Positions 1-64,000 of a stretch of 64,000 bases of DNA are shown here, piece after piece. Under the pieces are notes generated by a model. That model was not told the origin of the DNA. It did not search any database and worked only from the letters and a program-made list of their open reading frames with translations. The position numbers were made by a program, and so were the translations under genes. The number at the start of each line of letters is the position of its first letter. Positions within the stretch are counted from its first letter, which is position 1. Source of the DNA: an uncultured Christensenellaceae bacterium (GTDB lineage Bacteria; Bacillota; Clostridia; Christensenellales; UBA3700); contig CALWHB010000002.1 in the NCBI GenBank assembly GCA_944380275.1, forward strand, positions 1-64,000, written 5' to 3'.

Positions 1-1
1 A

Positions 2-30
2 AAAAACGCCCTGTTATTAGGACGTTTTTA
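2..30. terminator. Terminator downstream of glyS (bidirectional)
   Basis: A hairpin with stem AAAACG.CCT/AGG.CGTTTT and loop GTTATT ends in a T-run on one side and an A-run on the other. It can therefore terminate both strands. It lies about 20 bases after the glyS stop codon, read on the minus strand. Confidence 0.7.
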
Positions 31-51
31 TAATATCGTATTGACGCAGAA

Positions 52-1437
52 TCAGTATTCGAGGTTTTTCTCAAGGTAGCTTGCAAGGTCGTCAACGCTG
101 ACTCTGACTTGCGCCATACTGTCACGTTCTCTTACGGTTACCGTATTGTTTTCAAGGGTTTCAAAGTCGATTGTTACGCAGTAGGGAGTGCCTATCTCGT
201 CCTGACGGCGGTATCTTTTGCCTATGCTGCCTGCCTCGTCGTAAGTTGCGGAGAATTTTTTGCAGAGCGCGCGATAAATTTCTTCTGACTTTTCGCCGAG
301 AGCTTTTTTCTGCAACGGGAGTACGGCAACTTTGTAAGGAGCAAGTGCGTGATGCAGGTGAAGTACGACTCTGGTTTCGCCGTCGACCACTTCTTCGTCA
401 TAAGCATTGCAAAGGAAGGCAAGCACCATCCTGTCTGCGCCGAGAGAAGGCTCGATGACGTAGGGTATATATTTTTCGCCCGTAACGGGGTCTGTATATT
501 CCATATTTTTGCCGCTGACTTTGACGTGCTGTTTGAGGTCGTAGTCGGTACGGTCCGCAACGCCCCAGAGTTCGCCCCAACCGAACGGGAATTTGAATTC
601 AAAGTCTGTCGTAGCGTTGGAATAGAAACACAGTTCGTCCTTGTCGTGGTCGCGCAGTTTGAGTTTGTTTTCGTCCATGCCCAGGTCGAGCAGCCACTGT
701 TTGCAGAAATCTTTCCAGTAAGCGAACCACTCAAGGTCGGTACCGGGTTTGCAGAAAAACTCAAGCTCCATCTGTTCAAACTCGCGGGTGCGGAAGGTAA
801 AGTTGCCGGGGGTGATTTCGTTGCGGAAACTTTTGCCTATCTGACCGATACCGAAAGGCACTTTCATGCGTGCGGAACGCTGTACGTTGAGGAAGTTTAC
901 GAATATACCCTGAGCCGTTTCGGGACGCAGGTATACCGTGTTTGCGCTGTCTTCGGTAACGCCCTGGAAAGTTTTGAACATAAGATTGAACTGTCTTATG
1001 CCGGTAAAATCGCTCTTGCCGCATACGGGGCAGGGGATTTTGTTTTCGATGATGTAATTTTCAAGTTGTTCGTTGGTCCAGCCTGCGATATTTTGTTCGA
1101 TACCCTTGCGTTTCATATAATCTTCGACAAGGTTGTCTGCGCGATGACGGGATTTGCAGCTCTTGCAGTCCATAAGGGGGTCGCTGAAACCTCCCAGATG
1201 ACCGCTTGCTACCCATACGTTGGGGTTCATCAGAATAGCGCAGTCGAGTCCCGTATTGAGCGGGTTTTCCTGAATAAACTTTTTCCACCATGCGCGTTTT
1301 ACGTTATTTTTGAGTTCGACGCCGAGGGGGCCGTAGTCCCAGGTATTTGCGAGGCCGCCGTAAATTTCGCTGCCTGCAAAGATGAAACCTCTGCTTTTGC
1401 AAAGGGCGACAAGTTTGTCCATTGTCAGTTCTGCCAT
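52..1437 (-). CDS. glyS: Glycyl-tRNA synthetase, dimeric (alpha2) type
   Basis: Charges tRNA-Gly with glycine in the cytoplasm. The 461-residue length is normal for the single-chain alpha2 class II enzyme. Visible features: N-terminal catalytic domain with two zinc-binding-like Cys pairs (C91/C94 and C136/C139), the class II region [12 protein letters not shown] at about 171-182, the segment [14 protein letters not shown] at about 215-228, and a C-terminal anticodon-binding domain from about residue 370. The start is supported by GAGGAG a few bases upstream. It is a single gene with its own consensus promoter (1491-1519) and a terminator at the window edge. A short GGCGG/CCGCC hairpin (1454-1469) sits just before the ribosome site. 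I do not see a T-box. Confidence 0.97.
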
Positions 1438-1490
1438 ATCCGATACTCCTCACGGCGGAATATACCGCCTTAAATTATTATCAATATATG

Positions 1491-1519
1491 ATTATAAGAA
1501 TTTTATTTCTCTTTGTCAA
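1491..1519 (-). promoter_or_regulatory. glyS promoter
   Basis: On the minus strand, TTGACA (1519-1514) is followed after exactly 17 bases by TATAAT (1496-1491). This is a perfect housekeeping-sigma match. The predicted start is near 1484, giving a leader of about 47 bases. Confidence 0.85.
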
Positions 1520-1603
1520 ACGATGTAACGTTTTTGGGATAATTTGCGTATTGTGAAGTAGCGGGATGAGAAACGGCGTCCCGACAATATGGGAGGAACT
1601 GAT

Positions 1604-1786
1604 ATGAACAATTTTAACGAATGCGGGATGTCCTGCGGTTGCGATTGCCTGTGGATTATTCTTCTGTTGCTGCTTTGCGGCGGAAACGGCTTTAAGAGCT
1701 GTGGCTGCGGCTCCGGTTGCAACATTATACCTATCCTCGTAGCGCTCAGCTGCTGCGGATGCGGCGACGGTTGCGGCTGCAAGTAA
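1604..1786 (+). CDS. Cys/Gly-rich microprotein (HCB-protein-13-like)
   Basis: A 60-residue protein with a Cys-rich head (CGMSCGCDC), a short hydrophobic stretch WIILLLLLCGG, and a tail rich in CGCG/CGCGDGCGC. The start is placed at 1604 rather than the in-frame ATG at 1589, because GGGAGGA at 1591-1597 lies 6 bases before it. The composition resembles the small proteins in Clostridia named chorion class high-cysteine HCB protein 13, whose function is unknown to me. The Cys density (13 of 60) could allow metal binding or disulfide cross-linking; that is inference. It is a single gene with its own terminator at 1820-1846. Confidence 0.75.
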   Translation: MNNFNECGMSCGCDCLWIILLLLLCGGNGFKSCGCGSGCNIIPILVALSCCGCGDGCGCK

Positions 1787-1819
1787 AACGTAATACATAC
1801 TGCAAAAAGCAAGAAACGG

Positions 1820-1846
1820 AGTCGGCGAAAGCCGACTTTGTTTTTT
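1820..1846 (+). terminator. Terminator after the Cys-rich gene
   Basis: Stem AGTCGGC/GCCGACT closed by a GAAA tetraloop, followed by TTGTTTTTT. This is a clear intrinsic terminator. Confidence 0.9.
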
Positions 1847-2188
1847 CGGACGAGAGAGGAGAAGAGCATTTACGCCGCGGGCAAAAGCATAGGTGAAGAC
1901 GATGGAAATATGATACTGCCGAGAAAGACGTTTTTTATGAGCTGAACATTAAAAGGGGTATTTTTTGCAGGCAGATTGTTAAAAACATTTTTTTATCTGA
2001 GGCTTTACAGCGGAACCTTTGTGCGGCACGCAAATATTGTAAAAAATTCCTGCACGTGTAGGTTAAATGCGATATTTCATTTAAAATCAACTATTTCAGC
2101 CGGAGTCGTAATTTGAAAATGCGGTGAACGGATAAGAGGACGTCAGATAGTGTCAACCGCTGAAAACAAAGCGGTATTGCGCTTGTGT

Positions 2189-2217
2189 TTGACTTTTTTA
2201 AGCGGCAGTAGTATTAT
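2189..2217 (+). promoter_or_regulatory. Promoter abutting the next start codon
   Basis: TTGACT (2189-2194), a 17-base spacer, then TATTAT (2212-2217). The hexamer ends only 6 bases before the ATG at 2224, so transcription should start at or next to the start codon. There is no Shine-Dalgarno sequence. Confidence 0.75.
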
Positions 2218-2223
2218 GGTTAT

Positions 2224-2529
2224 ATGAAAAAATACAATTTTGTCACATGGTGGCTCGATTTGCCCGTAAAGCCGCTTGCTTACAGAATATGGAAGATGGT
2301 TGCGACTCCCGTCGTGTTTATACTGTGGGTCGTTTTCGTCGCGGTATACACGGATTACTACTGGCAATTTTCTCTTTATGCCGTATTGCCGGTCGCTGCG
2401 GTCGATTTTATATGGGACGGCGTGCAATATTATCTTTATAGGAAAGGCAAACTGAAACCTCGCGAAGTCGGCATAAATAAACAATCTTCGGACAATGAAA
2501 CCGCAGACGGTGCAGAAAAAACAAATTGA
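2224..2529 (+). CDS. Small two-helix membrane protein, unknown function
   Basis: A 101-residue protein I do not recognise. It has an N-terminal amphipathic stretch, two predicted membrane helices (about 26-42 and 48-63) joined by YTDYYWQ, and a charged polar tail. No ribosome binding site precedes the ATG. The well-spaced promoter immediately upstream suggests a leaderless mRNA. It is monocistronic, between the terminator at 1820-1846 and the one at 2558-2584. The length and TM pattern argue for a real gene, but the function is open. Confidence 0.7.
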   Translation: MKKYNFVTWWLDLPVKPLAYRIWKMVATPVVFILWVVFVAVYTDYYWQFSLYAVLPVAAVDFIWDGVQYYLYRKGKLKPREVGINKQSSDNETADGAEKTN

Positions 2530-2557
2530 ATCAGAATCGGATTTTTGATAGCATAAG

Positions 2558-2584
2558 CCTCTCTGAATAAGGAGAGGTTTTTTT
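2558..2584 (+). terminator. Terminator after the small membrane protein
   Basis: Stem CCTCTC/GAGAGG with loop TGAATAAG, followed by seven T. Confidence 0.88.
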
Positions 2585-2685
2585 ATGTTTTAAGGTGCTG
2601 TAATTAATACAACGACTGAAAAAACAACCTGATATATAGACGTCGGTCTTAAGCATAAAACGTTTTTAAAAGCATATCTTATTAT

Positions 2686-3138
2686 GTGAGCGCGGTGAAA
2701 AGATTGTGGGCAATATGTATATCGCTGGGGATTGTGATTCTGACGGCGTTTCCGTCCGCTTTGCTTGTAGATGCAGGGGAGTGGTATGACGCTTTAATCC
2801 TGCCGCCTTACGCATTGCCTTCGACGGCTTATACCCCGGTATGGGCGGCAATTTATCTTGCGGATACGGCGGCGTTGACGCTTTTGTTTTACAAAGGAGC
2901 TGAAGGATTAAAACTGTGGCTGCCTTTGTCTGCGGGGGTGCTGAACGTGTTCTGGTGTTATATGTTTTTCGGGATAAAAAGCATACCTGCAGGCGCGGTC
3001 GTACTGGGAATAATGACAGTTTATACAGCCGCTTGCGGAATAGCAGATTTCAGAAAATACAGGATTAGCTCGTTGATTTTTCTTTTTAAAGCGGTTTTTT
3101 TCGGTTATCTGTTTGCAGTGGTTTTGGCGATAAAATGA
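2686..3138 (+). CDS. tspO: TspO/MBR (translocator) family protein
   Basis: A 150-residue integral membrane protein with five predicted helices. The family hallmark is present after helix 1: WYDALILPPYALPSTAYTPVW, matching the Trp-rich WY..L.KP...P...FGPVW signature of TspO. Aromatic WCYMFFG occurs in helix 3-4. Family members bind tetrapyrroles such as porphyrins and have been linked to stress signalling or photo-oxidative porphyrin breakdown. The ligand here is not shown. The start is GTG at 2686, because the ATG two bases earlier is followed directly by a stop. No Shine-Dalgarno sequence is seen. TATCTT at 2675-2680 lies 5 bases upstream, so it may be leaderless. It is monocistronic. Confidence 0.85.
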   Translation: MSAVKRLWAICISLGIVILTAFPSALLVDAGEWYDALILPPYALPSTAYTPVWAAIYLADTAALTLLFYKGAEGLKLWLPLSAGVLNVFWCYMFFGIKSIPAGAVVLGIMTVYTAACGIADFRKYRISSLIFLFKAVFFGYLFAVVLAIK

Positions 3139-3267
3139 TTTTTGAAGAATACAGAGGCAAAATCCGACGCTGCTTTGCATTTTATTACACTTAATGCGAT
3201 TGTGCGTGGCGCAAGTTTTATATTTATAATACGTGCGCGCAAATTTGTATTTTATATTTTTATTTAG

Positions 3268-3296
3268 TTGAAAATTGCACTTTTGTTTGATATAAT
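3268..3296 (+). promoter_or_regulatory. Promoter of the ECF-coaX block
   Basis: TTGAAA (3268-3273), a 17-base spacer and TATAAT (3291-3296). The predicted start is near 3303. This leaves a leader of 65-97 bases before the first gene, depending on which start codon is used. Confidence 0.85.
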
Positions 3297-3302
3297 TAGC
3301 GT

Positions 3303-3399
3303 GAGCAACGACAGGCTCATTGCCGTTGTATGTTCGGAAACAAATAAAATTTACCTGAAAGGATGGGTATTGCGCAAAGCAAACTCAAGCGTGGTAATC
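3303..3399 (+). promoter_or_regulatory. Possibly structured 5' leader of the S-component gene
   Basis: The leader contains CAACG...CGTTG (hairpin), a TTACC...GGTAA pairing that would place the AAAGGA ribosome site (3357-3362) in the loop region, and TTGCGCAA. I could not match it to a riboswitch class I know. A role in controlling the vitamin transporter is inference. Confidence 0.35.
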
Positions 3400-4158
3400 A
3401 TGAGAAAATCGCACAGAATAGCACTTCTGGCATTTGAACTTGCGCTGATAGTAATATTCAGCCTGGTGCCAATCAATCTCGGCGCGGCGTCGCTTGCGCT
3501 GACTCTGCTCCCGGTACTCGTTATTGCGTTGACGCAGGACTTCAAAACGGCTGTATTCGGCGGTTTGATTATGGGTATCACGTCGCTGATAGGGGCGTTT
3601 ACCGTCGGTGCCGCAAGTCTTACGGCTCCGCTGTTCAGAAATCCGCTCGTATCAGTTTTGCCGAGGGTCTGCGTGCCGGCAATTGCGTGGGCGGTCAACA
3701 GAGGACTGGTCAAGCTTTGTCAGAAGATAATGCAGAAGAATAAAGAATATACCGCAGACAAGGCGCAGGCGGCTGAAAGCGGAGAAGAACAGGCAAAAGA
3801 ATCTGCAGATTACCGGGTCGCAGAAGAAAGCAATGCCTCGGCAAGCGACTGTTCTTCCTCAAGAGCAGAAAAAAACAGCATAAAAGAAAAAATCAAATCC
3901 GATAAAAACTTATCCCGCCCGGTCAGAGCTTTGATTGATGCGGTTTCAAGCGCGCTGGGAGTATGCGGAAATACCGCTCTCGTTCTGGGTATGATTTGGT
4001 TGTTTTACGGCGGGAAGACTGTCGGCGACAGCGCGATTACGCCTGAATTTATGGCGGGACTCGTTTCGCTCAATTTTGTTATAGAGGTGGTCGTTATGAC
4101 CGTTCTGACGCCGCCTATAGTATACGCGATAAGAAAACAGCAGGAGAAAAACGGTTGA
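3400..4158 (+). CDS. ECF transporter S component, probably pantothenate (PanT-like)
   Basis: A 252-residue membrane protein resembling substrate-binding S components of energy-coupling-factor vitamin importers. The N-terminal helices and the late GNTALVLGMIWLFYGG segment match the PanT/COG4684 type. Its stop is one base before coaX, whose product phosphorylates pantothenate; this supports the substrate guess but does not prove it. Residues about 112-172 form an unusual hydrophilic, Glu/Lys/Ser-rich insertion between two membrane halves. The ATG at 3400 lacks a good ribosome site. A TTG at 3370, 7 bases after AAAGGA, would add ten residues and is a credible alternative. The shared ECF ATPases are not in this window. 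Confidence 0.75.
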   Translation: MRKSHRIALLAFELALIVIFSLVPINLGAASLALTLLPVLVIALTQDFKTAVFGGLIMGITSLIGAFTVGAASLTAPLFRNPLVSVLPRVCVPAIAWAVNRGLVKLCQKIMQKNKEYTADKAQAAESGEEQAKESADYRVAEESNASASDCSSSRAEKNSIKEKIKSDKNLSRPVRALIDAVSSALGVCGNTALVLGMIWLFYGGKTVGDSAITPEFMAGLVSLNFVIEVVVMTVLTPPIVYAIRKQQEKNG

Positions 4159-4159
4159 C

Positions 4160-4939
4160 ATGTTACTCGTAATCGACGTTGGAAACACGAATATCAAACT
4201 GGGTATTTACAAGGGCGACAAACTCTGTCAGTCCTGGCGACTTTCGGTAAAAGTTCCGCGTACGGCAGACGAACTGGGCATAGAAATAAGCAACATGTTC
4301 AAGGTCGGGGGCGTGGATATGAAAGACATTACGGGTGTTATAATGTCTTCGGTGTGTCCGCCTTTGAATTATACGGTAGAGCATGCGTGTCAATACTATA
4401 TCGGTATAAAACCGATGACGGTAGGGACGGGGATAAAGACGGGACTCAACGTAAAATATACCAATCCCCAGGAAGTCGGAGCGGACAGGATAGTGAACAG
4501 CGTTGCTGCATACAAGCTTTACGGAGGTCCTTGTATAGTGGTGGATTTCGGCACCGCGACGACGTTCAATCTGATTTCGGCAAAAGGCGAGTTTATGGGC
4601 GGTTGTATCTGTCCCGGCATAAAGAGCAGCCTTGAATCGCTTGTGAGCAATACCGCAAAACTGACGAGAGTAGAGCTTACAAAACCGCAGAGCATTGTGG
4701 GCAAAAGCACTGATTCAAATCTTCAGGCAGGAATAATTTACGGTTTTACGGGGCTTGTAAAATACATTGTCGGAGGATTCAGAAAACAGGAGGGTTTTGC
4801 AGATGCAAAAGTGGTCGCAACCGGCGGTCTGAGTCAGCTTATACTCAGCGTGGAAGAAGAAAAGATACTTGACATCGTGGACAGGTCGCTGACGCTTAAA
4901 GGACTCAAAATAATTTACGATATGAACAAAAAGCAATAA
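4160..4939 (+). CDS. coaX: Type III pantothenate kinase
   Basis: Catalyses ATP-dependent phosphorylation of pantothenate, the first step of coenzyme A synthesis. The 259-residue protein has the ASKHA-fold phosphate motif DVGNTN at 6-11, GADR at 107-110 and DFGTATTF at 129-136, all typical of the type III family, plus a late ATGGLS segment. The start ATG lies one base after the upstream S-component stop, and AGGAG inside that gene serves as its ribosome site. Placement behind a probable pantothenate importer forms an uptake-plus-trapping pair. Normal length, no anomaly. Confidence 0.95.
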   Translation: MLLVIDVGNTNIKLGIYKGDKLCQSWRLSVKVPRTADELGIEISNMFKVGGVDMKDITGVIMSSVCPPLNYTVEHACQYYIGIKPMTVGTGIKTGLNVKYTNPQEVGADRIVNSVAAYKLYGGPCIVVDFGTATTFNLISAKGEFMGGCICPGIKSSLESLVSNTAKLTRVELTKPQSIVGKSTDSNLQAGIIYGFTGLVKYIVGGFRKQEGFADAKVVATGGLSQLILSVEEEKILDIVDRSLTLKGLKIIYDMNKKQ

Positions 4940-4997
4940 TCTTTTTGTACGATTATACAAGATAAAAATTTTGCCTCACGGCACAAAGGAGAATAAT

Positions 4998-6269
4998 ATG
5001 AAAAAAGTCGGTGTAGCAATACTCGGTATGGGTGTTGTAGGCGGAGGTACGGCGCAGATACTTATCGAAAGAAAGAAACAGATAGCCGAAGAATACGGCG
5101 TAGAAGTAGAAGTCGTCGCATGCCTCGACAAGGATAAGAGCAAGGGCGCGAGATACGGTCTTGACGCAAGCTATTTTGCGGCGGACATAGATGAAATCTG
5201 CGCAAACAACAACGTCGACATTGTCGTCGAGTGCATGGGCGGTACCGAGCCTGCAAAGACTTTCCTTATGAAGTCGCTTGCGGCAGGCAAGAGTATTGTT
5301 ACGTCCAACAAGGAAATGTTCAGCAAGAGCTGGCCAGACCTTGAAAACGTTGCGGCAAAGACGGGCGCAGGTCTGTATTACGAGGCGACGACCGGCGGCG
5401 GTATGCCTATCATAAGACTTATGACTCAGGCAATGCAGGCAAATTCGATTCTTGAAATCAAAGCCATAATCAACGGCACGACCAACTATATTCTTTCCAA
5501 GATGACTCAGGAGGGTGCGGATTACGCAGAGGTGCTTAAGGATGCTCAGGCATTGGGTTATGCAGAGGCAAATCCCGTTGCGGACGTAGAGGGTTATGAC
5601 TCCAGCTACAAACTCAGCATTTTGTCTTCGCTTGCTTTCAACAAGCGTCTTCCCGTAGAACTGATTGAGAGAGAAGGTATCACCAAGATAACAAAAGAGG
5701 ACATCACTATAGCAAAAGATATGGGATTCGTCATCAAACTTCTCGCAATCGCAAAGCAGCGCGAAGGAAAGATAGAGGCGAGAGTAAACCCCGTATTCCT
5801 GTCCAAGGACCATCCTCTCGCTAACGTAAACGATTCCTTCAACGCGGTATTCCTCGTAGGCGACAACGTAGGCGACATCATGCTGTACGGCAGAGGAGCG
5901 GGCGCACTTCCGACGGGCAGCGCGATTGTCAGCGACATCGTATTCTGCGCAAGACAGGATAAGCACGCACGTTACGGTGAGATGAACAACGTAATGACGG
6001 CAAAAGATATAGACGAAGATTATCCCAGCGAGTATTATATAAGACTTGACGTACACGACGTTGCGGGCGTTATCGCGGACGTTGCGGCGGTATTCAAGAA
6101 ATACAAGGTTTCGATAAGTCAGATGCGTCAGGACGATAAGAAGGAAATCATACCTATCGTATTCGTAACTCACGAAACCAAAAAGAAATCCATGATGAAG
6201 GCAATCGAAGAGATAAGCCGTCTTTCCAACGTCATAGGCGTAAGGAACGTAATAAAGGTAGAAAGATAA
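4998..6269 (+). CDS. hom: Homoserine dehydrogenase
   Basis: Reduces aspartate semialdehyde to homoserine, the branch point to threonine and methionine. The 423-residue protein has an N-terminal Rossmann motif GMGVVG (10-15), the catalytic-domain stretch EATTGGGMPII, INGTTNYIL, and a C-terminal ACT regulatory domain (about the last 80 residues). The ACT domain suggests feedback control by an amino acid, usually threonine. The start at 4998 is chosen because AAAGGAG lies just upstream; an in-frame ATG at 4971 has no such site. thrC lies elsewhere at 40.3 kb. The next gene follows after one base, so hom is likely read together with the wH-TM genes and uvrBA. Confidence 0.96.
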   Translation: MKKVGVAILGMGVVGGGTAQILIERKKQIAEEYGVEVEVVACLDKDKSKGARYGLDASYFAADIDEICANNNVDIVVECMGGTEPAKTFLMKSLAAGKSIVTSNKEMFSKSWPDLENVAAKTGAGLYYEATTGGGMPIIRLMTQAMQANSILEIKAIINGTTNYILSKMTQEGADYAEVLKDAQALGYAEANPVADVEGYDSSYKLSILSSLAFNKRLPVELIEREGITKITKEDITIAKDMGFVIKLLAIAKQREGKIEARVNPVFLSKDHPLANVNDSFNAVFLVGDNVGDIMLYGRGAGALPTGSAIVSDIVFCARQDKHARYGEMNNVMTAKDIDEDYPSEYYIRLDVHDVAGVIADVAAVFKKYKVSISQMRQDDKKEIIPIVFVTHETKKKSMMKAIEEISRLSNVIGVRNVIKVER

Positions 6270-6270
6270 A

Positions 6271-6723
6271 ATGCTTGACGGTAACGGCGTAAAACTACTG
6301 TCCAGGCTGTGCGAAATGACGGACGGCGACAAGTTTTCGGTATTCGACTGGACTGACCTCTTTGAAGAGGGAAAGAACGAAGAATCCGAAAAGTTGTGGC
6401 GCGCACTTATTCAGCAAGGGTGTCTGAACGTCAAGTACAGCGACGAAGATTCGGTATGTTTCGCCGTTACGCTGAAAGGCAGGAATATAAACGAAGAACT
6501 TGCGTCCATGCAGGTCGTGGGCGACGAAAACCAGACGGTCGTAAGAACGGACGCGGCAGGAAGGCCTCTGATGGTCGTAAAAAACGATACGTTTTTCGAC
6601 AACCTGAGAAAAAAGCTGCACAGCCGCTCTTTGGGATTTATCTGGGGAATAATCGGCGGTATAATCGGCGGCATAATAGGCGGCAGCATAGTCGCTCTGA
6701 TTATGCACTATGTAATACATTGA
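6271..6723 (+). CDS. Winged-helix-like protein with C-terminal glycine-zipper membrane anchor
   Basis: A 150-residue protein of unknown function. The first ~75 residues look like a compact alpha/beta winged-helix-type domain (inference from pattern: LLSRLCEMTDGDKFSV...LWRALIQQGCLNVKY...VTLKGRNI). The C-terminus is one membrane helix made of GIIGGIIGGIIGG, a glycine-zipper repeat that favours helix packing or oligomerisation. It starts one base after hom. The next gene has the same plan (soluble wH-like head, single C-terminal helix), so the two may be distant paralogues. Confidence 0.7.
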   Translation: MLDGNGVKLLSRLCEMTDGDKFSVFDWTDLFEEGKNEESEKLWRALIQQGCLNVKYSDEDSVCFAVTLKGRNINEELASMQVVGDENQTVVRTDAAGRPLMVVKNDTFFDNLRKKLHSRSLGFIWGIIGGIIGGIIGGSIVALIMHYVIH

Positions 6724-6768
6724 GGCTTTAATCGACACGGATAGGATAATTTATCGGGAGAAGACATT

Positions 6769-7131
6769 ATGCTCAGTAAAAAACAGAAGTTGCTTATGAA
6801 GGTGATATACTCTCACGCAATCCGCAAGGAAGGCGTGTGTCTTATACGCCCAATCGATTTGCTCAAAGAAATTCCTTTAAGCAGCGATTTCAGACGCGAC
6901 GAGCTGGAATCCAACCTTAAAGCCCTTGTAACCGAAGATTTCTTTGAGATGATTACGACAGACAAAAAAGGGGAAGAATATTATTGCTTTACTCTGCATC
7001 AGAACGGGTATGCGTTTTCAAGACAGATTGCAGCGGAAAAACGCGCCATTATCTTCAAACTCATACTTACGATTTGCGGAGCGATACTGAGCTTTACGCT
7101 TGTGCGTATACTTACGGCTATTGCAGGTTAA
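6769..7131 (+). CDS. Winged-helix-like protein with C-terminal membrane helix
   Basis: A 120-residue protein of unknown function. Its head (KQKLLMKVIYSHAIRKEG...PIDLLKEIPL...DELESNLKALVTEDFFEM...YYCFTLHQNGYAF) has the helix-helix-helix-beta-wing spacing of a winged-helix fold, and helix ~95-117 is a membrane anchor. It has no obvious catalytic residues. The ribosome site GGGAGAAG precedes the ATG. Its stop is immediately followed by the uvrB ATG, so it is translated as part of the hom-uvrBA block. It shares architecture, not obvious sequence identity, with the preceding gene. Confidence 0.7.
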   Translation: MLSKKQKLLMKVIYSHAIRKEGVCLIRPIDLLKEIPLSSDFRRDELESNLKALVTEDFFEMITTDKKGEEYYCFTLHQNGYAFSRQIAAEKRAIIFKLILTICGAILSFTLVRILTAIAG

Positions 7132-9162
7132 ATGTTTGAATTACACAGTAAATTTCAGCCTTGCGGCGACCAGCCGCAGGCAATAGACAAACTCGTCGAA
7201 GGAATAAATGACGGTCTGAGAACTCAAGTCTTGCTGGGCGTTACGGGCAGCGGCAAGACTTTTACTATGGCAAACGTCATAAAAAGGCTCAACCGTCCGG
7301 CTCTCGTCATAGCGCACAATAAAACGCTTGCGGCGCAGCTTTGCAACGAGTTCAGAGAGTTTTTCCCCAACAACAGAGTAGAGTATTTCGTATCATATTA
7401 CGATTATTATCAGCCTGAGGCTTATATTCCGCGTACGGATACGTATATAGAAAAAGACCTTTCGATAAATGACGAAATAGACAAACTGCGACACTCGGCT
7501 ACCGGCGCGCTGTGCGAAAGCAGGGACGTTATTGTAGTAGCGTCGGTATCCTGTATTTACGGTCTGGGCGCGCCTCTCGAATATTACAGTATGGCTATCT
7601 CTCTGCGTCCCGGCATGACGATAGACAGAGAAGAGCTGATTGACAGGCTGGTTGAAATCCAGTATAAGAGGAGCGACATAGAGTTTGAACGCGCGACTTT
7701 CAGGGTGCGCGGCGACGTCGTCGAAGTGTTTCCCGTAGACAGTTCCGAAATAGCCGTCAGGATTGAATTCTGGGGCGACGAAATAGAAAGGATTGTGCAG
7801 TTTGAACCGCTTACGGCAAAGCCGTTGAGCGAACTGAAACATATAAATCTCTTCCCTGCAAGCCATTATGTCGTTCAGAAGGAAAAAAGAGAAGAAAGCC
7901 TCAGGCAGATTTCTCTCGACATGATTGATTGCGTGAACGACTTCAAGAGCAGAAACAAGCTGCTTGAGGCGCAGAGATTGCAGGAAAGGGTGAGTTACGA
8001 CGTCGAGATGATACGTGAAATGGGCTATTGCAGCGGCATAGAAAACTATTCCCGTTATTTCGACGGCAGAAAACCTGGGCAGCCGCCTTACACGCTGCTT
8101 GACTTTTTCCCCAAGGACTTCGTATTGTTTGTGGACGAGAGCCATATGACTCTGCCGCAGATACGCGCGATGTACAACGGCGACCGTTCGAGAAAGGTAA
8201 ATCTTGTGGAATACGGTTTCAGACTACCTTCCGCTTACGACAACAGACCACTGACTTTTGAAGAGTTCGACGAGAGAGTGGGACAGATGATATGCGTTTC
8301 CGCAACTCCTGCGCCGTACGAACTGGGAGAGGCAGGACAGGTCGTGGAGCAGTTGATAAGACCCACGGGACTTCTGGACCCGGAGGTGGAGATAAGACCT
8401 ATCGCAGGGCAGATAGACGACCTCGTATCGGAAATCAACAAGCAGGTAGAAAAGAAAGGCAGGGTACTTGTTACCACTCTCACAAAGAAGATGGCAGAAA
8501 GCCTTACCGAATATCTTACCGAACAGCATATAAAAGTCAGATACATGCACTCTGACATTGATACGCTTGAACGTATTGAAATCGTCACGGGCTTGAGAAA
8601 AGGCGATTTTGACGTGCTTGTGGGAATAAACCTTTTGAGAGAAGGACTCGACCTGCCTGAAGTAAGGCTTGTCGCAATTCTCGACGCGGACAAAGAAGGT
8701 TTTCTGAGAAGTGAAACCGCGCTTATTCAGACGATAGGAAGAGCTGCGAGAAACAGCGAGGCAAAAGTCATTATGTATGCGGACAATATCACGGGCAGTA
8801 TGCGCCGCGCGATAGACGAAACCAACCGCCGCCGCGAAAAACAGCAGGCATACAATAAAGAGCATAATATCACTCCGCGCACAATCGTCAAAGAGATTTC
8901 AAACACTCTCGAAATCACCAAGAAACTCGAAGAGAAAGAGCGCGTATCCACCGCAGACCTTTATAAGGAACTCGAAAGGCTGAATTCCGCAATGAAGATT
9001 GCCGCGTCCAATCTCGATTTTGAACTGGCGATTAAGTACCGCGAACAGGTTACCGCGCTCAAGGACCGTATAGCAAAGGCAGACAAAGAGAATAAGACTT
9101 TAAACAAAGAGAACAAGACGGGCGGAGAAGACGCACGCGCAAAAGGCAGAAAGAGGAAGTAA
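7132..9162 (+). CDS. uvrB: Excinuclease ABC subunit B
   Basis: The damage-verifying helicase-like subunit of nucleotide excision repair. It is loaded by UvrA and recruits UvrC. The 676 residues carry Walker A GVTGSGKT (36-43), the beta-hairpin region [12 protein letters not shown] (about 92-103), the DESH helicase box, QTIGRAAR motif VI, and a C-terminal UVR motif (about 625-655, [25 protein letters not shown]). The ATG abuts the previous stop (zero spacing), indicating translational coupling. uvrA follows after one base. Complete and normal in length; the last ~25 residues are a Lys/Glu-rich tail. Confidence 0.98.
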
Positions 9163-9163
9163 A

Positions 9164-11992
9164 ATGAGAGAGGAAATAACCGTAAAAGGTGCGAGGGTTC
9201 ACAACCTCAAGAATATCGACGTAACAATACCGAGGAACAAACTGGTCGTATTTACGGGACTGAGCGGCTCAGGCAAATCGTCGCTTGCTTTCGATACCAT
9301 TTTTGCAGAAGGACAGAGAAGGTATATGGAGAGTCTTTCTTCTTATGCAAGACAATTTCTGGGGCAGATGGACAAGCCGGACGTAGACCGCATAGACGGG
9401 CTTTCCCCCGCGATTTCGATTGACCAGAAGACAACGTCCAACAATCCGCGTTCCACTGTCGGAACGGTAACAGAAATATACGATTATCTCAGATTGCTTT
9501 ATGCGAGAATAGGCGAGGTGCATTGTCCCAAATGCGGCAGAAAAATAGAGCAGCAGACGGTAGACCAGATAGCGGACAAGGTCATGACAGCTCCTATAGG
9601 GGCGAAACTGCGCGTAATCGCACCTATAGTCAGGGGTAGAAAAGGCGAATATTCAAAGCAGCTTGAACAGCTCAAAAAAAGCGGTTACATGCGCGTTATC
9701 GTGGACGGCAACGACTACACGCTGGACGAAGAGATAAATCTTGAGAAGAACATCAAGCACGAGATAGGCGTCGTGGTGGACAGACTGGTGATGAAAGAAG
9801 ACCTGTCAAGACGTCTTACTGACAGCTTAGAGGCGGCACTCAAACTTGCAAACGGACTCGTCGAAGTGGAAACTGACGGCAAAAAAGTGCTTTATTCCAC
9901 GCTTTACGCTTGCCCTGACTGCGATATAAGCATAGAGGAACTGACGCCGAGGATGTTCAGCTTTAACAGTCCCTTCGGCGCGTGTCCGAAGTGTTCGGGA
10001 CTTGGATTTACGTCAAGGATTGACCCTCTTAAAGTCATAAAGGGCGACAAGTCAGTCAACGAAGGCGCACTCGACGCGTCCGGCTGGTATATAATGGATT
10101 CCTGCAAGGTAAACAGGCAGGCTCTCACCGCTCTTGCAAAGAAATACGGGTTCAGCCTGGATACTCCGTTCAAGGATTTGCCTGAAAAAGTAAGGGAAAT
10201 ATTGCTTTACGGCGACGGTTCTGACGTGGAAATAACTTATGACAGTTCAACTTTTCACGGTGTTTTCAAGAGAAAATTCGAAGGAGTTATAAACAACCTT
10301 CAGAGAAGATATAACGAAACCTCTTCAATAAACGTAAAGGCTGATTTAGAAAGATATATGACTCAGGTCCCGTGCGACGTATGCCACGGCAAAAGACTGA
10401 AAAAAGAGGCTCTTGCTGTTACCGTAGGAGGGATAAATATTTCCGCGCTTTGCGATATGTCGATAGACAAGGCAATAGAGTTTTTCTCGGAACTCAGATT
10501 GTCGCAAAAAGATGCGACTATAGCAAATCAGATACTCAAAGAGATAAACGCAAGATTGAATTTTCTCAAAAACGTTGGGCTCGGGTATCTCACGCTTTCC
10601 CGTTCCGCAGGAACGCTTTCGGGCGGCGAGGCTCAGAGAATCAGACTGGCGACGCAGATAGGCAGCGGGCTTATGGGCGTGCTTTATATTCTTGACGAAC
10701 CCAGCATAGGACTTCATCAGCGCGACAATTCAAAACTTCTCGATACGCTCACGAGGCTGCGCGACCTTGGTAATACGCTGATAGTCGTGGAGCATGACGA
10801 AGAAACTATGGAAAAAGCCGACTACATCGTGGACATAGGTCCGGGCGCGGGCGTACACGGAGGAGAAGTTGTCGTATGCGGTACGCCGGACGAAGTAAGA
10901 GCGTGCGAAAAATCGATTACGGGCGCATATCTGTCGGGAAGGGAGAAGATAGAATTACCAGCAGTGCGAAATGCAGGCAACGGCAAAAATATAGTTATAC
11001 GCGGCGCGAGAAAGAACAATCTCAAAGGGATAGACGTAACACTTCCTCTGGGTAAGTTCGTCGCGATTACCGGCGTTTCGGGCAGCGGAAAGAGCAGCCT
11101 GATAAACGAAATTCTTTACCCCGTGTTGGCAAGCAGGCTTAACGGAGCGAGAGAAACCTTCTCTGACTGCGACGGAATAGACGGCATAGAAAACCTGGAC
11201 AAGGTGATACAGATAGACCAGAGTCCTATAGGAAGGACCCCCCGTTCAAACCCCGCGACTTATACCGGAGTGTTTACAAACATCAGAGAGCTTTTTGCAA
11301 AGACTCCCGAGGCTCAGGCGAGAGGATACAAGTCAGGCAGATTCAGCTTTAACGTAAGCGGCGGAAGGTGCGAGAACTGTCAGGGCGACGGTATCATAAA
11401 GATAGAAATGCACTTCCTTTCAGACGTATACGTCCCCTGCGAAGTGTGCGGAGGAAAGAGGTACAACCGCGAAACGCTGCAAGTCAAATACAAGGGCAAG
11501 AGCATATACGACGTGCTTGAAATGACAGTGGGCGAGGCGTGCGAGTTTTTCAGAAACATACCGCAGATTTACAACAAGATAAAGACTCTGGACGACGTCG
11601 GATTGTCCTATATAAAACTCGGACAGCCGGCGACGACTTTGTCGGGCGGCGAGGCGCAGAGAGTAAAGCTGGCGACCGAACTTTCAAAACGCAGTACGGG
11701 CAAAACCATTTATATACTGGACGAACCTACGACGGGACTTCACAGCGCGGACGTAAAAAAACTTATTTCTATTCTCAAGAGATTTGTGGAAAGCGGAAAT
11801 ACCGTTGTCGTGATAGAGCATAACCTTGACGTAATAAAGGTTGCGGACCACATAATAGACCTGGGGCCGGAGGGCGGCGATGCAGGCGGTACGGTGATTG
11901 CGCAAGGTACGCCCGAAAAGGTTGCGGAGAGTCCCGTCAGCTATACAGGGCAGTATCTCAGACCAAAACTCGGCATGCCCGAAAGGAAATAA
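9164..11992 (+). CDS. uvrA: Excinuclease ABC subunit A
   Basis: The damage-recognition ATPase of nucleotide excision repair, acting as a dimer that delivers UvrB to lesions. The 942-residue protein has two ABC ATPase modules: Walker A GLSGSGKS at 32-39 and GVSGSGKS in the second half, with signature motifs [12 protein letters not shown] and [12 protein letters not shown]. Zinc-finger Cys pairs are visible (CPKCGRK, CPDCD...CPKCSG, CDVCHG, CENCQG...CEVCGG). The start lies one base past the uvrB stop, so the two are co-translated. Last gene of the block; a terminator lies about 180 bases on. Confidence 0.98.
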
Positions 11993-12167
11993 CGCACGGG
12001 GCTTTGCATACGATATTATCGTGAAAAGAAGTCAGTCTTGCAGCAGCTTAAGCAGACGTTTTTTTAAACCGGGAATCGAGAATACAAGTTTGCTTGGCGT
12101 GTCCTTATAAAACAAGTAAAAACAAGCCGTCCGAGGCAGACCGCTTGAAAAAATATGTTTTATTATA

Positions 12168-12196
12168 CCGCACGGAAGAGTCCGTGCGGTTTTTGT
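12168..12196 (+). terminator. Terminator after uvrA
   Basis: A nine-pair stem CCGCACGGA/TCCGTGCGG with loop AGAG is followed by TTTTTGTTTT. Strong on the plus strand. The minus side lacks a good T-run. Confidence 0.9.
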
Positions 12197-12238
12197 TTTA
12201 TATAAGAATAATGTCCTTTGAAAAGGTCGTATATGACT

Positions 12239-12619
12239 TTAAAGCACGTTTTTCCATTTGTATGCGAGAAGGTTTTTAGAGTTTTCCGCCATTGCTATTA
12301 TTACTTCGCAGCGGGTTATCGAATCGTCGTACATCTCTGCAATCTGTGAACCTTTGAGTTCTCCTATTTCTTTGGCAATATCTTTTATATCCGTATTAGG
12401 GCAGGCAAATTCAAGCAGGTCGCGTTCTTTTTTCCAGTCGCGTTCGACGTGCTCGGTTTTTTCATAAGCTTTCTCGTAATCTCCGACAAGAAGAAGTTGC
12501 TGAACCTCTCTGCAGTCGTCGCACAGGTCGTCAAACGAATTTCTTATAAAGACCTGTTCGCAGATTCCGAGGCTGACAATAACTATAAAAAGGAATATAC
12601 ACAGGACTATCTTATACAT
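12239..12619 (-). CDS. DUF4363-like protein with N-terminal signal anchor
   Basis: A 126-residue protein with one N-terminal hydrophobic helix (about 3-18), then a soluble helical domain rich in Glu, Lys and Asp with pairs of conserved-looking Cys (CDDC). Size and pattern match the DUF4363 family, often found beside DUF421 genes in Clostridia. Function unknown; probably anchored at the outer face of the membrane. The ATG overlaps the upstream DUF421 gene by 8 bases and has AAAGGAG as its ribosome site, so the two are co-translated. Confidence 0.75.
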   Translation of the reverse strand: MYKIVLCIFLFIVIVSLGICEQVFIRNSFDDLCDDCREVQQLLLVGDYEKAYEKTEHVERDWKKERDLLEFACPNTDIKDIAKEIGELKGSQIAEMYDDSITRCEVIIAMAENSKNLLAYKWKNVL

Positions 12620-13292
12620 CTTTGAACTCCTTTACGCTGCCCGTTTCGCATGCAGACTTTATAGGCTGAAGATAATAATCTCCGCTGCTTTCCGCAGTCA
12701 GAAGAAGAACGTCTTTTGCCTTAAGACCGCGATTCTGTAAAAACCGTGTTATCGCACTTTCGTCAATATCCGCTTTTTTTGCATTTTCGCTCATGGTTTT
12801 TCCTTCGCAAATCAGAGTATATGGAAGTTGAGTTCTCTGCGAGCCGTTTTGTGATTTAGGAACGATAGAAATGTCGCCGTTTGTTTCCGCGATGGCATAC
12901 TGAACTTCGGCAGGAGAAAAGCAACCGCCTCCGCGGAGTGCCTCCATGAGGTCGCTGATAGTCATGTCGAGGCTTGAAATAGCTTTGTAATCGATGCCTT
13001 GAGGGGAAATTACGATGACGGGTTTGCCGTTTACGAGTTTTCTTATTCTGAGTGAGTGTTTTACCGCTTTTGTAAATATGAATTCAATTATAAAAAGAGT
13101 GAATATTGGCACCAGTCCGTAAAGTACCGGGACCTGTGTATCGGACATAGGTATGCAAGCGAGTTCTGCAACTATAAGAGTGATGGCAAACTCAAACGGC
13201 TGAAGTTCGCCCAGCTGTTTTTTTCCCATCAGCCGCATCGCGATGAGCAGAAACACGTATATAATTATTGCGCGCGTAAATACCGTAAGCAT
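12612..13292 (-). CDS. DUF421 (YetF-type) membrane protein
   Basis: A 226-residue protein with three N-terminal membrane helices (about 5-80) and a cytoplasmic YetF-type alpha/beta domain. Family signatures visible: RLMGKKQLGELQPFEFAITL after helix 1, and LMEALRGGG near 135. Paralogues are common in sporulating Firmicutes and include spore-associated proteins; biochemical role unknown. No Shine-Dalgarno sequence precedes the ATG. TATACT (13304-13299, minus strand) ends 6 bases before it, suggesting leaderless transcription. It heads a two-gene operon with the DUF4363 gene. Confidence 0.88.
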   Translation of the reverse strand: MLTVFTRAIIIYVFLLIAMRLMGKKQLGELQPFEFAITLIVAELACIPMSDTQVPVLYGLVPIFTLFIIEFIFTKAVKHSLRIRKLVNGKPVIVISPQGIDYKAISSLDMTISDLMEALRGGGCFSPAEVQYAIAETNGDISIVPKSQNGSQRTQLPYTLICEGKTMSENAKKADIDESAITRFLQNRGLKAKDVLLLTAESSGDYYLQPIKSACETGSVKEFKDV

Positions 13293-13443
13293 GATTGTAG
13301 TATACGCAAGAGGTCAGAAATAATGCTATACGCGATTAAAGTCATAAGTTCAATCGGGTTGCACAATCCGGAACGGGTGAGATAGAACTGTGTATGCCAA
13401 TGCTTATGAAAAGACGTTATTTTCACAAACAAGATGAAAAGAG

Positions 13444-13472
13444 ATGACATTGTCGTCCATAAGTGATATAAT
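13444..13472 (+). promoter_or_regulatory. folT promoter
   Basis: ATGACA (13444-13449), a 17-base spacer and TATAAT (13467-13472). Transcription would begin near 13479, at the first base of the riboswitch. Confidence 0.75.
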
Positions 13473-13477
13473 GCAAT

Positions 13478-13572
13478 CAGCAGAGTAAACACAATGCGTT
13501 AAGTGTTGAAGGATGGGATGTCGCCTTCAAACGAAAAGCGAAATGCTTGCGGTGTTGTGTTGCGTCCGCTGT
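13478..13572 (+). ncRNA. Tetrahydrofolate (THF) riboswitch
   Basis: The sequence matches the THF class I consensus in order: GAGTA, GCGTTAAGTG, a hairpin TTGAAGG/CCTTCAA (13506-13512 with 13524-13530) whose loop carries GGGATGTCG, then ACGAA, a GC hairpin with GAAA-like loop, GCGGTG, and GCGTCCGC near the 3' end. The long-range stem ACACAA (13489-13494) with TTGTGT (13555-13560) closes the domain. It lies between a promoter and folT. THF-class riboswitches bind reduced folates and typically repress folate import. I see no terminator between it and the ribosome site at 13627, so control may be at translation. Confidence 0.92.
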
Positions 13573-13642
13573 AAAATGTTATTTTTATAAAATTTTATTG
13601 CAACGGCTCTGCTGTATCACTATTTTAAGGAGGACTGCACTT

Positions 13643-14383
13643 ATGCGTAGCAGGACACAGAAAATAGCTGATATGGCAATTTTTATCGCCCTCGGAGTGG
13701 TGTTAAATCTTTGTTCATTTCAGTCGTTTGGCACATATCTGGGCAGAATAAGCCTGGTGTATCTCTTTTGTTATCTTTCCGGTTACATACTGGGACCGTG
13801 GCAGGGATTTGTCGTCGCTTATGTTGCTGACCTTATTCCCGGTATATTTTTTCCGACGGGTCCGTATTCGGTAATGATTTCGGTAAGCAACGCAACTATG
13901 GCTTTGATAGCGGGATGTTACGGCAGATATACCAACTGGAGAGTTATTTATAAACTGATTGCAACAGTAATCACGACGTTTTTGGTATGTACGCTGACTC
14001 TTACGGTAATAGGAGAGGTAAACAGCGTATTGATTATTCCCGTAGGAGAGTATGAGGCGGCGAGCCTTTACAGCATGTATCCGTACACTCTTGCAAAGGT
14101 AATAATCGGTGAGGGCTTGGGCGTAAAAGAACCTTATTTTCAGATGCTGCTTGCAAAAGCAATACAGCAGCCGTTGTGGATAGTACTCAATTCTGTTGTA
14201 ACTTTCTTGATATATTCAAGACTTCAGCCTATTCTCAGGAGGGGAGGTTATATCTCGCAGGAGGAGAAGAAAAATATGTACGGCAACTCGCCTTCCCGTT
14301 ATGACGGAGTGGTTATCGCAGGTATGCCTGCCGCAGGAAATCAGCCTTCAAAGCAGGACGGCGTGGTTATAGGTAAAAACTGA
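13643..14383 (+). CDS. folT: Folate ECF transporter S component
   Basis: A 246-residue, six-helix S component for folate uptake, docking on a shared ECF module encoded elsewhere. Identity rests on the S-component helical pattern (IFIALGVVLNLCS, GRISLVYLFCYLSGYILGPWQGFVVAYVADLIP) and the upstream THF riboswitch. The start at 13643 is fixed by AAGGAGG (13627-13633); frames open further upstream run through the riboswitch and are not coding. The C-terminal ~35 residues are a polar tail carrying two near-repeats, SRYDGVVIAG and SKQDGVVIGKN, which I do not recognise as part of the family fold. Confidence 0.92.
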   Translation: MRSRTQKIADMAIFIALGVVLNLCSFQSFGTYLGRISLVYLFCYLSGYILGPWQGFVVAYVADLIPGIFFPTGPYSVMISVSNATMALIAGCYGRYTNWRVIYKLIATVITTFLVCTLTLTVIGEVNSVLIIPVGEYEAASLYSMYPYTLAKVIIGEGLGVKEPYFQMLLAKAIQQPLWIVLNSVVTFLIYSRLQPILRRGGYISQEEKKNMYGNSPSRYDGVVIAGMPAAGNQPSKQDGVVIGKN

Positions 14384-14455
14384 AAAAACAATCCTTAGAA
14401 TAAAAGTCAGTTCTGTTTCACAGAACAAGGATTATGAAGTATGTCGATAAAAACA

Positions 14456-14482
14456 AAATCCCCGCGATGTCGGGGATTTTTT
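14456..14482. terminator. Bidirectional terminator between folT and the flippase gene
   Basis: Stem AAATCCCCG/CGGGGATTT with loop CGATGT, with T-runs on both strands. It serves two convergent genes. Confidence 0.88.
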
Positions 14483-14539
14483 ATACGGTTTTGCGCCGGT
14501 TCTCAGGTTATATGCAAAGTTCATGCAGTGTATTATAAT

Positions 14540-16054
14540 TCATACGATGCGATTACGGCTTTTGTCTTGCTTTAAGAGTGCGATATCATTTCTGTTTACA
14601 GTGCCGCTGACAAAGAGATAAACACTATAAAAAACGCCGATTGCCGCGACCACCGTAAATACTGCAAGCGCGTTGCCGGCGCAGTCGGCAATAAGCGAAG
14701 ACAATGGCGACAGCGACAATGCCGCAACAGCGCAGAAGGCATAGGCAAACAATGAATAAGCAAGAGGTTTTTTGTTCAGTCTGACGTGTTTCGAAAGCTG
14801 ATACAGATTGATTGCGAGAGTAACGCAATGAGAGAGTGTCATTGCGGCAAAATATGCGTAAATACCTATAATCCATACGGTTGAAAAGAGCGTTGCGAGA
14901 AGTACGGCGAGTCCTGCCGCATGGCTGATAAATGTGGTATTTTCTTTGCCGAGAGAATTAAGCGCGGATACGCAAAGTCCGTTTGCAGCCATCGGCAGCA
15001 TGGCAATTGCGGCAACGGACAAATATTTGCCAGCGGTTTCGTCGTCGTACAGAAGTCCTCCCAATGCTGTTCCACAAGAGGCGAATACCGCAAAAAAGAA
15101 TCCGCTTACTATGCAGGAAAATTTTATCGCAGAGGACAAAGCGTCGCCTATTTTATTGCGTTCGTTTCCTGCGTTGAGCGATGCGAATTCAGGTATAATG
15201 ACGACGGCGAGAGAGCCTGTTATAGCTGCAGGAGCAAAAAGAAGAGGCATTACCATGCCGGTGGCTCTGCCCAGTTCTGCGGTTGCCTGACCCGAATTTA
15301 TAGATAATGCTTTGCACAGCATAATAGGCAGAGATATTGAAACGAGCGTTGTCATAATACTACCGCTCAGTCTTGTCAGCGTCAGAGGAAGAGAGCTTTT
15401 TGCTATTGTCCTGAATCCTTCGGGGCGAGCCAGTCGCCCTCCGCATATAAAATACAGAACAATCAGCATAGCGACTACGATTACGTCGCTTGCCACCATA
15501 GCGTATGCATAAGCCTCCTGCATATTTATAAATGCGAGCGTGCCTGAAAGCAGGATGACTGAAAAAATGATTTTCGTAATTTCGTCGGTAAGTTCCGTTG
15601 CGGCATATACACCGTAATTTTTGTTTCCCCAAAACCAGCCTCTCAGGCAGGAATAAAGCGCGGCGGTGGCGAGAAGAGGCAACAGTATGTAAAATATCTG
15701 CACGCATCTTGAATCTGAAAAGAGCAAGGACGCGAGAGAGGGGAACGCGACGAACACCGCACAAGCCGTCAGGGCGAACGAGAGCGACATCGCGATAGCG
15801 GCAAAGAGAACAGCGTTGCTGTTTTTGCGGCGGCTAAGAGCGGCGTTTTCAGCTGTCAGACGTGAAAGCGTAACCGGTATACCGCTTGAGCCTACGCACG
15901 CAAGAGTAGCGATTACAGAAGTGGCAATCTGGTAAACGCCCAGGATTTCAGCACCGAGGGTGCGCGACAGATATATTTTGAATACGAAGGAAATAAGCCT
16001 CGTAAAAGTAGCGGCGGCAGTAACGAGCGCAAACGATTTTACTATTTTTTTCAT
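14540..16054 (-). CDS. SpoVB/MurJ-like polysaccharide or lipid-linked precursor flippase
   Basis: A 504-residue protein with about 14 membrane helices of the MOP/MVF superfamily (N-terminal TRLISFVFKIYLSRTLGAEILGVYQIA; later RLSGSIMTTLVSISLPIMLC). Members of this type include SpoVB and other lipid-linked oligosaccharide flippases in Firmicutes. The substrate here, wall precursor or polymer, cannot be read from sequence. No Shine-Dalgarno sequence is visible. On the minus strand TATCAT (16066-16061) ends 6 bases before the ATG, so the mRNA may be leaderless. Convergent with folT, divergent from the LysM gene. Confidence 0.88.
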   Translation of the reverse strand: MKKIVKSFALVTAAATFTRLISFVFKIYLSRTLGAEILGVYQIATSVIATLACVGSSGIPVTLSRLTAENAALSRRKNSNAVLFAAIAMSLSFALTACAVFVAFPSLASLLFSDSRCVQIFYILLPLLATAALYSCLRGWFWGNKNYGVYAATELTDEITKIIFSVILLSGTLAFINMQEAYAYAMVASDVIVVAMLIVLYFICGGRLARPEGFRTIAKSSLPLTLTRLSGSIMTTLVSISLPIMLCKALSINSGQATAELGRATGMVMPLLFAPAAITGSLAVVIIPEFASLNAGNERNKIGDALSSAIKFSCIVSGFFFAVFASCGTALGGLLYDDETAGKYLSVAAIAMLPMAANGLCVSALNSLGKENTTFISHAAGLAVLLATLFSTVWIIGIYAYFAAMTLSHCVTLAINLYQLSKHVRLNKKPLAYSLFAYAFCAVAALSLSPLSSLIADCAGNALAVFTVVAAIGVFYSVYLFVSGTVNRNDIALLKQDKSRNRIV

Positions 16055-16120
16055 ACTATAATGATATTATTCATATACCGGTAATATTTTATATTGAAGA
16101 GAAAACAAGGAGAAAGTGAA

Positions 16121-16417
16121 ATGAAAACGTTTTTATATACGGCGAAAGAAGACGACAGTCTTGCAAAAATTGCTGCAAAATTTCATACGTCTGAATCGGC
16201 GATAAAGTTAAGAAACGGTTTGACGGGCGAACCTTTCGAGGGTATGAAACTGATAATCGACGAGCAGAAGGCTTTCGGGTATACGGTAAGACCTTTCGAT
16301 ACTTTGGAAAGCATTGCCGTGAAGTTTCGCGTGTCCTACGAAAAGTTGAAGACACTCAACGGTGTCGGAGTTGTATTTGTCGGGCAGAGGATACTCGTGC
16401 CTGAAAACGACGGTTAG
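16121..16417 (+). CDS. Two-LysM-domain protein without signal peptide
   Basis: A 98-residue protein made almost entirely of two LysM modules: FLYTAKEDDSLAKIAAKFHTSESAIKLRN (about 3-45) and FGYTVRPFDTLESIAVKFRVSYEKLKTLN (about 50-94), each ending in the G..(L/I)..P-type strand. LysM binds N-acetylglucosamine polymers such as peptidoglycan. The start at 16121 follows AAGGAGAAAG; an upstream ATG at 16094 has no such site. It lacks a signal peptide, so it may act inside the cell, for example on the forespore or coat surface, or leave by another route (inference). Confidence 0.85.
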   Translation: MKTFLYTAKEDDSLAKIAAKFHTSESAIKLRNGLTGEPFEGMKLIIDEQKAFGYTVRPFDTLESIAVKFRVSYEKLKTLNGVGVVFVGQRILVPENDG

Positions 16418-16470
16418 ATATAAAATACGTCAATGTAAGTATAACGATATATCGATAATATGTTGAAAAC

Positions 16471-16503
16471 AAAAAAGACGGGCGCGCTTTGCGTCCGTCT
16501 TTG
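16471..16503. terminator. Bidirectional terminator, LysM gene and large lipoprotein gene
   Basis: Stem AAGACGGGCGC/GCGTCCGTCTT with a short loop. The minus strand reads into TTTTTTG, so it best serves the lipoprotein gene ending at 16521, and it also ends the LysM transcript. Confidence 0.85.
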
Positions 16504-16520
16504 CATTTCATATCAGGATA

Positions 16521-19500
16521 TTATTTAGAATATTTATCCTTTTTGGATGAGGGCGAGCCGCCTTGTTTTTTGCCGCCCTTGACCAGCTTTTTGCTCTTCT
16601 TGGAGAACTTTCTGTAAAGGACAACGATTACTGCAAGGAGAAGAAGTGCGCCGATTACGCCGGTGGAAATCCACAGCCACAGATATTCGTTGGCAGGATT
16701 CTGTTCGGGGGTTTCGGTTTCTTCGGGTTCTTCTTCCGCGTCGGCATCTTCCTGAGTGAAGACGATGCGGTAGTTGTTTGCAATAAGTTCGTCTGCTATC
16801 AGGGATTCGTCGATGGTTTCTTCGGTTTCGCCTTCAACCGGCTTTCTTGCGATGAAATCTTCTTCGGAAATTTCTTCAACGGTGTAGTTGTCGAAGAAAA
16901 CATATCCCTTGACGAAATTCTCTTCGTCTGCAAATCCGAGAGAGAGGGTAAGCTCTGCGGTCGGGGTAACGTCCTTTTCGGTCTTCACATAGAAGTTGTA
17001 CTGAGTCCATGCTCCGATTGTTTCAGTGCCGTCTTCTGCATAGGTTGAAGTGTTTACGGTACGTTTCACGTCATTGTCTTCGGTGCGTGTAAGCTTGCCG
17101 AAGGTGTAGCTCAGATTGTTAAGCTTGAGAGAAACGGTGGCGGTGCTATCTTTGCCGAGTCCGTAAGTGAGTACCCATACGCTGATTCTGTAGTATTTCT
17201 CGCCCTTGAGAGTTACAGAAGAGGAGGTGTACTTGTAAGCGTTGGCGGTCTTATTGTAAATCACGAGGACGTTGTCGCCTACATAGTTGGCATCGGTATT
17301 GTTGTAGACAGCGTTGACTATAGCTGCGTCGGCAGCGTCGTCCGGGTCGAGGTCAAGCAGGGACCAGTCGCCTTCTTTGCGGTTGAATACGCCTGCGGTA
17401 AGGTCGTTGCTGTCTGTGCTTGCGTTGTCGTCAATCTTTGCACCGGTCCAGTTGGAAGGTGTGGATGCAGCGTTTTCGGAAGGCGTATAGCTGTCGAAAG
17501 AATCTGTATTGAAAGACCTTTCGAATACTGTTTTGTTCAACGTACCCGCGGTGGTTGCAGACGCGATAAGCGCGTCGTAAGCGGTCTGAGATACCGTCGT
17601 ATATGTCGCCATCGTGAAGTAGGCTGTTTTGATTTCACCTGCCTGAGCGTCTTCGCTACCTATATAAAGTCCCAAGGTCGCGCTTACAGAAGTTGCGCTG
17701 GTCTTTACAAGGAAGGTGTACTGTTGCCAGTCTGTACCCATTTCGGCAGCTCTTATCGGAGTTACTGAATAGTTCGCGCTCTTGGTCGTGGTGTCGAGAG
17801 ATACGGTGATAACTGCGCCGGATTCCATCTTAGCCCATACCGAAACGAGATAGTATGAATCGGATGAAAGCGAAATGGTATTGGACTTGTAACCGAAATA
17901 TGCAGCACTGCCGCTGACAGCGAGAACATCTGGGTAATCGGTTGCGTTTATGCCTGCCATATTCATTGAGCTGTAGAAAGTAGCGGGGTCGACAGAAAGT
18001 CCTGCCGCAGTCTTCTGAGCCTCGTTGTTGATATCGAGTACGCCGGCTTTTACAGCACCGTCTTTAAGAGCGTCTGAATTGCTTGCCGTCCAGTTTTTAG
18101 GAACGCCCAGCGCACCTTCGAGGATGCCGTTTTCATTGTAAACTTCGTCGCCGTAAAGTTCCTGAGTGGACTTGACGTCTGTCAGTTTGAAATAACCGTT
18201 CGAGGAAACTTCCGCGCTGCCGGATGTCGATGCGAAGGAGTATGTCTTGACAACGGTAGAAGTTGTTGCAGAAGAGTAGTCGGATGCGGTAGCCTTTTCA
18301 ACGGTAACGGTGGATATGAACGCGTAACCCTTTGCGTGTGTCGAAGAGTCGTTTGCCGTTCCGCTGCCGAGGCTTATGTCAAATCCGATTTCGGCAGATT
18401 CGGTACCTGTCTGTACGAAGAATCTGATTTCGGTATAATCTTCATTGTTCGCGCTCTTATAATCCGCAAGATTCTCGGTGTTCATAGAAGAGAAGGTTGC
18501 GAGTGTGGTCTTGGAGTCTTCGTAATCTTTCTCGTCATCGTAACTTACGAGAGAAACGTTGATGCCTGTAGAGCTGTCGATATCCTTTGTCTTAATCCAC
18601 ATAGAGAAGATGTAGTAAGAGTTGGGATTAACGGTGTAAGAGCCGTTGCTTACAGAGCCGTCTGCCTTTTCGAAAACGTTGGAAACCTTATAAACAGAAG
18701 GCAGATAGTTGTTGATTACCAGTACCGAAGTTGCGAGAGAAGTGGGGGTTTTGGGGTTGTCTATTGAAGAATAGCTGCCGTTTTCCCAGTTAGCGGTATC
18801 GACAACACCGTAAGAACTTCTGCCGCTGATTGCGTCTTCGCCGTTATCTTCTCCGAAGTTTGCGAGATTGATGAGAGAATCTTCACTGAGCGTGCTTGCA
18901 AAGCTGTGTTTGAATACGGTTTCGCCTTCAACAGCGTTTGCATAATCTTCCGCGGTTACGGAAGTAAGGCTCATATCGTCGACGAAGAAGATACCCTGAA
19001 CGTGAGTAGAGGTGTCGTCAGAGCCGCCTTCGCCAAGCCAGAATTCAAGATAAACGTCCTGATAACGGAACTGGTTGGACTGAACGTATATGTCAATCTG
19101 TTTCCACTCGCCCGCGGTATTGAGGTTTTCGATTTCGTAATAGACGGTAGAGTCGGTCGTGCCGTCCGTAAGTTTAACTGACATACCCTTGCTCGCGTCG
19201 GAGATAACCGTTCTTACCCAAATTGAGAGCTTATAGAACTGTTCTCCGCCAATAAAACGGGTAGCGACGGTAGACCTGATACCGTATGCGGTAGCTTTCT
19301 TGTTCTGCTGATAATAAATCCTTCCCGCAGAGCCGTCGTGAGTTGAAATCTGAACGGTTTCGTTGTTCGCGCTGTTGACTACGGTAGCGGTTTCCGCGGT
19401 TTTGAGGATACCTTTGGTGATGTAGTCGGATGCAGAGGGAGCGTCGTCGCCGTTGCCCGTACCTTTGACAGCGGTGTACTTGCTGGGAGTATACGGTGAA

Positions 19501-20348
19501 GAGGTTGACGTCGTGTAGTCAAAATCAGCGTCAGAAAGTTTCATCGTGTATTTCGCAACGCTGTCGCTTTCTTTAACGTTATTGTAATCTGTCTGAGTCC
19601 ATGCGGTCTGACCCTCTTCGACGTCGGTAAGGTTGGTGAGAGTTACGCTGTCGAAGAACGCCCAGCCCTTAGTCATGGAGTTTTCCATTTTAGAACCGTT
19701 GCCCAGAGAAAGGACGACGGTGATTGTCTGAGAAGAGATGTCGCTCGTTTCGATATAGGTAACGTATTCCTTCCACTCCCCTTCGGTATCGATTGCCTCA
19801 AAAGCAGCATAAGCCGCGCCGTTTACATAAATGTATGCGCCGCTTTTGCCTTCGTTGTAATCGCTGACGGATTTGTCAATGCCGATTGTCTTGACCCATA
19901 CGGAGAGTTTGTAGTAAGAGGACTTGTCCAGCGTAACGCTTGCCGAGGTATATTTGTGGACGGTAGAAACCTTATTGTATATCATAAGGATATTGTCGTC
20001 TTCGCCTATCTTGCCGGGGTTAGCTGCGCCGCCGTAAGTCTTGCTGTTGCTGCGGTAAGTCTTATCTTCGGTACTGATTATACCGAAGATAAGATTGTCG
20101 CTGCCGCTGGGAGTCTTATAGCTTTCGCTACTGCTGGTTGAGCCGGCAGCTCCCGTCCAGTTTGACGGGATAAGAGGATAGCTTGTGCCGCTCGAGCCGC
20201 TGAAACTGCCGTTGGTGAAAAGCTCGGTAGTATTCTCTTCGCTTGTTTCGGGCGTAGTGTCGTCGTTACATGCGACAAACGACGCAACGAGGGCGATGCA
20301 GAGAACTATCGAAATCACTGTGAGCAAAAATTTCTTGTTCCTTTTCAT
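16521..20348 (-). CDS. Large surface lipoprotein with five tandem carbohydrate-binding-like modules
   Basis: A 1275-residue exported protein. Residues 7-26 are a signal helix ending in FVAC, a lipobox with Cys27. Five repeats follow (about 45-240, 265-465, 478-690, 700-920, 942-1160). Each has an aromatic strand near YYKLSVWVKT (145, 371, 578, 832, 1052) and closes with a strand like GYVFFDNYTV (229, 453, 675, 909, 1149). The pattern suggests beta-sandwich, galactose-binding-like/CBM modules; ligand unknown. After an acidic linker, residues 1223-1244 form a membrane helix followed by a Lys-rich tail, so the chain could be held at both ends. The ribosome site is AAAGGTGG. Monocistronic. No enzymatic motif seen. 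Confidence 0.85.
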   Translation of the reverse strand: MKRNKKFLLTVISIVLCIALVASFVACNDDTTPETSEENTTELFTNGSFSGSSGTSYPLIPSNWTGAAGSTSSSESYKTPSGSDNLIFGIISTEDKTYRSNSKTYGGAANPGKIGEDDNILMIYNKVSTVHKYTSASVTLDKSSYYKLSVWVKTIGIDKSVSDYNEGKSGAYIYVNGAAYAAFEAIDTEGEWKEYVTYIETSDISSQTITVVLSLGNGSKMENSMTKGWAFFDSVTLTNLTDVEEGQTAWTQTDYNNVKESDSVAKYTMKLSDADFDYTTSTSSPYTPSKYTAVKGTGNGDDAPSASDYITKGILKTAETATVVNSANNETVQISTHDGSAGRIYYQQNKKATAYGIRSTVATRFIGGEQFYKLSIWVRTVISDASKGMSVKLTDGTTDSTVYYEIENLNTAGEWKQIDIYVQSNQFRYQDVYLEFWLGEGGSDDTSTHVQGIFFVDDMSLTSVTAEDYANAVEGETVFKHSFASTLSEDSLINLANFGEDNGEDAISGRSSYGVVDTANWENGSYSSIDNPKTPTSLATSVLVINNYLPSVYKVSNVFEKADGSVSNGSYTVNPNSYYIFSMWIKTKDIDSSTGINVSLVSYDDEKDYEDSKTTLATFSSMNTENLADYKSANNEDYTEIRFFVQTGTESAEIGFDISLGSGTANDSSTHAKGYAFISTVTVEKATASDYSSATTSTVVKTYSFASTSGSAEVSSNGYFKLTDVKSTQELYGDEVYNENGILEGALGVPKNWTASNSDALKDGAVKAGVLDINNEAQKTAAGLSVDPATFYSSMNMAGINATDYPDVLAVSGSAAYFGYKSNTISLSSDSYYLVSVWAKMESGAVITVSLDTTTKSANYSVTPIRAAEMGTDWQQYTFLVKTSATSVSATLGLYIGSEDAQAGEIKTAYFTMATYTTVSQTAYDALIASATTAGTLNKTVFERSFNTDSFDSYTPSENAASTPSNWTGAKIDDNASTDSNDLTAGVFNRKEGDWSLLDLDPDDAADAAIVNAVYNNTDANYVGDNVLVIYNKTANAYKYTSSSVTLKGEKYYRISVWVLTYGLGKDSTATVSLKLNNLSYTFGKLTRTEDNDVKRTVNTSTYAEDGTETIGAWTQYNFYVKTEKDVTPTAELTLSLGFADEENFVKGYVFFDNYTVEEISEEDFIARKPVEGETEETIDESLIADELIANNYRIVFTQEDADAEEEPEETETPEQNPANEYLWLWISTGVIGALLLLAVIVVLYRKFSKKSKKLVKGGKKQGGSPSSKKDKYSK

Positions 20349-20382
20349 TTAACCACCTTTGTCAGTTATTGATTTCCTTATT

Positions 20383-20409
20383 ATTATAAACAGGCGCGCG
20401 CCTGTCCAA
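20383..20409 (-). promoter_or_regulatory. Promoter with embedded 16-bp palindromic operator
   Basis: On the minus strand TTGGAC (20409-20404) and TATAAT (20388-20383) are separated by 15 bases. The perfect palindrome ACAGGCGCGCGCCTGT at 20390-20405 fills the spacer. A protein bound there would block RNA polymerase. The short spacer suggests a weak or activator-remodelled promoter. Confidence 0.5.
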
Positions 20410-20621
20410 CTCTAATAATTATATAGTACCGCTGCGATAAAATCAAATAAAAACGCCTATATTTATTATAAACTTTTAGCGCGAAAACAAAAGAGAAAGT
20501 TTTATTAAAAAAGAATTAAACCGCACGTCGTGCCGGATATGGAGCATCATAGGAACAATGCAAGCATGTCTTTGCGTAAGCTTTGAGCTGCTTTCACAAC
20601 AGAAAATTTTAAAACACTCTT

Positions 20622-21044
20622 TTAAAGGAAACGCTGGGGCAGCATCTTATAAATTTTTGACATCAACGACTTCCACGCTTTTAAAACGCGGGAAATCAGC
20701 ATTAAGCAGGCAAGGCATACGAGAAATACCGCAAAACCTTTTGAAAGCGCGTCCGCTGAAACTTTCTGAGCAAGTAAAGAAGACGCGGCGCAGGTAGCCG
20801 CGGCGGGCAAAGCAATCAGCAACGCCTTTTTCAGGTCGAGAAGTTTGTTTTTTGCATGTACTATACACGCAAAAATACTCATAGGAATAAAGGAGATAAG
20901 ATTTATCGCGGCTGCCTGCTTTCCGTTTACGTCGAGAAAAACGGTAAGCAGAGGGATAAGCAGAGTGCCGCCTCCCAGTCCCATGCCGCCCATTATGCCG
21001 CCTGCAATTCCGGCGAGGATATAAAAAACCAATGAGTGCGTCAT
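20622..21044 (-). CDS. Half-size TSUP (TauE/SafE) family membrane protein
   Basis: A 140-residue protein with four predicted helices, starting MTHSLVFYILAGIAGGIMGGMGLGGGTLLIPLL. The GGxGxGGG.L.(I/V)P motif is the TSUP hallmark. Full-length TSUP proteins carry this motif twice in about 250 residues; here the two halves are separate genes. The start overlaps the previous gene's stop as ATGA, with AAGGATG upstream. The pair presumably forms one heterodimeric anion transporter; substrate (sulfite, sulfonate or other) not determinable. Confidence 0.85.
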   Translation of the reverse strand: MTHSLVFYILAGIAGGIMGGMGLGGGTLLIPLLTVFLDVNGKQAAAINLISFIPMSIFACIVHAKNKLLDLKKALLIALPAAATCAASSLLAQKVSADALSKGFAVFLVCLACLMLISRVLKAWKSLMSKIYKMLPQRFL

Positions 21045-21439
21045 TTCAAAAGCATCCTTATTCCTGCAGCAAGCATAACGCCGTAGAATATAAATTCCAG
21101 CAGGGAAGACGATATTTTTTTGAGAATAACAGAGCCTGCAATACCGCCGATTATAACGGCACCGCATACATAATAGCCGAAATCGGGATTGAAATTGCCT
21201 CCTATGATATAAATAACCGCGCTAACGGCAGAAAGCGGCAGTATCGCCGCAACGGCTGTGGCGTGCGCTCTTTTGGGTTCCATACCCTGAATCAGCGTGT
21301 ATGCAGGGACTGCAAGCATGCCGCCTCCTCCGCCGAACAGTCCGTTTGCGACACCGGTAAGCAATGCAGCAAAGACGGTTGCCGCAGTTGCGGTTTTTTT
21401 ATGTGAGGCAAAAAACTCTTTTATCCTTTCCATAATCAT
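21041..21439 (-). CDS. Half-size TSUP (TauE/SafE) family membrane protein, partner
   Basis: A ~132-residue protein with four predicted helices and the motif LTGVANGLFGGGGGMLAVPAYTLIQG, followed by KRAHATAVAAILPLSAVSA, both TSUP signatures. It pairs with the downstream half-size gene through an ATGA overlap. The start is uncertain: ATG 21439 (MIMERIKEFF) follows GGAAAGG at a long distance, while ATG 21469 would add ten residues and has no ribosome site. The two halves are similar in plan, as expected for the internal duplication in full-size TSUP proteins. Confidence 0.83.
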   Translation of the reverse strand: MIMERIKEFFASHKKTATAATVFAALLTGVANGLFGGGGGMLAVPAYTLIQGMEPKRAHATAVAAILPLSAVSAVIYIIGGNFNPDFGYYVCGAVIIGGIAGSVILKKISSSLLEFIFYGVMLAAGIRMLLK

Positions 21440-21681
21440 AGGGTGTGCAATATACCTTTCCGTATACATGGCTTTAAATTGTCTATTGTATGCGCAGACG
21501 TACTTATGCGGATATGCAGATAAGCGCATATCGGTATATGAATACTGCACGTACGTTCAGATGAAAATATGAATATACGCTTATGCGTTTTGTGTATAAA
21601 GTGCAGAGAAGAATATCCGGCTTGTGCATAAAAGTCTTAGACAAAGAATATCGTGTAATGAAAAGCAAAACGGGGGATGTC

Positions 21682-21963
21682 ATGAAACCTGAATACTGTC
21701 AAAGGGCGATAGACGAGGCAGAGTATATTATAAGCCGCAACGCTACTGTAAGAGAGTGTGCGGCGGTTTTCGGTGTGGGCAAAAGCACGGTTCACACAGA
21801 CGTAACTAAAAAGCTGAAATATCTTGACAAAGAACTTTTTGAAGGGGTTTCCGAAGTCCTCAAAGTCAATTTGTCAGAAAGACACCTGAGGGGCGGCATA
21901 AGCACAAAAAAGCTTTACGAAGAAAAGAAAACCCGTGTTAATCAACACGGGCAGCAATTTTAA
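21682..21963 (+). CDS. spoIIID: Sporulation transcription factor SpoIIID
   Basis: A 93-residue DNA-binding protein that in Bacillus and Clostridium tunes mother-cell gene expression during sporulation. The helix-turn-helix VRECAAVFGVGKSTVHTDVTKKL lies at about 23-45, and the family stretch RHLRGGISTKKLY at about 67-79. The start at 21682 follows GGGGGA and matches the usual family N-terminus; ATG 21658 and 21583 lack such a site. The upstream region holds GTATAAAGT, which might be a sporulation-sigma -10, but this is weak. Its presence is the best sign that this organism belongs to a spore-forming lineage. Confidence 0.92.
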   Translation: MKPEYCQRAIDEAEYIISRNATVRECAAVFGVGKSTVHTDVTKKLKYLDKELFEGVSEVLKVNLSERHLRGGISTKKLYEEKKTRVNQHGQQF

Positions 21964-21975
21964 TACGGTATGTTT

Positions 21976-22743
21976 TCAGCTTTTCGTATGAGCGTCTTTG
22001 TCGTTTTCAGGGCATGAGCGGCATTTATCCCACAGATTGTTTCTTGCGGGATTGAACAGGGCAGAAAGCATGAGTTTTTTGCTGCCGTCAAAACGGGTGT
22101 CGAGTTCTTCGACAAGGTTTTTCATGTCTTCTCTGCGTGTATGTTTGTCTTCGGGACAAGGATTGTGAACTATAGGCAGGTCGTATCTTCTGCAAAGACC
22201 TGCAAGATATTTTTCTTCTGCATATATAAAAGGACGTATCAGAGTTATACCCGTTCTGTCCATATAGCTTACCGGCATGAAGGTGGACAATCTGCCTTCG
22301 TGAAGAAGACTTAAAAAGAAGGTGTCCAGGATGTCGTCGGCATGGTGCGCAAGAGCGAGTTTGTTGCATCCGTTTGCAATAGCTGCTGAATTGAGCGCGC
22401 CTCTTCGCATTTTAGAGCAAAGACTGCAGGGGGATTTTTCCTTGCGTTCGTCGAAGATAATCTGAGCTATCTGTGTATGCTCTATTACGAGAGGTACGTT
22501 TACGCTTTCGCAGTAATCGCGCAGCTTTTTCACTTCGGTTTCATTTGTGTCTGCAAAACCGAGGTCTATGTTTATTGCGACGAGGTCAAATTTTTCGGGC
22601 GCGAATTTTTTGTAAGCAGCCAGTATCGCAAGCAGGGCGGTGCTGTCTTTTCCTCCGCTCACGCCTATTGCGATTCTGTCGCCGTCCTTTATCATATTGT
22701 AGTCGTTTAAAGCCTTTCTCGTAAGGCTGAGTAATTTTTGCAT
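21976..22743 (-). CDS. TtcA-like tRNA thiolation ATPase (PP-loop)
   Basis: A 255-residue adenylating enzyme of the TtcA/TilS superfamily. The PP-loop SGGKDS is at 29-34, followed by a CSLC pair near the middle and a Cys in NPCPED, which match the cysteines TtcA uses to hold an iron-sulfur cluster. TtcA makes 2-thiocytidine at position 32 of some tRNAs. Clostridial relatives are sometimes only called tRNA 2-thiocytidine synthetase-like, so the exact target base is not certain. No carrier gene adjoins it. Convergent with spoIIID with only 12 bases between stops. Confidence 0.85.
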   Translation of the reverse strand: MQKLLSLTRKALNDYNMIKDGDRIAIGVSGGKDSTALLAILAAYKKFAPEKFDLVAINIDLGFADTNETEVKKLRDYCESVNVPLVIEHTQIAQIIFDERKEKSPCSLCSKMRRGALNSAAIANGCNKLALAHHADDILDTFFLSLLHEGRLSTFMPVSYMDRTGITLIRPFIYAEEKYLAGLCRRYDLPIVHNPCPEDKHTRREDMKNLVEELDTRFDGSKKLMLSALFNPARNNLWDKCRSCPENDKDAHTKS

Positions 22744-22804
22744 ACAACTATATTAGTATAAAAACGCTGCGATTGCAACAAAAAATAATTTTGAAGACAT
22801 ATCG

Positions 22805-22833
22805 TTGACTTAAATTTGTGAGTTTTATATAAT
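22805..22833 (+). promoter_or_regulatory. Promoter of the small multidrug-export family gene
   Basis: TTGACT (22805-22810), a 17-base spacer and TATAAT (22828-22833). The predicted start is near 22840, leaving only about 8 bases before the ATG. Confidence 0.85.
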
Positions 22834-22847
22834 TATACGGGTGAAAT

Positions 22848-23693
22848 ATGACAGACGCTATAATAACTTTTTTTGAAAACACTTTAAAAAACGACATCCT
22901 GACGATAATATTTATCGCCGCGGTGCCTATTATCGAATTGCGCGGCAGTATTCCCGTCGGGGTAGCGATGGGTATGCCTCTCTGGGAGGCATTTATATGG
23001 GCATGGGTCGGTTCTTCGCTCGTATGCCCGGTTCTGCTTTTGATACTTCGTCCCGTACTTGACTGGATGAAAAAGACAAAGTGGTTCCGTTCTCTCGCTC
23101 TCGCGGTTGAGGGAACTTTCCGTTCAAGGGCAGAAAAAGTGGTAAAAGAATCTGAGAGAAACGACCCGAAAAAAATGAAAAAGAAGATGCTGGGCGTTTA
23201 CGCTTTCGTTGCGGTTCCTCTTCCTCTGACGGGAGTATGGACGGGCAGCGCGATAGCGGCGTTTCTCGACATGCCTTTCTGGAAGGCACTCGTAAGCGTT
23301 TTGCTGGGAAATCTGACTGCCGGTGCGATAGTAACCTTGCTTACTTATTTCTTCAAAGACTACGTCGACATAATTCTTACCGTATTTCTGATAATAGTGC
23401 TTGTCGTACTCGTTTTTTATATCGTCATGGTGGCAATCAAAATAGCAAAAAACAAGAAAGCCGAAAAAGAGGCGGCATTGACCGGTGATTCCGTTGCCGC
23501 TGATAAAAAGCATGATGAGGAAAATGTTGCAGACTGCGCGGATTGCGGAGTTGAAGACAAGGGATATTCAGAGAAAAAAGACGACGTTTCGCTCAATGCG
23601 CGTTTTGAAAAGGATTGCGACGAACCCCCGAAACTCGTGGCAAAAAACACTTCTGGAAAAAATGGCGGAGAGTCTGACGGGAAGTCTGATTAA
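22848..23693 (+). CDS. Small multidrug-export family membrane protein (COG2426 type)
   Basis: A 281-residue protein. The N-terminal ~200 residues carry five or six helices and the family stretches PIIELRGSIPVGVAMGMP and PLPLTGVWTGSAIAAFL, typical of the Sm_multidrug_ex family. The name comes from weak early evidence; the true function is unknown. The last ~80 residues are a highly charged cytoplasmic tail (Lys, Asp, Glu and several Cys), not part of the usual domain. The very short leader has only a partial ribosome site (GGGTG). Confidence 0.85.
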   Translation: MTDAIITFFENTLKNDILTIIFIAAVPIIELRGSIPVGVAMGMPLWEAFIWAWVGSSLVCPVLLLILRPVLDWMKKTKWFRSLALAVEGTFRSRAEKVVKESERNDPKKMKKKMLGVYAFVAVPLPLTGVWTGSAIAAFLDMPFWKALVSVLLGNLTAGAIVTLLTYFFKDYVDIILTVFLIIVLVVLVFYIVMVAIKIAKNKKAEKEAALTGDSVAADKKHDEENVADCADCGVEDKGYSEKKDDVSLNARFEKDCDEPPKLVAKNTSGKNGGESDGKSD

Positions 23694-23770
23694 ACCGTTT
23701 GAAAAAGAATTTCAGGCATAAAGACAGCCTCTTAGCTGCTTTAAAAAATAATCGGCTTGATTGCCGGTGA

Positions 23771-23799
23771 AAAAAAACGGAGCGCGCTCCGTTTTTTTT
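23771..23799. terminator. Bidirectional terminator
   Basis: AAAAAAACGGAGC/GCTCCGTTTTTTTT hairpin with almost no loop beyond GC. T-runs on both strands serve the plus gene ending at 23693 and possibly degV. Confidence 0.85.
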
Positions 23800-23924
23800 G
23801 TGTTTAAATTTATTGTCTGCAAAATATGTCTTGTCTCTGAGATTCAGATAAAGCAATCGTCAATCCGCGTCCGTACGTTTGAATTGTTCAAAGCTCCGTT
23901 TGACAGGCGGTTGCAAACCTGAAA

Positions 23925-24809
23925 TCAGATATTTCTGTCAGAGCATAGCAGGACTACCGCAAGCATACCGGCTCCGACGTGAGAACCTATTACTGAGCCG
24001 ACGTCGAAAATCACCGTATTTTCCACACCGAGTTCTTCTTTGACCGCTTTTTCGAGGGCAACGGCGTCCTCGTATGCGTCCGCATGGCCTATGCCGACGA
24101 GTTTTTGCTGTTCAGGGGGCAGCATTTTCTTTTTTGCCAGTTCAATCACACCTCTCATGGCGCGTTTTTTTGAAATCGCCTTTGTTACGGGGATGAGTTT
24201 TCCTTCGGAGTTGATGTGAAGTATAGGTTTTATGTGCAGAGTTGCACCTATGAAAGCCTCGGCTTTTGTAACTCTGCCCGTACGGCAAAGATGGTTTATG
24301 TCCTCGATTGTAAAGAAACCGCACGACTGATTGCTGAGTTTTTCGACAAGGCTTACGCACTCGTCGTAAGTCGCACCGTTTTCGCGGGCGCGGAGGGCGT
24401 AATATGCAATCAGACCTTCGACGAAACACGCAGCTTTTGAGTCGACCACGGTAATTCTGCGGTCAGGGAATTCTTCTCTCAGTTCCTTTGCGGCGGCGCA
24501 TATCTGGTCGAAAGTTCCGCTCAGCTGAGAAGAAAAACCCACGTGGATTATATCGAAACCTTTTTCAAGATAAGGGGTAAAAAATTCTTTTGCCGTATAT
24601 GCCGTCACCATTGCGGTCGTAGGCAAATCTTCTTTGGTTTTAGCATTTCGGCATGCGTCGTAAAATTCTTTAGGCGTAAGCTTTCTGGCATCGCCGTCAT
24701 AATCTTCGCCGCATACGCTGTACGACATCGGTATGATTGCAAAATCCTTTTCCTTGATAGAAACAGGGTAGTCGCTTGTTGCCTCGGTCGTAATCAAATA
24801 GCTACTCAT
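23925..24809 (-). CDS. DegV family fatty-acid-binding protein
   Basis: A 294-residue two-domain protein. DegV/FakB proteins hold a fatty acid while the kinase FakA phosphorylates it, feeding exogenous fatty acids into phospholipids. Visible: TTEATSDYP near the start, GFSSQLSGTFDQ in the lipid-binding loop, and SHVGAGMLAV at the C-terminus. The start at 24809 follows AAGGAAA; the open frame extends further upstream without a ribosome site. Single gene with its own promoter. FakA is not in this window. Confidence 0.9.
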   Translation of the reverse strand: MSSYLITTEATSDYPVSIKEKDFAIIPMSYSVCGEDYDGDARKLTPKEFYDACRNAKTKEDLPTTAMVTAYTAKEFFTPYLEKGFDIIHVGFSSQLSGTFDQICAAAKELREEFPDRRITVVDSKAACFVEGLIAYYALRARENGATYDECVSLVEKLSNQSCGFFTIEDINHLCRTGRVTKAEAFIGATLHIKPILHINSEGKLIPVTKAISKKRAMRGVIELAKKKMLPPEQQKLVGIGHADAYEDAVALEKAVKEELGVENTVIFDVGSVIGSHVGAGMLAVVLLCSDRNI

Positions 24810-25161
24810 AACACATTTCCTTGTTGTTTTTTTTACATTTATCAAAAATACGTACAGTTTCGTACGGATAATATCATAATACATTAGCAGGTTAAATATG
24901 TCAACGAAAAAAATTGTCGTACGATTGCCGTCTGTCGTGGTTGTGTTTTGCGATAAATATATTATTACGTTACAAAACGGCATATTTTGGCTAAAAGCAG
25001 TATTTTTGAACCTGAATTATGGATAATATTAAAATAAGTTGTACAAATTGTGCATAATTTGAAAGGAATTTTACTTGATTTTTACACGCAACTAATATAA
25101 ACTATATATTGACCCGAAAAAACGAAAAACAAAAAAGGGCAGTTATTATAAGGAGAAGAAT
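24810..25161. other. 352-base divergent intergenic region
   Basis: Holds the degV promoter (24876-24904) on one side and a probable lipoprotein promoter (TTTACA 25081-25086, TATATT 25105-25110) on the other. The middle is AT-rich. Nothing else seen. Confidence 0.6.
24876..24904 (-). promoter_or_regulatory. degV promoter
   Basis: TTGACA (24904-24899), exactly 17 bases, then TATTAT (24881-24876) on the minus strand. The leader is about 60 bases and holds a small CGTAC/GTACG hairpin. Confidence 0.85.
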
Positions 25162-26130
25162 ATGAAAAAGTTCATTATCGCAATCGTTTCCGTTCTCGTG
25201 ATTTCGCTTGTTTGTGCATCTTTCGTAGGTTGCAAGGACCCCAACGTAAACACGAGCGGTATTGAAGGATTCGGTTCTACAAAGCCGACGGCAGAACCTG
25301 CTACCGCAATAAACGGAGATATGTCCGCTATCGAAATGCTGATGGCAGGCGTTGACAACTACTATGCGGCAGATTATGTTGCATCCAACAGCGTAGGCGC
25401 GCTTGTTACCGAGGTTCTCGGACTCAAGTTTACTCAGTTCGTTAAATCTCAGGGTATCAGACAGGGCAGCGCGAACGGCGACTACAAGCAGTTCAGCAAC
25501 AACCTTTCCGGAAGTATCGGTACTTCTTTGATGACCGTTTACATTTGGGAAGAAACCGCTTACGACAAGACCAACGGTGCAGAAACCATCTATTTCCGCA
25601 ACGGTCTGAAGAAGGACCTCGGCGTTGTCGATTACGGTGACGGCACTTACGATATGGCTTTCAAAGAGGGCAAGACCTTCCAGCCTGTTGAAAAGTTCAC
25701 CGACGTTTCCGCTTATCAGTCTTCCAAGGCTGCTAACCCCACCAAAATCTGGATGTACGATATTGACGAAACGACTTATATCGTTGACCAGAGCGTAGAG
25801 CCTGTAGACAACAAGGACGGCACTTACACCTTCACCATCGTTGCAGACCCCAAGCTCTCCACCGTTGAATATACAGAGCAGATGATGTACATGCTCGGTT
25901 CAAGCGGCGTTTCTCCCGACGGTTTCGAATTCAAAGAAATCAAGCTTGAAATCACCATCTGGGAAAACGGCTACTTCAAGAGCCTCAAGCTTACGGAGTC
26001 CTACTACATGCAGGTTGCGGGATTCATCGATACCACGATAACCCTCAACAGCACCAGACAGTTCTCTTATGTCGACAGTGAAAAAGGTTTCACTCCCACT
26101 GACCTCGCACAGAAGATGTTCACTGACTGA
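25162..26130 (+). CDS. Probable abundant lipoprotein, unknown function
   Basis: A 322-residue exported protein. The signal helix (about 4-21) ends in FVGC, so Cys24 would be lipidated. The mature part is Asp/Thr/Tyr-rich and contains DNKDGTYTFTI and VDYGDGTYDM; it looks like a beta-rich solute-binding or lipid-carrier-like fold, but I do not recognise the family. Codon choice (GTT, ACC, CCC, AAG, CTC) is much more biased than in neighbouring genes and resembles pckG, suggesting high expression. AAGGAG precedes the ATG and a strong terminator follows. Confidence 0.8.
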   Translation: MKKFIIAIVSVLVISLVCASFVGCKDPNVNTSGIEGFGSTKPTAEPATAINGDMSAIEMLMAGVDNYYAADYVASNSVGALVTEVLGLKFTQFVKSQGIRQGSANGDYKQFSNNLSGSIGTSLMTVYIWEETAYDKTNGAETIYFRNGLKKDLGVVDYGDGTYDMAFKEGKTFQPVEKFTDVSAYQSSKAANPTKIWMYDIDETTYIVDQSVEPVDNKDGTYTFTIVADPKLSTVEYTEQMMYMLGSSGVSPDGFEFKEIKLEITIWENGYFKSLKLTESYYMQVAGFIDTTITLNSTRQFSYVDSEKGFTPTDLAQKMFTD

Positions 26131-26152
26131 GCCAATATTTGAACGAAATGCG

Positions 26153-26182
26153 CCGCCCGGAGAAATTCGGGCGGTATTTTTT
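26153..26182 (+). terminator. Terminator after the lipoprotein gene
   Basis: Stem CCGCCCG/CGGGCGG with loop GAGAAATT, followed by TATTTTTT. Confidence 0.88.
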
Positions 26183-26557
26183 ATGCTTGTTTCGATTGCG
26201 CGTCGGGAAGACGTGCAAGTTTTTGCCGGGCAGGGTATATCCGCATATAAAAACGGGAACAGAGTCGTTATGCGTTCCGGAGAATATATGCCTTACAACT
26301 CAGAACGCACAAAGAAATAATACTGACAAATGAGATATGTGCGAGAAGTTCTGCTCTCTGTTTTACACGTTTAAAAAAGCTGAGATGCAAAGTCGCGTTT
26401 GTCAATTGACCGCGTATTTCTGTAGGATATTTTTTTAAATATTTGTTTTAATCATGCGCGTTTTTGCGTGAGCGCGCGCCTAATTTCAGATTTTGCTTGA
26501 TTAAGTGCATAAAAGATTATATAATAATATAGGATGCAGTATTGGCAGAGGTTTATG
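26183..26557. other. 375-base intergenic stretch
   Basis: AT-rich, with short open frames that have no ribosome sites or protein-like composition. TATAATAATATAGG just before the next gene may supply a -10 element. Nothing else supported. Confidence 0.5.
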
Positions 26558-27484
26558 ATGGAAAGAACGCATAAATTTTCAAAAACTTTTTTCTGGACAG
26601 TCAATGCGATTGCCTTTGCGTTTTTTATTGCTCTTATGGTCGTTGCGACAAAGTTTGACCTGCAGATAAATCACGCTTTGTCTGACGGCGACAGCTTTTT
26701 TGCAGACTTGTTTTCTCTGATAGGAGAGTATCCCGCTTATTTTGCAGTTCCCGTCGGCGGGGTTATCGTGTTTTTCAACGCGCCGCTGTTTAAAGAAAAA
26801 TATCAGCGTTTTCTCATACGTTTCGTAGGTGCGCTTGCGGTATTCGGCGGCTGGTTTTTCTTTTTATATGCGGGGACTAAACTGACAGAACCTCCGCATC
26901 TCTTAGGATTATCGCTTGTCGGATGCGTCGGATTGGGCGCATTGACTCTTTGGGTAGGTTCGTTTGTCGAAACAAAAAAGATGAACAGACTTTTTAAATA
27001 CGGCGTTTTTCTCATCGTATTCACGCTGGTAACTCTTGCGGTTATTCAGATAAGCAAAAACGTATTTTGCAGGATGAGATACCGCGATATGCTAAAAGAG
27101 GGCAATTTTGACGGATTTACACCGTGGTACAAAATCAACATAGGGAGAGAAAATCCAAATCCTGACTATCATTATTCGTCTTTTCCGTCCGGGCATACGT
27201 CCAGTGCCGCGCACGTTTTCGTGCTTTGCGTACTTTGCGATATTTTGCCTAAATGGAATAAAAAATCAGTCAGGGCGGCTCTCAATGTCGGATGTTTAAT
27301 TTTTACGGTTGTGGTTGCAGTATCACGCATTGTGGACGATGCGCATTTCCTGTCAGACGTTCTTGCAGGAGGGTACGCAACGTATCTTATTTTTGTTTTG
27401 TGCAGATACCTTTTCTTCGGTAAGGGTAAATATAATTTCCGTATAGCGGAAAATACAGTCGGGGGAGTGGAAAATCTTGGATAA
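26558..27484 (+). CDS. PAP2-family membrane phosphatase (first of two)
   Basis: A 308-residue protein with six predicted helices. The phosphatidic-acid-phosphatase-2 motifs are in order: KNVFCRMR (K-x6-R, followed by Tyr instead of Pro), FPSGHTS (PSGH), and SRIVDDAHFLSD (SR-x5-H-x3-D). All catalytic His/Arg residues are kept. Such enzymes remove phosphate from lipid phosphates or undecaprenyl diphosphate at the outer membrane face. The start at 26558 follows AGAGG; the ATG at 26534 has no such site. It opens a tight operon: the next gene overlaps it by 8 bases. Confidence 0.87.
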   Translation: MERTHKFSKTFFWTVNAIAFAFFIALMVVATKFDLQINHALSDGDSFFADLFSLIGEYPAYFAVPVGGVIVFFNAPLFKEKYQRFLIRFVGALAVFGGWFFFLYAGTKLTEPPHLLGLSLVGCVGLGALTLWVGSFVETKKMNRLFKYGVFLIVFTLVTLAVIQISKNVFCRMRYRDMLKEGNFDGFTPWYKINIGRENPNPDYHYSSFPSGHTSSAAHVFVLCVLCDILPKWNKKSVRAALNVGCLIFTVVVAVSRIVDDAHFLSDVLAGGYATYLIFVLCRYLFFGKGKYNFRIAENTVGGVENLG

Positions 27485-28352
27485 GAGAAAATTGTATATA
27501 TGGTCCTCTTTTGTTGTGGCGGCTATTCTTGTATTTTTTGCGGTAGGCTCGCTTTTTGACCTGAAAGTGTCTGAAATACTTTATTTCAGGAATAACGCTT
27601 TCGGAAAAATATACGAGGCGATTGGCAAAATGCCCGCATTTATAATCGCTGTTTTTGCCTGTTTTGCGCTCGGCGAAGAGGCTCACGTTAAGCAGCACAA
27701 TCAGATAAAGAGATTTTTCTTTTATATATGCGGCTATTTTGCGGGAATATTTACGTTTATGGATTTCGGCGAGATGCTGCTGTCGTCAAAGCTGTATGCG
27801 GCGATACTGGGAGCGGTACTTTCGCTGCCTCTTTCCGGCATAGCGTATATTGCTTTGAGAAACGTAGGCGAAGACAAATTGTCTGCGCTTAAAAAGTGGG
27901 CGCTTGTCGCACTTTTTTCTGTCGCTGTAATAGGCGTTGCGGTTTTCCTTCTCAAGACAATCTGGGGAAGGGCGCGTTATGTCGATATTCAGACAAGCGA
28001 CGCGCAGTATACCCCTTGGTATAAAATCGTGAGAACGGGTGGAGATTCTTTTCCGTCGGGGCATGCTGCTTTCGGAGGAACGCTTTTTCTTCTGCTGCCG
28101 CTTTGTGCGATTTTCGATAAGCTGAAAGGGAAAGAAAAGATTGTGTATGCAGTCGCGCTCGTGTTTGCCGCTATTGTCATGTTTGCCCGCATTACGGACG
28201 GACATCACTATCTCAGCGATGTATCTGTCGGATTCGGGATTGCTTTTGTCGTGCAGACAGCGGTAATGATTGCTGCATACGGCAAAGCGTTTGACAGGCA
28301 GACTTTTGATACAAGCAATAAACTGGAAAGGTTACTCGATGCAGTATTTTGA
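27477..28352 (+). CDS. PAP2-family membrane phosphatase (second of two)
   Basis: A 291-residue paralogue of the previous protein with the same helix plan and catalytic motifs: KTIWGRAR (again followed by Tyr), FPSGHAAFGG and ARITDGHHYLSD. The start is TTG at 27477, supported by GGGGGAG 9 bases upstream and the 8-base overlap with the first PAP2 gene. Tandem divergent copies suggest distinct substrates or a heteromer (inference). The AMP-ligase gene begins 14 bases before its stop. Confidence 0.86.
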   Translation: MDKRKLYIWSSFVVAAILVFFAVGSLFDLKVSEILYFRNNAFGKIYEAIGKMPAFIIAVFACFALGEEAHVKQHNQIKRFFFYICGYFAGIFTFMDFGEMLLSSKLYAAILGAVLSLPLSGIAYIALRNVGEDKLSALKKWALVALFSVAVIGVAVFLLKTIWGRARYVDIQTSDAQYTPWYKIVRTGGDSFPSGHAAFGGTLFLLLPLCAIFDKLKGKEKIVYAVALVFAAIVMFARITDGHHYLSDVSVGFGIAFVVQTAVMIAAYGKAFDRQTFDTSNKLERLLDAVF

Positions 28353-29985
28353 TAAATCGATGTATCGGCATTTTGCGGATAATACCGCGCATCTGCCCGA
28401 TACCAACAAGTGCATATCGTATTACGGCAAAACGCTGTCGAAAAAAAAGTTTTTTGCTCATTGCGACCTGATTGCGGACTATCTTCGCTCCTTAGGCATA
28501 GGCAAGGGAAAAAACGTCGTTTTGTGTTTGCCTAATATTCCGGACGCTATAGTCGCATTTTATGCGATAAACAAGACGGGTGCGGTTGTAAATGCCGTAC
28601 ATCCTCTCGTTACCGGACAGGCACTGAAAAACTTTATCAGAGATATGGATGCAGCTGCAGCAGTATTGTTTGAGGAGTTTTATCCTGAATATACTGACAG
28701 CCTTAAGGAAGTCGGTATACCTTTGATAATAGCAAGTGCGTCTGATTACCTGCCGCCGTTGTACAGACCGTTTTACAGGCTTGCGACGAGAAAGGCTGCA
28801 AAGAGCGTTCCGTACGGAAGAAATGTCGTCAGATACCGCGACCTGATAAACGGCAAAGTTAAGTTTGACGCAGCAAAAGACGGTTATCCCGAAATCAAAG
28901 GTGCGGATATTGCCGTATATATGCACAGCGGAGGGACGACGGGTGCGTCAAAGACGGTCATGCTTGACAATTCCGCTTTCAACTGTTTAGCGGACAATGC
29001 GCTTGCGTTGATAGGAGGAAAGCCTGTCGATGACCGCGACGGTATGCTGATGGTCTTGCCGATATTCCACACTTTCGGATTGGGGATATGCATGCATACT
29101 ACGATATGCGCCGGCGGACAGGTCGTGCTTATGCCAAAGTTTGACCCTGAACGAGCGTGCAGACTGTTGAAAAGCACTTCGGCGACCTTTATTTCCGGTG
29201 TCCCCAACATGTTCGCAAAAATGATTGACAGCGGGCTGTTCAAAGGCAAATATGTAAAGCGGCTAAAGCATTGCTACTGCGGTGGGGACAAGCTCAGCAG
29301 CAGCGTCAAGGAGAGGTTTTACGAGGCGACTAAGGCGGCGGGAAATCCTATAAGACTAAATGAGGGTTACGGCCTGACGGAGGCTGGTATATGCTGTGTG
29401 AACACGCCTGAAAATTACCGAGAGGGTTCGATAGGAAAACCGTTGAAAAACACCCGTTTCGGAATATTCGACGACAATGACAATCCTTTGCCTTGCAATA
29501 CCGTAGGCAATCTTTGCATAAGCGCAAACACTCTTATGACGGGATATTACGGCGACGAAGAGGCGACTAAAAACGCATTTTTTGAAAGCGGCGGCGCAAA
29601 GTGGGTACGCACGGGAGATATGGGCAGAATAGACGAAGACGGATTCGTATATTTTGTGGACCGCAAAAAGAGAGTGATTAAAATTTCGGGAAACAACGTG
29701 TTTCCTCAGGAGATAGAAAACGTCGTAAACAAGGTTGAAGGAGTGAAACGCAGTTGCGTTGTAGCGATGAAATACGACGGAAAGCCCGCAGCAAGGCTGA
29801 TAATTCAACCTGTTGCCGGAGCTGATTTGAAAGAGCTTGAAAAGGCGGTAAAAGCAGAAATTGCCGCAAAGTTGCTCAAATACGCCATGCCCAAGGCAGT
29901 GGAATTCCGTGAGAGTCTGCCTTTGACCCAGATAGGCAAGGTCGACTACCGGAAACTGGAAGAAACAGGAGGAGAAAATGCATAG
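28339..29985 (+). CDS. AMP-forming acyl-CoA synthetase
   Basis: A 548-residue ANL-superfamily enzyme that activates a carboxylic acid, probably a fatty acid, as acyl-AMP and then acyl-CoA. Visible: P-loop SGGTTGASK near 200, the A5 motif NEGYGLTEAG near 345, TGDMGRIDEDGFVYFVDRKKRVIKISG near 435-460, and the C-terminal catalytic Lys in QIGKVDYRK near 537. GGAAAGG precedes the ATG, which lies inside the end of the second PAP2 gene. The FGGY kinase gene overlaps its end by 8 bases. Chain-length preference is not readable. Confidence 0.9.
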   Translation: MQYFDKSMYRHFADNTAHLPDTNKCISYYGKTLSKKKFFAHCDLIADYLRSLGIGKGKNVVLCLPNIPDAIVAFYAINKTGAVVNAVHPLVTGQALKNFIRDMDAAAAVLFEEFYPEYTDSLKEVGIPLIIASASDYLPPLYRPFYRLATRKAAKSVPYGRNVVRYRDLINGKVKFDAAKDGYPEIKGADIAVYMHSGGTTGASKTVMLDNSAFNCLADNALALIGGKPVDDRDGMLMVLPIFHTFGLGICMHTTICAGGQVVLMPKFDPERACRLLKSTSATFISGVPNMFAKMIDSGLFKGKYVKRLKHCYCGGDKLSSSVKERFYEATKAAGNPIRLNEGYGLTEAGICCVNTPENYREGSIGKPLKNTRFGIFDDNDNPLPCNTVGNLCISANTLMTGYYGDEEATKNAFFESGGAKWVRTGDMGRIDEDGFVYFVDRKKRVIKISGNNVFPQEIENVVNKVEGVKRSCVVAMKYDGKPAARLIIQPVAGADLKELEKAVKAEIAAKLLKYAMPKAVEFRESLPLTQIGKVDYRKLEETGGENA

Positions 29986-31537
29986 TTCGCAGCCGCTTAT
30001 ACTCGTATTCGACGTGGGTACTCAGAGTACGCGCGCACTCCTTTTCGATTTGAAGGGAAATCTTATAGAAAAGACTAAACGAGAGGAACCGCCGTACATC
30101 TCGAAAAACGACAACAGGGCAGAAAAAGACCCTGTTGAAAGCTGGAGAGGAATATGCGCCGCATCGCAGGAACTGAAGAGCAAGGTCGGAGAGAGATGGA
30201 ACGACGTTGTCGGAGTATGCGCAACGAGTATAAGAAATTCGCTTGTTTTTCTTGACAAAGACTGCAAGCCTACGCGCAACGCGATACTTTGGATGGATAA
30301 GCGAGAGGTAAAATGTCCTGACCCGATGCCGCTGTTCAACAGATTTCTTTACGAGATAGTCGGTATGGGGGAAACGGCGAGAGTGTCGAGAAAGACGTGC
30401 TACATAAACTGGGTGAGAGTGAATCAGCCCGATGTATGGGAGCGTACCGCAAAGGTGGTAATGCCCACCGCATGGTATAATTACAGGTTTACAGGCGTGC
30501 TTGCAGACAGCAGAGCAGGACAGGCTGCTAAATTCCCTTACGATTACAAAAAGCGCGACTGGATGAGCAAATTTGCACTCAATTACCCCGTCTTCGGCTG
30601 TCCCGTAGAAAAGATGTGCAAACTTGTGGACCCGGGGCAGATAATCGGATACATAACAAAGAAGTGCAGCGAAGAAACGGGTATAAAAGAAGGGCTGCCG
30701 TTTATTGCCACAGGTGCGGACAAGGCTTGCGAAACGGTGGGAAACGGCTGTCTTTCGCACGAGGTCGCATCGGTAAGCCTGGGTACGGCGGCGTCGGTAG
30801 AAATAACGACTGATAAGTATGTAGAACCCGAAACCTTTATGCCTGCGTATACCGCTGTCGCAAACGGCAAATACAATCCTGAGATACAGATTTTCAGAGG
30901 TTACTGGATGGTGTCCTGGTTCAGGGACCAGTTTGCGCTCAATGAGAAACTGGAGGCGGAAAAACTTGGAGTTCAGGCAGAAAAGCTGCTTGACGAAAAG
31001 TTGCAGCAAATTCCCGTAGGCAGCAACGGACTGGTAATTCAGCCGTACTGGGGACCCGGACTCAAGACTCCCCAGGCAAAGGGAATTATGATAGGATTTT
31101 CGGATATGCATACGCGTCTTCACGTCTATAGGGCAATAATCGAAGGACTGGGATACGCGTTGTTTGACGGACTGGAGAATCTGCAAAGACGTTCACGCAA
31201 CAAAATCACCCGCATTGCCGTGGCAGGAGGCGGCTCTCAAAGCGATATAATATGTCAGATTACCGCAGATATTATGGGCAGAGAAGTCTACCGCGTACAG
31301 ACGTACGAAACGAGCGGACTGGGCTGTTCCGTAGTAGGATTTACCGCACTCGGATACTATAAAACGATAGAAGATGCTGTTTCTCAGATGGTAAGAGTAA
31401 CGGATACTTTTACTCCCATAAAAGAAAATCACGTCAAATATATGCAGTATTACAACCGCGTGTATAAAAAGATTTACGACAGGAATCTTCCAATTTACAA
31501 CGAACTTTACAAGATGATGGAAAATGACAGACTCTGA
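29978..31537 (+). CDS. FGGY-family carbohydrate (polyol) kinase
   Basis: A 519-residue ASKHA-fold kinase. The N-terminal phosphate loop FDVGTQSTRALLFD lies at 11-24; the second domain shows GTAASVE (about 270) and the adenosine motif AVAGGGSQSD (about 410). FGGY kinases phosphorylate sugars or polyols including glycerol; the specificity here is unknown. It overlaps the acyl-CoA ligase gene by 8 bases and is the last gene of the four-gene lipid operon, so a glycerol-like or polyol headgroup substrate is a reasonable inference. Ends at a strong terminator. Confidence 0.88.
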   Translation: MHSSQPLILVFDVGTQSTRALLFDLKGNLIEKTKREEPPYISKNDNRAEKDPVESWRGICAASQELKSKVGERWNDVVGVCATSIRNSLVFLDKDCKPTRNAILWMDKREVKCPDPMPLFNRFLYEIVGMGETARVSRKTCYINWVRVNQPDVWERTAKVVMPTAWYNYRFTGVLADSRAGQAAKFPYDYKKRDWMSKFALNYPVFGCPVEKMCKLVDPGQIIGYITKKCSEETGIKEGLPFIATGADKACETVGNGCLSHEVASVSLGTAASVEITTDKYVEPETFMPAYTAVANGKYNPEIQIFRGYWMVSWFRDQFALNEKLEAEKLGVQAEKLLDEKLQQIPVGSNGLVIQPYWGPGLKTPQAKGIMIGFSDMHTRLHVYRAIIEGLGYALFDGLENLQRRSRNKITRIAVAGGGSQSDIICQITADIMGREVYRVQTYETSGLGCSVVGFTALGYYKTIEDAVSQMVRVTDTFTPIKENHVKYMQYYNRVYKKIYDRNLPIYNELYKMMENDRL

Positions 31538-31603
31538 ATAAACAAGCAGACTCTGAACAAGTAATAAATCTGCCTGAAAAACTTAAATTATTAGAATTGC
31601 ATA

Positions 31604-31638
31604 AAAAAAAAGATAACCCGAAACCGGTTATCTTTTTT
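31604..31638. terminator. Bidirectional terminator, FGGY operon and spoVG
   Basis: Stem AGATAACC/GGTTATCT with loop CGAAACC, flanked by an A-run and a T-run. Active in both directions. Confidence 0.9.
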
Positions 31639-31675
31639 ATTGAGGTGTTGTATTATAAAGGGAATAATTCTTGAG

Positions 31676-31960
31676 TTATTCCGCCTTTTGCTCAGAGCCT
31701 TCTTCAATCGCTTTTTTATAAGCGGCGAGAACTTCTCGGTTTATATTATCTCTCGTTTCGGTATTAAGCGGATGAGCAATGTCCTTGTATTCTCCGTCCG
31801 GAGTTTTACGACTGGGCATAGCGATAAAAAGACCCAGTTTGCCGTCGATAATCTTAATGTCGTGCAGGACGAAACACTCGTCAAACACTACTGATGCAAC
31901 AGCTTTGAGTCTGTCATTTTCTTTGGCAACCAGTCTTATTTTGATGTCGGTTATTTTCAT
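31676..31960 (-). CDS. spoVG: SpoVG family RNA/DNA-binding regulator
   Basis: A 94-residue protein matching SpoVG across its length (MKITDIKIRLV, VVFDECFVLHDIKIIDG, FIAMPSRKTPDGEYKDIAHPL). SpoVG binds nucleic acid and affects division, sporulation and gene expression. The ribosome site AGAGGAA precedes the ATG. The promoter TTGTTT-17-TATATT lies at 32021-31993 on the minus strand. Single gene, convergent with the lipid operon. Confidence 0.96.
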   Translation of the reverse strand: MKITDIKIRLVAKENDRLKAVASVVFDECFVLHDIKIIDGKLGLFIAMPSRKTPDGEYKDIAHPLNTETRDNINREVLAAYKKAIEEGSEQKAE

Positions 31961-31992
31961 GAAAAATTCCTCTGAAATTTTATGTTAATATC

Positions 31993-32021
31993 AATATATC
32001 ATAAAAGTCTTTAAAAAACAA
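31993..32021 (-). promoter_or_regulatory. spoVG promoter
   Basis: TTGTTT (32021-32016) and TATATT (31998-31993) are separated by 17 bases on the minus strand. The -35 element is weak and could indicate another sigma factor. Confidence 0.55.
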
Positions 32022-32195
32022 TACTTTTAATTAAAAAAAACTTAACGATTTTTTTAATTTTAATTTAAGGCGTTGAGTATGATTTTTGTTGTCGTTTTAC
32101 TCTGAAGGAGCTGAGTCGTAAATATATTATTGTAAAAATCCGTGAAAAAATTGCGACTTCAGGACAGTTTTTTCAAAGAGAGCATATAATGTTGT

Positions 32196-33557
32196 ATGCT
32201 TAAACTGACCGATTTTAAAAGTGTGCATTTCATAGGAGTATGCGGTGTGAGTATGAAAACGCTTGCATTGCTTTGCGCGCGTGAAGGACTCAAAGTCAGC
32301 GGTTCTGACAGGGCTGAATCCGACGTAATCGAAACGCTGTGTAAAAACGGCGTTTACGCATACGCAGGCAGCAACGCAAGCGTGGCTGAAAAAGCAGAAC
32401 TCGTAGTATATACCGCATGTATTCCGGATGATGACCCGGAACTCGTCAGAGCGAGAGCGTGTCGCAGAACGGTTATGGAAAGAAAAGCGTTTCTCGTACT
32501 TGTTCAGAACATGTGCGATAAGACCGTCGCAGTTGCAGGTACTCACGGGAAGACGACCGCTACAGCAATGCTTTCTGCGATAATGCAAGCTCAGGGCGTA
32601 AACTTCATAGGGCATATCGGCGGGGATTATCCCGGCGGGGAGATAAGTCTTGTGGACAGCGGCAGAGAAGTTTTTCTGACAGAGGCTTGCGAGTATAAGA
32701 GAAGTTTTCTTTCGCTTTCACCCGACGTTGCAATTGTACTCAACGTTCAGTTTGACCATCCCGATTGTTACAAGGATATAAACAAGCTTAAAGACGCTTT
32801 CGGCAGGTTTACGCAAAACGTAAAAAAAGGTGGATTGCTTGTAGTCGATTACAATCTGAAAGACGACTTCTGTCCTGAGGGAGTCAGAAAGGTTACCTTT
32901 GGGTTCAACCCAGCGTGCGATTATCGCGCTGACGACATCAAATACGACGGTGGCAGATACACTTTTTCTCTTTACAGATTCGGAGAATATGTTGCAAGAT
33001 ACTTTTTGCACGTTTACGGAAAACACAATATACTCAATGCCTTAGCTGCCATAGCAGCGGCAGAAGGTATAGGGCTGGACGCCGTTTATGCGGGAGAATC
33101 ACTGAAAAATTTTGCAGGCATAAGCCGACGTTTTGAGTGTAAAGGGATGCTCAAAGGCGGCGCGAGAGTGATTGTGGATTATGCGCATCATCCTGACGAG
33201 ATAGCAGCGGCGATAGACACCGCGAGGGTGATGACCAGAGGTGAGATAAGCGTGTTTTTTGAGCCGCATACGTTCAGTCGTACTAAGTCGCTTATAGACA
33301 GGTTCGCAGACTGTTTTTACTGGGCGGACGAGGTGATTATCCTGCCCACGTACGCGGCAAGAGAAAAAAATATTGAAGGAGGAACGGCTTACGATTTGTA
33401 TCAGAGGCTGAAAAAGAAAAAGACGGCGTGCCTTTATATGGACGGGTACGATGCCGCTGCGGATTATATAAAAACAAAACTTGACAAAAGCGGGATAATT
33501 CTTCTTCTCGGAGCAGGAACGGTAGACAGAATATCAGATATGCTGTTCAAACGATAA
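32196..33557 (+). CDS. murC: UDP-N-acetylmuramate--L-alanine ligase
   Basis: Adds L-alanine to UDP-MurNAc in peptidoglycan synthesis. The 453-residue protein has the MurC three-domain plan: N-terminal Rossmann domain, ATP loop GTHGKTT (115-121), and C-terminal domain with VDYAHHPDEI. The N-terminal nucleotide loop reads HFIGVCGVSMK (11-21), where MurC normally has GIGG.xMS, so a Gly is replaced by Cys and a Ser by Lys. The start is supported by that motif. TATAAT (32185-32190) ends 5 bases before the ATG; the only ribosome-like site, AAGAGAG, is 13 bases away. Single gene outside any division cluster. Confidence 0.93.
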   Translation: MLKLTDFKSVHFIGVCGVSMKTLALLCAREGLKVSGSDRAESDVIETLCKNGVYAYAGSNASVAEKAELVVYTACIPDDDPELVRARACRRTVMERKAFLVLVQNMCDKTVAVAGTHGKTTATAMLSAIMQAQGVNFIGHIGGDYPGGEISLVDSGREVFLTEACEYKRSFLSLSPDVAIVLNVQFDHPDCYKDINKLKDAFGRFTQNVKKGGLLVVDYNLKDDFCPEGVRKVTFGFNPACDYRADDIKYDGGRYTFSLYRFGEYVARYFLHVYGKHNILNALAAIAAAEGIGLDAVYAGESLKNFAGISRRFECKGMLKGGARVIVDYAHHPDEIAAAIDTARVMTRGEISVFFEPHTFSRTKSLIDRFADCFYWADEVIILPTYAAREKNIEGGTAYDLYQRLKKKKTACLYMDGYDAAADYIKTKLDKSGIILLLGAGTVDRISDMLFKR

Positions 33558-33618
33558 TCTACACGGGCTGGAAAAAATTGATATATAATCTGTTTGTGAA
33601 AACAATTTGCGAGAAATA

Positions 33619-33646
33619 AAAAAACCTCTGTGAAAAGAGGTTTTTG
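33619..33646. terminator. Bidirectional terminator, murC and the MDR gene
   Basis: Stem AAACCTCT/AGAGGTTT with loop GTGAAA, flanked by A- and T-runs. Confidence 0.88.
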
Positions 33647-33716
33647 ATTTTCTGTACAGACATAATCGATTGGGTAAAAAGCCGGCAATAATAAAACCTT
33701 TACCGTATCAATTATA

Positions 33717-34685
33717 TCAGCATTTCACGATGGTTTTCAATGCGTGAGGCGCGTCTTTTGCAAGACTTGCAAACACATCTGCCGCCTCTGAAATGTCGAC
33801 GATTCTTTCGACGAGTTTATCCACCTTGACGACTTCTGTAGCAATCATGTTTATTCCCGTTTCGATTTCGCCGTCGCCGTTGTTAAGACCGAAGATTTCA
33901 AGACCCTTTGTGAACACGAGAGCGAGGTCCGCAGACAGTTCTTCAGTCTTCTTGTCCAGTCCCGCGAGGCACAGCTTTCCTCCGTCCCTCATACAGGAGA
34001 GAAGTCCTTCTGCGTTAGGGTAAGAATCCAGGTCCAGCACCATATAGTCGCACATTTTTCCTGAAGTTATTTCTTTTACCTTCTGGAAGACGTTTTCTTC
34101 GCCGGGATTGACCGTATAATAAATTCCCAGGTCCTGAGCGAGGTCGAGAAGTTCCTGGTTTTTGTCGATGATTACCGGGATAGCCTGATAATAAATGGCA
34201 AGCTGACCTATGATGTAATTGAGCGAAGAGCAGCCGTTGAGCAAAATATACTGGGTTTTGCCCACGTCAAGCTTTTCGAGCGCGCTGACAGCGAGCGCGA
34301 CGTCTTCGATAAAAACGACAGATTCGTCGCTTATTCCTTCAGGGATAGCGTATACTTCAGAGTCGGGGCAGATTACGTAATCGGCAAGATAGCCGTTTTT
34401 GTCCACGCCGCTCACCTGAAGAGAACCTGAGGATTTACGATAAGGGGAGAGCATTACTCTCTGCCCGGTTTTCAAGGTAAAATCAGAACTTTCGCTGACT
34501 AAGCCCATGGCAATTCTCGAAGGCATAATCGGATAAAAATTTGCTTTGCCTTTATAAGCCGAGAGGTCTGAAGAGGTGATAGACGCGCGGGCAATGCGAA
34601 CTTTTACGCAATCGTGCGGTACGTCTTTTTCTTCGTTGACGACCGTTTCGAGTTTGCCGGGTTCTGTTAAAACCAAAGATTTCAT
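33717..34685 (-). CDS. Medium-chain dehydrogenase/reductase-like protein lacking zinc ligands
   Basis: A 322-residue MDR-superfamily protein: N-terminal GroES-like domain and C-terminal Rossmann-like domain. Where zinc alcohol dehydrogenases have a catalytic Cys and a GHE motif, this has SITSSDLSAYKG and IAMGLVSE, so catalytic zinc is unlikely. The nucleotide loop is also degenerate (LNGCSSLNYIIG instead of GxGxxG). Substrate and even activity are unclear. AGGAAG precedes the ATG. Divergent from rpmE; shares a terminator with murC. Confidence 0.78.
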   Translation of the reverse strand: MKSLVLTEPGKLETVVNEEKDVPHDCVKVRIARASITSSDLSAYKGKANFYPIMPSRIAMGLVSESSDFTLKTGQRVMLSPYRKSSGSLQVSGVDKNGYLADYVICPDSEVYAIPEGISDESVVFIEDVALAVSALEKLDVGKTQYILLNGCSSLNYIIGQLAIYYQAIPVIIDKNQELLDLAQDLGIYYTVNPGEENVFQKVKEITSGKMCDYMVLDLDSYPNAEGLLSCMRDGGKLCLAGLDKKTEELSADLALVFTKGLEIFGLNNGDGEIETGINMIATEVVKVDKLVERIVDISEAADVFASLAKDAPHALKTIVKC

Positions 34686-34821
34686 AAAACTTCCTCACAC
34701 ACTTAAGTGGTTTTTATCATAGCATAAAAAAACTCAAATTGCAAGGCAAAAGACGGTTATAAAGCCGGACAGCGTAAAATGAAGTAAATTTTTCAATACG
34801 CAAAAAAACCGCTAATAACGC

Positions 34822-34850
34822 TTGACTTGCAAAAAATAAATATGTATAAT
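34822..34850 (+). promoter_or_regulatory. rpmE promoter
   Basis: TTGACT (34822-34827), a 17-base spacer and TATAAT (34845-34850). The leader is about 30 bases. Confidence 0.88.
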
Positions 34851-34886
34851 CGTATGTGCGTAAAAGAATACAGTGAGGTGAAGAAC

Positions 34887-35090
34887 ATGAAAGAGAGCAT
34901 TCAACCCAAATATCATGACGTGGTTATCCAGTGTACCTGCGGCGAGAAGTTCGTTTGCGGTACCACTAAGGACGTCGACGTCATTAAGGTAGACGTTTGC
35001 AACAAGTGCCATCCTTTCTATACCGGCAAACAGAAACTCGTTGATACCGGCGGTAGAGTAGATAAGTTCAAGAAACGTTACAGTCTGTAA
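34887..35090 (+). CDS. rpmE: 50S ribosomal protein L31, zinc-binding form
   Basis: A 67-residue ribosomal protein. The zinc ligands are present as CTC (16, 18) and CNKC (37-40), so this is the C+ form. The family end [11 protein letters not shown] is intact. The start at 34887 follows AGGTGA; the open frame reaches back over the promoter but is not translated there. First gene of the usual rpmE-DUF1385-prmC-prfA neighbourhood, although a terminator sits right after it. Confidence 0.97.
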
Positions 35091-35102
35091 TCGGATAATA
35101 AT

Positions 35103-35135
35103 GGTGCGGGGACTTATCCCGCACCGTATTTTTTT
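35103..35135 (+). terminator. Terminator after rpmE
   Basis: Stem GGTGCGGG/CCCGCACC with loop GACTTAT, then GTATTTTTTT. The next gene's GGAGG starts 3 bases later, so read-through likely feeds the DUF1385 operon. Confidence 0.88.
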
Positions 35136-35149
35136 ATGGAGGCTATGCG

Positions 35150-36487
35150 ATGAGAAAAAAGAGCGTAGGAATAGGCGGACAGGCGGTTATCGAAGGAGTC
35201 ATGATGCGCGGCAAGCGCAGTATGGCGACTGCGGTACGCGACGAAAACGGCAATATCGTTGTAGAAAGTCAGTATCTGAAACCTGTCGAAGAAAAGAGTT
35301 TTCTGTTCCGCGCGCCCTTTTTGAGAGGCATATTCAGCTTTTTCGGCACTATGGTTTCGGGTGTCCGCACGCTTATGCGTTCGGGAGAAGTCTTTGACGG
35401 AGAGCAGGAGCCTTCCAAGGCGGAAAAATGGTTTGCTAAGACCTTTAAAGTCGACGTATTCAGCGTAGTCATGGCGATATCGGTCGTTATCGGCGTAGCG
35501 TTGTCCGTCGGCTTGTTTTTCTTTTTGCCTCAACTTATAACAACGGGCATAATCGCGCTTTTCAAGATAGACGCTCAGGCGAACGTAGGCGTGCAGATTG
35601 CGATGAATCTGCTTGAAGGATTTGCCCGTATGCTGATATTTATAGGATATATCGCGCTCACGTCCGCTATGAAAGACGTAAGGCGCGTGTATATGTATCA
35701 CGGTGCGGAACACAAAACGATAAGCTGTTACGAGCACGACCTTGAACTGACCGTGGAAAACGCTCAGAAGATGACGACGGTACACGACAGATGCGGTACG
35801 ACGTTTATGTTCATCACGATGGTAGTAAGCGTGCTTATATTCTCGCTCACAGGCTGGAGCGGACAGCTTTGGGTAAGATTTCTGATAAGACTTGCATTGA
35901 TACCCGTAGTTTCCGGCGTAAGTTACGAGGTGCTTAAGTTTCTCGCAAAATTCGACAATCCTTTCGTAAGAGCGCTCAAAGCTCCGGGACTTCTTTTGCA
36001 GAAACTGACGACGAGAGAGCCTGACGATTCTATGGTAGAAGTCGCGATAGTCGCGTTTAAAACAGTTCTCGAAATGGACGAAAATCCGGATTTGCCTGAG
36101 CTTAAATTCGATACTAAACTATTAAAGCGCAAGGTGGAAGAACAGTTACTTTCAACAGGGATAACCAAAGAGAGAGCAAAGCAACTGATTTGCACCGGTA
36201 TGGGCGTACAGGCAGAAGAGTACGAGCAGATAAGCCATATAAAACACTCCCGTATGCAGCTTATGCTCAGTGCGGCAAAAGGCGAAATCACTGACGCGGA
36301 GCTTTGTGAAAAAGCGGCGGAGCTTAACGCGAAAGTTGAAGAGGAGAGAAAGGCAAACGAGCAGATTATAAAAGAAAGAGAAGACTCCGCAAAGGCAGAC
36401 AATCACGCTGACGGACAGACAAAAGAAGAGGCTGAAGAGCAAAACGGAAAGTCGGATAATAAAAAAAACGGCGGAGATGACAAGTGA
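35150..36487 (+). CDS. DUF1385 (YqhQ-like) membrane protein with long C-terminal extension
   Basis: A 445-residue protein. Residues 1-309 match DUF1385: GGQAVIEGVMMRGKR at 9-23, membrane helices near 105-135, 160-172, 218-235 and 243-257, and the putative metal-site stretches YHGAEHKTISCYE (183-195) and DRCGT (213-217). Residues 310-445 are extra: a charged, helix-prone region ending in a Lys/Asp/Glu tail. Function unknown. GGAGG lies 7 bases upstream of the ATG. The prmC GTG overlaps its stop as GTGA, so it is co-translated with release-factor genes. Confidence 0.9.
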   Translation: MRKKSVGIGGQAVIEGVMMRGKRSMATAVRDENGNIVVESQYLKPVEEKSFLFRAPFLRGIFSFFGTMVSGVRTLMRSGEVFDGEQEPSKAEKWFAKTFKVDVFSVVMAISVVIGVALSVGLFFFLPQLITTGIIALFKIDAQANVGVQIAMNLLEGFARMLIFIGYIALTSAMKDVRRVYMYHGAEHKTISCYEHDLELTVENAQKMTTVHDRCGTTFMFITMVVSVLIFSLTGWSGQLWVRFLIRLALIPVVSGVSYEVLKFLAKFDNPFVRALKAPGLLLQKLTTREPDDSMVEVAIVAFKTVLEMDENPDLPELKFDTKLLKRKVEEQLLSTGITKERAKQLICTGMGVQAEEYEQISHIKHSRMQLMLSAAKGEITDAELCEKAAELNAKVEEERKANEQIIKEREDSAKADNHADGQTKEEAEEQNGKSDNKKNGGDDK

Positions 36488-37305
36488 AACCGCTGAAAGA
36501 CGTTCTTAAAGAGATAGCAGAGGAGATTTGTTTTACAGATGCGGATTCAAGCGAGCCGGACTGGATAGCATGCCATGTGCTGGGTTGCGGAAGGGCGTCA
36601 TTACGTCTTATAAGAGATGTTGAGGACGGCAAATACCGTGAAATGCTTGCTCTCGCAAAAGAGCGTGCGACAGGAAAACCTCTCAGTCAGGTGCTGGGAT
36701 ATACAGAATTTCTCGGACTGAGGATATGCGTGAACGTCGACGTGCTTTGCCCCAGGCAGGAAACAGAACTGCTTGCCGAACAAGGCATCATTTATCTGAA
36801 ATCAAAAAAGCGTGCGCGCGCGCTGGATTTATGTACCGGCAGCGGATGCATTGCGGTCGCGCTCTCAAAGTTTTCGGATGCCGACGTTACAGCAAGCGAC
36901 GTTTCGCAAAGCGCGATTTGCGTTGCAAAAGGCAATGCGGAACGCAACGGAGTAAAAATAAATTTCGTACTTTCCGACGCTTTCGACGGTGTTGAAGGGA
37001 TATACGATTTGATAGTATCCAATCCTCCCTACATACCGACTGCGGATATAGAAACGCTGGATAGCGAAGTAAAGGATTATGAGCCGAGGCTGGCTCTCGA
37101 CGGCGGAGAGGACGGACTGGATTTTTACAGGATAATAGCAAAAAACGCTGCAAGCAGACTGAGCGACGGCGGTATGCTGTTGCTTGAGTGCGGTAAGGGA
37201 CAATCAGAGGAAATAATAAATATGCTTTCGGGGTTCGACTGCAACGTTATATTCGACCTCGCGGGCATAGACAGAATAATAAAGGCGGTAAAAAAGAGTG
37301 TTTGA
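36484..37305 (+). CDS. prmC: Peptide chain release factor N5-glutamine methyltransferase
   Basis: Methylates the GGQ glutamine of RF1 and RF2. The 273-residue protein has an N-terminal helical substrate-binding domain, the SAM motif [14 protein letters not shown] at 114-127, and the catalytic NPPY at 180-183. The start is GTG, overlapping the DUF1385 stop by 4 bases. The next gene, prfA, encodes its substrate and overlaps by 8 bases, the classic pairing. Confidence 0.97.
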
Positions 37306-38365
37306 AAAACTCGAAGGCATGAAGAAAAAGTTTGAAGAACTGACTGAGGAGATTTCCAATCCCGCGGTCATTGCCGATACCGCAAAATGGCAGAAACTCG
37401 TAAAAGAGAGGTCTGCCATGGAAGAACCCGTTGCTCTTTACGAAACATATACGGCAAACGAGGCAACGATTTCCGAGTGTCGTGAAATTATCGACGACGG
37501 CTCTGACAAAGAGATGGTGGCTCTTGCAAAAGAAGAGCTGTCAGTCGCGCTTAAAAAAAGAGATGAAATCTCAGAAGAGCTGAAAATCGCACTTCTGCCC
37601 AAAGACCCTGACGACGACAAAAACGTAATCATAGAGATACGCGCGGGAGCTGGCGGCGACGAGGCAGGTTTGTTCGGCGCAGAACTCGTCAGGATGTACG
37701 AACGTTTTGCAGAGCGTTGCCGTTGGAAGGTAAAGGAAGTCGATATAAACGCAAACGACCTGGGCGGCATAAAAGAGGCGGTATTCATGATTAGCGGACA
37801 CGGCGCATACAGCAGACTGAAGTTCGAAAGCGGCGTGCATCGCGTGCAGAGAGTGCCTGAAACAGAATCTCAGGGCAGGATACACACTTCCACCGTTACC
37901 GTGGCGGTTTTGCCCGAGGCGGAAGACGTAGAAGTGGAGATACTTGAAAAAGACCTCAAGATAGACGCCTACCGCGCCGGCGGAGCGGGCGGACAGTACG
38001 TAAACAAGACAGAGTCCGCGATAAGAATCACACATCTGCCCACGGGCATAGTGGTTACCTGCCAGGACGAAAAATCGCAGGGCAAGAACAAAGAAAGCGC
38101 GATGAAAGTGCTGAAATCCAGGGTGTACGACTATTACCGCCGTCAGCAGGAAAAGGAGTACGCCTCCAGCAGAAAGATGCTGGTGGGGACGGGCGACCGC
38201 TCTGAGCGTATACGCACGTACAATTTTCCGCAGGGAAGAGTTACCGACCACAGGATAGGGCTTACGCTTTATTCTCTCGATTCCTTCCTGGACGGAGATT
38301 TGTTTGAAATGCTCGACGCTCTCGCGCTTGCAAGCAGAAACGAATTGCTGTCGTCGGAACAATAA
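37298..38365 (+). CDS. prfA: Peptide chain release factor 1
   Basis: Recognises UAA and UAG and triggers peptide release. The 355-residue protein contains the anticodon-like tripeptide PET at 187-189 (RF1-type P-x-T) and the catalytic GGQ at 231-233 within [16 protein letters not shown]. The start is GTG at 37298, inside the prmC end, matching the family N-terminus; the ATG at residue 8 is less likely. Confidence 0.97.
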
Positions 38366-38424
38366 TACGATACGGCATCTTACATTGATACTATTTTATT
38401 CAGACCGGAATAGAGGAGAAAGAC

Positions 38425-39816
38425 ATGATTAAGTACAACAAAGACAAGAACTTGTTGATTGAAAGCAACTGGCGACCCTTCCTTCAGGACGTAGAGCAGC
38501 CCAACCTTTTCCGCGACCTTTTCGATTACGATACCGTTCCCAAAGTCGCGTTCAACTTCAGACAGACTCCTATGGATATGCCTGAAGAAATATGGATTAC
38601 CGATACCACGTTCCGCGACGGACAGCAGTCCACCTCCCCCTTTACGGTAGAGCAGATAGTCAATATTTACAAACTTCTGCACAAACTTGGAGGAAAGAAA
38701 GGGCTGGTAAGACAAAGCGAGTTTTTCCTGTATTCCGAAAAGGACAGGGCGGCTGTCAGAAAGTGTATGGAACTGGGTTACGATTTCCCCGAAGTTACCA
38801 GCTGGATACGCGCCAACGAAAAGGACTTTGAACTCGTCAAGGAGATGGGCATCAAAGAAACGGGTATTCTCGTAAGCTGTTCTGACTATCACATCTTCAA
38901 GAAGATGAATATGACGCGCAAGCAGGCGGCTGAAAAGTACCTCAACATCGTCAAGATGGCACTTGACAAGGGCATAGTTCCCCGTTGCCATTTCGAGGAC
39001 ATCACGAGGGCTGACTTTTACGGATTTGTCGCGCCGTTCGCTTACGAACTGATGAAACTGCGCAAGGAAAGCGGTGTGGATATTAAGATAAGAGCGTGCG
39101 ATACGCTCGGATACGGTCTTTCTTATCCCGGCGTAACTCTTCCCCGCAGCGTACCCGGCATAATCAGCGGTCTAAAATATTATGCGGAAGTACCCAGCGA
39201 ACTTCTCGAGTGGCACGGACACAACGACTTCTACAAGGTCGTTACCAATGCGACCACCGCATGGCTGTACGGCTGTTCTTCTGTCAACTGCTCTCTGCTG
39301 GGCATAGGAGAGAGAACAGGCAACTGTCCTCTCGAGGCGATGATGATAGAATACGCGTCGCTCAAAGGCACGGACGATGGTATAGATTTCAGAGCGATTA
39401 CAGAAATCGCAAAGTATTTCGAGGACGAACTGGGATACATAATTCCTCCCCAGACGCCGTTTGTAGGCAAGTCCTTCAACACGACGAGAGCGGGCGTACA
39501 CGCGGACGGACTGCTCAAGGACGAGGAGATATACAACATATTCAATACCGAAAAACTGCTGGGCAAGCCTCCGCTCGTATCGGTAGACGCTCACAGCGGC
39601 CTTGCGGGCATAGCTTACTGGATGAACGGTTTTTATTCTTTGCCCGAAGGACATAAGGTGGACAAGCGCGACGACATCGTAGTCAAGGTTAAAGAGGTCA
39701 TCGACAAACAGTATGAGGGCGGCAGAACCACGTATATGGGCGACGACGAACTGGATGCGATAATCACTTTGCTTGCACCCGAACTGCATAAGAAACTTGT
39801 CATAAAGACTTATTGA
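38425..39816 (+). CDS. DRE-TIM acyl-CoA ligase-condensing enzyme, Re-citrate synthase/isopropylmalate synthase-like
   Basis: A 463-residue enzyme of the family that condenses acetyl-CoA with a 2-oxo acid. The metal/active-site motif TDTTFRDGQQS is near 55-65, CHFEDITRAD near 190, and HGHND near 275. It has a ~50-residue N-terminal extension (NWRPFLQDVEQPNLFRDLFDYD) and no leucine-regulatory C-terminal domain. These features fit the clostridial Re-citrate synthase group better than LeuA. If so, it makes citrate from oxaloacetate for glutamate synthesis in an incomplete TCA cycle. The ribosome site GAGGAG precedes the ATG. I give no gene symbol because isopropylmalate or homocitrate synthase activity is not excluded. 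Confidence 0.8.
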   Translation: MIKYNKDKNLLIESNWRPFLQDVEQPNLFRDLFDYDTVPKVAFNFRQTPMDMPEEIWITDTTFRDGQQSTSPFTVEQIVNIYKLLHKLGGKKGLVRQSEFFLYSEKDRAAVRKCMELGYDFPEVTSWIRANEKDFELVKEMGIKETGILVSCSDYHIFKKMNMTRKQAAEKYLNIVKMALDKGIVPRCHFEDITRADFYGFVAPFAYELMKLRKESGVDIKIRACDTLGYGLSYPGVTLPRSVPGIISGLKYYAEVPSELLEWHGHNDFYKVVTNATTAWLYGCSSVNCSLLGIGERTGNCPLEAMMIEYASLKGTDDGIDFRAITEIAKYFEDELGYIIPPQTPFVGKSFNTTRAGVHADGLLKDEEIYNIFNTEKLLGKPPLVSVDAHSGLAGIAYWMNGFYSLPEGHKVDKRDDIVVKVKEVIDKQYEGGRTTYMGDDELDAIITLLAPELHKKLVIKTY

Positions 39817-39907
39817 CGACGGTTTGGGTATATTTTTCGTAAAAGCTATTGAAATCCGATTTAGTTTAGTCTAAAATATAAGTATAAACTTAATCGGAGG
39901 GCAAAAC

Positions 39908-40321
39908 ATGGTAAATCTGATTTGCGGAAGCAAAGGCTCCGGCAAGACCAGCCGAATTATCGAAAAGGCGAACGCGGACGTAAAAACCGCGAAAGGCGAC
40001 TGCATCTTCATCAACGATACCGACAGGTATATGTACGACGTCGACCGCGGCGTAAGGCTGATTGACGTAACGGAATATCCCGTTGCAGGAGAAGAGGCAT
40101 TGCTCGCGTTCATATGCGGTCTTGCTGCAAGCAGAAACGATTTGACAAACCTTTACATAGACGGTGCGTCGAGAATCGCAGGATGCGGACCGGAAAAGAT
40201 GAAGAAATTTTACGAAGAGCTGGGCAAACTTGCGGATAAACTCTCTTTGTCCGTAACGGTTACAGTCAGCGCGACCGCAGAAGAATTACCTGATTTCTTA
40301 TTGAAATACAAAATTATCTGA
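39908..40321 (+). CDS. Small P-loop ATP-binding protein, unknown function
   Basis: A 137-residue protein with Walker A GSKGSGKT at 7-14 and a Walker B-like LYIDGAS near 80-86. It looks like a minimal RecA/kinase-like nucleotide-binding domain, but I do not recognise the family. GGAGG precedes the ATG at good distance. It lies 9 bases before thrC and is likely co-transcribed with it, although no threonine role is known. Conserved-looking open frame with a real ribosome site, so I regard it as genuine. Confidence 0.8.
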   Translation: MVNLICGSKGSGKTSRIIEKANADVKTAKGDCIFINDTDRYMYDVDRGVRLIDVTEYPVAGEEALLAFICGLAASRNDLTNLYIDGASRIAGCGPEKMKKFYEELGKLADKLSLSVTVTVSATAEELPDFLLKYKII

Positions 40322-40330
40322 GGAAATAAA

Positions 40331-41827
40331 ATGAATTATATCAGCACTCGCAATAAGAGCGAGAAGTGTAGCGGCGCAGAGGCGATTGTCAACGGACTCG
40401 CGCCCGACGGAGGACTTTATGTCCCCGAAAGCCTGCCGAGGCTAACCAAAGAAGATTTTATAAATCTGGCGAAAGAGGACTATCCGTCGAGAGCGGCGCG
40501 CGTCCTCTCGCTTTTGCTGAGCGACTATACTTACGAAGAATTGTTGGATTACACGACAAAGGCATATTCCCGTTTTTACGGCGACGACCCGTGTCCTTTG
40601 GTCAATATAGACGAAGGCGTTTATGTGCTTGAACTGTGGCACGGTCCCACCTGCGCGTTTAAAGATATGGCTCTGACCATGCTGCCGCACCTTCTCAGCG
40701 CGGCACGCAAAAAGGTTGGCGAAAAGGACAAGACCCTTATTATGGTAGCGACTTCGGGCGATACGGGCAAAGCCGCGCTTGAAGGATTCAAAGACGTTGA
40801 AGGTACAAACATCATCGTGTTCTATCCGTCAAAGGGCGTATCCGATATGCAGAAACTGCAGATGAAGACTCAGACGGGCGACAACGTATGCGTATGCGCT
40901 ATTGAGGGCAACTTCGACGATACTCAGAACGCAGTCAAGAACATCTTTGCGGATAAGAAGATTAACGAAGAAATTCATGCCGGAGGGTTCAAACTCTCTT
41001 CTGCAAACTCTATCAACTGGGGCAGACTCGCTCCTCAGATAGCGTATTATGTTTCTGCGTATTGCGACCTTCTTGACGAAGGCAGGATAGAGTACGGCGA
41101 CAAAGTCAATTTCTGCGTTCCCAGCGGCAACTTCGGCAACATACTCGCGGCATATTATGCTATGAAAATGGGCGTGGGCGTAAACAGACTTATCTGCGCG
41201 TCCAACGTCAACCACGTGCTGACAGACTTTTTCAGAACGGGAGTTTACGACATAAACAGAGATTTCCACAAGACGATTTCTCCTTCTATGGATATTCTCA
41301 TTTCTTCAAATCTGGAGAGATTGCTGTTTGAAATAAGCGGCAGGGACGACAAGCTTACGGCAGAGCGCATGAAGGCTTTGAAGACAGAGGGCAAATACAG
41401 CGTTTCGGCAAAAGAATTAGAGGCGTTGCAGTCGCTGTTCTCCGTGGGATATGCCGACGACGAAGAAACCAAAGAAACCATAGCTTATTCTATGGACGAG
41501 TACGGTTATCTGATGGATACGCATACCGCGGTGGCTTACGGCGTCTACTGCGATTATGTTGACGAGAGCGCGGACGAAACCCCGACGGTAGTCGTTTCTA
41601 CCGCCAACGCGTACAAGTTCCCCGCAGACGTATACGAGGCTGTTAGCGGCAACAGAGTGGACGACGCGTTCGAGGCGACTGAAAAGCTCTGCGAAGAAAC
41701 GGGAGAAGAAGTTCCCGAACCTCTCAAAGGACTCAAAGAGCGTCCCGTACGATTCGAAGAGGTAATCGACAGGAGCAGAATCGCAGACAAAGTAGTGGAG
41801 TATTGCAGACAGGCGTCTAACAGATAA
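40331..41827 (+). CDS. thrC: Threonine synthase
   Basis: Converts O-phosphohomoserine to threonine using pyridoxal phosphate. The 498-residue protein has the typical start YISTRNKSEKCSGAEAIVNGLAPDGGLYVP and the PLP lysine K111 in TCAFKDMAL, followed by ATSGDTGKAA. Its length fits the long bacterial form. The ribosome site GAGGAA is 6 bases upstream. hom is 34 kb away in this window, and homoserine kinase (thrB) is not seen here. Confidence 0.96.
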   Translation: MNYISTRNKSEKCSGAEAIVNGLAPDGGLYVPESLPRLTKEDFINLAKEDYPSRAARVLSLLLSDYTYEELLDYTTKAYSRFYGDDPCPLVNIDEGVYVLELWHGPTCAFKDMALTMLPHLLSAARKKVGEKDKTLIMVATSGDTGKAALEGFKDVEGTNIIVFYPSKGVSDMQKLQMKTQTGDNVCVCAIEGNFDDTQNAVKNIFADKKINEEIHAGGFKLSSANSINWGRLAPQIAYYVSAYCDLLDEGRIEYGDKVNFCVPSGNFGNILAAYYAMKMGVGVNRLICASNVNHVLTDFFRTGVYDINRDFHKTISPSMDILISSNLERLLFEISGRDDKLTAERMKALKTEGKYSVSAKELEALQSLFSVGYADDEETKETIAYSMDEYGYLMDTHTAVAYGVYCDYVDESADETPTVVVSTANAYKFPADVYEAVSGNRVDDAFEATEKLCEETGEEVPEPLKGLKERPVRFEEVIDRSRIADKVVEYCRQASNR

Positions 41828-41890
41828 TCCGCGCTTTAAAGTAAACAAACGCAATCCGCGCGTTTTTAAAATACTGCAGATAAATTGCAT

Positions 41891-41928
41891 AAAAATACGA
41901 CCCCTTTAAAACGGGGTCGTATTTTTTG
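41891..41928. terminator. Bidirectional terminator, thrC and flavodiiron gene
   Basis: Stem ATACGACCCC/GGGGTCGTAT with loop TTTAAAAC and T-runs on both strands. Confidence 0.92.
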
Positions 41929-41989
41929 TTGTGGTGATTTATAAAAAGATTAAGTCGAAAGATAACAGCGCAATCTAATCCGGCAGAGA

Positions 41990-43189
41990 TTACTTGAGCG
42001 CGCCGGCAAGCTGTCTGCCGTATTCTTTTGCGGATTCTATGTCAGCCGCCGTGGGTACGAAACAGACTTTGAGCCCTTCGCCGACCACAGCCATTTTAAG
42101 TCCTGAAACTCTCGCTATAACATTGGGGACAGCCTCGCCGCTCCAGCCGTAAGAACCGAAGACAGCGACCGGCTTTTTGCGGCTGTTTATCGCGTCCACG
42201 CCGGCGAGCAAATCCCATACGGGCGGAACTGCGTCAGAATTGAGGGTGGGAGAGCCTATCGCGCACGCGTCGCAAGAATTGATTTTTGCGCGCATTTCAG
42301 ACATATCGTTCTCGATGAGGTTGTAAGTTTCGCAAGCCGCGTCGGGGATTACTTCCTTTACGCCTTCGGCGATAGCCTCAGCGAGTTTTGCCGTGCAGCC
42401 GTATGCAGAGCAGTAGAACACTGGGATTGTCTTTACCGCGTTCTTGACAGGCTTGCTCCAGTTTTTGTAGCAGTCGAGTACGTACGGCAGCAGTCCGTTC
42501 TTTGTCAGTACGGGACCGTGGCTGGGGCATACGGTTTCAAACGGATATTTTGCAATCTTTGCGGTGCCGGCGATTACGAAGGGCTTGAAAGGACCGAAAA
42601 TGGCGTCGTAATAACCCTTGAAAGCCTCTTTGTATCCGTCGACGTTTTCCACATCCTTGTCAAAGACCTTCTCGCTGCTGTAATGAGAACCGAATACGTC
42701 GCAGCTGAAAAGCACCTTTTCTTCAGCGCAGTACGTGAACATACTGTCAGGCCAGTGCAGCAGCGGTGCGACGGTAAACGTAAGCGTTACGCCGCCAAGG
42801 TCGAGAACTTCGCCGTCCTTTACGGGGCGGGATTTAAAGGGTTCGTTTACGATGTTTTTCAGGTAGTTGAGCGCGACCGCCGTTGCGAGAACGGTAGCGT
42901 CTGGACACAGCCTGAGCAGGTCTGCGAGTGCGCCTGAGTGGTCGGGCTCTGTATGATTCAGCACGATGTATTTTATTTTTGCAGGGTCGGCAACTTCGCG
43001 TATGTTCGCCTCGTATTCGCCCTTGAAATCAGCGTGCGATGCCTCAATCAGAGCAACGTCGTCGCCTTTTACGATATAAGAGTTATAGCTGGTACCGTAT
43101 TTTGTTTCCATCACTATATCGAAAACTCTGAGGTCGGGATTCTGCACTCCGACGCTGTAAATTTTGTCAGTAATTCTGTTTGCTGCCAT
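41990..43189 (-). CDS. Flavodiiron protein (O2/NO reductase)
   Basis: A 399-residue cytoplasmic enzyme reducing O2 to water and/or NO to N2O, protecting anaerobes. The N-terminal metallo-beta-lactamase-like domain carries the diiron motif HTEPDHSG with H79, E81, D83 and H84; later ligands are visible around LHWPDSM, CDVFGSH and PSHGP. The C-terminal flavodoxin domain starts near 250 (VFYCSAYGCTAKLAEAIAEGV). The start at 43189 follows GGAGGAG; the longer open frame has no such site. It lies 40 bases after the small NrdD-like gene and is very likely co-transcribed with it under the palindrome at 43578-43595. Confidence 0.95.
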   Translation of the reverse strand: MAANRITDKIYSVGVQNPDLRVFDIVMETKYGTSYNSYIVKGDDVALIEASHADFKGEYEANIREVADPAKIKYIVLNHTEPDHSGALADLLRLCPDATVLATAVALNYLKNIVNEPFKSRPVKDGEVLDLGGVTLTFTVAPLLHWPDSMFTYCAEEKVLFSCDVFGSHYSSEKVFDKDVENVDGYKEAFKGYYDAIFGPFKPFVIAGTAKIAKYPFETVCPSHGPVLTKNGLLPYVLDCYKNWSKPVKNAVKTIPVFYCSAYGCTAKLAEAIAEGVKEVIPDAACETYNLIENDMSEMRAKINSCDACAIGSPTLNSDAVPPVWDLLAGVDAINSRKKPVAVFGSYGWSGEAVPNVIARVSGLKMAVVGEGLKVCFVPTAADIESAKEYGRQLAGALK

Positions 43190-43229
43190 ATTGAAATCTC
43201 CTCCGTAAATTGCAGAATATTGTAGATTG

Positions 43230-43496
43230 TTAAATTCCGTGTTTAACTCTGTCCCTTTCTTCGGCGCGTTTAGCATTGTTGAAACGGTCGAGGGTACCAA
43301 CAAGATAACCCGTTATGCGGCGTATCCTTTCAAAAGGTACGTTTTCAAAAGTATATTTGAGGTCGACGTAGTCGCCGTCTACAGTAACGTCCATCTGAGA
43401 AATGTTTTTATCGGGGTATTTCTTTTTACCGTAATCGATATAAGCGTCGATTTCTTTCTGTTCAAGCTGACCGCCGTTTACGTTTACTTTTATCAT
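43230..43496 (-). CDS. Small protein resembling the C-terminal (glycyl-radical) end of anaerobic ribonucleotide reductase
   Basis: An 88-residue protein with no cysteine. The first ~50 residues are a beta-rich, charged region (VNVNGGQLEQKEIDAYIDYGKKKYP). The C-terminal segment FERIRRITGYLVG, then LDRFNNAKRAEERDRVKHG, resembles NrdD tails, where RxxGYL holds the radical glycine (Gly64 here). The zinc Cys pairs of NrdD are missing. It could be a spare radical domain, as GrcA/YfiD is for pyruvate formate-lyase, or a regulatory relic. This is inference from remembered family patterns. The start at 43496 follows GGAGG; the TTG six codons earlier contains that ribosome site and is excluded. First gene of the flavodiiron operon. 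Confidence 0.7.
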   Translation of the reverse strand: MIKVNVNGGQLEQKEIDAYIDYGKKKYPDKNISQMDVTVDGDYVDLKYTFENVPFERIRRITGYLVGTLDRFNNAKRAEERDRVKHGI

Positions 43497-43550
43497 AATT
43501 TTATCCTCCGGCAAATATTTTTAAAATTCGCTTTACTTTTTATCGCATAT

Positions 43551-43556
43551 AATATA
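43551..43556 (-). promoter_or_regulatory. Probable -10 element of the NrdD-like/flavodiiron operon
   Basis: TATATT on the minus strand. No good -35 is found; the palindrome at 43578-43595 would centre near -42 from the predicted start, the class II activator position. Neighbouring overlapping hexamers shift this by up to 3 bases. Confidence 0.45.
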
Positions 43557-43577
43557 ACATATTTTCAGAAGAAATAT

Positions 43578-43595
43578 ATGTTGCAAATGCAACAT
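43578..43595. promoter_or_regulatory. Crp/Fnr-type operator palindrome
   Basis: ATGTTGCA-AA-TGCAACAT, perfect 8-base arms around 2 bases, lies between the divergent regulator gene and the NrdD-like/flavodiiron operon. Shape and place fit a Crp/Fnr-family dimer site. It falls inside the regulator gene's own leader, so it could also give autorepression. Confidence 0.75.
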
Positions 43596-43608
43596 TTTGA
43601 GGAAAATT

Positions 43609-44256
43609 ATGGATATTTTTAAAATAAATCTTTTTGACGGGATAAGCGGCGAGGACGTAGAGAGGATGATAGTATGTTTCGGCGCGGTTTTCAGAAGTTT
43701 CAAGACAGGTGCGACTATATACGACTATCCGGGCAGCGGCGACGACGTTGGAGTAATGCTTGAAGGTAAGGCGTCGATGATACGTACGGACGAAGACGGA
43801 GAGGTCGCGGTTATGGAACTTTATTCAGAGGGCGACATATTCGGAGAGGTGCTTGCTTTTGCCAACGAAACGGGCGACAGCGTCAAAGTTATTGCAGAGA
43901 GCGATTGCAACGTTATGTTCATCAAGTATTCGCAGATAACAAAACGCTGTGAAAGAGCATGCGAGCATCACAGCAGGCTTGTAGGGAATATGTTCGGGCT
44001 GATAGCGAGAAAGACGCTTTTGCTGAGCAGAAGAATAGAGATATTGTCAAAAAAGACCACAAGAGAAAAGCTGATGTATTATTTTCAGACGCTTTCAAAG
44101 GATTACGGCGCGGAGTTTGAACTGCCTATGTCGGTAACACGACTTGCTGAATACGTATGCGCTGACAGGAGCGCGATGACGAGAGAACTGTCGCGTATGC
44201 AGTCGGACGGACTCATTGAGATAAACAAGAGAAGAGTAAAGCTCAAAAAGGCATAA
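43609..44256 (+). CDS. Crp/Fnr family transcription regulator
   Basis: A 215-residue regulator: N-terminal cyclic-nucleotide-binding-like beta roll (about 10-125), a dimer helix near 125-150, and a C-terminal Crp-type helix-turn-helix (MSVTRLAEYVCADRSAMTRELSRMQSDGLIEINKRRVKL, about 175-213). The N-terminal Cys cluster of FNR is absent, so an oxygen-sensing Fe-S cluster of that kind is not expected; heme/NO or another ligand is possible. The start at 43609 follows GAGGAA. The divergent promoter with a palindrome ties it to the flavodiiron operon. Relatives of this type control nitrosative-stress genes in anaerobes (HcpR-like), but I cannot assign the subfamily. Confidence 0.9.
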   Translation: MDIFKINLFDGISGEDVERMIVCFGAVFRSFKTGATIYDYPGSGDDVGVMLEGKASMIRTDEDGEVAVMELYSEGDIFGEVLAFANETGDSVKVIAESDCNVMFIKYSQITKRCERACEHHSRLVGNMFGLIARKTLLLSRRIEILSKKTTREKLMYYFQTLSKDYGAEFELPMSVTRLAEYVCADRSAMTRELSRMQSDGLIEINKRRVKLKKA

Positions 44257-44404
44257 AAATTTTTGCAGCGCATTAACTTTACAGGTTGATTGCGATAGAC
44301 CGTAAGGGACAAACGTGATTTTGAGAAGACAGTTTTATTTTTTCAATTTGAAGACATGTTTTTGAAAATACGGCAAAATCTGAGGAATATCGAATAATTT
44401 AATC

Positions 44405-44437
44405 AAAAAAGACGCGCCCTGACACGCGTCTTTTTGA
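44405..44437. terminator. Bidirectional terminator, regulator and protease genes
   Basis: Stem AAAAAGACGCG/CGCGTCTTTTT with loop CCCTGACA. Confidence 0.9.
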
Positions 44438-44516
44438 TTTGATATTTGATTGCCTGAATTTTATCTGACTTTCCGCTCTTTATGCCTTTATGCGGTAAAA
44501 TTTTGAAAACGGATTG

Positions 44517-45842
44517 TCAGACTGCTGAAAAGCTGTCTTTTTCAGCCGTAACGCTCACGCTCATTGCCTCGCCGTTTCTGGTGAAGTTTATAGTGATTGT
44601 ATCTCCCTCTTTTGCCTTGAGCAGGTATTCGCGCGCTCTGAAAGAAGTATCCACCTTGACGCCTTCTTCGCCGTTTATTGAAACTGATACCAGAACGTCG
44701 CCTTGTTGCAACAAGCCTTCGACAGCCGCTCCCGTGCTTATTTCGCCTACCGCATACGTGTATACGGTACGTATAATGCCGTCGGAATCAATGTAAGTCG
44801 TCATATCTGAGAGTTCCATAGTGATGCCAAGGCTGAAACGCTGACCGTTGTTTTCGATTATATTGTCAGCAACCGCTACCGCAAGACTTGCAGGGATTGC
44901 GTAACAGATGTTGTCGTCAGTCGTATCTGCTGATTTTGCGTCGGAAATGCCCATAAGTTCGCCGTATTCGTTGAACATACCGCCGCCGGAGTTACCGCTG
45001 TTGAGAGCGGCGTCCGTGCGGTAAACGCGTACGTTGGACGAGGAGTCGGTAGTGATGTATTCAGACTCGACAGAAACTATGCCAGACGTTACCGAGAAGG
45101 TGTAAAGCGTGGGGCAGCCTACCGCAAAAGTCGCCTGACCTGCGACGGGGTCTGAAGTATTTACTTTTACGGTTGCGACCGTGTCTTCGAGGAAGAAATC
45201 CGAAGAGGCTTTTATTACCGCAATATCGTTGCTTTCCGACGCGCCCACGACGGTTGCGCTAATCATATCGTCTTCCATAACCCTGTTGTAAAGATAAATT
45301 TTTATATTGCTGCAATATTCGCTCTTGTAGGTGTCGTATATCACGTGATAATTTGTTATTATATATGCGGTATTTCCGCTGAGCTTATAAATTACGCCTG
45401 AACCCGACCACGCATGCTGACTCTGACCGAAGGGGGTAGTGTAAGGACTTGTGCATATAATACCGACCGCGCTTTTCAGGGCTTGCTGTACGGTTGAGGT
45501 TATGCTTGGGGTAACGTCAAGACCGAGCGACGCGTAAAAGTCTGCCTCTGTAGCTCCCGGATTGCTTTCGAGATATTTAGCAATAAGTTCGTCGAGAGAG
45601 AAAGCGTCTTTTCCGTCAGTACCGTTAGTTCCGTCGACGCCGTCTTTGCCGTTGGTGCCGTCTGAACCTTTAAGGCTTTCGAGCCACTCGCTTTCCGTAC
45701 CTTCAAAGCCGTTTCTGACAGCGATTTCATAAGCCGACTCGCCCTTTGTTTCAGAACCTATGCAAGAGCATAGCAAAACCGCGGTAAACACGGTTATAAC
45801 AATTGCCACAATCGCGGTGAGGATGATTTTTTTTGATTTCAT
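44517..45842 (-). CDS. Exported trypsin-like (HtrA/DegP-type) serine protease with collagen-like stalk
   Basis: A 441-residue protein. The signal helix (about 5-23) ends in LCSC, a possible lipobox at Cys27. Residues 37-58 (AYEIAVRNGFEGTESEWLESLKG) precede seven Gly-x-y triplets at 59-79, a short collagen-like stalk. The protease domain has H166 in TNYHV, D206 in SNDIAV and S285 in NSGNSGGGMF, an intact triad. A PDZ domain follows (about 340-435, with GAAVEGLLQQGDVLVSV). It likely degrades or refolds proteins on the cell surface. GGAGG precedes the ATG. Single gene. Confidence 0.92.
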   Translation of the reverse strand: MKSKKIILTAIVAIVITVFTAVLLCSCIGSETKGESAYEIAVRNGFEGTESEWLESLKGSDGTNGKDGVDGTNGTDGKDAFSLDELIAKYLESNPGATEADFYASLGLDVTPSITSTVQQALKSAVGIICTSPYTTPFGQSQHAWSGSGVIYKLSGNTAYIITNYHVIYDTYKSEYCSNIKIYLYNRVMEDDMISATVVGASESNDIAVIKASSDFFLEDTVATVKVNTSDPVAGQATFAVGCPTLYTFSVTSGIVSVESEYITTDSSSNVRVYRTDAALNSGNSGGGMFNEYGELMGISDAKSADTTDDNICYAIPASLAVAVADNIIENNGQRFSLGITMELSDMTTYIDSDGIIRTVYTYAVGEISTGAAVEGLLQQGDVLVSVSINGEEGVKVDTSFRAREYLLKAKEGDTITINFTRNGEAMSVSVTAEKDSFSAV

Positions 45843-46000
45843 ATACGCCTCCGTTATTTTTCGTAAAAAGTATATGTCTTATCTATGAAACGAATCTTAA
45901 AAATCGCAATAATTTTAGCATAATAATACACGGTTTAGCAATAAAACGTGTGTCAGACGGCTTAATTTTTCGTGTTTCAGAATTTATAGTTATATTATTA

Positions 46001-46030
46001 TTGACATAATGTATATTTATGTATTATGAT
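46001..46030 (+). promoter_or_regulatory. Probable rtcB promoter
   Basis: TTGACA (46001-46006), then TATGAT (46025-46030) after 18 bases. Other AT-rich hexamers follow, so the exact -10 is uncertain. Confidence 0.6.
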
Positions 46031-46058
46031 TTATAATATACCGATTAAAGAATATAAT

Positions 46059-46081
46059 AAAACCGGATTTTCCCGGTTTTT
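46059..46081 (+). promoter_or_regulatory. Terminator-like hairpin in the rtcB leader
   Basis: Stem AAAACCGG/CCGGTTTT with loop ATTTTC and one further T. It lies after the probable promoter and before the gene, so it may attenuate transcription, or it may simply be a weak insulator. Confidence 0.45.
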
Positions 46082-46155
46082 AGGTGAGGGCTTTGAGCTG
46101 CATTGCAGGTGATTAAGCCGCTGAAAATGTGAAGAAAGGGAGCGGATATAGTTAT

Positions 46156-47331
46156 ATGATAGAGTTTGACAACGTGAAGATATTTACAGACAGAATTGAA
46201 GAATCCGCTCTTGCTCAGTTGCACACCCTTTGCGACAGCGGCATTTTTGACGGTCAGCCCATAAGGATTATGCCCGACGTGCATACGGGTGCAGGTTGTG
46301 TCATAGGTTTTACAGTTCCTCTCAAAGATAAAGTCGTCCCCAACCTTGTAGGAGTAGATATATCCTGCGGCATGCTGTGCGTTCCTGTCGGGAAGAGGAA
46401 GGTGGATTTTTCCGCCGTGGACGAGGTGATAAAAAGACGCATACCGTCCGGCAGAGATACCGGCGCGTATTCTGAAGAGGCGAGAGATATTTTTCAAAAC
46501 CTGCGTTGTCGTGATTTTATCGGAAATAAGGAAAGAATAGAGATGTCGATAGGCACTCTGGGCGGAGGAAATCACTTTATTGAAATAGATACCGATGAGG
46601 ACGGATTTTATTATCTTGTAGTCCACAGCGGGTCGCGTAATCTGGGAGTGCAGGTAGCTGAATATTATCAGAAAAGAGCGTGCGCGGAGCGTAAGAAAAA
46701 GGCGGCTGAAAGACTTGTATCGCAGTACAGGGCAGCGGGCAGAGAAAGGGAAATAAACGCCGCGATAGCGCAGCTTGCGAAAAACGACAGATTGCCTAAA
46801 GAACTCAATTATCTTGAGGACGAATCCATGCAGGATTATCTTTTCGACTCTGCTTTATGCGGAAAATACGCGGACCTGAACAGAAAGAAGATGGCGGAAA
46901 TCATAATTGAGGAGTGTTTTCCCGGTGTAAGAATAGAGGACGGTTTCACAACTCTTCACAATTGTATAGGAGAGGACGGGTATATAAGGAAAGGCGCGAT
47001 AAGCGCGAAAAAAGGACAAAGAGTGCTGATACCTCTCAATATGCGCGACGGATGCATTATGGGCACGGGTAAAGGAAATGCAGACTGGAACTTTTCTGCT
47101 CCTCACGGCGCAGGCAGAATTATGTCGCGCGCGGCGGCGAAAGAGAATATAAAGCTTGACGAATACATAGCGTCGATGAAAGGAGTGTATTCTTCAACGG
47201 TGACAGAAGATACAATCGACGAATCGCCTTTTGCATACAAACCGTCGGACGAGATTACAAAACTGATAAAAGATACCGTAGATATTGAAAAAAGAATATA
47301 CAGCGTATACAATTTCAAGGCGGCAGAATAA
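46156..47331 (+). CDS. rtcB: RtcB-type RNA-splicing ligase
   Basis: A GTP- and Mn-dependent ligase joining 2',3'-cyclic-phosphate or 3'-phosphate RNA ends to 5'-OH ends. The 391-residue protein shows metal-site motifs MPDVHTGAGCVIGFT, VGVDISCGM and GGGNHFIE, and the guanylylation region APHGAGRIMSR. It is of the shorter RtcB type. The start at 46156 follows AAAGGGAG at a somewhat long distance; GTG 46129 has no site. No archease or RtcR regulator is nearby, so its role (repair after ribotoxin attack or tRNA/mRNA end healing) is open. Confidence 0.93.
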   Translation: MIEFDNVKIFTDRIEESALAQLHTLCDSGIFDGQPIRIMPDVHTGAGCVIGFTVPLKDKVVPNLVGVDISCGMLCVPVGKRKVDFSAVDEVIKRRIPSGRDTGAYSEEARDIFQNLRCRDFIGNKERIEMSIGTLGGGNHFIEIDTDEDGFYYLVVHSGSRNLGVQVAEYYQKRACAERKKKAAERLVSQYRAAGREREINAAIAQLAKNDRLPKELNYLEDESMQDYLFDSALCGKYADLNRKKMAEIIIEECFPGVRIEDGFTTLHNCIGEDGYIRKGAISAKKGQRVLIPLNMRDGCIMGTGKGNADWNFSAPHGAGRIMSRAAAKENIKLDEYIASMKGVYSSTVTEDTIDESPFAYKPSDEITKLIKDTVDIEKRIYSVYNFKAAE

Positions 47332-47637
47332 TAACTTTCAGGAGAAACAGAGCTGATTTTGCAGAGAAGGAAAGGCTGAGAAGTTTTCTGCGAAAATGTG
47401 AATTATGCCGAAAAACGGACAAAATGCGGGAGTGACTGTGCAGATTTATACTAAGAAACGTGCCGTATTTGTCGTCGCAAAAGCGCGCGTCTGACATTTG
47501 AGCGCGGCTTGCAAAAAAGAGGTTTTTTTTAATTGCCAAATATCGCAATGTTTGATATAATATTAACAATTGCGAAGTGCAGTCAAACGCGCTTTGCAAA
47601 TCAATATTTGAAATATATTTTATAAGGAGAATCATAT
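47332..47637. other. 306-base intergenic stretch before pckG
   Basis: Holds the pckG promoter at 47533-47561 and a 70-base leader. No terminator is evident after rtcB, and no gene or known RNA is seen. Confidence 0.55.
47533..47561 (+). promoter_or_regulatory. pckG promoter
   Basis: TTGCCA (47533-47538), a 17-base spacer and TATAAT (47556-47561). The predicted leader is about 70 bases. Confidence 0.85.
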
Positions 47638-49416
47638 ATGACAGATTTGACTTCTAATAAGCAAGTACTGGCTTTCGTAGAAGAAACTCAGAAACGCTGC
47701 CAACCCGACAATATCGTCTGGATTGACGGTTCTCAGGAACTTTACGACAAGCTGACTGCTGAGGCAATCGCTACCGGCGAGATGATTAAGCTCAACGAGG
47801 AACTGCTCCCCGGATGCTTGCTCCACCGCACCAAAGAAAACGACGTTGCCCGCGTTGAGAACAGAACATTTATCTGCTCCCGTACCAAAGAAGACTGCGG
47901 TCCTACCAATAACTGGTGGAAACCCGAAGAGGCTTATGCAACCCTTTACGGTATTCTTGACGGCGCGTACAAGGGCAGAACGATGTACGTTATCCCGTTC
48001 TCCATGGGTCCTGTAGGCGGCGCGCTCTCCAAAATCGGTATTGAAATCACCGACAGCATTTACGTCGTTCTCAACATGAGAATCATGACCCGCGTAGGCA
48101 AAGACGTACTCAAGGCTCTCGGCGACAGCAACGACTTCGTAAGAGGTACGCATGCTAAATGCGACGTTGACCCTGAAAAGAGATATATCTGCCAGTTCCC
48201 TGAAGACAACGCGATTATTTCGGTAAACAGCGCGTACGGCGGCAACGTTCTTCTGGGCAAGAAGTGTTTCGCTCTTCGTATCGCGTCCTATCAGGGCAAG
48301 AACGAGAACTGGATGGCAGAGCATATGCTCATCCTCGGTATCGAAAAACCCAACAAAGAAACCGTATATATGGCGGCTGCTTTCCCGTCCGCATGCGGCA
48401 AGACCAACCTGGCAATGCTTATTCCGCCTGAGGGTTACCGCAAGAACGGTTACAAAGTATTCTGCGTAGGCGACGACATCGCATGGATTAGAAAGGGCAA
48501 GGACGGCAGACTTTACGCTATCAACCCTGAGAACGGATTCTTCGGCGTTGCTCCCGGTACCAACCAGAAATCCAACCCCAACGCTCTTGCTGCTACCAGA
48601 AAGAACACAATATTCACCAACGTTTGCCACAATCTGGAGAACAACACGGTATGGTGGGAAGGACTCGACAAGAATCCGCCCGAACATGCTATCGACTGGA
48701 AAGGCAATCCCTGGAACGGCAAGACTTCCACAGAGAAGGGCGCACACCCCAACAGCAGATTTACCGCTCCCGCGGTCAACTGCCCCTGCATCAGCCCTGA
48801 GTTCGAGAACGGCAACGGCGTTCCGCTCAGCGCGTTCATCTTCGGCGGCAGACGTGCTAAGACGGCTCCGCTCGTATACCAGGCAAAAGACTGGGAGAAC
48901 GGTGTATTCGTCGGCTCTATCATGGCAAGCGAAACCACCGCTGCGGCAGCAGGCGCGGTAGGCGTTGTAAGACGCGACCCGATGGCTATGCTCCCGTTCT
49001 GCGGTTACAACATGGGCGACTACTGGCAGCACTGGCTCGACATGGGCAAGAGCGTAGACGCAGACAAACAGCCCAAGTTCTTCAACGTAAACTGGTTCAG
49101 AACAGATGACGAAGGTCATTTCATCTGGCCGGGATTCGGTGACAATATGAGAGTCCTCGACTGGATGCTCAAGAGAATCGCCGGAGAGGTTGAGGCAGAA
49201 GAAACCGCTATCGGTTATGTTCCTAAGGCTGAAGACATCAACATCGAAGGCCTCGATATGAGCGTCGACACCGTCAAGGGTCTTCTCGCTATCGACAAAG
49301 AGAACTGGAAGAAAGAAGTCGAAGGCATCAAAGAGTTCTATGCTAAGTTTGGCGACAAGCTCCCCAAAGAGCTGGCTAAGCAGGCTGAAGAGCTGGAAAA
49401 CAAACTCAACAAGTAA
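47638..49416 (+). CDS. pckG: Phosphoenolpyruvate carboxykinase (GTP)
   Basis: Interconverts oxaloacetate and PEP with GTP/GDP. In anaerobes it often fixes CO2 toward oxaloacetate or runs gluconeogenesis. The 592-residue protein has the PEPCK substrate loop and kinase P-loop FPSACGKTNLAML, the metal-binding GDDIAW, and the GTP-form stretch GRRAKTAPLVYQA, and it matches GTP-PEPCK length. AAGGAG precedes the ATG. Codon use is strongly biased (GTT, CTC, AAC, TCC), indicating an abundant enzyme. Oxaloacetate produced here could feed the citrate-synthase-like enzyme at 38.4 kb. Confidence 0.97.
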   Translation: MTDLTSNKQVLAFVEETQKRCQPDNIVWIDGSQELYDKLTAEAIATGEMIKLNEELLPGCLLHRTKENDVARVENRTFICSRTKEDCGPTNNWWKPEEAYATLYGILDGAYKGRTMYVIPFSMGPVGGALSKIGIEITDSIYVVLNMRIMTRVGKDVLKALGDSNDFVRGTHAKCDVDPEKRYICQFPEDNAIISVNSAYGGNVLLGKKCFALRIASYQGKNENWMAEHMLILGIEKPNKETVYMAAAFPSACGKTNLAMLIPPEGYRKNGYKVFCVGDDIAWIRKGKDGRLYAINPENGFFGVAPGTNQKSNPNALAATRKNTIFTNVCHNLENNTVWWEGLDKNPPEHAIDWKGNPWNGKTSTEKGAHPNSRFTAPAVNCPCISPEFENGNGVPLSAFIFGGRRAKTAPLVYQAKDWENGVFVGSIMASETTAAAAGAVGVVRRDPMAMLPFCGYNMGDYWQHWLDMGKSVDADKQPKFFNVNWFRTDDEGHFIWPGFGDNMRVLDWMLKRIAGEVEAEETAIGYVPKAEDINIEGLDMSVDTVKGLLAIDKENWKKEVEGIKEFYAKFGDKLPKELAKQAEELENKLNK

Positions 49417-49460
49417 TTCCTTTTTCCTGCGGTTAGGAAAAAGGTATCGCCAAAAAATCG

Positions 49461-49489
49461 CATCCGTCCTTCGGGACGGATGTTTTTTT
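49461..49489 (+). terminator. pckG terminator
   Basis: Stem CATCCGTCC/GGACGGATG with a stable TTCG tetraloop and seven T. Very strong. Confidence 0.95.
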
Positions 49490-49809
49490 CTGCGATTATC
49501 GGTTTGACTGATAAAAATTCTTTGTGCCGTTTAAATTTTAAAAGCGTAAGCATGCTGCGCGGCATGCAGATTATGATATACGTGAGGGATATGAACATGA
49601 ATTTGCGGACTTTTTGTTTTCTCCGCAGCAAAAATCAATATTAAAATTTGCACGGGGGCGATGCGACCGTCAGTACCCACGCGGCAGATAAAGAGTCATT
49701 TTACGCATATTTTACACCCGTGCGCGCCTTTGGTAAATTGTTTGTAAAAAGCCTTGAGAATTGATAAAAGGCAATTTACAAAAACACTTTTATGTAATAT
49801 ATTTAGAGT
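49490..49809. other. 320-base intergenic stretch before the MMPL gene
   Basis: AT-rich. TGTAATAT at 49795-49802 may be the -10 of the next gene, 7 bases before its ATG. No gene or known RNA recognised. Confidence 0.5.
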
Positions 49810-52110
49810 ATGAAACGCTTTGCAAAATTTATAGTCAAATACAGATTGATTATTCTCGGCGTGATGTTGCTTTTGACAATCGCGTCGCTTTTTGCATTGG
49901 CTTACGTAAACGTAAATTCAGACATACTGTCTTATCTGCCTGACGAAGTCGATATGACTGTAGGTATGAATTTCATGAAGGAAAACTTCGATATGCAGGG
50001 CGACGCAATAATCGGCGTTCAGGGGGCGACTTATGACGATATGCTCGAACTTGTAAAGCTTATCGAAGACAAGGGCGGTACAAAGCAGGGAGGAATTATC
50101 TGGTACGGCTTGCTCAAAGATATGCAGGATATCGACTGGTCGGCTCTCGAAAGTCCGTTTATGCAGGCTATCGTAGATGCTATGCTGGACAAATACGGTC
50201 TTACTCTTGACAGCCTCAAGGATATGACACAGCAGCTTTCCACAAATCCCGATATAGTCAATTTGTTCCATCCGGATGAAAACACCTATCTGCTTATGCT
50301 CCAGCTCAATGTGCCCAGTTCTTCAAACGAGGCTATGAATCTGCTGTCAGACATAGAAGATTTTCTCGGAAATAAGGGATTTGAATATGCTATGGGCGGC
50401 AGCACTCAGATAACGCGCGAAATATTTGACAGTACGATTGGAGAGATAGGCAAATACGCCGTAGTCGCAATTCTCGTAATGTTTATAATCCTGTTGCTTA
50501 CGTCAAATTCTCTGATTGACCCGATAGTGTTTATGGCAACGCTGGGCGTTTCCATAATCGTGAATATGGGAACAAATCTGATTTTGCCCAGTGTATCTGT
50601 CGTTACTTATGCTGCGTCGTCTATACTTCAGCTTGCGCTGTCTATGGACTATGCGATATTCCTTATGCACTCTTTTGCGGACGAGCAGAAGAAAACTCTT
50701 GACGACAAGCTGGCGTTGGAAAGGGCAATCCCCAAAACCTTTGCGACCATATCCGCGTCTGCACTCACGACCGTGGGCGGTTTCCTTGCGTTGTTTGCGA
50801 TGAGGTTCAAGATAGGTGCAGACCTCGGCATAGTACTTGCAAAGGGCGTTTTCCTCAGTCTTGTAACAGTTATTCTGTTGCAGCCTTGTCTTATGTTGCT
50901 GACAAAGAAAATTGCGCGCAAGACTCAGCACAGGATAGTCGTTCCCAAATTCAAAAACGTCGCGTCTTATGCCGTTACGCACAGAAAAACCATAGTTATC
51001 ATTGCTCTTGCTCTGCTGATTCCCGTTGTAATTATGCAGAACATGGTTCAGCTTACTTATATAAAATTCGTAGAGGAAGACCCCAATCCGACTGCGATAA
51101 CTCAAAAGGTTGACGCACTCAGCAATTCGCTCGTAATAATCGTTCCTGCAAAGACAGAAATGCTCAACGGCGAAAGCAATGTCGACGACCAGTATGAATT
51201 TATAGAAAAGATAAAGGCTCGTGAAGACGTAAATGCCGTAATGGGACTTTTCTCGATGCTGCCGCAGGATTGCGCTGAAGGAATAGTGAATCTCGTCAAC
51301 GACGAAGATATGGGAAGTATGATGCAGAGTTCGGGCATGGATATGTCGATGATTACGGGATTTCTGAACAACGGGTATACTATGTATTCGGTAATGCTCG
51401 ACGCAGACCCTGAGTCTGACGAAGGAGCGGTCGCACTCAAAGAAATACGCGCACTTATCGATGAAACCTTCGGGCAGGGAGAATATTATATTACCGGTAT
51501 GACACAGGCAGTCAGCGACCTTCAGGATATAACGCCGACAGACTTTATGGTGGTTTCAATAGTGTCGATAGCGATAATATTCGTGATATTGCTGTTTACG
51601 TTGAGGTCGATAAAGATGTCGACTATAGTCGTGCTTGTGATTGAGTTCGGAATTTTCGTCAATCTGTCTATAAGCTATATTTTAGGGCAGAGCGTAAACT
51701 TCATGGCGTATATTATACTAAGCTCCATACAGCTCGGCGCGACGGTTGACTATGCTATTTTGTATGCCGTAAAGTATCAGAAATATCTTGGACAGCGTTC
51801 TGCAAGAGAGGCGGCTTATAGCGCGCTTACAGAAAGCGGTGTGTCCATAATGACTTCTGTCGCAATTCTTGCCGGATGTTGTATTTCCGTATCGCTTATA
51901 ACGTCAAACATTATAGTCAGCGAAATCACTATGATGATTGCACGCGGTTCTATAATAAGCGGCGTTCTCGTCATGGTGCTGCTGCCTGCATTGTTGATAA
52001 TTTCAACGGGAAATCAAAAACTCGAAAGACGAAGTATCAGAAAACTGCAGGACAAAATATTCAGGAAGGATTACAATAAAAAGGCTGACGGCGGACAGCA
52101 GAATTCATAA
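49810..52110 (+). CDS. MMPL/RND-family membrane transporter
   Basis: A 766-residue protein with twelve predicted helices in two blocks (N-terminal helix then five near 210-370; second block near 580-745), each preceded by a large extracytoplasmic loop. The repeats LALSMDYAIFLMHSF and QLGATVDYAILYAVKY are the paired Asp-Tyr proton-relay motifs of MMPL proteins. These export lipids or amphipathic compounds using the proton gradient. The C-terminus is Lys/Arg-rich. No ribosome site is seen apart from GAG next to the ATG; a -10-like TAATAT is 7 bases upstream. Single gene; cargo unknown. Confidence 0.9.
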   Translation: MKRFAKFIVKYRLIILGVMLLLTIASLFALAYVNVNSDILSYLPDEVDMTVGMNFMKENFDMQGDAIIGVQGATYDDMLELVKLIEDKGGTKQGGIIWYGLLKDMQDIDWSALESPFMQAIVDAMLDKYGLTLDSLKDMTQQLSTNPDIVNLFHPDENTYLLMLQLNVPSSSNEAMNLLSDIEDFLGNKGFEYAMGGSTQITREIFDSTIGEIGKYAVVAILVMFIILLLTSNSLIDPIVFMATLGVSIIVNMGTNLILPSVSVVTYAASSILQLALSMDYAIFLMHSFADEQKKTLDDKLALERAIPKTFATISASALTTVGGFLALFAMRFKIGADLGIVLAKGVFLSLVTVILLQPCLMLLTKKIARKTQHRIVVPKFKNVASYAVTHRKTIVIIALALLIPVVIMQNMVQLTYIKFVEEDPNPTAITQKVDALSNSLVIIVPAKTEMLNGESNVDDQYEFIEKIKAREDVNAVMGLFSMLPQDCAEGIVNLVNDEDMGSMMQSSGMDMSMITGFLNNGYTMYSVMLDADPESDEGAVALKEIRALIDETFGQGEYYITGMTQAVSDLQDITPTDFMVVSIVSIAIIFVILLFTLRSIKMSTIVVLVIEFGIFVNLSISYILGQSVNFMAYIILSSIQLGATVDYAILYAVKYQKYLGQRSAREAAYSALTESGVSIMTSVAILAGCCISVSLITSNIIVSEITMMIARGSIISGVLVMVLLPALLIISTGNQKLERRSIRKLQDKIFRKDYNKKADGGQQNS

Positions 52111-52293
52111 CGGTAAGACGCGGCAGACACAGTCTGTATTACGGCAGCATCGGTCGTCAGTTATAAATTTTTTGCTCGCAATCAATCTGTTTCGTTTGAG
52201 AGGAAAAAACTTGCCCGTTATGATGTTGAACAGCGGTGAAGTCATGAGATTTTAAAAGACGTGTAAATTTTATATATCGGTAAATATAATAAG

Positions 52294-52323
52294 AAAAACT
52301 CCCCTGCGAAAGGGGAGTTTTTT
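52294..52323. terminator. Bidirectional terminator, MMPL and serA
   Basis: Stem AACTCCCC/GGGGAGTT with loop TGCGAAA and flanking A- and T-runs. Confidence 0.92.
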
Positions 52324-52374
52324 ATCTGTCGGACATTGCGTCCGGATTTTGATTCAATTGACTTTGGACTTTTA

Positions 52375-53535
52375 TCAGTCAAAGACTCTTACTTTTATAA
52401 AACCTTCCTGGCTCTGCATCTGCTTTATTGTTTCTTCATCAACCTTTGCGTCTACGTCAAGCAGCATATATCCTATTTCGCCTTTGGATGCAGATACGAG
52501 GTTTGCGATGTTGATGCCTTTCTTTGCGATGAAAGAGGTCGCGGTAGCAATCATGTTTGCGACGTTCTTGTGCAGAATGCTTACGCGGCAAACGCCCGTT
52601 CTCGGTGCGGATGCAGAAGGGAAGTTGACGCTGTTTACGACATTTCCGTTTTCAAGGAAATCCTTGAGCTGGCGCGCAGCCATAACCGCGCAGTTGTCTT
52701 CAGCCTCCGGAGTGGATGCTCCCAGGTGAGGGATGGTGATTATGTTGTCAATGCCGAGGAGTTCGGTTTTGGGAAGGTCGGTTACGTATCTGCCCACTTT
52801 GCCGTTCTTTACTGCGTCTACGACGTCAGCATTGTTTACCAGTTCGCCTCTTGCGAAGTTGAGGATAACCACGCCCGTCTTCATAGAGTTGATGCTCTGT
52901 TCGTTGATAATGTTTTTGGTCTGTTCTGTTGCGGGGACGTGCAGAGTGATGTAGTCTGATTCTGCAAACAGCTGATTTACATCGGTGATGTGAACGACGT
53001 TTTTGTCAAGCATAAGAGCACCGTCAACGCTGAGGTAGGGGTCGTAACCGAGTACCGTCATACCCAGTTCTATTGCGATGTTCGCGACCAGTCTGCCGAT
53101 TGCGCCCAGACCCACGATGCCCAGCGTCTTGCCTTGGATTTCCTGACCGACGAAAGCTTTTTTGCCTTTTTCTACCTGCTTATCCACGTCATCGCCTTTG
53201 AGGGATTGAGTCCAGTTTATACCCTGAACGATTTTACGGCTGCCCAGGAGCATACCTGCGATTACGAGTTCTTTTACCGCGTTTGCGTTCGCGCCGGGGG
53301 TGTTGAACACGCAGATGCCTTTTGCAGTCATCTTATCGATAGGAATATTGTTTACGCCTGCGCCTGCGCGTGCGACCGCCTGTACGCTTGCGGGAACTTC
53401 GTATTCGTGCATAGAGAAACTTCTGAGAAGAATCGCCTGGGGATTGCTTACGTCAGAACCCACCGTGTAGGACTGTTCCGGCAGTATACTTTTGACTTTG
53501 GGGCTTATTTCGTTGAGTTTGAGTATGTTTATCAT
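52375..53535 (-). CDS. serA: D-3-phosphoglycerate dehydrogenase
   Basis: Oxidises 3-phosphoglycerate in the first step of serine synthesis. The 386-residue protein has the NAD motif GLGAIGRLVAN, the catalytic-domain stretch LHVPATEQTKN, HLGASTPEAE, and a C-terminal ACT domain (last ~70 residues) that can sense serine. It is the short form without an intervening domain. The start at 53535 follows AGGTGA; GTG three codons upstream overlaps that site. It follows serC by about 20 bases in one operon. Confidence 0.96.
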   Translation of the reverse strand: MINILKLNEISPKVKSILPEQSYTVGSDVSNPQAILLRSFSMHEYEVPASVQAVARAGAGVNNIPIDKMTAKGICVFNTPGANANAVKELVIAGMLLGSRKIVQGINWTQSLKGDDVDKQVEKGKKAFVGQEIQGKTLGIVGLGAIGRLVANIAIELGMTVLGYDPYLSVDGALMLDKNVVHITDVNQLFAESDYITLHVPATEQTKNIINEQSINSMKTGVVILNFARGELVNNADVVDAVKNGKVGRYVTDLPKTELLGIDNIITIPHLGASTPEAEDNCAVMAARQLKDFLENGNVVNSVNFPSASAPRTGVCRVSILHKNVANMIATATSFIAKKGINIANLVSASKGEIGYMLLDVDAKVDEETIKQMQSQEGFIKVRVFD

Positions 53536-53554
53536 TTTATTCACCTGTGTAGTC

Positions 53555-54628
53555 TTATTTGTTTTCGAGTTCGAATTTCTTCATAAATTCGATAAGAGTC
53601 TTTACGCCTTCGACAGGCATAGCGTTGTAGATAGACGCGCGCATGCCGCCGACGAGCTTGTGTCCCTTTATTGAGAGCAGACCGTTCTTTGCCGCCTCTG
53701 CGACGAACTTTGCGTCAAGGTCCTTGTCACCGGTTACGAAGGGGACGTTCATGAGAGAGCGGTCCTCTTTGTTTACATAGTTGTGATAGAAAGAGCTGTT
53801 GTCGATAAAGTCGTACAGCAGTCCCGCTTTGTACTCGTTGACTTTCTGAATTTCTTTTACGCCGCCCATTTTCTTGAGATAACGCAGGTTGAGCATAGCC
53901 ATATATATGGAGAAACACGGGGGAGTATTGTAAAGACTCTCGGCGTCTGCCTGAGTACTCCATTTAAGCATTGTGGGGCAGATGGACTGTTCTTTTCCGA
54001 TGAGGTCTTTGCGTACGATGACAATGGTAACGCCTGCAGGAGCGACGTTCTTCTGCGCGCCTGCGTACATTACGCCGTATTTGCTGACGTCCATGACTTC
54101 GCTGAGGATGTTTGAAGAAACGTCTGCGACGAGAACACCGCTCTTGGGCGTGGGAAGAGAAGTGTAGCGCGTACCGAATATAGTGTTGTTCTGCGTTATG
54201 TACAGATAATCCGCGTTGTCGGAGAGCGTAAGCTCTTTGGGGATATAGGTGTATGTTTTGTCTTCTGAGGACGCAGCCAGTCTGATGTCACCGTAAGGTT
54301 TAGCGGCTTTGTAAGCCTTCTTTGCGAAGTTGCCGGTTACGACGTAATCCGCAACGCCTGAACCGCTGAGCAGGTTGAGGGGGATAGCGTCAAACTGCTG
54401 CGACGCGCCGCCCTGAACGAGCAGTATTTTGTAGTTGTCGGGAACGTTCATCAATTCTCTGAGAAGAGAGAGGCACTCCTGGTGAATAGCGTCGTACTGT
54501 TTGCTGCGGTGGCTCATTTCTGTAACGCTCATGCCGCATCCCTGGTAATCGACAAAATCTGCCTGTGCCTGTTGAAGAACCTCAAGCGGGAGCATTGAGG
54601 GTCCCGCGGAAAAATTGTAAGCTCTCAT
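53555..54628 (-). CDS. serC: Phosphoserine aminotransferase
   Basis: A PLP enzyme making phosphoserine from 3-phosphohydroxypyruvate and glutamate. The 357-residue protein starts RAYNFSAGPSMLPLEVL and contains GGASQQFDAIPLNLL and the PLP lysine region GVMYAGAQKNVAPAG. The ribosome site AAGGAAG is 6 bases upstream. serA follows directly, so two of the three serine-pathway genes form an operon; serB is not seen. Confidence 0.97.
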   Translation of the reverse strand: MRAYNFSAGPSMLPLEVLQQAQADFVDYQGCGMSVTEMSHRSKQYDAIHQECLSLLRELMNVPDNYKILLVQGGASQQFDAIPLNLLSGSGVADYVVTGNFAKKAYKAAKPYGDIRLAASSEDKTYTYIPKELTLSDNADYLYITQNNTIFGTRYTSLPTPKSGVLVADVSSNILSEVMDVSKYGVMYAGAQKNVAPAGVTIVIVRKDLIGKEQSICPTMLKWSTQADAESLYNTPPCFSIYMAMLNLRYLKKMGGVKEIQKVNEYKAGLLYDFIDNSSFYHNYVNKEDRSLMNVPFVTGDKDLDAKFVAEAAKNGLLSIKGHKLVGGMRASIYNAMPVEGVKTLIEFMKKFELENK

Positions 54629-54777
54629 ATATATACTTCCTTTATTAAATATTTTTAAATAAATATTAATTTATATTATACGCTCATATATGCGCGCGCG
54701 CAACAACTTTTGAACAAAGTTTGTGAATATTTTGCCAAAATTTTCTATATACTATCAAAAACGTAACGGAGGGAGTT

Positions 54778-55491
54778 ATGAGAGCAGTGATAATGGCTGG
54801 AGGTGTCGGCAGCAGGCTCAGACCGTTAACCGACAGGATACCAAAGCCTATGGTTAAAATTATAGACAAACCGGTGCTGGAATACACGGTAGAGCAGCTG
54901 GCGCGATGCGGAGTCAAGGACATAGCGATGACTCTTTGTTACCGTCCTTCAGTAATAATAAGACATTTCGGCAACGGTTCGGCGTGGGGTGTGAATATTG
55001 AGTATTTTATAGAAAAAACGCCTTTAGGAACGGCGGGAGGAGTAGCTGCCGCTGCTAAAGGTGCAGACGGCCCCGTACTTGTAGTAAGCGGAGATGCGTT
55101 TACGGATATGGATTTTTCAAAGTTAGCAGACTTTTACTTTAAAAGCGGCGCGCTTGCTGCGATGGCTGTAAAAGAGGTGGCTGACCCGTCAGCGTTCGGC
55201 GTCGTGGTATCTGATAAAAACGGCAGAGTTCTGCGCTTTGAAGAAAAGCCGCTCAATCCCGTTTCGCATACGGTGAATACGGGAGTTTACGTTATGGATA
55301 AAGCGGCTTTAAGCATGGTGCCTGAAAACACAAAGTACGATTTTGCTAAAGACTTGTTTCCCAGGCTGTTGGGCAAGCTTTATGCGTTTGAAACAGACTG
55401 TTACTGGTCTGACATAGGCACGCTTTCGTCTTATTATCTGACAAACAACGACGTCGCGCTCAATGCCTCTAAATTCGGAATTTGCATATAA
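54778..55491 (+). CDS. NDP-sugar nucleotidyltransferase
   Basis: A 237-residue transferase joining a sugar-1-phosphate to a nucleotide. The N-terminal signature MRAVIMAGGVGSRLRPLTDRIPKPM is followed by the metal Asp in VVSGDAFTDMDF (about 105) and by FEEKP near 160. The chain lacks a left-handed beta-helix, so it is a stand-alone catalytic domain of the mannose-1-phosphate guanylyl- or glucose-1-phosphate thymidylyltransferase type; the sugar is not readable. GGAGGGAG precedes the ATG. Single gene. Confidence 0.88.
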   Translation: MRAVIMAGGVGSRLRPLTDRIPKPMVKIIDKPVLEYTVEQLARCGVKDIAMTLCYRPSVIIRHFGNGSAWGVNIEYFIEKTPLGTAGGVAAAAKGADGPVLVVSGDAFTDMDFSKLADFYFKSGALAAMAVKEVADPSAFGVVVSDKNGRVLRFEEKPLNPVSHTVNTGVYVMDKAALSMVPENTKYDFAKDLFPRLLGKLYAFETDCYWSDIGTLSSYYLTNNDVALNASKFGICI

Positions 55492-55600
55492 TATAAATAT
55501 TTATGCGCGACCTGACAGTGTATGCGACAGCAGGTTCGGCGCGGCTGCAGTTTTTACGCGACAGCAAATTTGCGCTATAACAATTTACACGACTGCATAT

Positions 55601-55634
55601 AAAAACGACCTTGCCGTGAGGGAAGGTCGCTTTT
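55601..55634. terminator. Bidirectional terminator between the nucleotidyltransferase and zinc-ribbon genes
   Basis: Stem CGACCTT/AAGGTCG with a 10-base loop, A-run on the left and TTTT on the right. Confidence 0.75.
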
Positions 55635-55663
55635 GGATTTTGTAGCAGTCGATAAATCAGTCG

Positions 55664-56188
55664 TCAGATTTTTTGTTCGTCTGAAAGTTTTTTGCCGCAT
55701 TTGTCGCAGAAGTTTGCGTCTGCGTCAAGGCTTGCGCCGCAATGAGGACATGTCTTTGAGAGTGCCGCGCCGCATTTTTTGCAGAAAGCCGAATCCTTAT
55801 CGTTCAACGACCCGCAAACGGGGCATATCGGAGCGTCGCTGTTTTTTACGGCGTTGCTTATAGCTGATATTCCCGGCTGAATCTGCTTGCCCGCCTCGTT
55901 GAATACGGGTGTGGTTTCGTGCATATTATAGCGCATTATCTCTTTGCGGAAACCTGCCAGCGTGAACATACCGCCGAAAGCCATCGCAGGAAGACCTATA
56001 AACAGGCACCAGAATTTCGTGGGTTGTTCAAAATTGCTCGCGCTTGAAATAAAATCAGCAAATCCGATGATTGCGAATACCAATCCCGCGACTATCACAA
56101 TAGGTCCGATAATTTTAAAAATCGTCTTAACCTTTTTGTGGTTGTGCAGCTGTTTTTCTTCAAGGTCTTTTTTTTCTTCTTCGTTCAT
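55664..56188 (-). CDS. Membrane protein with C-terminal double zinc ribbon
   Basis: A 174-residue protein with a charged N-terminus, two membrane helices (about 23-45 and 58-76) and a C-terminus with three CxxC pairs plus CGAALSKTC: CPVCG, CKKCG, CPHCG, CDKCG. These would form two zinc ribbons in the cytoplasm. Function unknown; such proteins are common in Clostridia and may bind proteins or nucleic acid. The start at 56188 follows AAGGAGG. Confidence 0.82.
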   Translation of the reverse strand: MNEEEKKDLEEKQLHNHKKVKTIFKIIGPIVIVAGLVFAIIGFADFISSASNFEQPTKFWCLFIGLPAMAFGGMFTLAGFRKEIMRYNMHETTPVFNEAGKQIQPGISAISNAVKNSDAPICPVCGSLNDKDSAFCKKCGAALSKTCPHCGASLDADANFCDKCGKKLSDEQKI

Positions 56189-56312
56189 AAAAGCCTCCTT
56201 CTTCTTATTAAAATTATACCAATAAGACAAAATTTGTCAATACCGAAATGAACGCTAAGACAAAAAACGTCAATACTTTTAAAGCCGCGCCTCAGTCAGA
56301 GGCGTTATTAAT

Positions 56313-56340
56313 TGACATAGGAATATTATTTAATTATAAT
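56313..56340 (+). promoter_or_regulatory. RNase J gene promoter
   Basis: TTGACA (56313-56318), a 16-base spacer and TATAAT (56335-56340). The leader is about 70 bases. Confidence 0.85.
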
Positions 56341-56416
56341 ATATGTGTGTAATTATGCGTTTGAGCGTTATATATGCGTATCCGCATAATTCTGACAGAT
56401 AAATACGGAGGCTGTA

Positions 56417-58075
56417 ATGGCAAAAAAATATAAATCGCTCAAGGTCGTTTTTCTCGGCGGCGTTGGCGAAATAGGCAAGAATATGACCGCGATTGAGTAC
56501 GGCGACAATATCCTCATTATAGATTGCGGCTGCATGTTCGGTACGTACGACACTCCGGGTGTGGATTTGATTATCCCGGATTTTTCGTATATTGACGAGA
56601 ATATCGACAAGATTAAGGGTATAGTGCTGACGCACGGACACGAGGACCATATAGGCGGCGTGCCTTATCTTGTAAAGGACAGGCTTGAAAACGTAAAGAT
56701 TTACGGCAGCGACCTTACTCTCGCACTTCTTAAAAACAAATTTAAAGAACACGGCATCACTTCTCCCAAACTGGTTACGGTAAAGGGCGGCGACGTAAAG
56801 AACGTGGGCTGTTTCGACGTAGAGTTTGTAAGGGTTACGCACAGCATTTCCGGGGCATACGCGCTTTCGATAAAGACTCCTGTCGGCGTCGTGTTCCATA
56901 CTGGCGACTTCAAGGTGGACCACACTCCGCTTGACGGAGAAAGCATAGACTTGCTGCGTCTTGCCGCAATAGGAGAAAAGGGCGTGAAGATAATGCTGGG
57001 AGAGTCTACCAACGTAGAGCGTGACGGCTATACGATGAGTGAGCAGAAAGTGGGGGAAACGCTTGACAAGATTGTGTCAGCAAATACAGACAGCCGCATC
57101 ATTATCGCGACTTTCGCGTCCAACGTGAACAGGATACAGCAGATTATCAACATCTGCCAGAAGTACAACCGCAAGGTGGCTTTCAACGGCAGAAGTATGA
57201 AGAATATAAGCGAAATTGCGACCAAACTGGGCATAATGAACGCAGACAACGGCACTATCGTGGATATTGAGAAGATAGGAAAGTACGCGCCGGGAGAATT
57301 GTGCATAATCACGACCGGTTCCCAGGGCGAGCCTATGAGCGCGCTGACTCGTATGGCGTCGGGCGACGACAAAGTCAGTGTGGGAAGGCAGGACGTTGTC
57401 GTCATATCGTCATCGCCTATACCCGGCAACGAAAAAATGATATATACAGTCATCAACAATCTGTGCAAACGCGGCGCAAGGGTACTTTACGGTTCGCTTG
57501 CAGAGCTGCACGTATCCGGACACGCATGCAAAGAAGAGTTAAAGCTCATGCAAAGGCTGATACATCCGCAGTATTTTATCCCCGTACACGGAGAATACCG
57601 TCATCTGAAGATGCATCAGGAACTGGCTATGAAACTGGGTATGAGCGAAAGCAACATACTTATACCGGAAATCGGCGATATGGTAGAACTCAAGCAGAAA
57701 AAACTGATAAAGACGGGCAGCGTAACCGCAGGCAACGTATACGTTGACGGGCTTGTGGACGTAGACAGTCTTGTACTTAAGGACCGTCAGCAGTTGAGCA
57801 ACGACGGTTTTGTGATACTTCTCGTTACGATAGGGCTGGAAACGTCGTCGCTGCTTGCTCCTCCCGAAATAATAACGCGAGGACTTCAGATTTCTGAAGA
57901 GCATATCGACCCCATAAAAGAGATAATATGCACGACGGTAGAAAAGACAAACTATAAGGGCGCGAAAGACAGAGGCGGGCTGAAGTCGAGCCTGCGCCGT
58001 CAGGTAGCGAGATATATTGCCGGCAAACTCAAGCAAAAGCCGATGATTCTGCCTATAATCACAGAGGTCGAGTGA
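56417..58075 (+). CDS. rnj: Ribonuclease J
   Basis: A metallo-beta-lactamase/beta-CASP ribonuclease with 5'-3' exonuclease and endonuclease activity, central to mRNA decay and rRNA maturation in Firmicutes. The 552-residue protein has H73-x-H75-x-D77-H78 in LTHGHEDHIGG, the beta-CASP region around GRSMKNI and TTGSQGEPMSAL, and HVSGHA, with the C-terminal domain complete. GGAGG precedes the ATG. The O-methyltransferase and U32 genes follow closely, a common clostridial neighbourhood. Confidence 0.96.
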   Translation: MAKKYKSLKVVFLGGVGEIGKNMTAIEYGDNILIIDCGCMFGTYDTPGVDLIIPDFSYIDENIDKIKGIVLTHGHEDHIGGVPYLVKDRLENVKIYGSDLTLALLKNKFKEHGITSPKLVTVKGGDVKNVGCFDVEFVRVTHSISGAYALSIKTPVGVVFHTGDFKVDHTPLDGESIDLLRLAAIGEKGVKIMLGESTNVERDGYTMSEQKVGETLDKIVSANTDSRIIIATFASNVNRIQQIINICQKYNRKVAFNGRSMKNISEIATKLGIMNADNGTIVDIEKIGKYAPGELCIITTGSQGEPMSALTRMASGDDKVSVGRQDVVVISSSPIPGNEKMIYTVINNLCKRGARVLYGSLAELHVSGHACKEELKLMQRLIHPQYFIPVHGEYRHLKMHQELAMKLGMSESNILIPEIGDMVELKQKKLIKTGSVTAGNVYVDGLVDVDSLVLKDRQQLSNDGFVILLVTIGLETSSLLAPPEIITRGLQISEEHIDPIKEIICTTVEKTNYKGAKDRGGLKSSLRRQVARYIAGKLKQKPMILPIITEVE

Positions 58076-58082
58076 TGTTCGT

Positions 58083-58691
58083 ATGACAGAGTGTCAGAAA
58101 AGGCTGAGAGAACTCAGCCCGGCATATGAGGCGGTTGCGAGAGAAGAACATATCCCGGTGATAAGACCTGAAAGTCTGAAACTTCTGCTTGCGGCTGCAA
58201 AAAAGACGAAGTGCCGCAGGGTACTTGAAATAGGCACGGCGATAGGGTATTCCACTGCGTGGCTTGCCGTTGAAACTGGTGCGGCGGTGGATACGATAGA
58301 ACGCGATTGCACAAGACTTGACAGGGCGAAGAAGTTCTGGCAGGAGATAGGGATTTCCGGCAGAATAAACGCTTATCTCGGCGATGCGGACGAGCTGGTG
58401 GGAAGACTCGCAAAAGAGAATACATACGATTTTGTGTTTATCGACGCGGCAAAGAGCAGATACTCGGATTATCTCGACGCGGTATATCCTTCGCTTGAAA
58501 AGGGAGGCGCGGTATTTGCAGACAACGTGTACTATCTGGGACTCGTAAAAGGGGACGCCTATCCGCCGCATAAGCACAGGACTATCGTAACGAATATGCG
58601 CGCCTTTCTGGCAAAAATAAACGACAAAGAAAAATTCTATACGACTGTATACGACACGGAGGACGGCACGGCAGTATGTGTGAAACTGTAA
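58083..58691 (+). CDS. SAM-dependent O-methyltransferase family 3 (YrrM-like; TrmR family)
   Basis: A 202-residue Rossmann methyltransferase: SAM motif VLEIGTAIGYSTAWLA near 47-62, the metal/active-site stretch FIDAAKSRYSDYLD near 120-133, and ADNVYYLG near 148-155. Bacillus YrrM (TrmR) methylates 5-hydroxyuridine in tRNA wobble positions. The adjacent U32 gene fits that pathway, because U32 proteins (TrhP type) make 5-hydroxyuridine. So a tRNA uridine-34 hydroxylation/methylation pair is a good inference. It overlaps the U32 gene by 16 bases. Confidence 0.88.
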   Translation: MTECQKRLRELSPAYEAVAREEHIPVIRPESLKLLLAAAKKTKCRRVLEIGTAIGYSTAWLAVETGAAVDTIERDCTRLDRAKKFWQEIGISGRINAYLGDADELVGRLAKENTYDFVFIDAAKSRYSDYLDAVYPSLEKGGAVFADNVYYLGLVKGDAYPPHKHRTIVTNMRAFLAKINDKEKFYTTVYDTEDGTAVCVKL

Positions 58692-59905
58692 AAACAGAAC
58701 TTCTCGCTCCCGCAGGGGACTTTGACAAACTCAGGACGGCTCTGCATTTCGGCGCGGACGCGGTTTACGTCGGAGGCAACGAGTTCTCTCTGAGAGCAAA
58801 CGCGAAGAATTTTACGGACGAACAGCTCAGAGAGGCTTGCCGTTATGTCAGGGAGAGAGGAAAAAAGATATACGTCGCGGTAAACGTATTTGCAAAAAAC
58901 GACGACTTTGACAGACTTCCGGGATATTTGAAATTTTTGCAGGACGCAGGTGTTCACGGCATTATCGCAACTGACCCCGGAGTGATAGAGTTTTGTAAAA
59001 AATACGCGCCCGTGTTGGAGATTCATATTTCCACTCAGGCGAACACGACGAATAAATACGCCGCGAAATTCTGGGCTGACCAGGGTGCGAAACGCATTGT
59101 CCTTGCCAGGGAAACGACGCTTGAAGAAATAAAGGAGATAAGAGATTATCTTCCATCCGACGTGCAGATAGAGTCTTTTGTACACGGTGCAATGTGCATT
59201 TCGTACAGCGGCAGATGTCTGCTTTCAGCCGTGCTTGCCGGCAGGAGCGGCAACAGAGGTGACTGCGTTCAGGCGTGTCGCTGGGAGTACGAGATTACAG
59301 AGAAAAACCGCAAGGGGGAGCGACTGCCTGTTTTCGAGGACGACAGGGGGACTTACATACTCAACAGCAAAGACCTGAATATGCTTGCGCATATAGGAGA
59401 GCTGATTGAAAGCGGAGTTTATTCCTTCAAGATAGAAGGCAGGATGAAGTCGCAGTATTACGTTGCAAGCGTCGTGAACGCATACCGCAAGGCAATCGAC
59501 GGCTTTACTGCGGATAACAATTATAAAGTGCCTGAGCTTTTGCTTGCGGAACTTGAAAAGAACAGCCACCGCGACTATACGACCGGATTTTATTACGGTG
59601 AGAAAGACAGCGTTTGCACTTCGACTTCTCAGCCGAAATGCGGTTATGAATTTACCGCGCTGGTCAAAGGATACGACGAGGAAAAAGGTGCGATTGTCGT
59701 TGAAATGAGAAACCGCTTTGCGGTGGGCGACGAACTTGAAGTGCTTTCGCCTGACGACGATTGTTTCGGCAAGACGATAAAAATAAAAGAGATGTTTGAC
59801 GAAAGCGGTGTGCCGATTACGGACGCAAAGCTGGTGCAGCAGACGGTCTATATACCCTCTGATTGCAGGGCGGGCAAGGACGATATATTGAGAAAGAAGG
59901 TGTAA
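58676..59905 (+). CDS. Peptidase U32-family protein (TrhP/YrrO-like tRNA hydroxylation protein)
   Basis: A 409-residue U32 protein. TELLAPAGDFDKLRTALHFGADAVYVG begins a TIM-barrel, and the signature ESFVHGAMCISYSGRCLLS lies near 165-183, followed by Cys residues at CVQACRWEYE that fit an iron-sulfur site. U32 proteins of this branch hydroxylate tRNA U34 using prephenate as oxygen source; the protease name is historical. Overlap with the methyltransferase gene suggests coupled translation. The glycosyltransferase gene begins one base after the stop. Confidence 0.9.
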   Translation: MCETVKTELLAPAGDFDKLRTALHFGADAVYVGGNEFSLRANAKNFTDEQLREACRYVRERGKKIYVAVNVFAKNDDFDRLPGYLKFLQDAGVHGIIATDPGVIEFCKKYAPVLEIHISTQANTTNKYAAKFWADQGAKRIVLARETTLEEIKEIRDYLPSDVQIESFVHGAMCISYSGRCLLSAVLAGRSGNRGDCVQACRWEYEITEKNRKGERLPVFEDDRGTYILNSKDLNMLAHIGELIESGVYSFKIEGRMKSQYYVASVVNAYRKAIDGFTADNNYKVPELLLAELEKNSHRDYTTGFYYGEKDSVCTSTSQPKCGYEFTALVKGYDEEKGAIVVEMRNRFAVGDELEVLSPDDDCFGKTIKIKEMFDESGVPITDAKLVQQTVYIPSDCRAGKDDILRKKV

Positions 59906-59906
59906 C

Positions 59907-61163
59907 ATGAAAAAAACCGTTGTTATTTTGTATACGAAAGGCATGTACGATACAGTTGCGCGCGACATATACAACTATATGACAAAAAGGTATGCCGATT
60001 GCGACGTGGTAGCGATAGACGAGGACAGGTACAGCAATCTGTATTCAGCGCAGTTTGTCAGAAACACTTACATCTTTACCGCACGCAATATGGCGTGGTT
60101 CAACCGTTTAGCGGTAAGTATACGCGAAAAATTTCTGCCTAAAAAGATAGACAAGACAGTAAAACCTTATGAGAATAAAGAACTCAAAGAGGAAAACCCG
60201 ACGAGAAATTACCGCCAGAAATTCCATAAGGTAGACAATATCTTTATGCGTTTCAATCCCGAAGTCGTAATTTGTCTTTCGCCTAAGGCACACAACAAAG
60301 CGATACTGGCAAAGCAGAGACTTGCTATGGACGACGTGAAAGTGTATGCGATGATTACCGATTTTTCTCTCAATAAAGCTTTCATAAATTATCAGAGCGA
60401 CGGATATTTTGTGCAGAACGAAGTAATAAAACAAGCTCTGATAGCAAATAAGGTGGACGAAGAAAAGATAAAAGTTTGCGGTACGGTAATAGACGAGGAG
60501 AGGCTTACGAAAGTAACCCGTGCCGAAGGCCGCGAAAAGATTGGCATAAAAAACGATTTGCCCACGGTTACGATAAGCGGAGGAAGATACGGCGTGAGCT
60601 ATGTGAAAGACACCTTTGACACTCTTGCTCCTTATACGGACAGACTCAACCTCGTGGTGCTGACGGGCGGCAGCGCGTCGATAGAAAAATTTGTTTTGAC
60701 ATACTGCAAGGCGAAGAATTACAAAGAGAATATTTTTATGATTAAAGGCAAGGCTGACATGAACGCCGTTTATGCGGTAACAGACGTAATTGTATGTTCT
60801 CCGACGACGGTAACGATGTATGAGATTTTTGCAAAAAATATCCCGTGCGTGTTGATTAGAAGTCTTAACAACAATGAAAGAGGCAATCATACCTTCCTTG
60901 CCGAAGAGCAGCTTGCAATGCGCGGAGGAAAGGACGAACAGCTTGCCACGGCAGTTCTCGGATTTATAAACAACAACAATATAAAACAGGAATACCTTTA
61001 CAATCAGCGCAAGTTTTTCGACGCGGGAGCGATAGAAGGATTCACAAAGGAGATATACAGAGAAAGTTGCATCATAAACAAAGAGAGAGAGGATGCAAAA
61101 GCCGAAAAATCGCAGAAGGAAAGCGAAAGCGTACCCGTGCCTCTCGCGGACGAGGAGAAGTGA
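59907..61163 (+). CDS. Processive-diacylglycerol-glucosyltransferase/MurG-like glycosyltransferase
   Basis: A 418-residue GT-B glycosyltransferase of the MGDG-synthase type. The N-terminal domain (VILYTKGMYDTVARDIYNYM...) ends with FNPEVVICLSPKAHNKA and VYAMITDFS. The donor-binding domain contains TISGGRYGV, VLTGGSASIEKF and DVIVCSPTTVTMYE. It probably adds glucose or galactose to diacylglycerol at the membrane (inference). It may draw on the lipid pathways encoded at 26-31 kb. The last ~35 residues are a charged tail. One base separates it from U32 upstream and the Dabb gene downstream. Confidence 0.85.
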   Translation: MKKTVVILYTKGMYDTVARDIYNYMTKRYADCDVVAIDEDRYSNLYSAQFVRNTYIFTARNMAWFNRLAVSIREKFLPKKIDKTVKPYENKELKEENPTRNYRQKFHKVDNIFMRFNPEVVICLSPKAHNKAILAKQRLAMDDVKVYAMITDFSLNKAFINYQSDGYFVQNEVIKQALIANKVDEEKIKVCGTVIDEERLTKVTRAEGREKIGIKNDLPTVTISGGRYGVSYVKDTFDTLAPYTDRLNLVVLTGGSASIEKFVLTYCKAKNYKENIFMIKGKADMNAVYAVTDVIVCSPTTVTMYEIFAKNIPCVLIRSLNNNERGNHTFLAEEQLAMRGGKDEQLATAVLGFINNNNIKQEYLYNQRKFFDAGAIEGFTKEIYRESCIINKEREDAKAEKSQKESESVPVPLADEEK

Positions 61164-61164
61164 A

Positions 61165-61452
61165 ATGGTCAAACACGTTGTTATGTACAAACTCAGAGAG
61201 GACTGTAAGGACAAGGCAGAAGAGCTTATGGGAAAGTTTCTTTCAATGAGAGGAAAGATAGAAGGGCTTACCGACGTCTGTACAGGCAGGGATTTTAAGA
61301 GAGAGGGCAGGAGTTACGACGTTGCGCTGATAAGCACGCTCGAAAGCAGAACTGCGCTTGAAAATTACGCCGTTCATCCCGTGCATCTTCCGATACTCGC
61401 TTACGCAAAAACGATAGTTGAAAAATCGCACAGCGTGGATTTTGAGATTTAA
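61165..61452 (+). CDS. Dabb (stress-responsive alpha-beta barrel) domain protein
   Basis: A 95-residue protein starting VKHVVMYKLREDCK, with LESRTALENYAVHPVHL, the Dabb signature. Family members form dimeric alpha/beta barrels; the role in bacteria is mostly unknown. The start follows GAGGAGAAG and overlaps nothing; it lies one base after the glycosyltransferase stop, so it is the last gene of that run. Confidence 0.88.
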   Translation: MVKHVVMYKLREDCKDKAEELMGKFLSMRGKIEGLTDVCTGRDFKREGRSYDVALISTLESRTALENYAVHPVHLPILAYAKTIVEKSHSVDFEI

Positions 61453-61491
61453 TTTCCGGCAATTTGAATCTTAAGGAAACAAGGAGAATAT

Positions 61492-61986
61492 ATGAAAATT
61501 GTTATAAAACTTAAAGACGGCAGACAGATGAAAGCAACTCTTGACGAAAAAGCCGCACCGATTACCGTAAGCAACTTCTGCAAACTGATTGACGAGAAGT
61601 TTTTTGACGGACTTATCTTTCACCGCGTAATTCCCGGATTTATGATTCAGGGCGGAGGCATGAACGCTCAGATGAGAGAAAAGAGGGCTAAGTCGATAAA
61701 AGGGGAATTTGCCTCCAACGGCATAAAAAACAATATTTCGCACGTGCCGGGAGTGCTTTCTATGGCACGTACTCAGGTAAAAGACAGCGCAAGTTCACAG
61801 TTTTTCATCTGCGTTGCAGACTGCACCTTTCTGGACGGAGAGTATGCCGCTTTCGGCAAACTGGATGACGAAGACAGCCTTGCAACTGCTATATCCTTAT
61901 CAGAGGTAAAGACAGGAAGATACGGTTATTTCGACGACGTTCCGCTTGAACCGATAGAGATAGAAACAATAGAGAAAATAGGCTGA
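61492..61986 (+). CDS. Cyclophilin-type peptidyl-prolyl cis-trans isomerase
   Basis: A 164-residue cytoplasmic prolyl isomerase. Core motifs: FDGLIFHRVIPGFMIQGGG (38-56), SMARTQVKDSASSQFFICV (about 90-108) and FLDGEYAAFG. The catalytic Arg is kept in FHRV. No signal peptide. AAGGAG precedes the ATG, 39 bases after the Dabb stop. Confidence 0.95.
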   Translation: MKIVIKLKDGRQMKATLDEKAAPITVSNFCKLIDEKFFDGLIFHRVIPGFMIQGGGMNAQMREKRAKSIKGEFASNGIKNNISHVPGVLSMARTQVKDSASSQFFICVADCTFLDGEYAAFGKLDDEDSLATAISLSEVKTGRYGYFDDVPLEPIEIETIEKIG

Positions 61987-62199
61987 CACAAAACATAAAG
62001 GCGTTACGAAAAGAGGCGACTGCAAAGCAAGGATTTGCCGCGGAATATAGCGTGAAGTATTGCTGGGTAAAAGCTGACGGCAAATTTCAGCAAAACATAA
62101 AAATCTGAGTGTTCGTATTTGTCTTAAGTGAAGTTTGTCTGCCATAAATTGACAACGATTTAAAGGCGCAAAACGCACAGCTCGTCGCATACTACAGTT

Positions 62200-62775
62200 A
62201 TGGAGTATGCGGCGATTTTTGTTTTATTTATACTTACCGCAGCTGCTGCAATGCGGCTTGCCACAAACGGAAAAGGAGGGAAAGAAGTAGTTTTTCTCGT
62301 CGTCTTTTTCGCTTTGCTTTGCGTCGAACCGTGGGGGAGTAAAGTGAAAATCGCGCCTTCGGTTATTCTTCTTTCGGTTGCAGGGATTGTTCATGTCATT
62401 AAAAGCCGCGACGTTCAGATTGCTCTCTGTACGCTCTGCGTATCGGCTGCGACGGTGAGCGCGGCAGGAAGTACTGCGGCGTCAGCAGGATTGTCCTGGG
62501 TTACCGTGGGGTGCGTCGCTCTGTGTGCGTTGGTATGCAAAGGGGCGCGTGCAGGCACGGTATACGCGCTGGGAGTAACTGCGGGAGAGGTATGTCTGTT
62601 ATTGAGCGACATAAATACGACGTTTTATCTTGACTTGTTTACTGTACAGACGGCATATGCGGCAGTCGTATGCGCCGTCGTTGCACGGTTTTTTGCAAAG
62701 ATTTCAGAATTTTGTTGCGGTGTCGGGAGCGACGGCAATCGCAAATGTTTAAACCGCCCTTTGGTTATGCGGTAA
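62200..62775 (+). CDS. Multi-helix membrane protein, unknown function
   Basis: A 191-residue very hydrophobic protein with about six predicted helices, rich in Ala and Val and with several Cys. I do not recognise it. The C-terminus is a short polar tail (FCCGVGSDGNRKCLNRPLVMR). No ribosome site precedes the ATG. CATACT at 62188-62193 is 6 bases upstream, again a possible leaderless arrangement. The frame is long, open and hydrophobic; coding is likely but not certain. Confidence 0.6.
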   Translation: MEYAAIFVLFILTAAAAMRLATNGKGGKEVVFLVVFFALLCVEPWGSKVKIAPSVILLSVAGIVHVIKSRDVQIALCTLCVSAATVSAAGSTAASAGLSWVTVGCVALCALVCKGARAGTVYALGVTAGEVCLLLSDINTTFYLDLFTVQTAYAAVVCAVVARFFAKISEFCCGVGSDGNRKCLNRPLVMR

Positions 62776-62815
62776 TAGTGATTTTGAGCCGCTGAGTTTA
62801 TTTGCGCGCGCTTAC

Positions 62816-62844
62816 TTTACTTTATTGCGCGGATATTATATAAT
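62816..62844 (+). promoter_or_regulatory. Promoter of the DUF512 gene
   Basis: TTTACT (62816-62821), a 17-base spacer and TATAAT (62839-62844). Confidence 0.8.
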
Positions 62845-62873
62845 TTTACAGTAAATACGCTTTAGGAGTCGTT

Positions 62874-64000
62874 ATGCCAAAAATCGTAAAAGTTGACAAA
62901 GACGGCGTCGCGGCAGAACTCGGTTTCGAGGTCGGCGACGAAATACTCGGATTCGACGGTCATCCGTACGAAGACGTACTTGACTATATTTTTTACGACG
63001 GCGCGGAAAAATTTGTAATAAACGCCCGTACCAAGGACGGCGAAACCGTGGATTGCGAAGTGGAAAAGTTGCCTGAAGAGAGCATAGGCGTTGAGTTTGA
63101 CGACGAGAGGCAGCTTGTGCCTATACATTGCAGAAACAAGTGTATATTCTGTTTCGTTGACCAGCTCCCCGCAGGCATGAGAGATACTCTTTACGTAAAA
63201 GACGACGATTACAGGCTTTCTTTCGTCAGCGGCAATTACGTTACGCTGACAAACGTGTTCGACAAAGAAATGGAGAGAATTTTAAGACTACATCTCAGTC
63301 CGCTATATATTTCGGTACATTGTTACGACAAAAAGCGCAAGACTGAAATGATTGCCAACCCGGAGGGCGCGAAACTGTTTGAAAAGATGCAGCTGCTTGC
63401 CGCTCACGGAATAGTGATGCATACGCAGATTGTACTTTGCAAAGGCGTGAACGACAAAGAGATTTTGCGCGAAACTCTTGAAGAACTGGCAAAACTGCGC
63501 CCTCAGGTGGCGTCTGTCGCGATAGTTCCGGTAGGGCTTACCGGACACAGAGAAAAGCTGAAAAAGCTGGACGCGATAGACAGAGATACAGCAAGAGAAG
63601 TGATAGAGATGACTCAGGCTTTCGATAAGGCGCAGGGAGGAGGTTTTGCTTACTGTTCGGACGAATTTTATCTGAAGGCGCAACTTCCTTTGCCCTCTTT
63701 CGAGAGTTACGGCGACTTTTCCCAGATAGAAAACGGAGTGGGACTTGTCAGAGCTTTTGAAAGAGAAGTAGAAGAAAGCCTTAAGGATTTGCCCGTTTCT
63801 CAGAGCGAGGGGAGTGTCGCTTTCATTACCGGGCAGTCTTTCAAAGGCGAACTCAAAAAATGCCTTGACAAAGTAAGCGCGTATTTTCCGCGTTGCAGAT
63901 TCAGGATTGTAGACATATACAACGACTATTTCGGCAGGAGCATAACCGTCGCGGGGCTGATTACCGCGACCGACATAATCGCTCAGGCAAAGGATTTGCC
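62874..64000 (+). CDS. DUF512 radical-SAM protein with N-terminal PDZ, partial
   Basis: Runs off the window end: 375 codons are visible and no stop is reached. Residues 1-70 form a PDZ-like domain (VAAELGFEVGDEILGFDGHP). A radical-SAM-type cluster C-x3-C-x2-CF (CRNKCIFCF) follows near 85-93, then SFVSGNYVTLTN and YISVHC. This matches DUF512 proteins of Clostridia, whose substrate is unknown. AGGAG precedes the ATG. In many relatives the ribosomal GTPase der comes next, which cannot be checked here. Confidence 0.9.
   Translation, partial: MPKIVKVDKDGVAAELGFEVGDEILGFDGHPYEDVLDYIFYDGAEKFVINARTKDGETVDCEVEKLPEESIGVEFDDERQLVPIHCRNKCIFCFVDQLPAGMRDTLYVKDDDYRLSFVSGNYVTLTNVFDKEMERILRLHLSPLYISVHCYDKKRKTEMIANPEGAKLFEKMQLLAAHGIVMHTQIVLCKGVNDKEILRETLEELAKLRPQVASVAIVPVGLTGHREKLKKLDAIDRDTAREVIEMTQAFDKAQGGGFAYCSDEFYLKAQLPLPSFESYGDFSQIENGVGLVRAFEREVEESLKDLPVSQSEGSVAFITGQSFKGELKKCLDKVSAYFPRCRFRIVDIYNDYFGRSITVAGLITATDIIAQAKDL

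Follow-up and report, generated by a model that had tools for sequence, protein, structure and literature searches.

A stand-alone NrdD-type glycyl-radical segment as a probable spare part for class III ribonucleotide reductase

When oxygen cuts off the end of pyruvate formate-lyase (PFL), a small protein of the YfiD/GrcA type replaces it (PMC8683613). In the part of that source used here, the only validated spare parts are E. coli YfiD and phage T4 Y06I, and others are considered possible for further glycyl radical enzymes (PMC8683613). Ribonucleotide reductases in two pieces have also been described; the sections drawn on here report the split class II pair NrdJa/NrdJb, and nrdD genes of phages that introns, inteins or unknown events have divided (PMC9669993, PMC3653736). 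For strict anaerobes dependent on class III reductases (NrdD), a cut of the glycyl radical by oxygen should mean the loss of DNA-precursor synthesis.

Here we analysed a window of 64,000 nucleotides from an uncultured Christensenellaceae bacterium. It encodes an 88-residue protein that, with a probability of about 0.75 as judged from sequence comparison, would serve class III ribonucleotide reductase (RNR) as a spare glycyl-radical part, in the way that YfiD/GrcA serves PFL.

The divergent locus and its predicted operator

The original prediction placed a Crp/Fnr regulator gene divergent from a two-gene operon. Inspection of the open reading frames bore this layout out, with the regulator gene, a perfect 18-bp palindrome, the 88-residue gene, 40 bp from its stop codon to the next start codon, and a flavodiiron gene. 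The flavodiiron protein (FDP; 41990..43189, minus strand), an O2/NO reductase of 399 residues, has both the diiron and the flavodoxin domain above curated Pfam cut-offs (ODP 74.8 bits, cut-off 27.2; Flavodoxin_1 45.2 bits, cut-off 25), and the metal ligands HxExDH / H / D / H were recognised by eye. The NorV-type NCBIfam models scored 249.4 and 296 bits, below their cut-offs of 711 and 635; the higher score belongs to the model for anaerobic NO reductase flavorubredoxin. Pfam found no fused rubredoxin in the 399 residues, so that the protein lacks the features of the flavorubredoxin NorV. The small protein (43230..43496, minus strand), identified by its reading frame and by Pfam, PDB and own-NrdD matches, contains no cysteine.

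The regulator (43609..44256, plus strand) matched Pfam cNMP_binding and HTH_Crp_2 above cut-offs and has 215 residues counted from the ATG; it is listed as a 219-residue frame when an upstream TTG is taken as the start. Among 27 aligned relatives, Cys23, Cys114 and Cys118 are conserved in 25, His121 in 26 and Cys100 in 23. This set of Cys23/100/114/118 and His121 seems to differ from the canonical FNR pattern, an N-terminal cysteine cluster that binds [4Fe-4S]. Like HcpR and FNR-type regulators, the protein has a Crp/Fnr fold, and a gene for redox defence lies divergent to its own. The operator here, GTTGC-N4-GCAAC, differs from the common HcpR2 motif, GTAACnnnnGTTAC. By eye, the regulator has a serine at HcpR2 position 181, and the part of the HcpR literature used here reports other motifs in some HcpR2 proteins with Ser at this position (PMC1274295). 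We dropped HcpR as a name for the regulator; its operator differs from the common one and its cysteines differ, though the variant motifs leave kinship possible. No hcp gene was recognised by eye among the window's reading frames between 38000 and 48500, and the defence-system models gave no match.

The palindrome, ATGTTGCA-AA-TGCAACAT, lies at 43578..43595. It is the single match in the window, with 0 mismatches, where 0.27 matches would be expected at up to 3 mismatches. Across the bacterium's whole genome no other site has fewer than 2 mismatches, and at up to 2 mismatches there were 10 sites against 21 for a reversed control pattern. Since near-matches are rarer than those of the control and this is the sole close site in the genome, we rejected a genome-wide regulon motif and read the palindrome as a predicted local operator with no sign of a wider regulon. 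The core was also found in two further loci (L156 and L161) and before a rubredoxin-FDP gene in another (L037).

Comparison of the divergon loci, all 16 of which contain the core, predicted a -10 hexamer for the small-protein/FDP operon at 43552..43557 (minus strand) within an extended -10, TGTTATATT. An extended -10 of the same kind is present in 16 of 16 divergon loci from two genera. The palindrome centre lies at -42.5 from the predicted start in 11 loci, comprising all 11 carriers of the window's genus, and at -41.5 in 5. This suggests an operator of the activator type.

The original prediction expected the linkage to be conserved across genomes. Regulator, palindrome and tail gene do occur together in 16 of 18 family loci (the window plus 17 others), the exceptions being two loci of a third genus without the regulator; the flavodiiron link turned out to be narrow. 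All 11 carriers in the window's genus have an FDP gene immediately behind the small gene, against 0 of 5 in the next genus, and as a merely genus-wide trait it was dropped as a defining feature. In a wide genome scan, a divergent Crp/Fnr gene was present in 13 of the 119 stretches among the matches listed and a flavodiiron gene in 4, a lower bound since some stretches end at the small gene. Crp/Fnr is thus the commoner partner. Because 106 of these 119 carriers have no divergent Crp/Fnr gene and 115 no flavodiiron gene in the stretch covered, a stress role is not to be generalised. Outside the window's genus, Crp/Fnr is paired either with the small gene on its own or with the small gene and a rubrerythrin gene behind it; some loci of Ruminococcus have rubrerythrin in that place. 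Flavodiiron protein is one partner among several, and an O2/NO or peroxide scavenger comes after the small gene in part of the lineages.

An NrdD-type radical segment behind a separate domain

The small protein is predicted to consist of a 55-residue βαββ domain joined to the end of one of the genome's two NrdDs. AlphaFold2 gave block means of pLDDT 80-87 over residues 1-50 (whole model 71.4, pTM 0.47), and the N-terminal domain (residues 1-55; 43332..43496, minus strand) folds there as beta-alpha-beta-beta. This domain belongs to no known family: Pfam gave no match to it and Foldseek no significant one (best E 0.21). A likeness to HPF/YfiA was set aside at Foldseek E 0.2 or worse. The glycyl-radical tail modelled alone had a pLDDT of about 50 and is predicted to be disordered.

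Residues 55-86, FERIRRITGYLVGTLDRFNNAKRAEERDRVKH (43239..43334, minus strand), form the NrdD-type segment, assigned by identity to the bacterium's own NrdD on contig 46. The claim that the protein resembles the NrdD tail was borne out by profile HMM and sequence-sequence matches. Pfam NRDD matched residues 55-86 at E 2.1e-7 (profile positions 533-562), P. copri NrdD (PDB 8p23) matched at E 3.3e-5, and residues 52-88 are 95% identical to one NrdD of the same genome. An absence of similarity by profile-profile search, named in advance as grounds for abandoning the idea, was looked for with a profile HMM in its place and was not found. "NrdD-tail-like" in fact understates the match, as the radical glycine itself is present and is seemingly the sole source in some related genomes. 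The radical glycine of P. copri NrdD is named Gly711 in the part of the structural report used here (eLife 89292). Gly63 (codon 43308..43310, minus strand) is its homologue in the alignment to 8p23, taking chain 8p23_A as numbered +4 (743 against 739 residues). Among class III RNR features the protein has the glycyl-radical segment RITGY; the barrel, the two catalytic cysteines and the zinc site are absent from its 88 cysteine-free residues.

Over the stretch FER...KHG the tail and the own NrdD of contig 46 are identical in 33 of 33 residues and in 77 of 99 nucleotides. The lack of any residue change despite 22 base differences in 99 shows that selection holds both copies and that the segment is under strong purifying selection. 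A functionless relic of a duplicated nrdD end is thus scarcely credible; partial gene duplications are common in general, but residues identical against 22 silent differences, and a spread over many families and several types of setting, argue against a relic. Over 40 genome pairs the tail matched the own NrdD at 28.93 of 32 positions against 26.37 between genomes, and 0 of 10000 permutations reached as high a value. The own NrdD was nearer than the nearest other genome's in 20 pairs, equal in 14 and farther in 6 (n=40). Where the nearest genome was close (25 pairs), the gain was only 29.08 against 28.72, and the co-variation is partly shared ancestry. These comparisons used 40 of 43 pairs, three having no small tail that passed the filter, and G820 and other genomes were not entered. 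They suggest that the stand-alone segment tends to follow the host's own NrdD sequence.

In the relatives, the frame, the start and the N-terminal domain are conserved, and the glycine segment is the best-conserved part of the family, partly by construction of one scan. In the pattern scans glycine conservation is built in by the search pattern; a search with the N-terminal domain, which is free of this bias, found the glycine kept in 21 of 21 full-length family members. Three of 13 phylum-scan matches (G460, G375 and G398) were discarded as chance matches in long frames. One family (f107) has six proteins that keep the N-terminal domain without the glycine loop, ending at most about 20 residues past FERIRRI or its variant. 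These six, and the weak resemblance to ribosome-hibernation factor folds, would fit a protein whose working part is the N-terminal domain, as a regulator or a nucleotide/RNA binder, with the NrdD-like tail merely tethering it to NrdD or NrdG. We consider this very unlikely, since a shorter type of the protein has the glycine segment without the domain and the segment is better conserved, with the reservation on scan construction given above.

Reductases without a glycine, phage copies and the proposed repair

Judged by profile, neither of the two NrdDs in the window's genome is truncated; both are complete. The small protein is thus not obligatory there, and repair in this genome is what we infer. 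We surveyed the NrdDs of 58 of the 119 listed carriers (8 + 50) and found in 13 an NrdD that stops just before or near the glycine position. In eight of these it was the only NrdD found, and no class I or II reductase was found. In such genomes the radical should therefore come in trans from the small protein. Most of the genomes are metagenome assemblies, and a missing second NrdD or class I/II RNR may therefore be an assembly gap.

In a class sample, the carriers G250 and G265 likewise have an NrdD that terminates close to the glycine or immediately before it, and in its first listing G250 and G118, both carriers, were the only such cases among the matches listed. As a control, 80 unlisted genomes of the sample were re-searched, some 35 others, known carriers included, being left out. 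An NrdD whose end falls at profile positions 525-545 occurred only in G265, the sole carrier, against 0 of the 79 non-carriers; among the latter, G166 has an additional NrdD-like frame that stops at position 504. The truncated NrdDs keep ERI.RI or similar and end before or near the glycine position, and both catalytic cysteines are retained in 19 of 19 aligned split or truncated NrdDs. Class I/II RNR was not found in 28 of 36 genomes with split or truncated NrdD nor in 45 of 45 genomes of the window's family; PF02867 was present in the other 8 of the 36, and one genome (G793) has an intact NrdD besides the split or truncated one. On an NrdD tree of 95 rows, from which duplicate cores had been removed beforehand, there were 12 changes between intact and glycine-less, at least 4 of them forced by starred branches.

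Glycine-less nrdD and the peptide gene form an operon in 18 of 30 loci of one locus set and in five further cases (L040, L047, G118, L110 and, in Subdoligranulum variabile, L484). The peptide here is of the shorter type, predicted at 46-60 residues, with the glycine segment and no N-terminal domain, and nrdG lies next to the pair in 7 of 8 loci examined. That obligate split enzymes seem to exist would suit a radical subunit that is always exchangeable and at work during ordinary anaerobic growth, whether or not oxygen has done damage, the divergon only tuning its dose. The P. copri dimer leaves room for one in trans, as the part of the report used here describes an ordered glycyl-radical domain in only one monomer (eLife 89292). 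For the window's locus this seems unlikely, as such a subunit is unneeded where NrdD is intact, and the Crp/Fnr, FDP and rubrerythrin partners point to oxidant stress.

In the genome scan the tail is a stand-alone protein in all 119 stretches among the matches listed. The same holds for 130 of 136 viral stretches, and the viral counts include near-copies and a few frames with a cut or broken end (L302, L380, L411, L418). Two phage stretches, L355 and L390, carry nrdG and the peptide with no NrdD within the stretch; the search covered the stretches rather than whole contigs. We did not count the unannotated MT838827 and MT837046 as phage proof; in MT838827 the neighbour is metK and the protein is one residue off that of Ruminococcus sp. 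FMBCY1 over the shared 99 residues. These phage genes bear on whether the free tail could be a decoy or brake that competes for NrdG or the NrdD barrel and shuts the reductase off under stress. An intact NrdD and a stress-type divergon in the window would allow it. It is nevertheless quite improbable, as the free tail must be productive in the eight genomes where the only NrdD found is glycine-less and no class I/II RNR was found, and phage stretches with nrdG and the peptide but no NrdD are odd for an inhibitor of an enzyme that phages need.

We return to the spare part. The original prediction's core, that the locus removes an oxidant and protects or repairs the class III reductase radical, is where the comparative evidence points. 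O2 or an NO-derived species would cut or kill NrdD at its glycyl radical; the regulator would switch on the operon, probably via its conserved Cys/His set, and the flavodiiron protein would remove the oxidant. The small protein's extended tail, the FERIRRI strand and glycine loop, could then enter the damaged NrdD barrel and replace the lost end, with FERIRRITGYLVGT as the segment proposed to dock and Gly63 expected to come near Cys452 of the contig 46 NrdD, the counterpart of P. copri Cys416. NrdG would put the radical back on Gly63, and dNTP synthesis could restart without rebuilding an enzyme of ~780 residues. The N-terminal domain is taken to serve for docking or as a safety element. In sister lineages this part would have turned into a radical subunit that a split enzyme cannot do without but can exchange; phages carry copies of their own. 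More broadly, we lean towards a picture in which the NrdD radical end is a modular peptide of 50-100 residues, charged by NrdG and swapped into NrdD in many anaerobic Bacillota: an oxygen-repair kit under a redox regulator in some lineages, an obligatory subunit of a two-piece enzyme in others, and brought along by phages, in some cases together with an NrdG of their own, to keep the host enzyme running or restore it.

If true, a replaceable radical part would explain how anaerobes recover, the spare-part idea, so far limited to PFL, would widen to an essential enzyme, and a much-studied glycyl radical enzyme could work as two pieces. It would also be a plausible small tool for phages of anaerobes to take over the host dNTP supply. 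Spare parts for other glycyl radical enzymes, left open in the part of the literature used here (PMC8683613), become testable in named strains, such as Ruminococcus albus 8, which has a glycine-less NrdD and a 90-residue small protein, or Sporobacter termitidis and Ruminococcus sp. FMBCY1, in which NrdD is intact.

Comparison with known systems

The small protein shares with class III NrdD (PF13597; P. copri 8p23) the radical-glycine segment, and the barrel, catalytic cysteines and zinc site are absent from it. The split reductases NrdJa/NrdJb and phage nrdD are of another class or are interruptions by mobile elements; in the sections cited above none is described with the glycyl-radical segment as its own gene. 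The protein also resembles YfiD/GrcA and Y06I, small stand-alone proteins that likewise copy the C-terminus of a glycyl radical enzyme with its radical site, preceding strand included. The short stand-alone radical site with its strand that marks GrcA/YfiD (IPR011140) is found here as FERIRRI and TGY. The PFL-type Gly_radical domain of that entry was not found, Pfam giving only NRDD and a chance match to Pinin at E up to 1. For a third trait of GrcA/YfiD, restoring a partner cut by oxygen once the partner's activase has acted, the eight genomes in which a glycine-less NrdD was the only RNR found serve as a genomic stand-in. YfiD/GrcA copies PFL, whereas the protein here copies NrdD, and the phage-borne version is Y06I for PFL and the phage tails for NrdD. 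YfiD has a disordered N-terminus and a PFL-shaped C-terminus, whereas the small protein has a predicted folded N-terminal domain and a disordered tail. Unlike the YfiD/GrcA system, the parent NrdD has lost its own radical end in several lineages, and in some the part sits in a Crp/Fnr divergon with FDP or rubrerythrin.

The stand-alone tail and its divergon

In the window, the gene for an 88-residue protein (43230-43496, minus strand) lies 40 bases before a flavodiiron protein gene (41990-43189, minus strand). A Crp/Fnr regulator gene (43609-44256) is divergent from both, with a perfect 18-bp palindrome (43578-43595) between it and the small gene. In a profile search, the end of the small protein (residues 55-86) aligned to the final 30 positions of Pfam NRDD (E 2.1e-7), and a sequence comparison matched it to the C-terminus of the solved P. 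copri NrdD (E 3.3e-5). If the chain is taken as offset by four, Gly63 aligns with P. copri Gly711, which the accessible text of PMC11226230 gives as the radical glycine. Outside residues 55-86 no Pfam match was found, and since the protein contains no cysteine it has no zinc site. Most of the genomes compared here are metagenome-assembled, and E-values and counts refer to the samples named.

Two types of stand-alone tail were found. Type 1 proteins, mostly 85-110 aa, carry the N-terminal domain of the window protein. AlphaFold2 models this domain as beta-alpha-beta-beta (block pLDDT 80-87) and the tail as disordered (about 50), with 71.4 for the full model; we found no significant structural relative. 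Type 2 proteins, about 45-60 aa, consist of the glycine segment and a short leader. At the DNA level the type 1 junction pattern occurred in at least 119 stretches, and all 119 listed encode a stand-alone protein, in frames of 86-147 aa plus one of 331 aa (locus L224), whose likely start is inside the frame. Records include Ruminococcus albus 8, Ruminococcus sp. FMBCY1, Sporobacter termitidis DSM 10068 and Anaerotignum sp. MSJ-24. A phylum scan also returned six proteins from six genomes of family f107 (L109, L111, L114, L115, L067 and L068) that share the N-terminal domain and lack the glycine loop, ending at most about 20 residues after FERIRRI or a variant of it; here the domain exists without the radical part. 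In genome G104, two 45-aa frames (C5:31024-31152 and C9:3763-3891) align with the final 41 positions of the NrdD profile and were not retrieved with the window protein as query. These are possibly stand-alone tails of another kind of NrdD.

The small protein is present in 18 of 46 genomes of the window's family: 11 of 13 in the window's genus, 5/6 and 2/3 in two others, and none of 24 in the remaining three genera. The order Crp/Fnr, small gene, flavodiiron gene is kept in all 11 carriers of the window's genus. The second genus keeps regulator and small gene together (5/5) with no flavodiiron gene adjoining. At the two loci of the third genus (L106, 4667-6157, and L107) neither the regulator nor the flavodiiron gene was found beside the small gene, which is flanked on one side by feoAB with an iron-dependent repressor and on the other by a copper ATPase (feoAB and the ATPase identified by eye). 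Adjoining the divergon in the window's genus (window 44517-45842) we noted by eye a trypsin-like protease/lipoprotein with collagen-like GTNGKDG repeats. In one genus member (L095, 7515-10172) the flavodiiron gene is followed downstream by a CRISPR-like repeat array and a Cas2-like gene (by eye).

We found GTTGC-N4-GCAAC between regulator and small gene in all 16 loci of the first two genera. Its centre is 41.5 (5 loci) or 42.5 bases (11 loci) upstream of the transcription start predicted from a conserved extended -10, which is about the class II activator position of Crp/Fnr proteins. The palindrome ends 13 bases upstream of the regulator's own start codon, suggesting that the regulator is autoregulated. 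Among 27 aligned regulators, Cys23, Cys114 and Cys118 are present in 25, Cys100 in 23 and His121 in 26, the main outliers being two distant same-strand relatives; the regulator may be a redox or Fe-S sensor.

The same divergon occurs at 2 of 14 type 1 loci examined in a distant family (L156 and L161). At L037 the palindrome precedes a rubredoxin-flavodiiron gene, and the small gene, which lies some 0.7 kb beyond, lacks its own palindrome. Among the wide-scan matches listed, a divergent Crp/Fnr gene adjoins the small gene at 13 of 119 loci (12 by script, plus L224, whose start had been set too far upstream). Rubrerythrin directly follows the small gene on the same strand at four Ruminococcus loci, one confirmed by Pfam, and lies within 1.5 kb at a fifth. 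The element AAGTAAAGC (window 43531-43539, minus strand) stands in the small-gene leader, shortly after the predicted promoter, at all 16 divergon loci of the two genera, and something like it is seen in L037, L156 and L161. Among the matches listed, metK, encoding S-adenosylmethionine synthetase, is within 1.5 kb of the type 1 gene at 8 of 119 loci (L187, L214, L216, L228, L259, L269, L270 and L279; positions read for seven). S-adenosylmethionine is the co-substrate of NrdG, and the proximity may come from shared ancestry.

Host reductases and NrdD without its glycine

The window's own genome encodes two NrdDs, both complete by profile. The NrdD on contig 46, with NrdG downstream, shares its last 33 residues (FER to KHG) with the small protein, and over these codons the two genes differ at 22 of 99 nucleotides. 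The tail copy is thus old, with its protein sequence held fixed. The second NrdD, on contig 16 (L486, 468-2843, plus strand; 791 aa), differs at its end, where it bears a C-terminal extension that looks glutaredoxin-like by eye; it was not matched with the small protein as query. That a second, complete NrdD is present counts against the small protein being necessary here. Class I/II reductase (PF02867) was not found in any of the 45 genomes of the family searched, including this one (about 90% complete); 11 of 14 control genomes gave a match.

NrdD was present in all 58 type 1 carriers examined, and in 13 of them an NrdD stops just before or near the glycine, with ends such as FERIHRITE, CERIPRIKV, HERIKRINCNC and HERIRRITCSC. 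R. albus 8 has one of its two NrdDs truncated in this way and the small gene elsewhere in the genome. For 9 of the 13 the truncated NrdD is the only one found; PF02867 gave no match in eight of these nine and matched in the ninth, Ca. Cryptoclostridium.

Type 2 genes lie directly behind an nrdD that encodes the zinc-finger CPxC followed by an unrelated tail, e.g. VSxEKLxELRKxYPNVP; nrdG comes next in 7 of 8 such loci looked at. In a survey of one family (120 genomes, 53 with a match), the 30 loci listed comprise 18 glycine-less nrdDs with type 2, 11 intact NrdDs and one type 1 protein. The same pair was seen in further families (L040, L047 and G118) and in Subdoligranulum variabile (L484), and L110 has a glycine-less nrdD with a type-1-like partner.

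PF02867 is missing from 28 of 36 split or truncated genomes and present in 8; four of the 36 are less than 80% complete. Those without it include G771 (single contig, 99% complete) and G118, G207, G228 and G246 (99-100% complete). All 19 aligned split or truncated NrdDs retain the two catalytic cysteines, so these proteins do not look dead. If they work, they must get their glycyl radical from the separate small protein. We built a quick tree from 95 NrdD cores with the radical segment left out; its internal support is modest (37 of 92 inner branches open). On it, intact and glycine-less states require 12 changes, at least 4 forced by starred branches.

A genome that lacks the stand-alone protein should have no glycine-less NrdD if that protein is what supplies the glycine. 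A class-wide PF13597 search covered 291 genomes, 253 with a match; among the matches listed, two NrdDs stop at positions 531-539, both in carriers (G118 and G250, the latter ending ...HFERIPRL). We searched 80 further genomes of the class sample, one carrier (G265) and 79 non-carriers. The G265 NrdD ends at position 539, and none of the 79 non-carriers had an NrdD ending between 525 and 545. One non-carrier (G166) has a full NrdD and a second frame ending at 504, and two other NrdDs in those 80 genomes end at contig edges. This control counts for the glycine being supplied in trans.

Co-variation and a proposed repair route

We compared the 32-residue tails in 40 genomes that encode both an intact NrdD and a type 1 protein. 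On average 28.93 positions agree within a genome and 26.37 between genomes, and 0 of 10000 permutations reached the within-genome value. Compared with the nearest other genome (mean 27.88), the own pair was better in 20, equal in 14 and worse in 6 cases, and for the 25 pairs with close neighbours the values were 29.08 (own) versus 28.72. Since the gain shrinks in these comparisons, the co-variation is partly shared ancestry. G229 has 2 differences in 96 bases between its two tails and G094, where the genes are neighbours, has 7; recent copying is likely there.

Cleavage of glycyl radical enzymes by O2 at the glycine is stated in the accessible text of a 2015 reductase review (PMC4390871) for these enzymes in general, and in that of a Fusobacterium review (PMC12288474) for the class III reductase too. 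An O2-cut NrdD would keep FERIRRIT and lose everything after it, and several of the genome-encoded truncated NrdDs resemble this predicted product. The window protein offers the same strand together with the loop and tail, and in the most likely route it would dock on damaged NrdD, with every later step likewise predicted. With flavodiiron co-expression, the oxidant would be removed first and the radical part then renewed. Predicted, too, are a signal for the regulator, a Gly63 radical and the rescue of damaged NrdD.

Phage-borne tails and known spare parts

IMG/VR contigs held the type 1 pattern in 25 stretches and the type 2 pattern in 111. The tail lies in a frame of at most 160 aa in 130 of 136 (25/25 type 1, 105/111 type 2), and 125 of those 130 have no NrdD within the same stretch. 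The L342 contig carries terminase, portal and minor head genes and the L390 contig primase, helicase and polymerase genes; the viral status of the others is the database's assignment. At L355 and L390 nrdG adjoins the tail peptide, with no NrdD within the stretch. Genome G282 has two tail peptides in prophage-like stretches (L042 and L044, by eye), which recur in IMG/VR (L367; L411, incomplete).

Three further records were noted. In Eggerthella phage EL753P1 (L147, 6964-7172) nrdD ends without the glycine segment, which lies further down; in the record FERIRRI and TGYLTG stand in different frames, and the segment is annotated as a hypothetical protein only. L146 (MT838827.1), labelled Bacteriophage sp., looks bacterial, with a metK neighbour and a small protein nearly identical to that of Ruminococcus sp. 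FMBCY1. A plasmid record from C. difficile (L485, NZ_CP033215.1; about 10 kb) has nrdD with a tail match and nrdG.

In the accessible text of the literature covered, which held few subscription papers and included PMC8683613, PMC11226230, PMC9669993, PMC9531940, PMC3653736, PMC4390871, PMC12288474, PMC11194802, PMC1274295 and PMC12915319, we found no description of a stand-alone glycyl-radical domain serving the class III reductase, nor any of an nrdD split at the glycyl-radical segment. The portion of PMC8683613 available gives YfiD and Y06I as the only validated spare parts, treats others for further glycyl radical enzymes as possible, and describes T4 Y06I as a phage-borne part for pyruvate formate-lyase. 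The phage-borne NrdD tails mirror Y06I, which itself serves that other enzyme.
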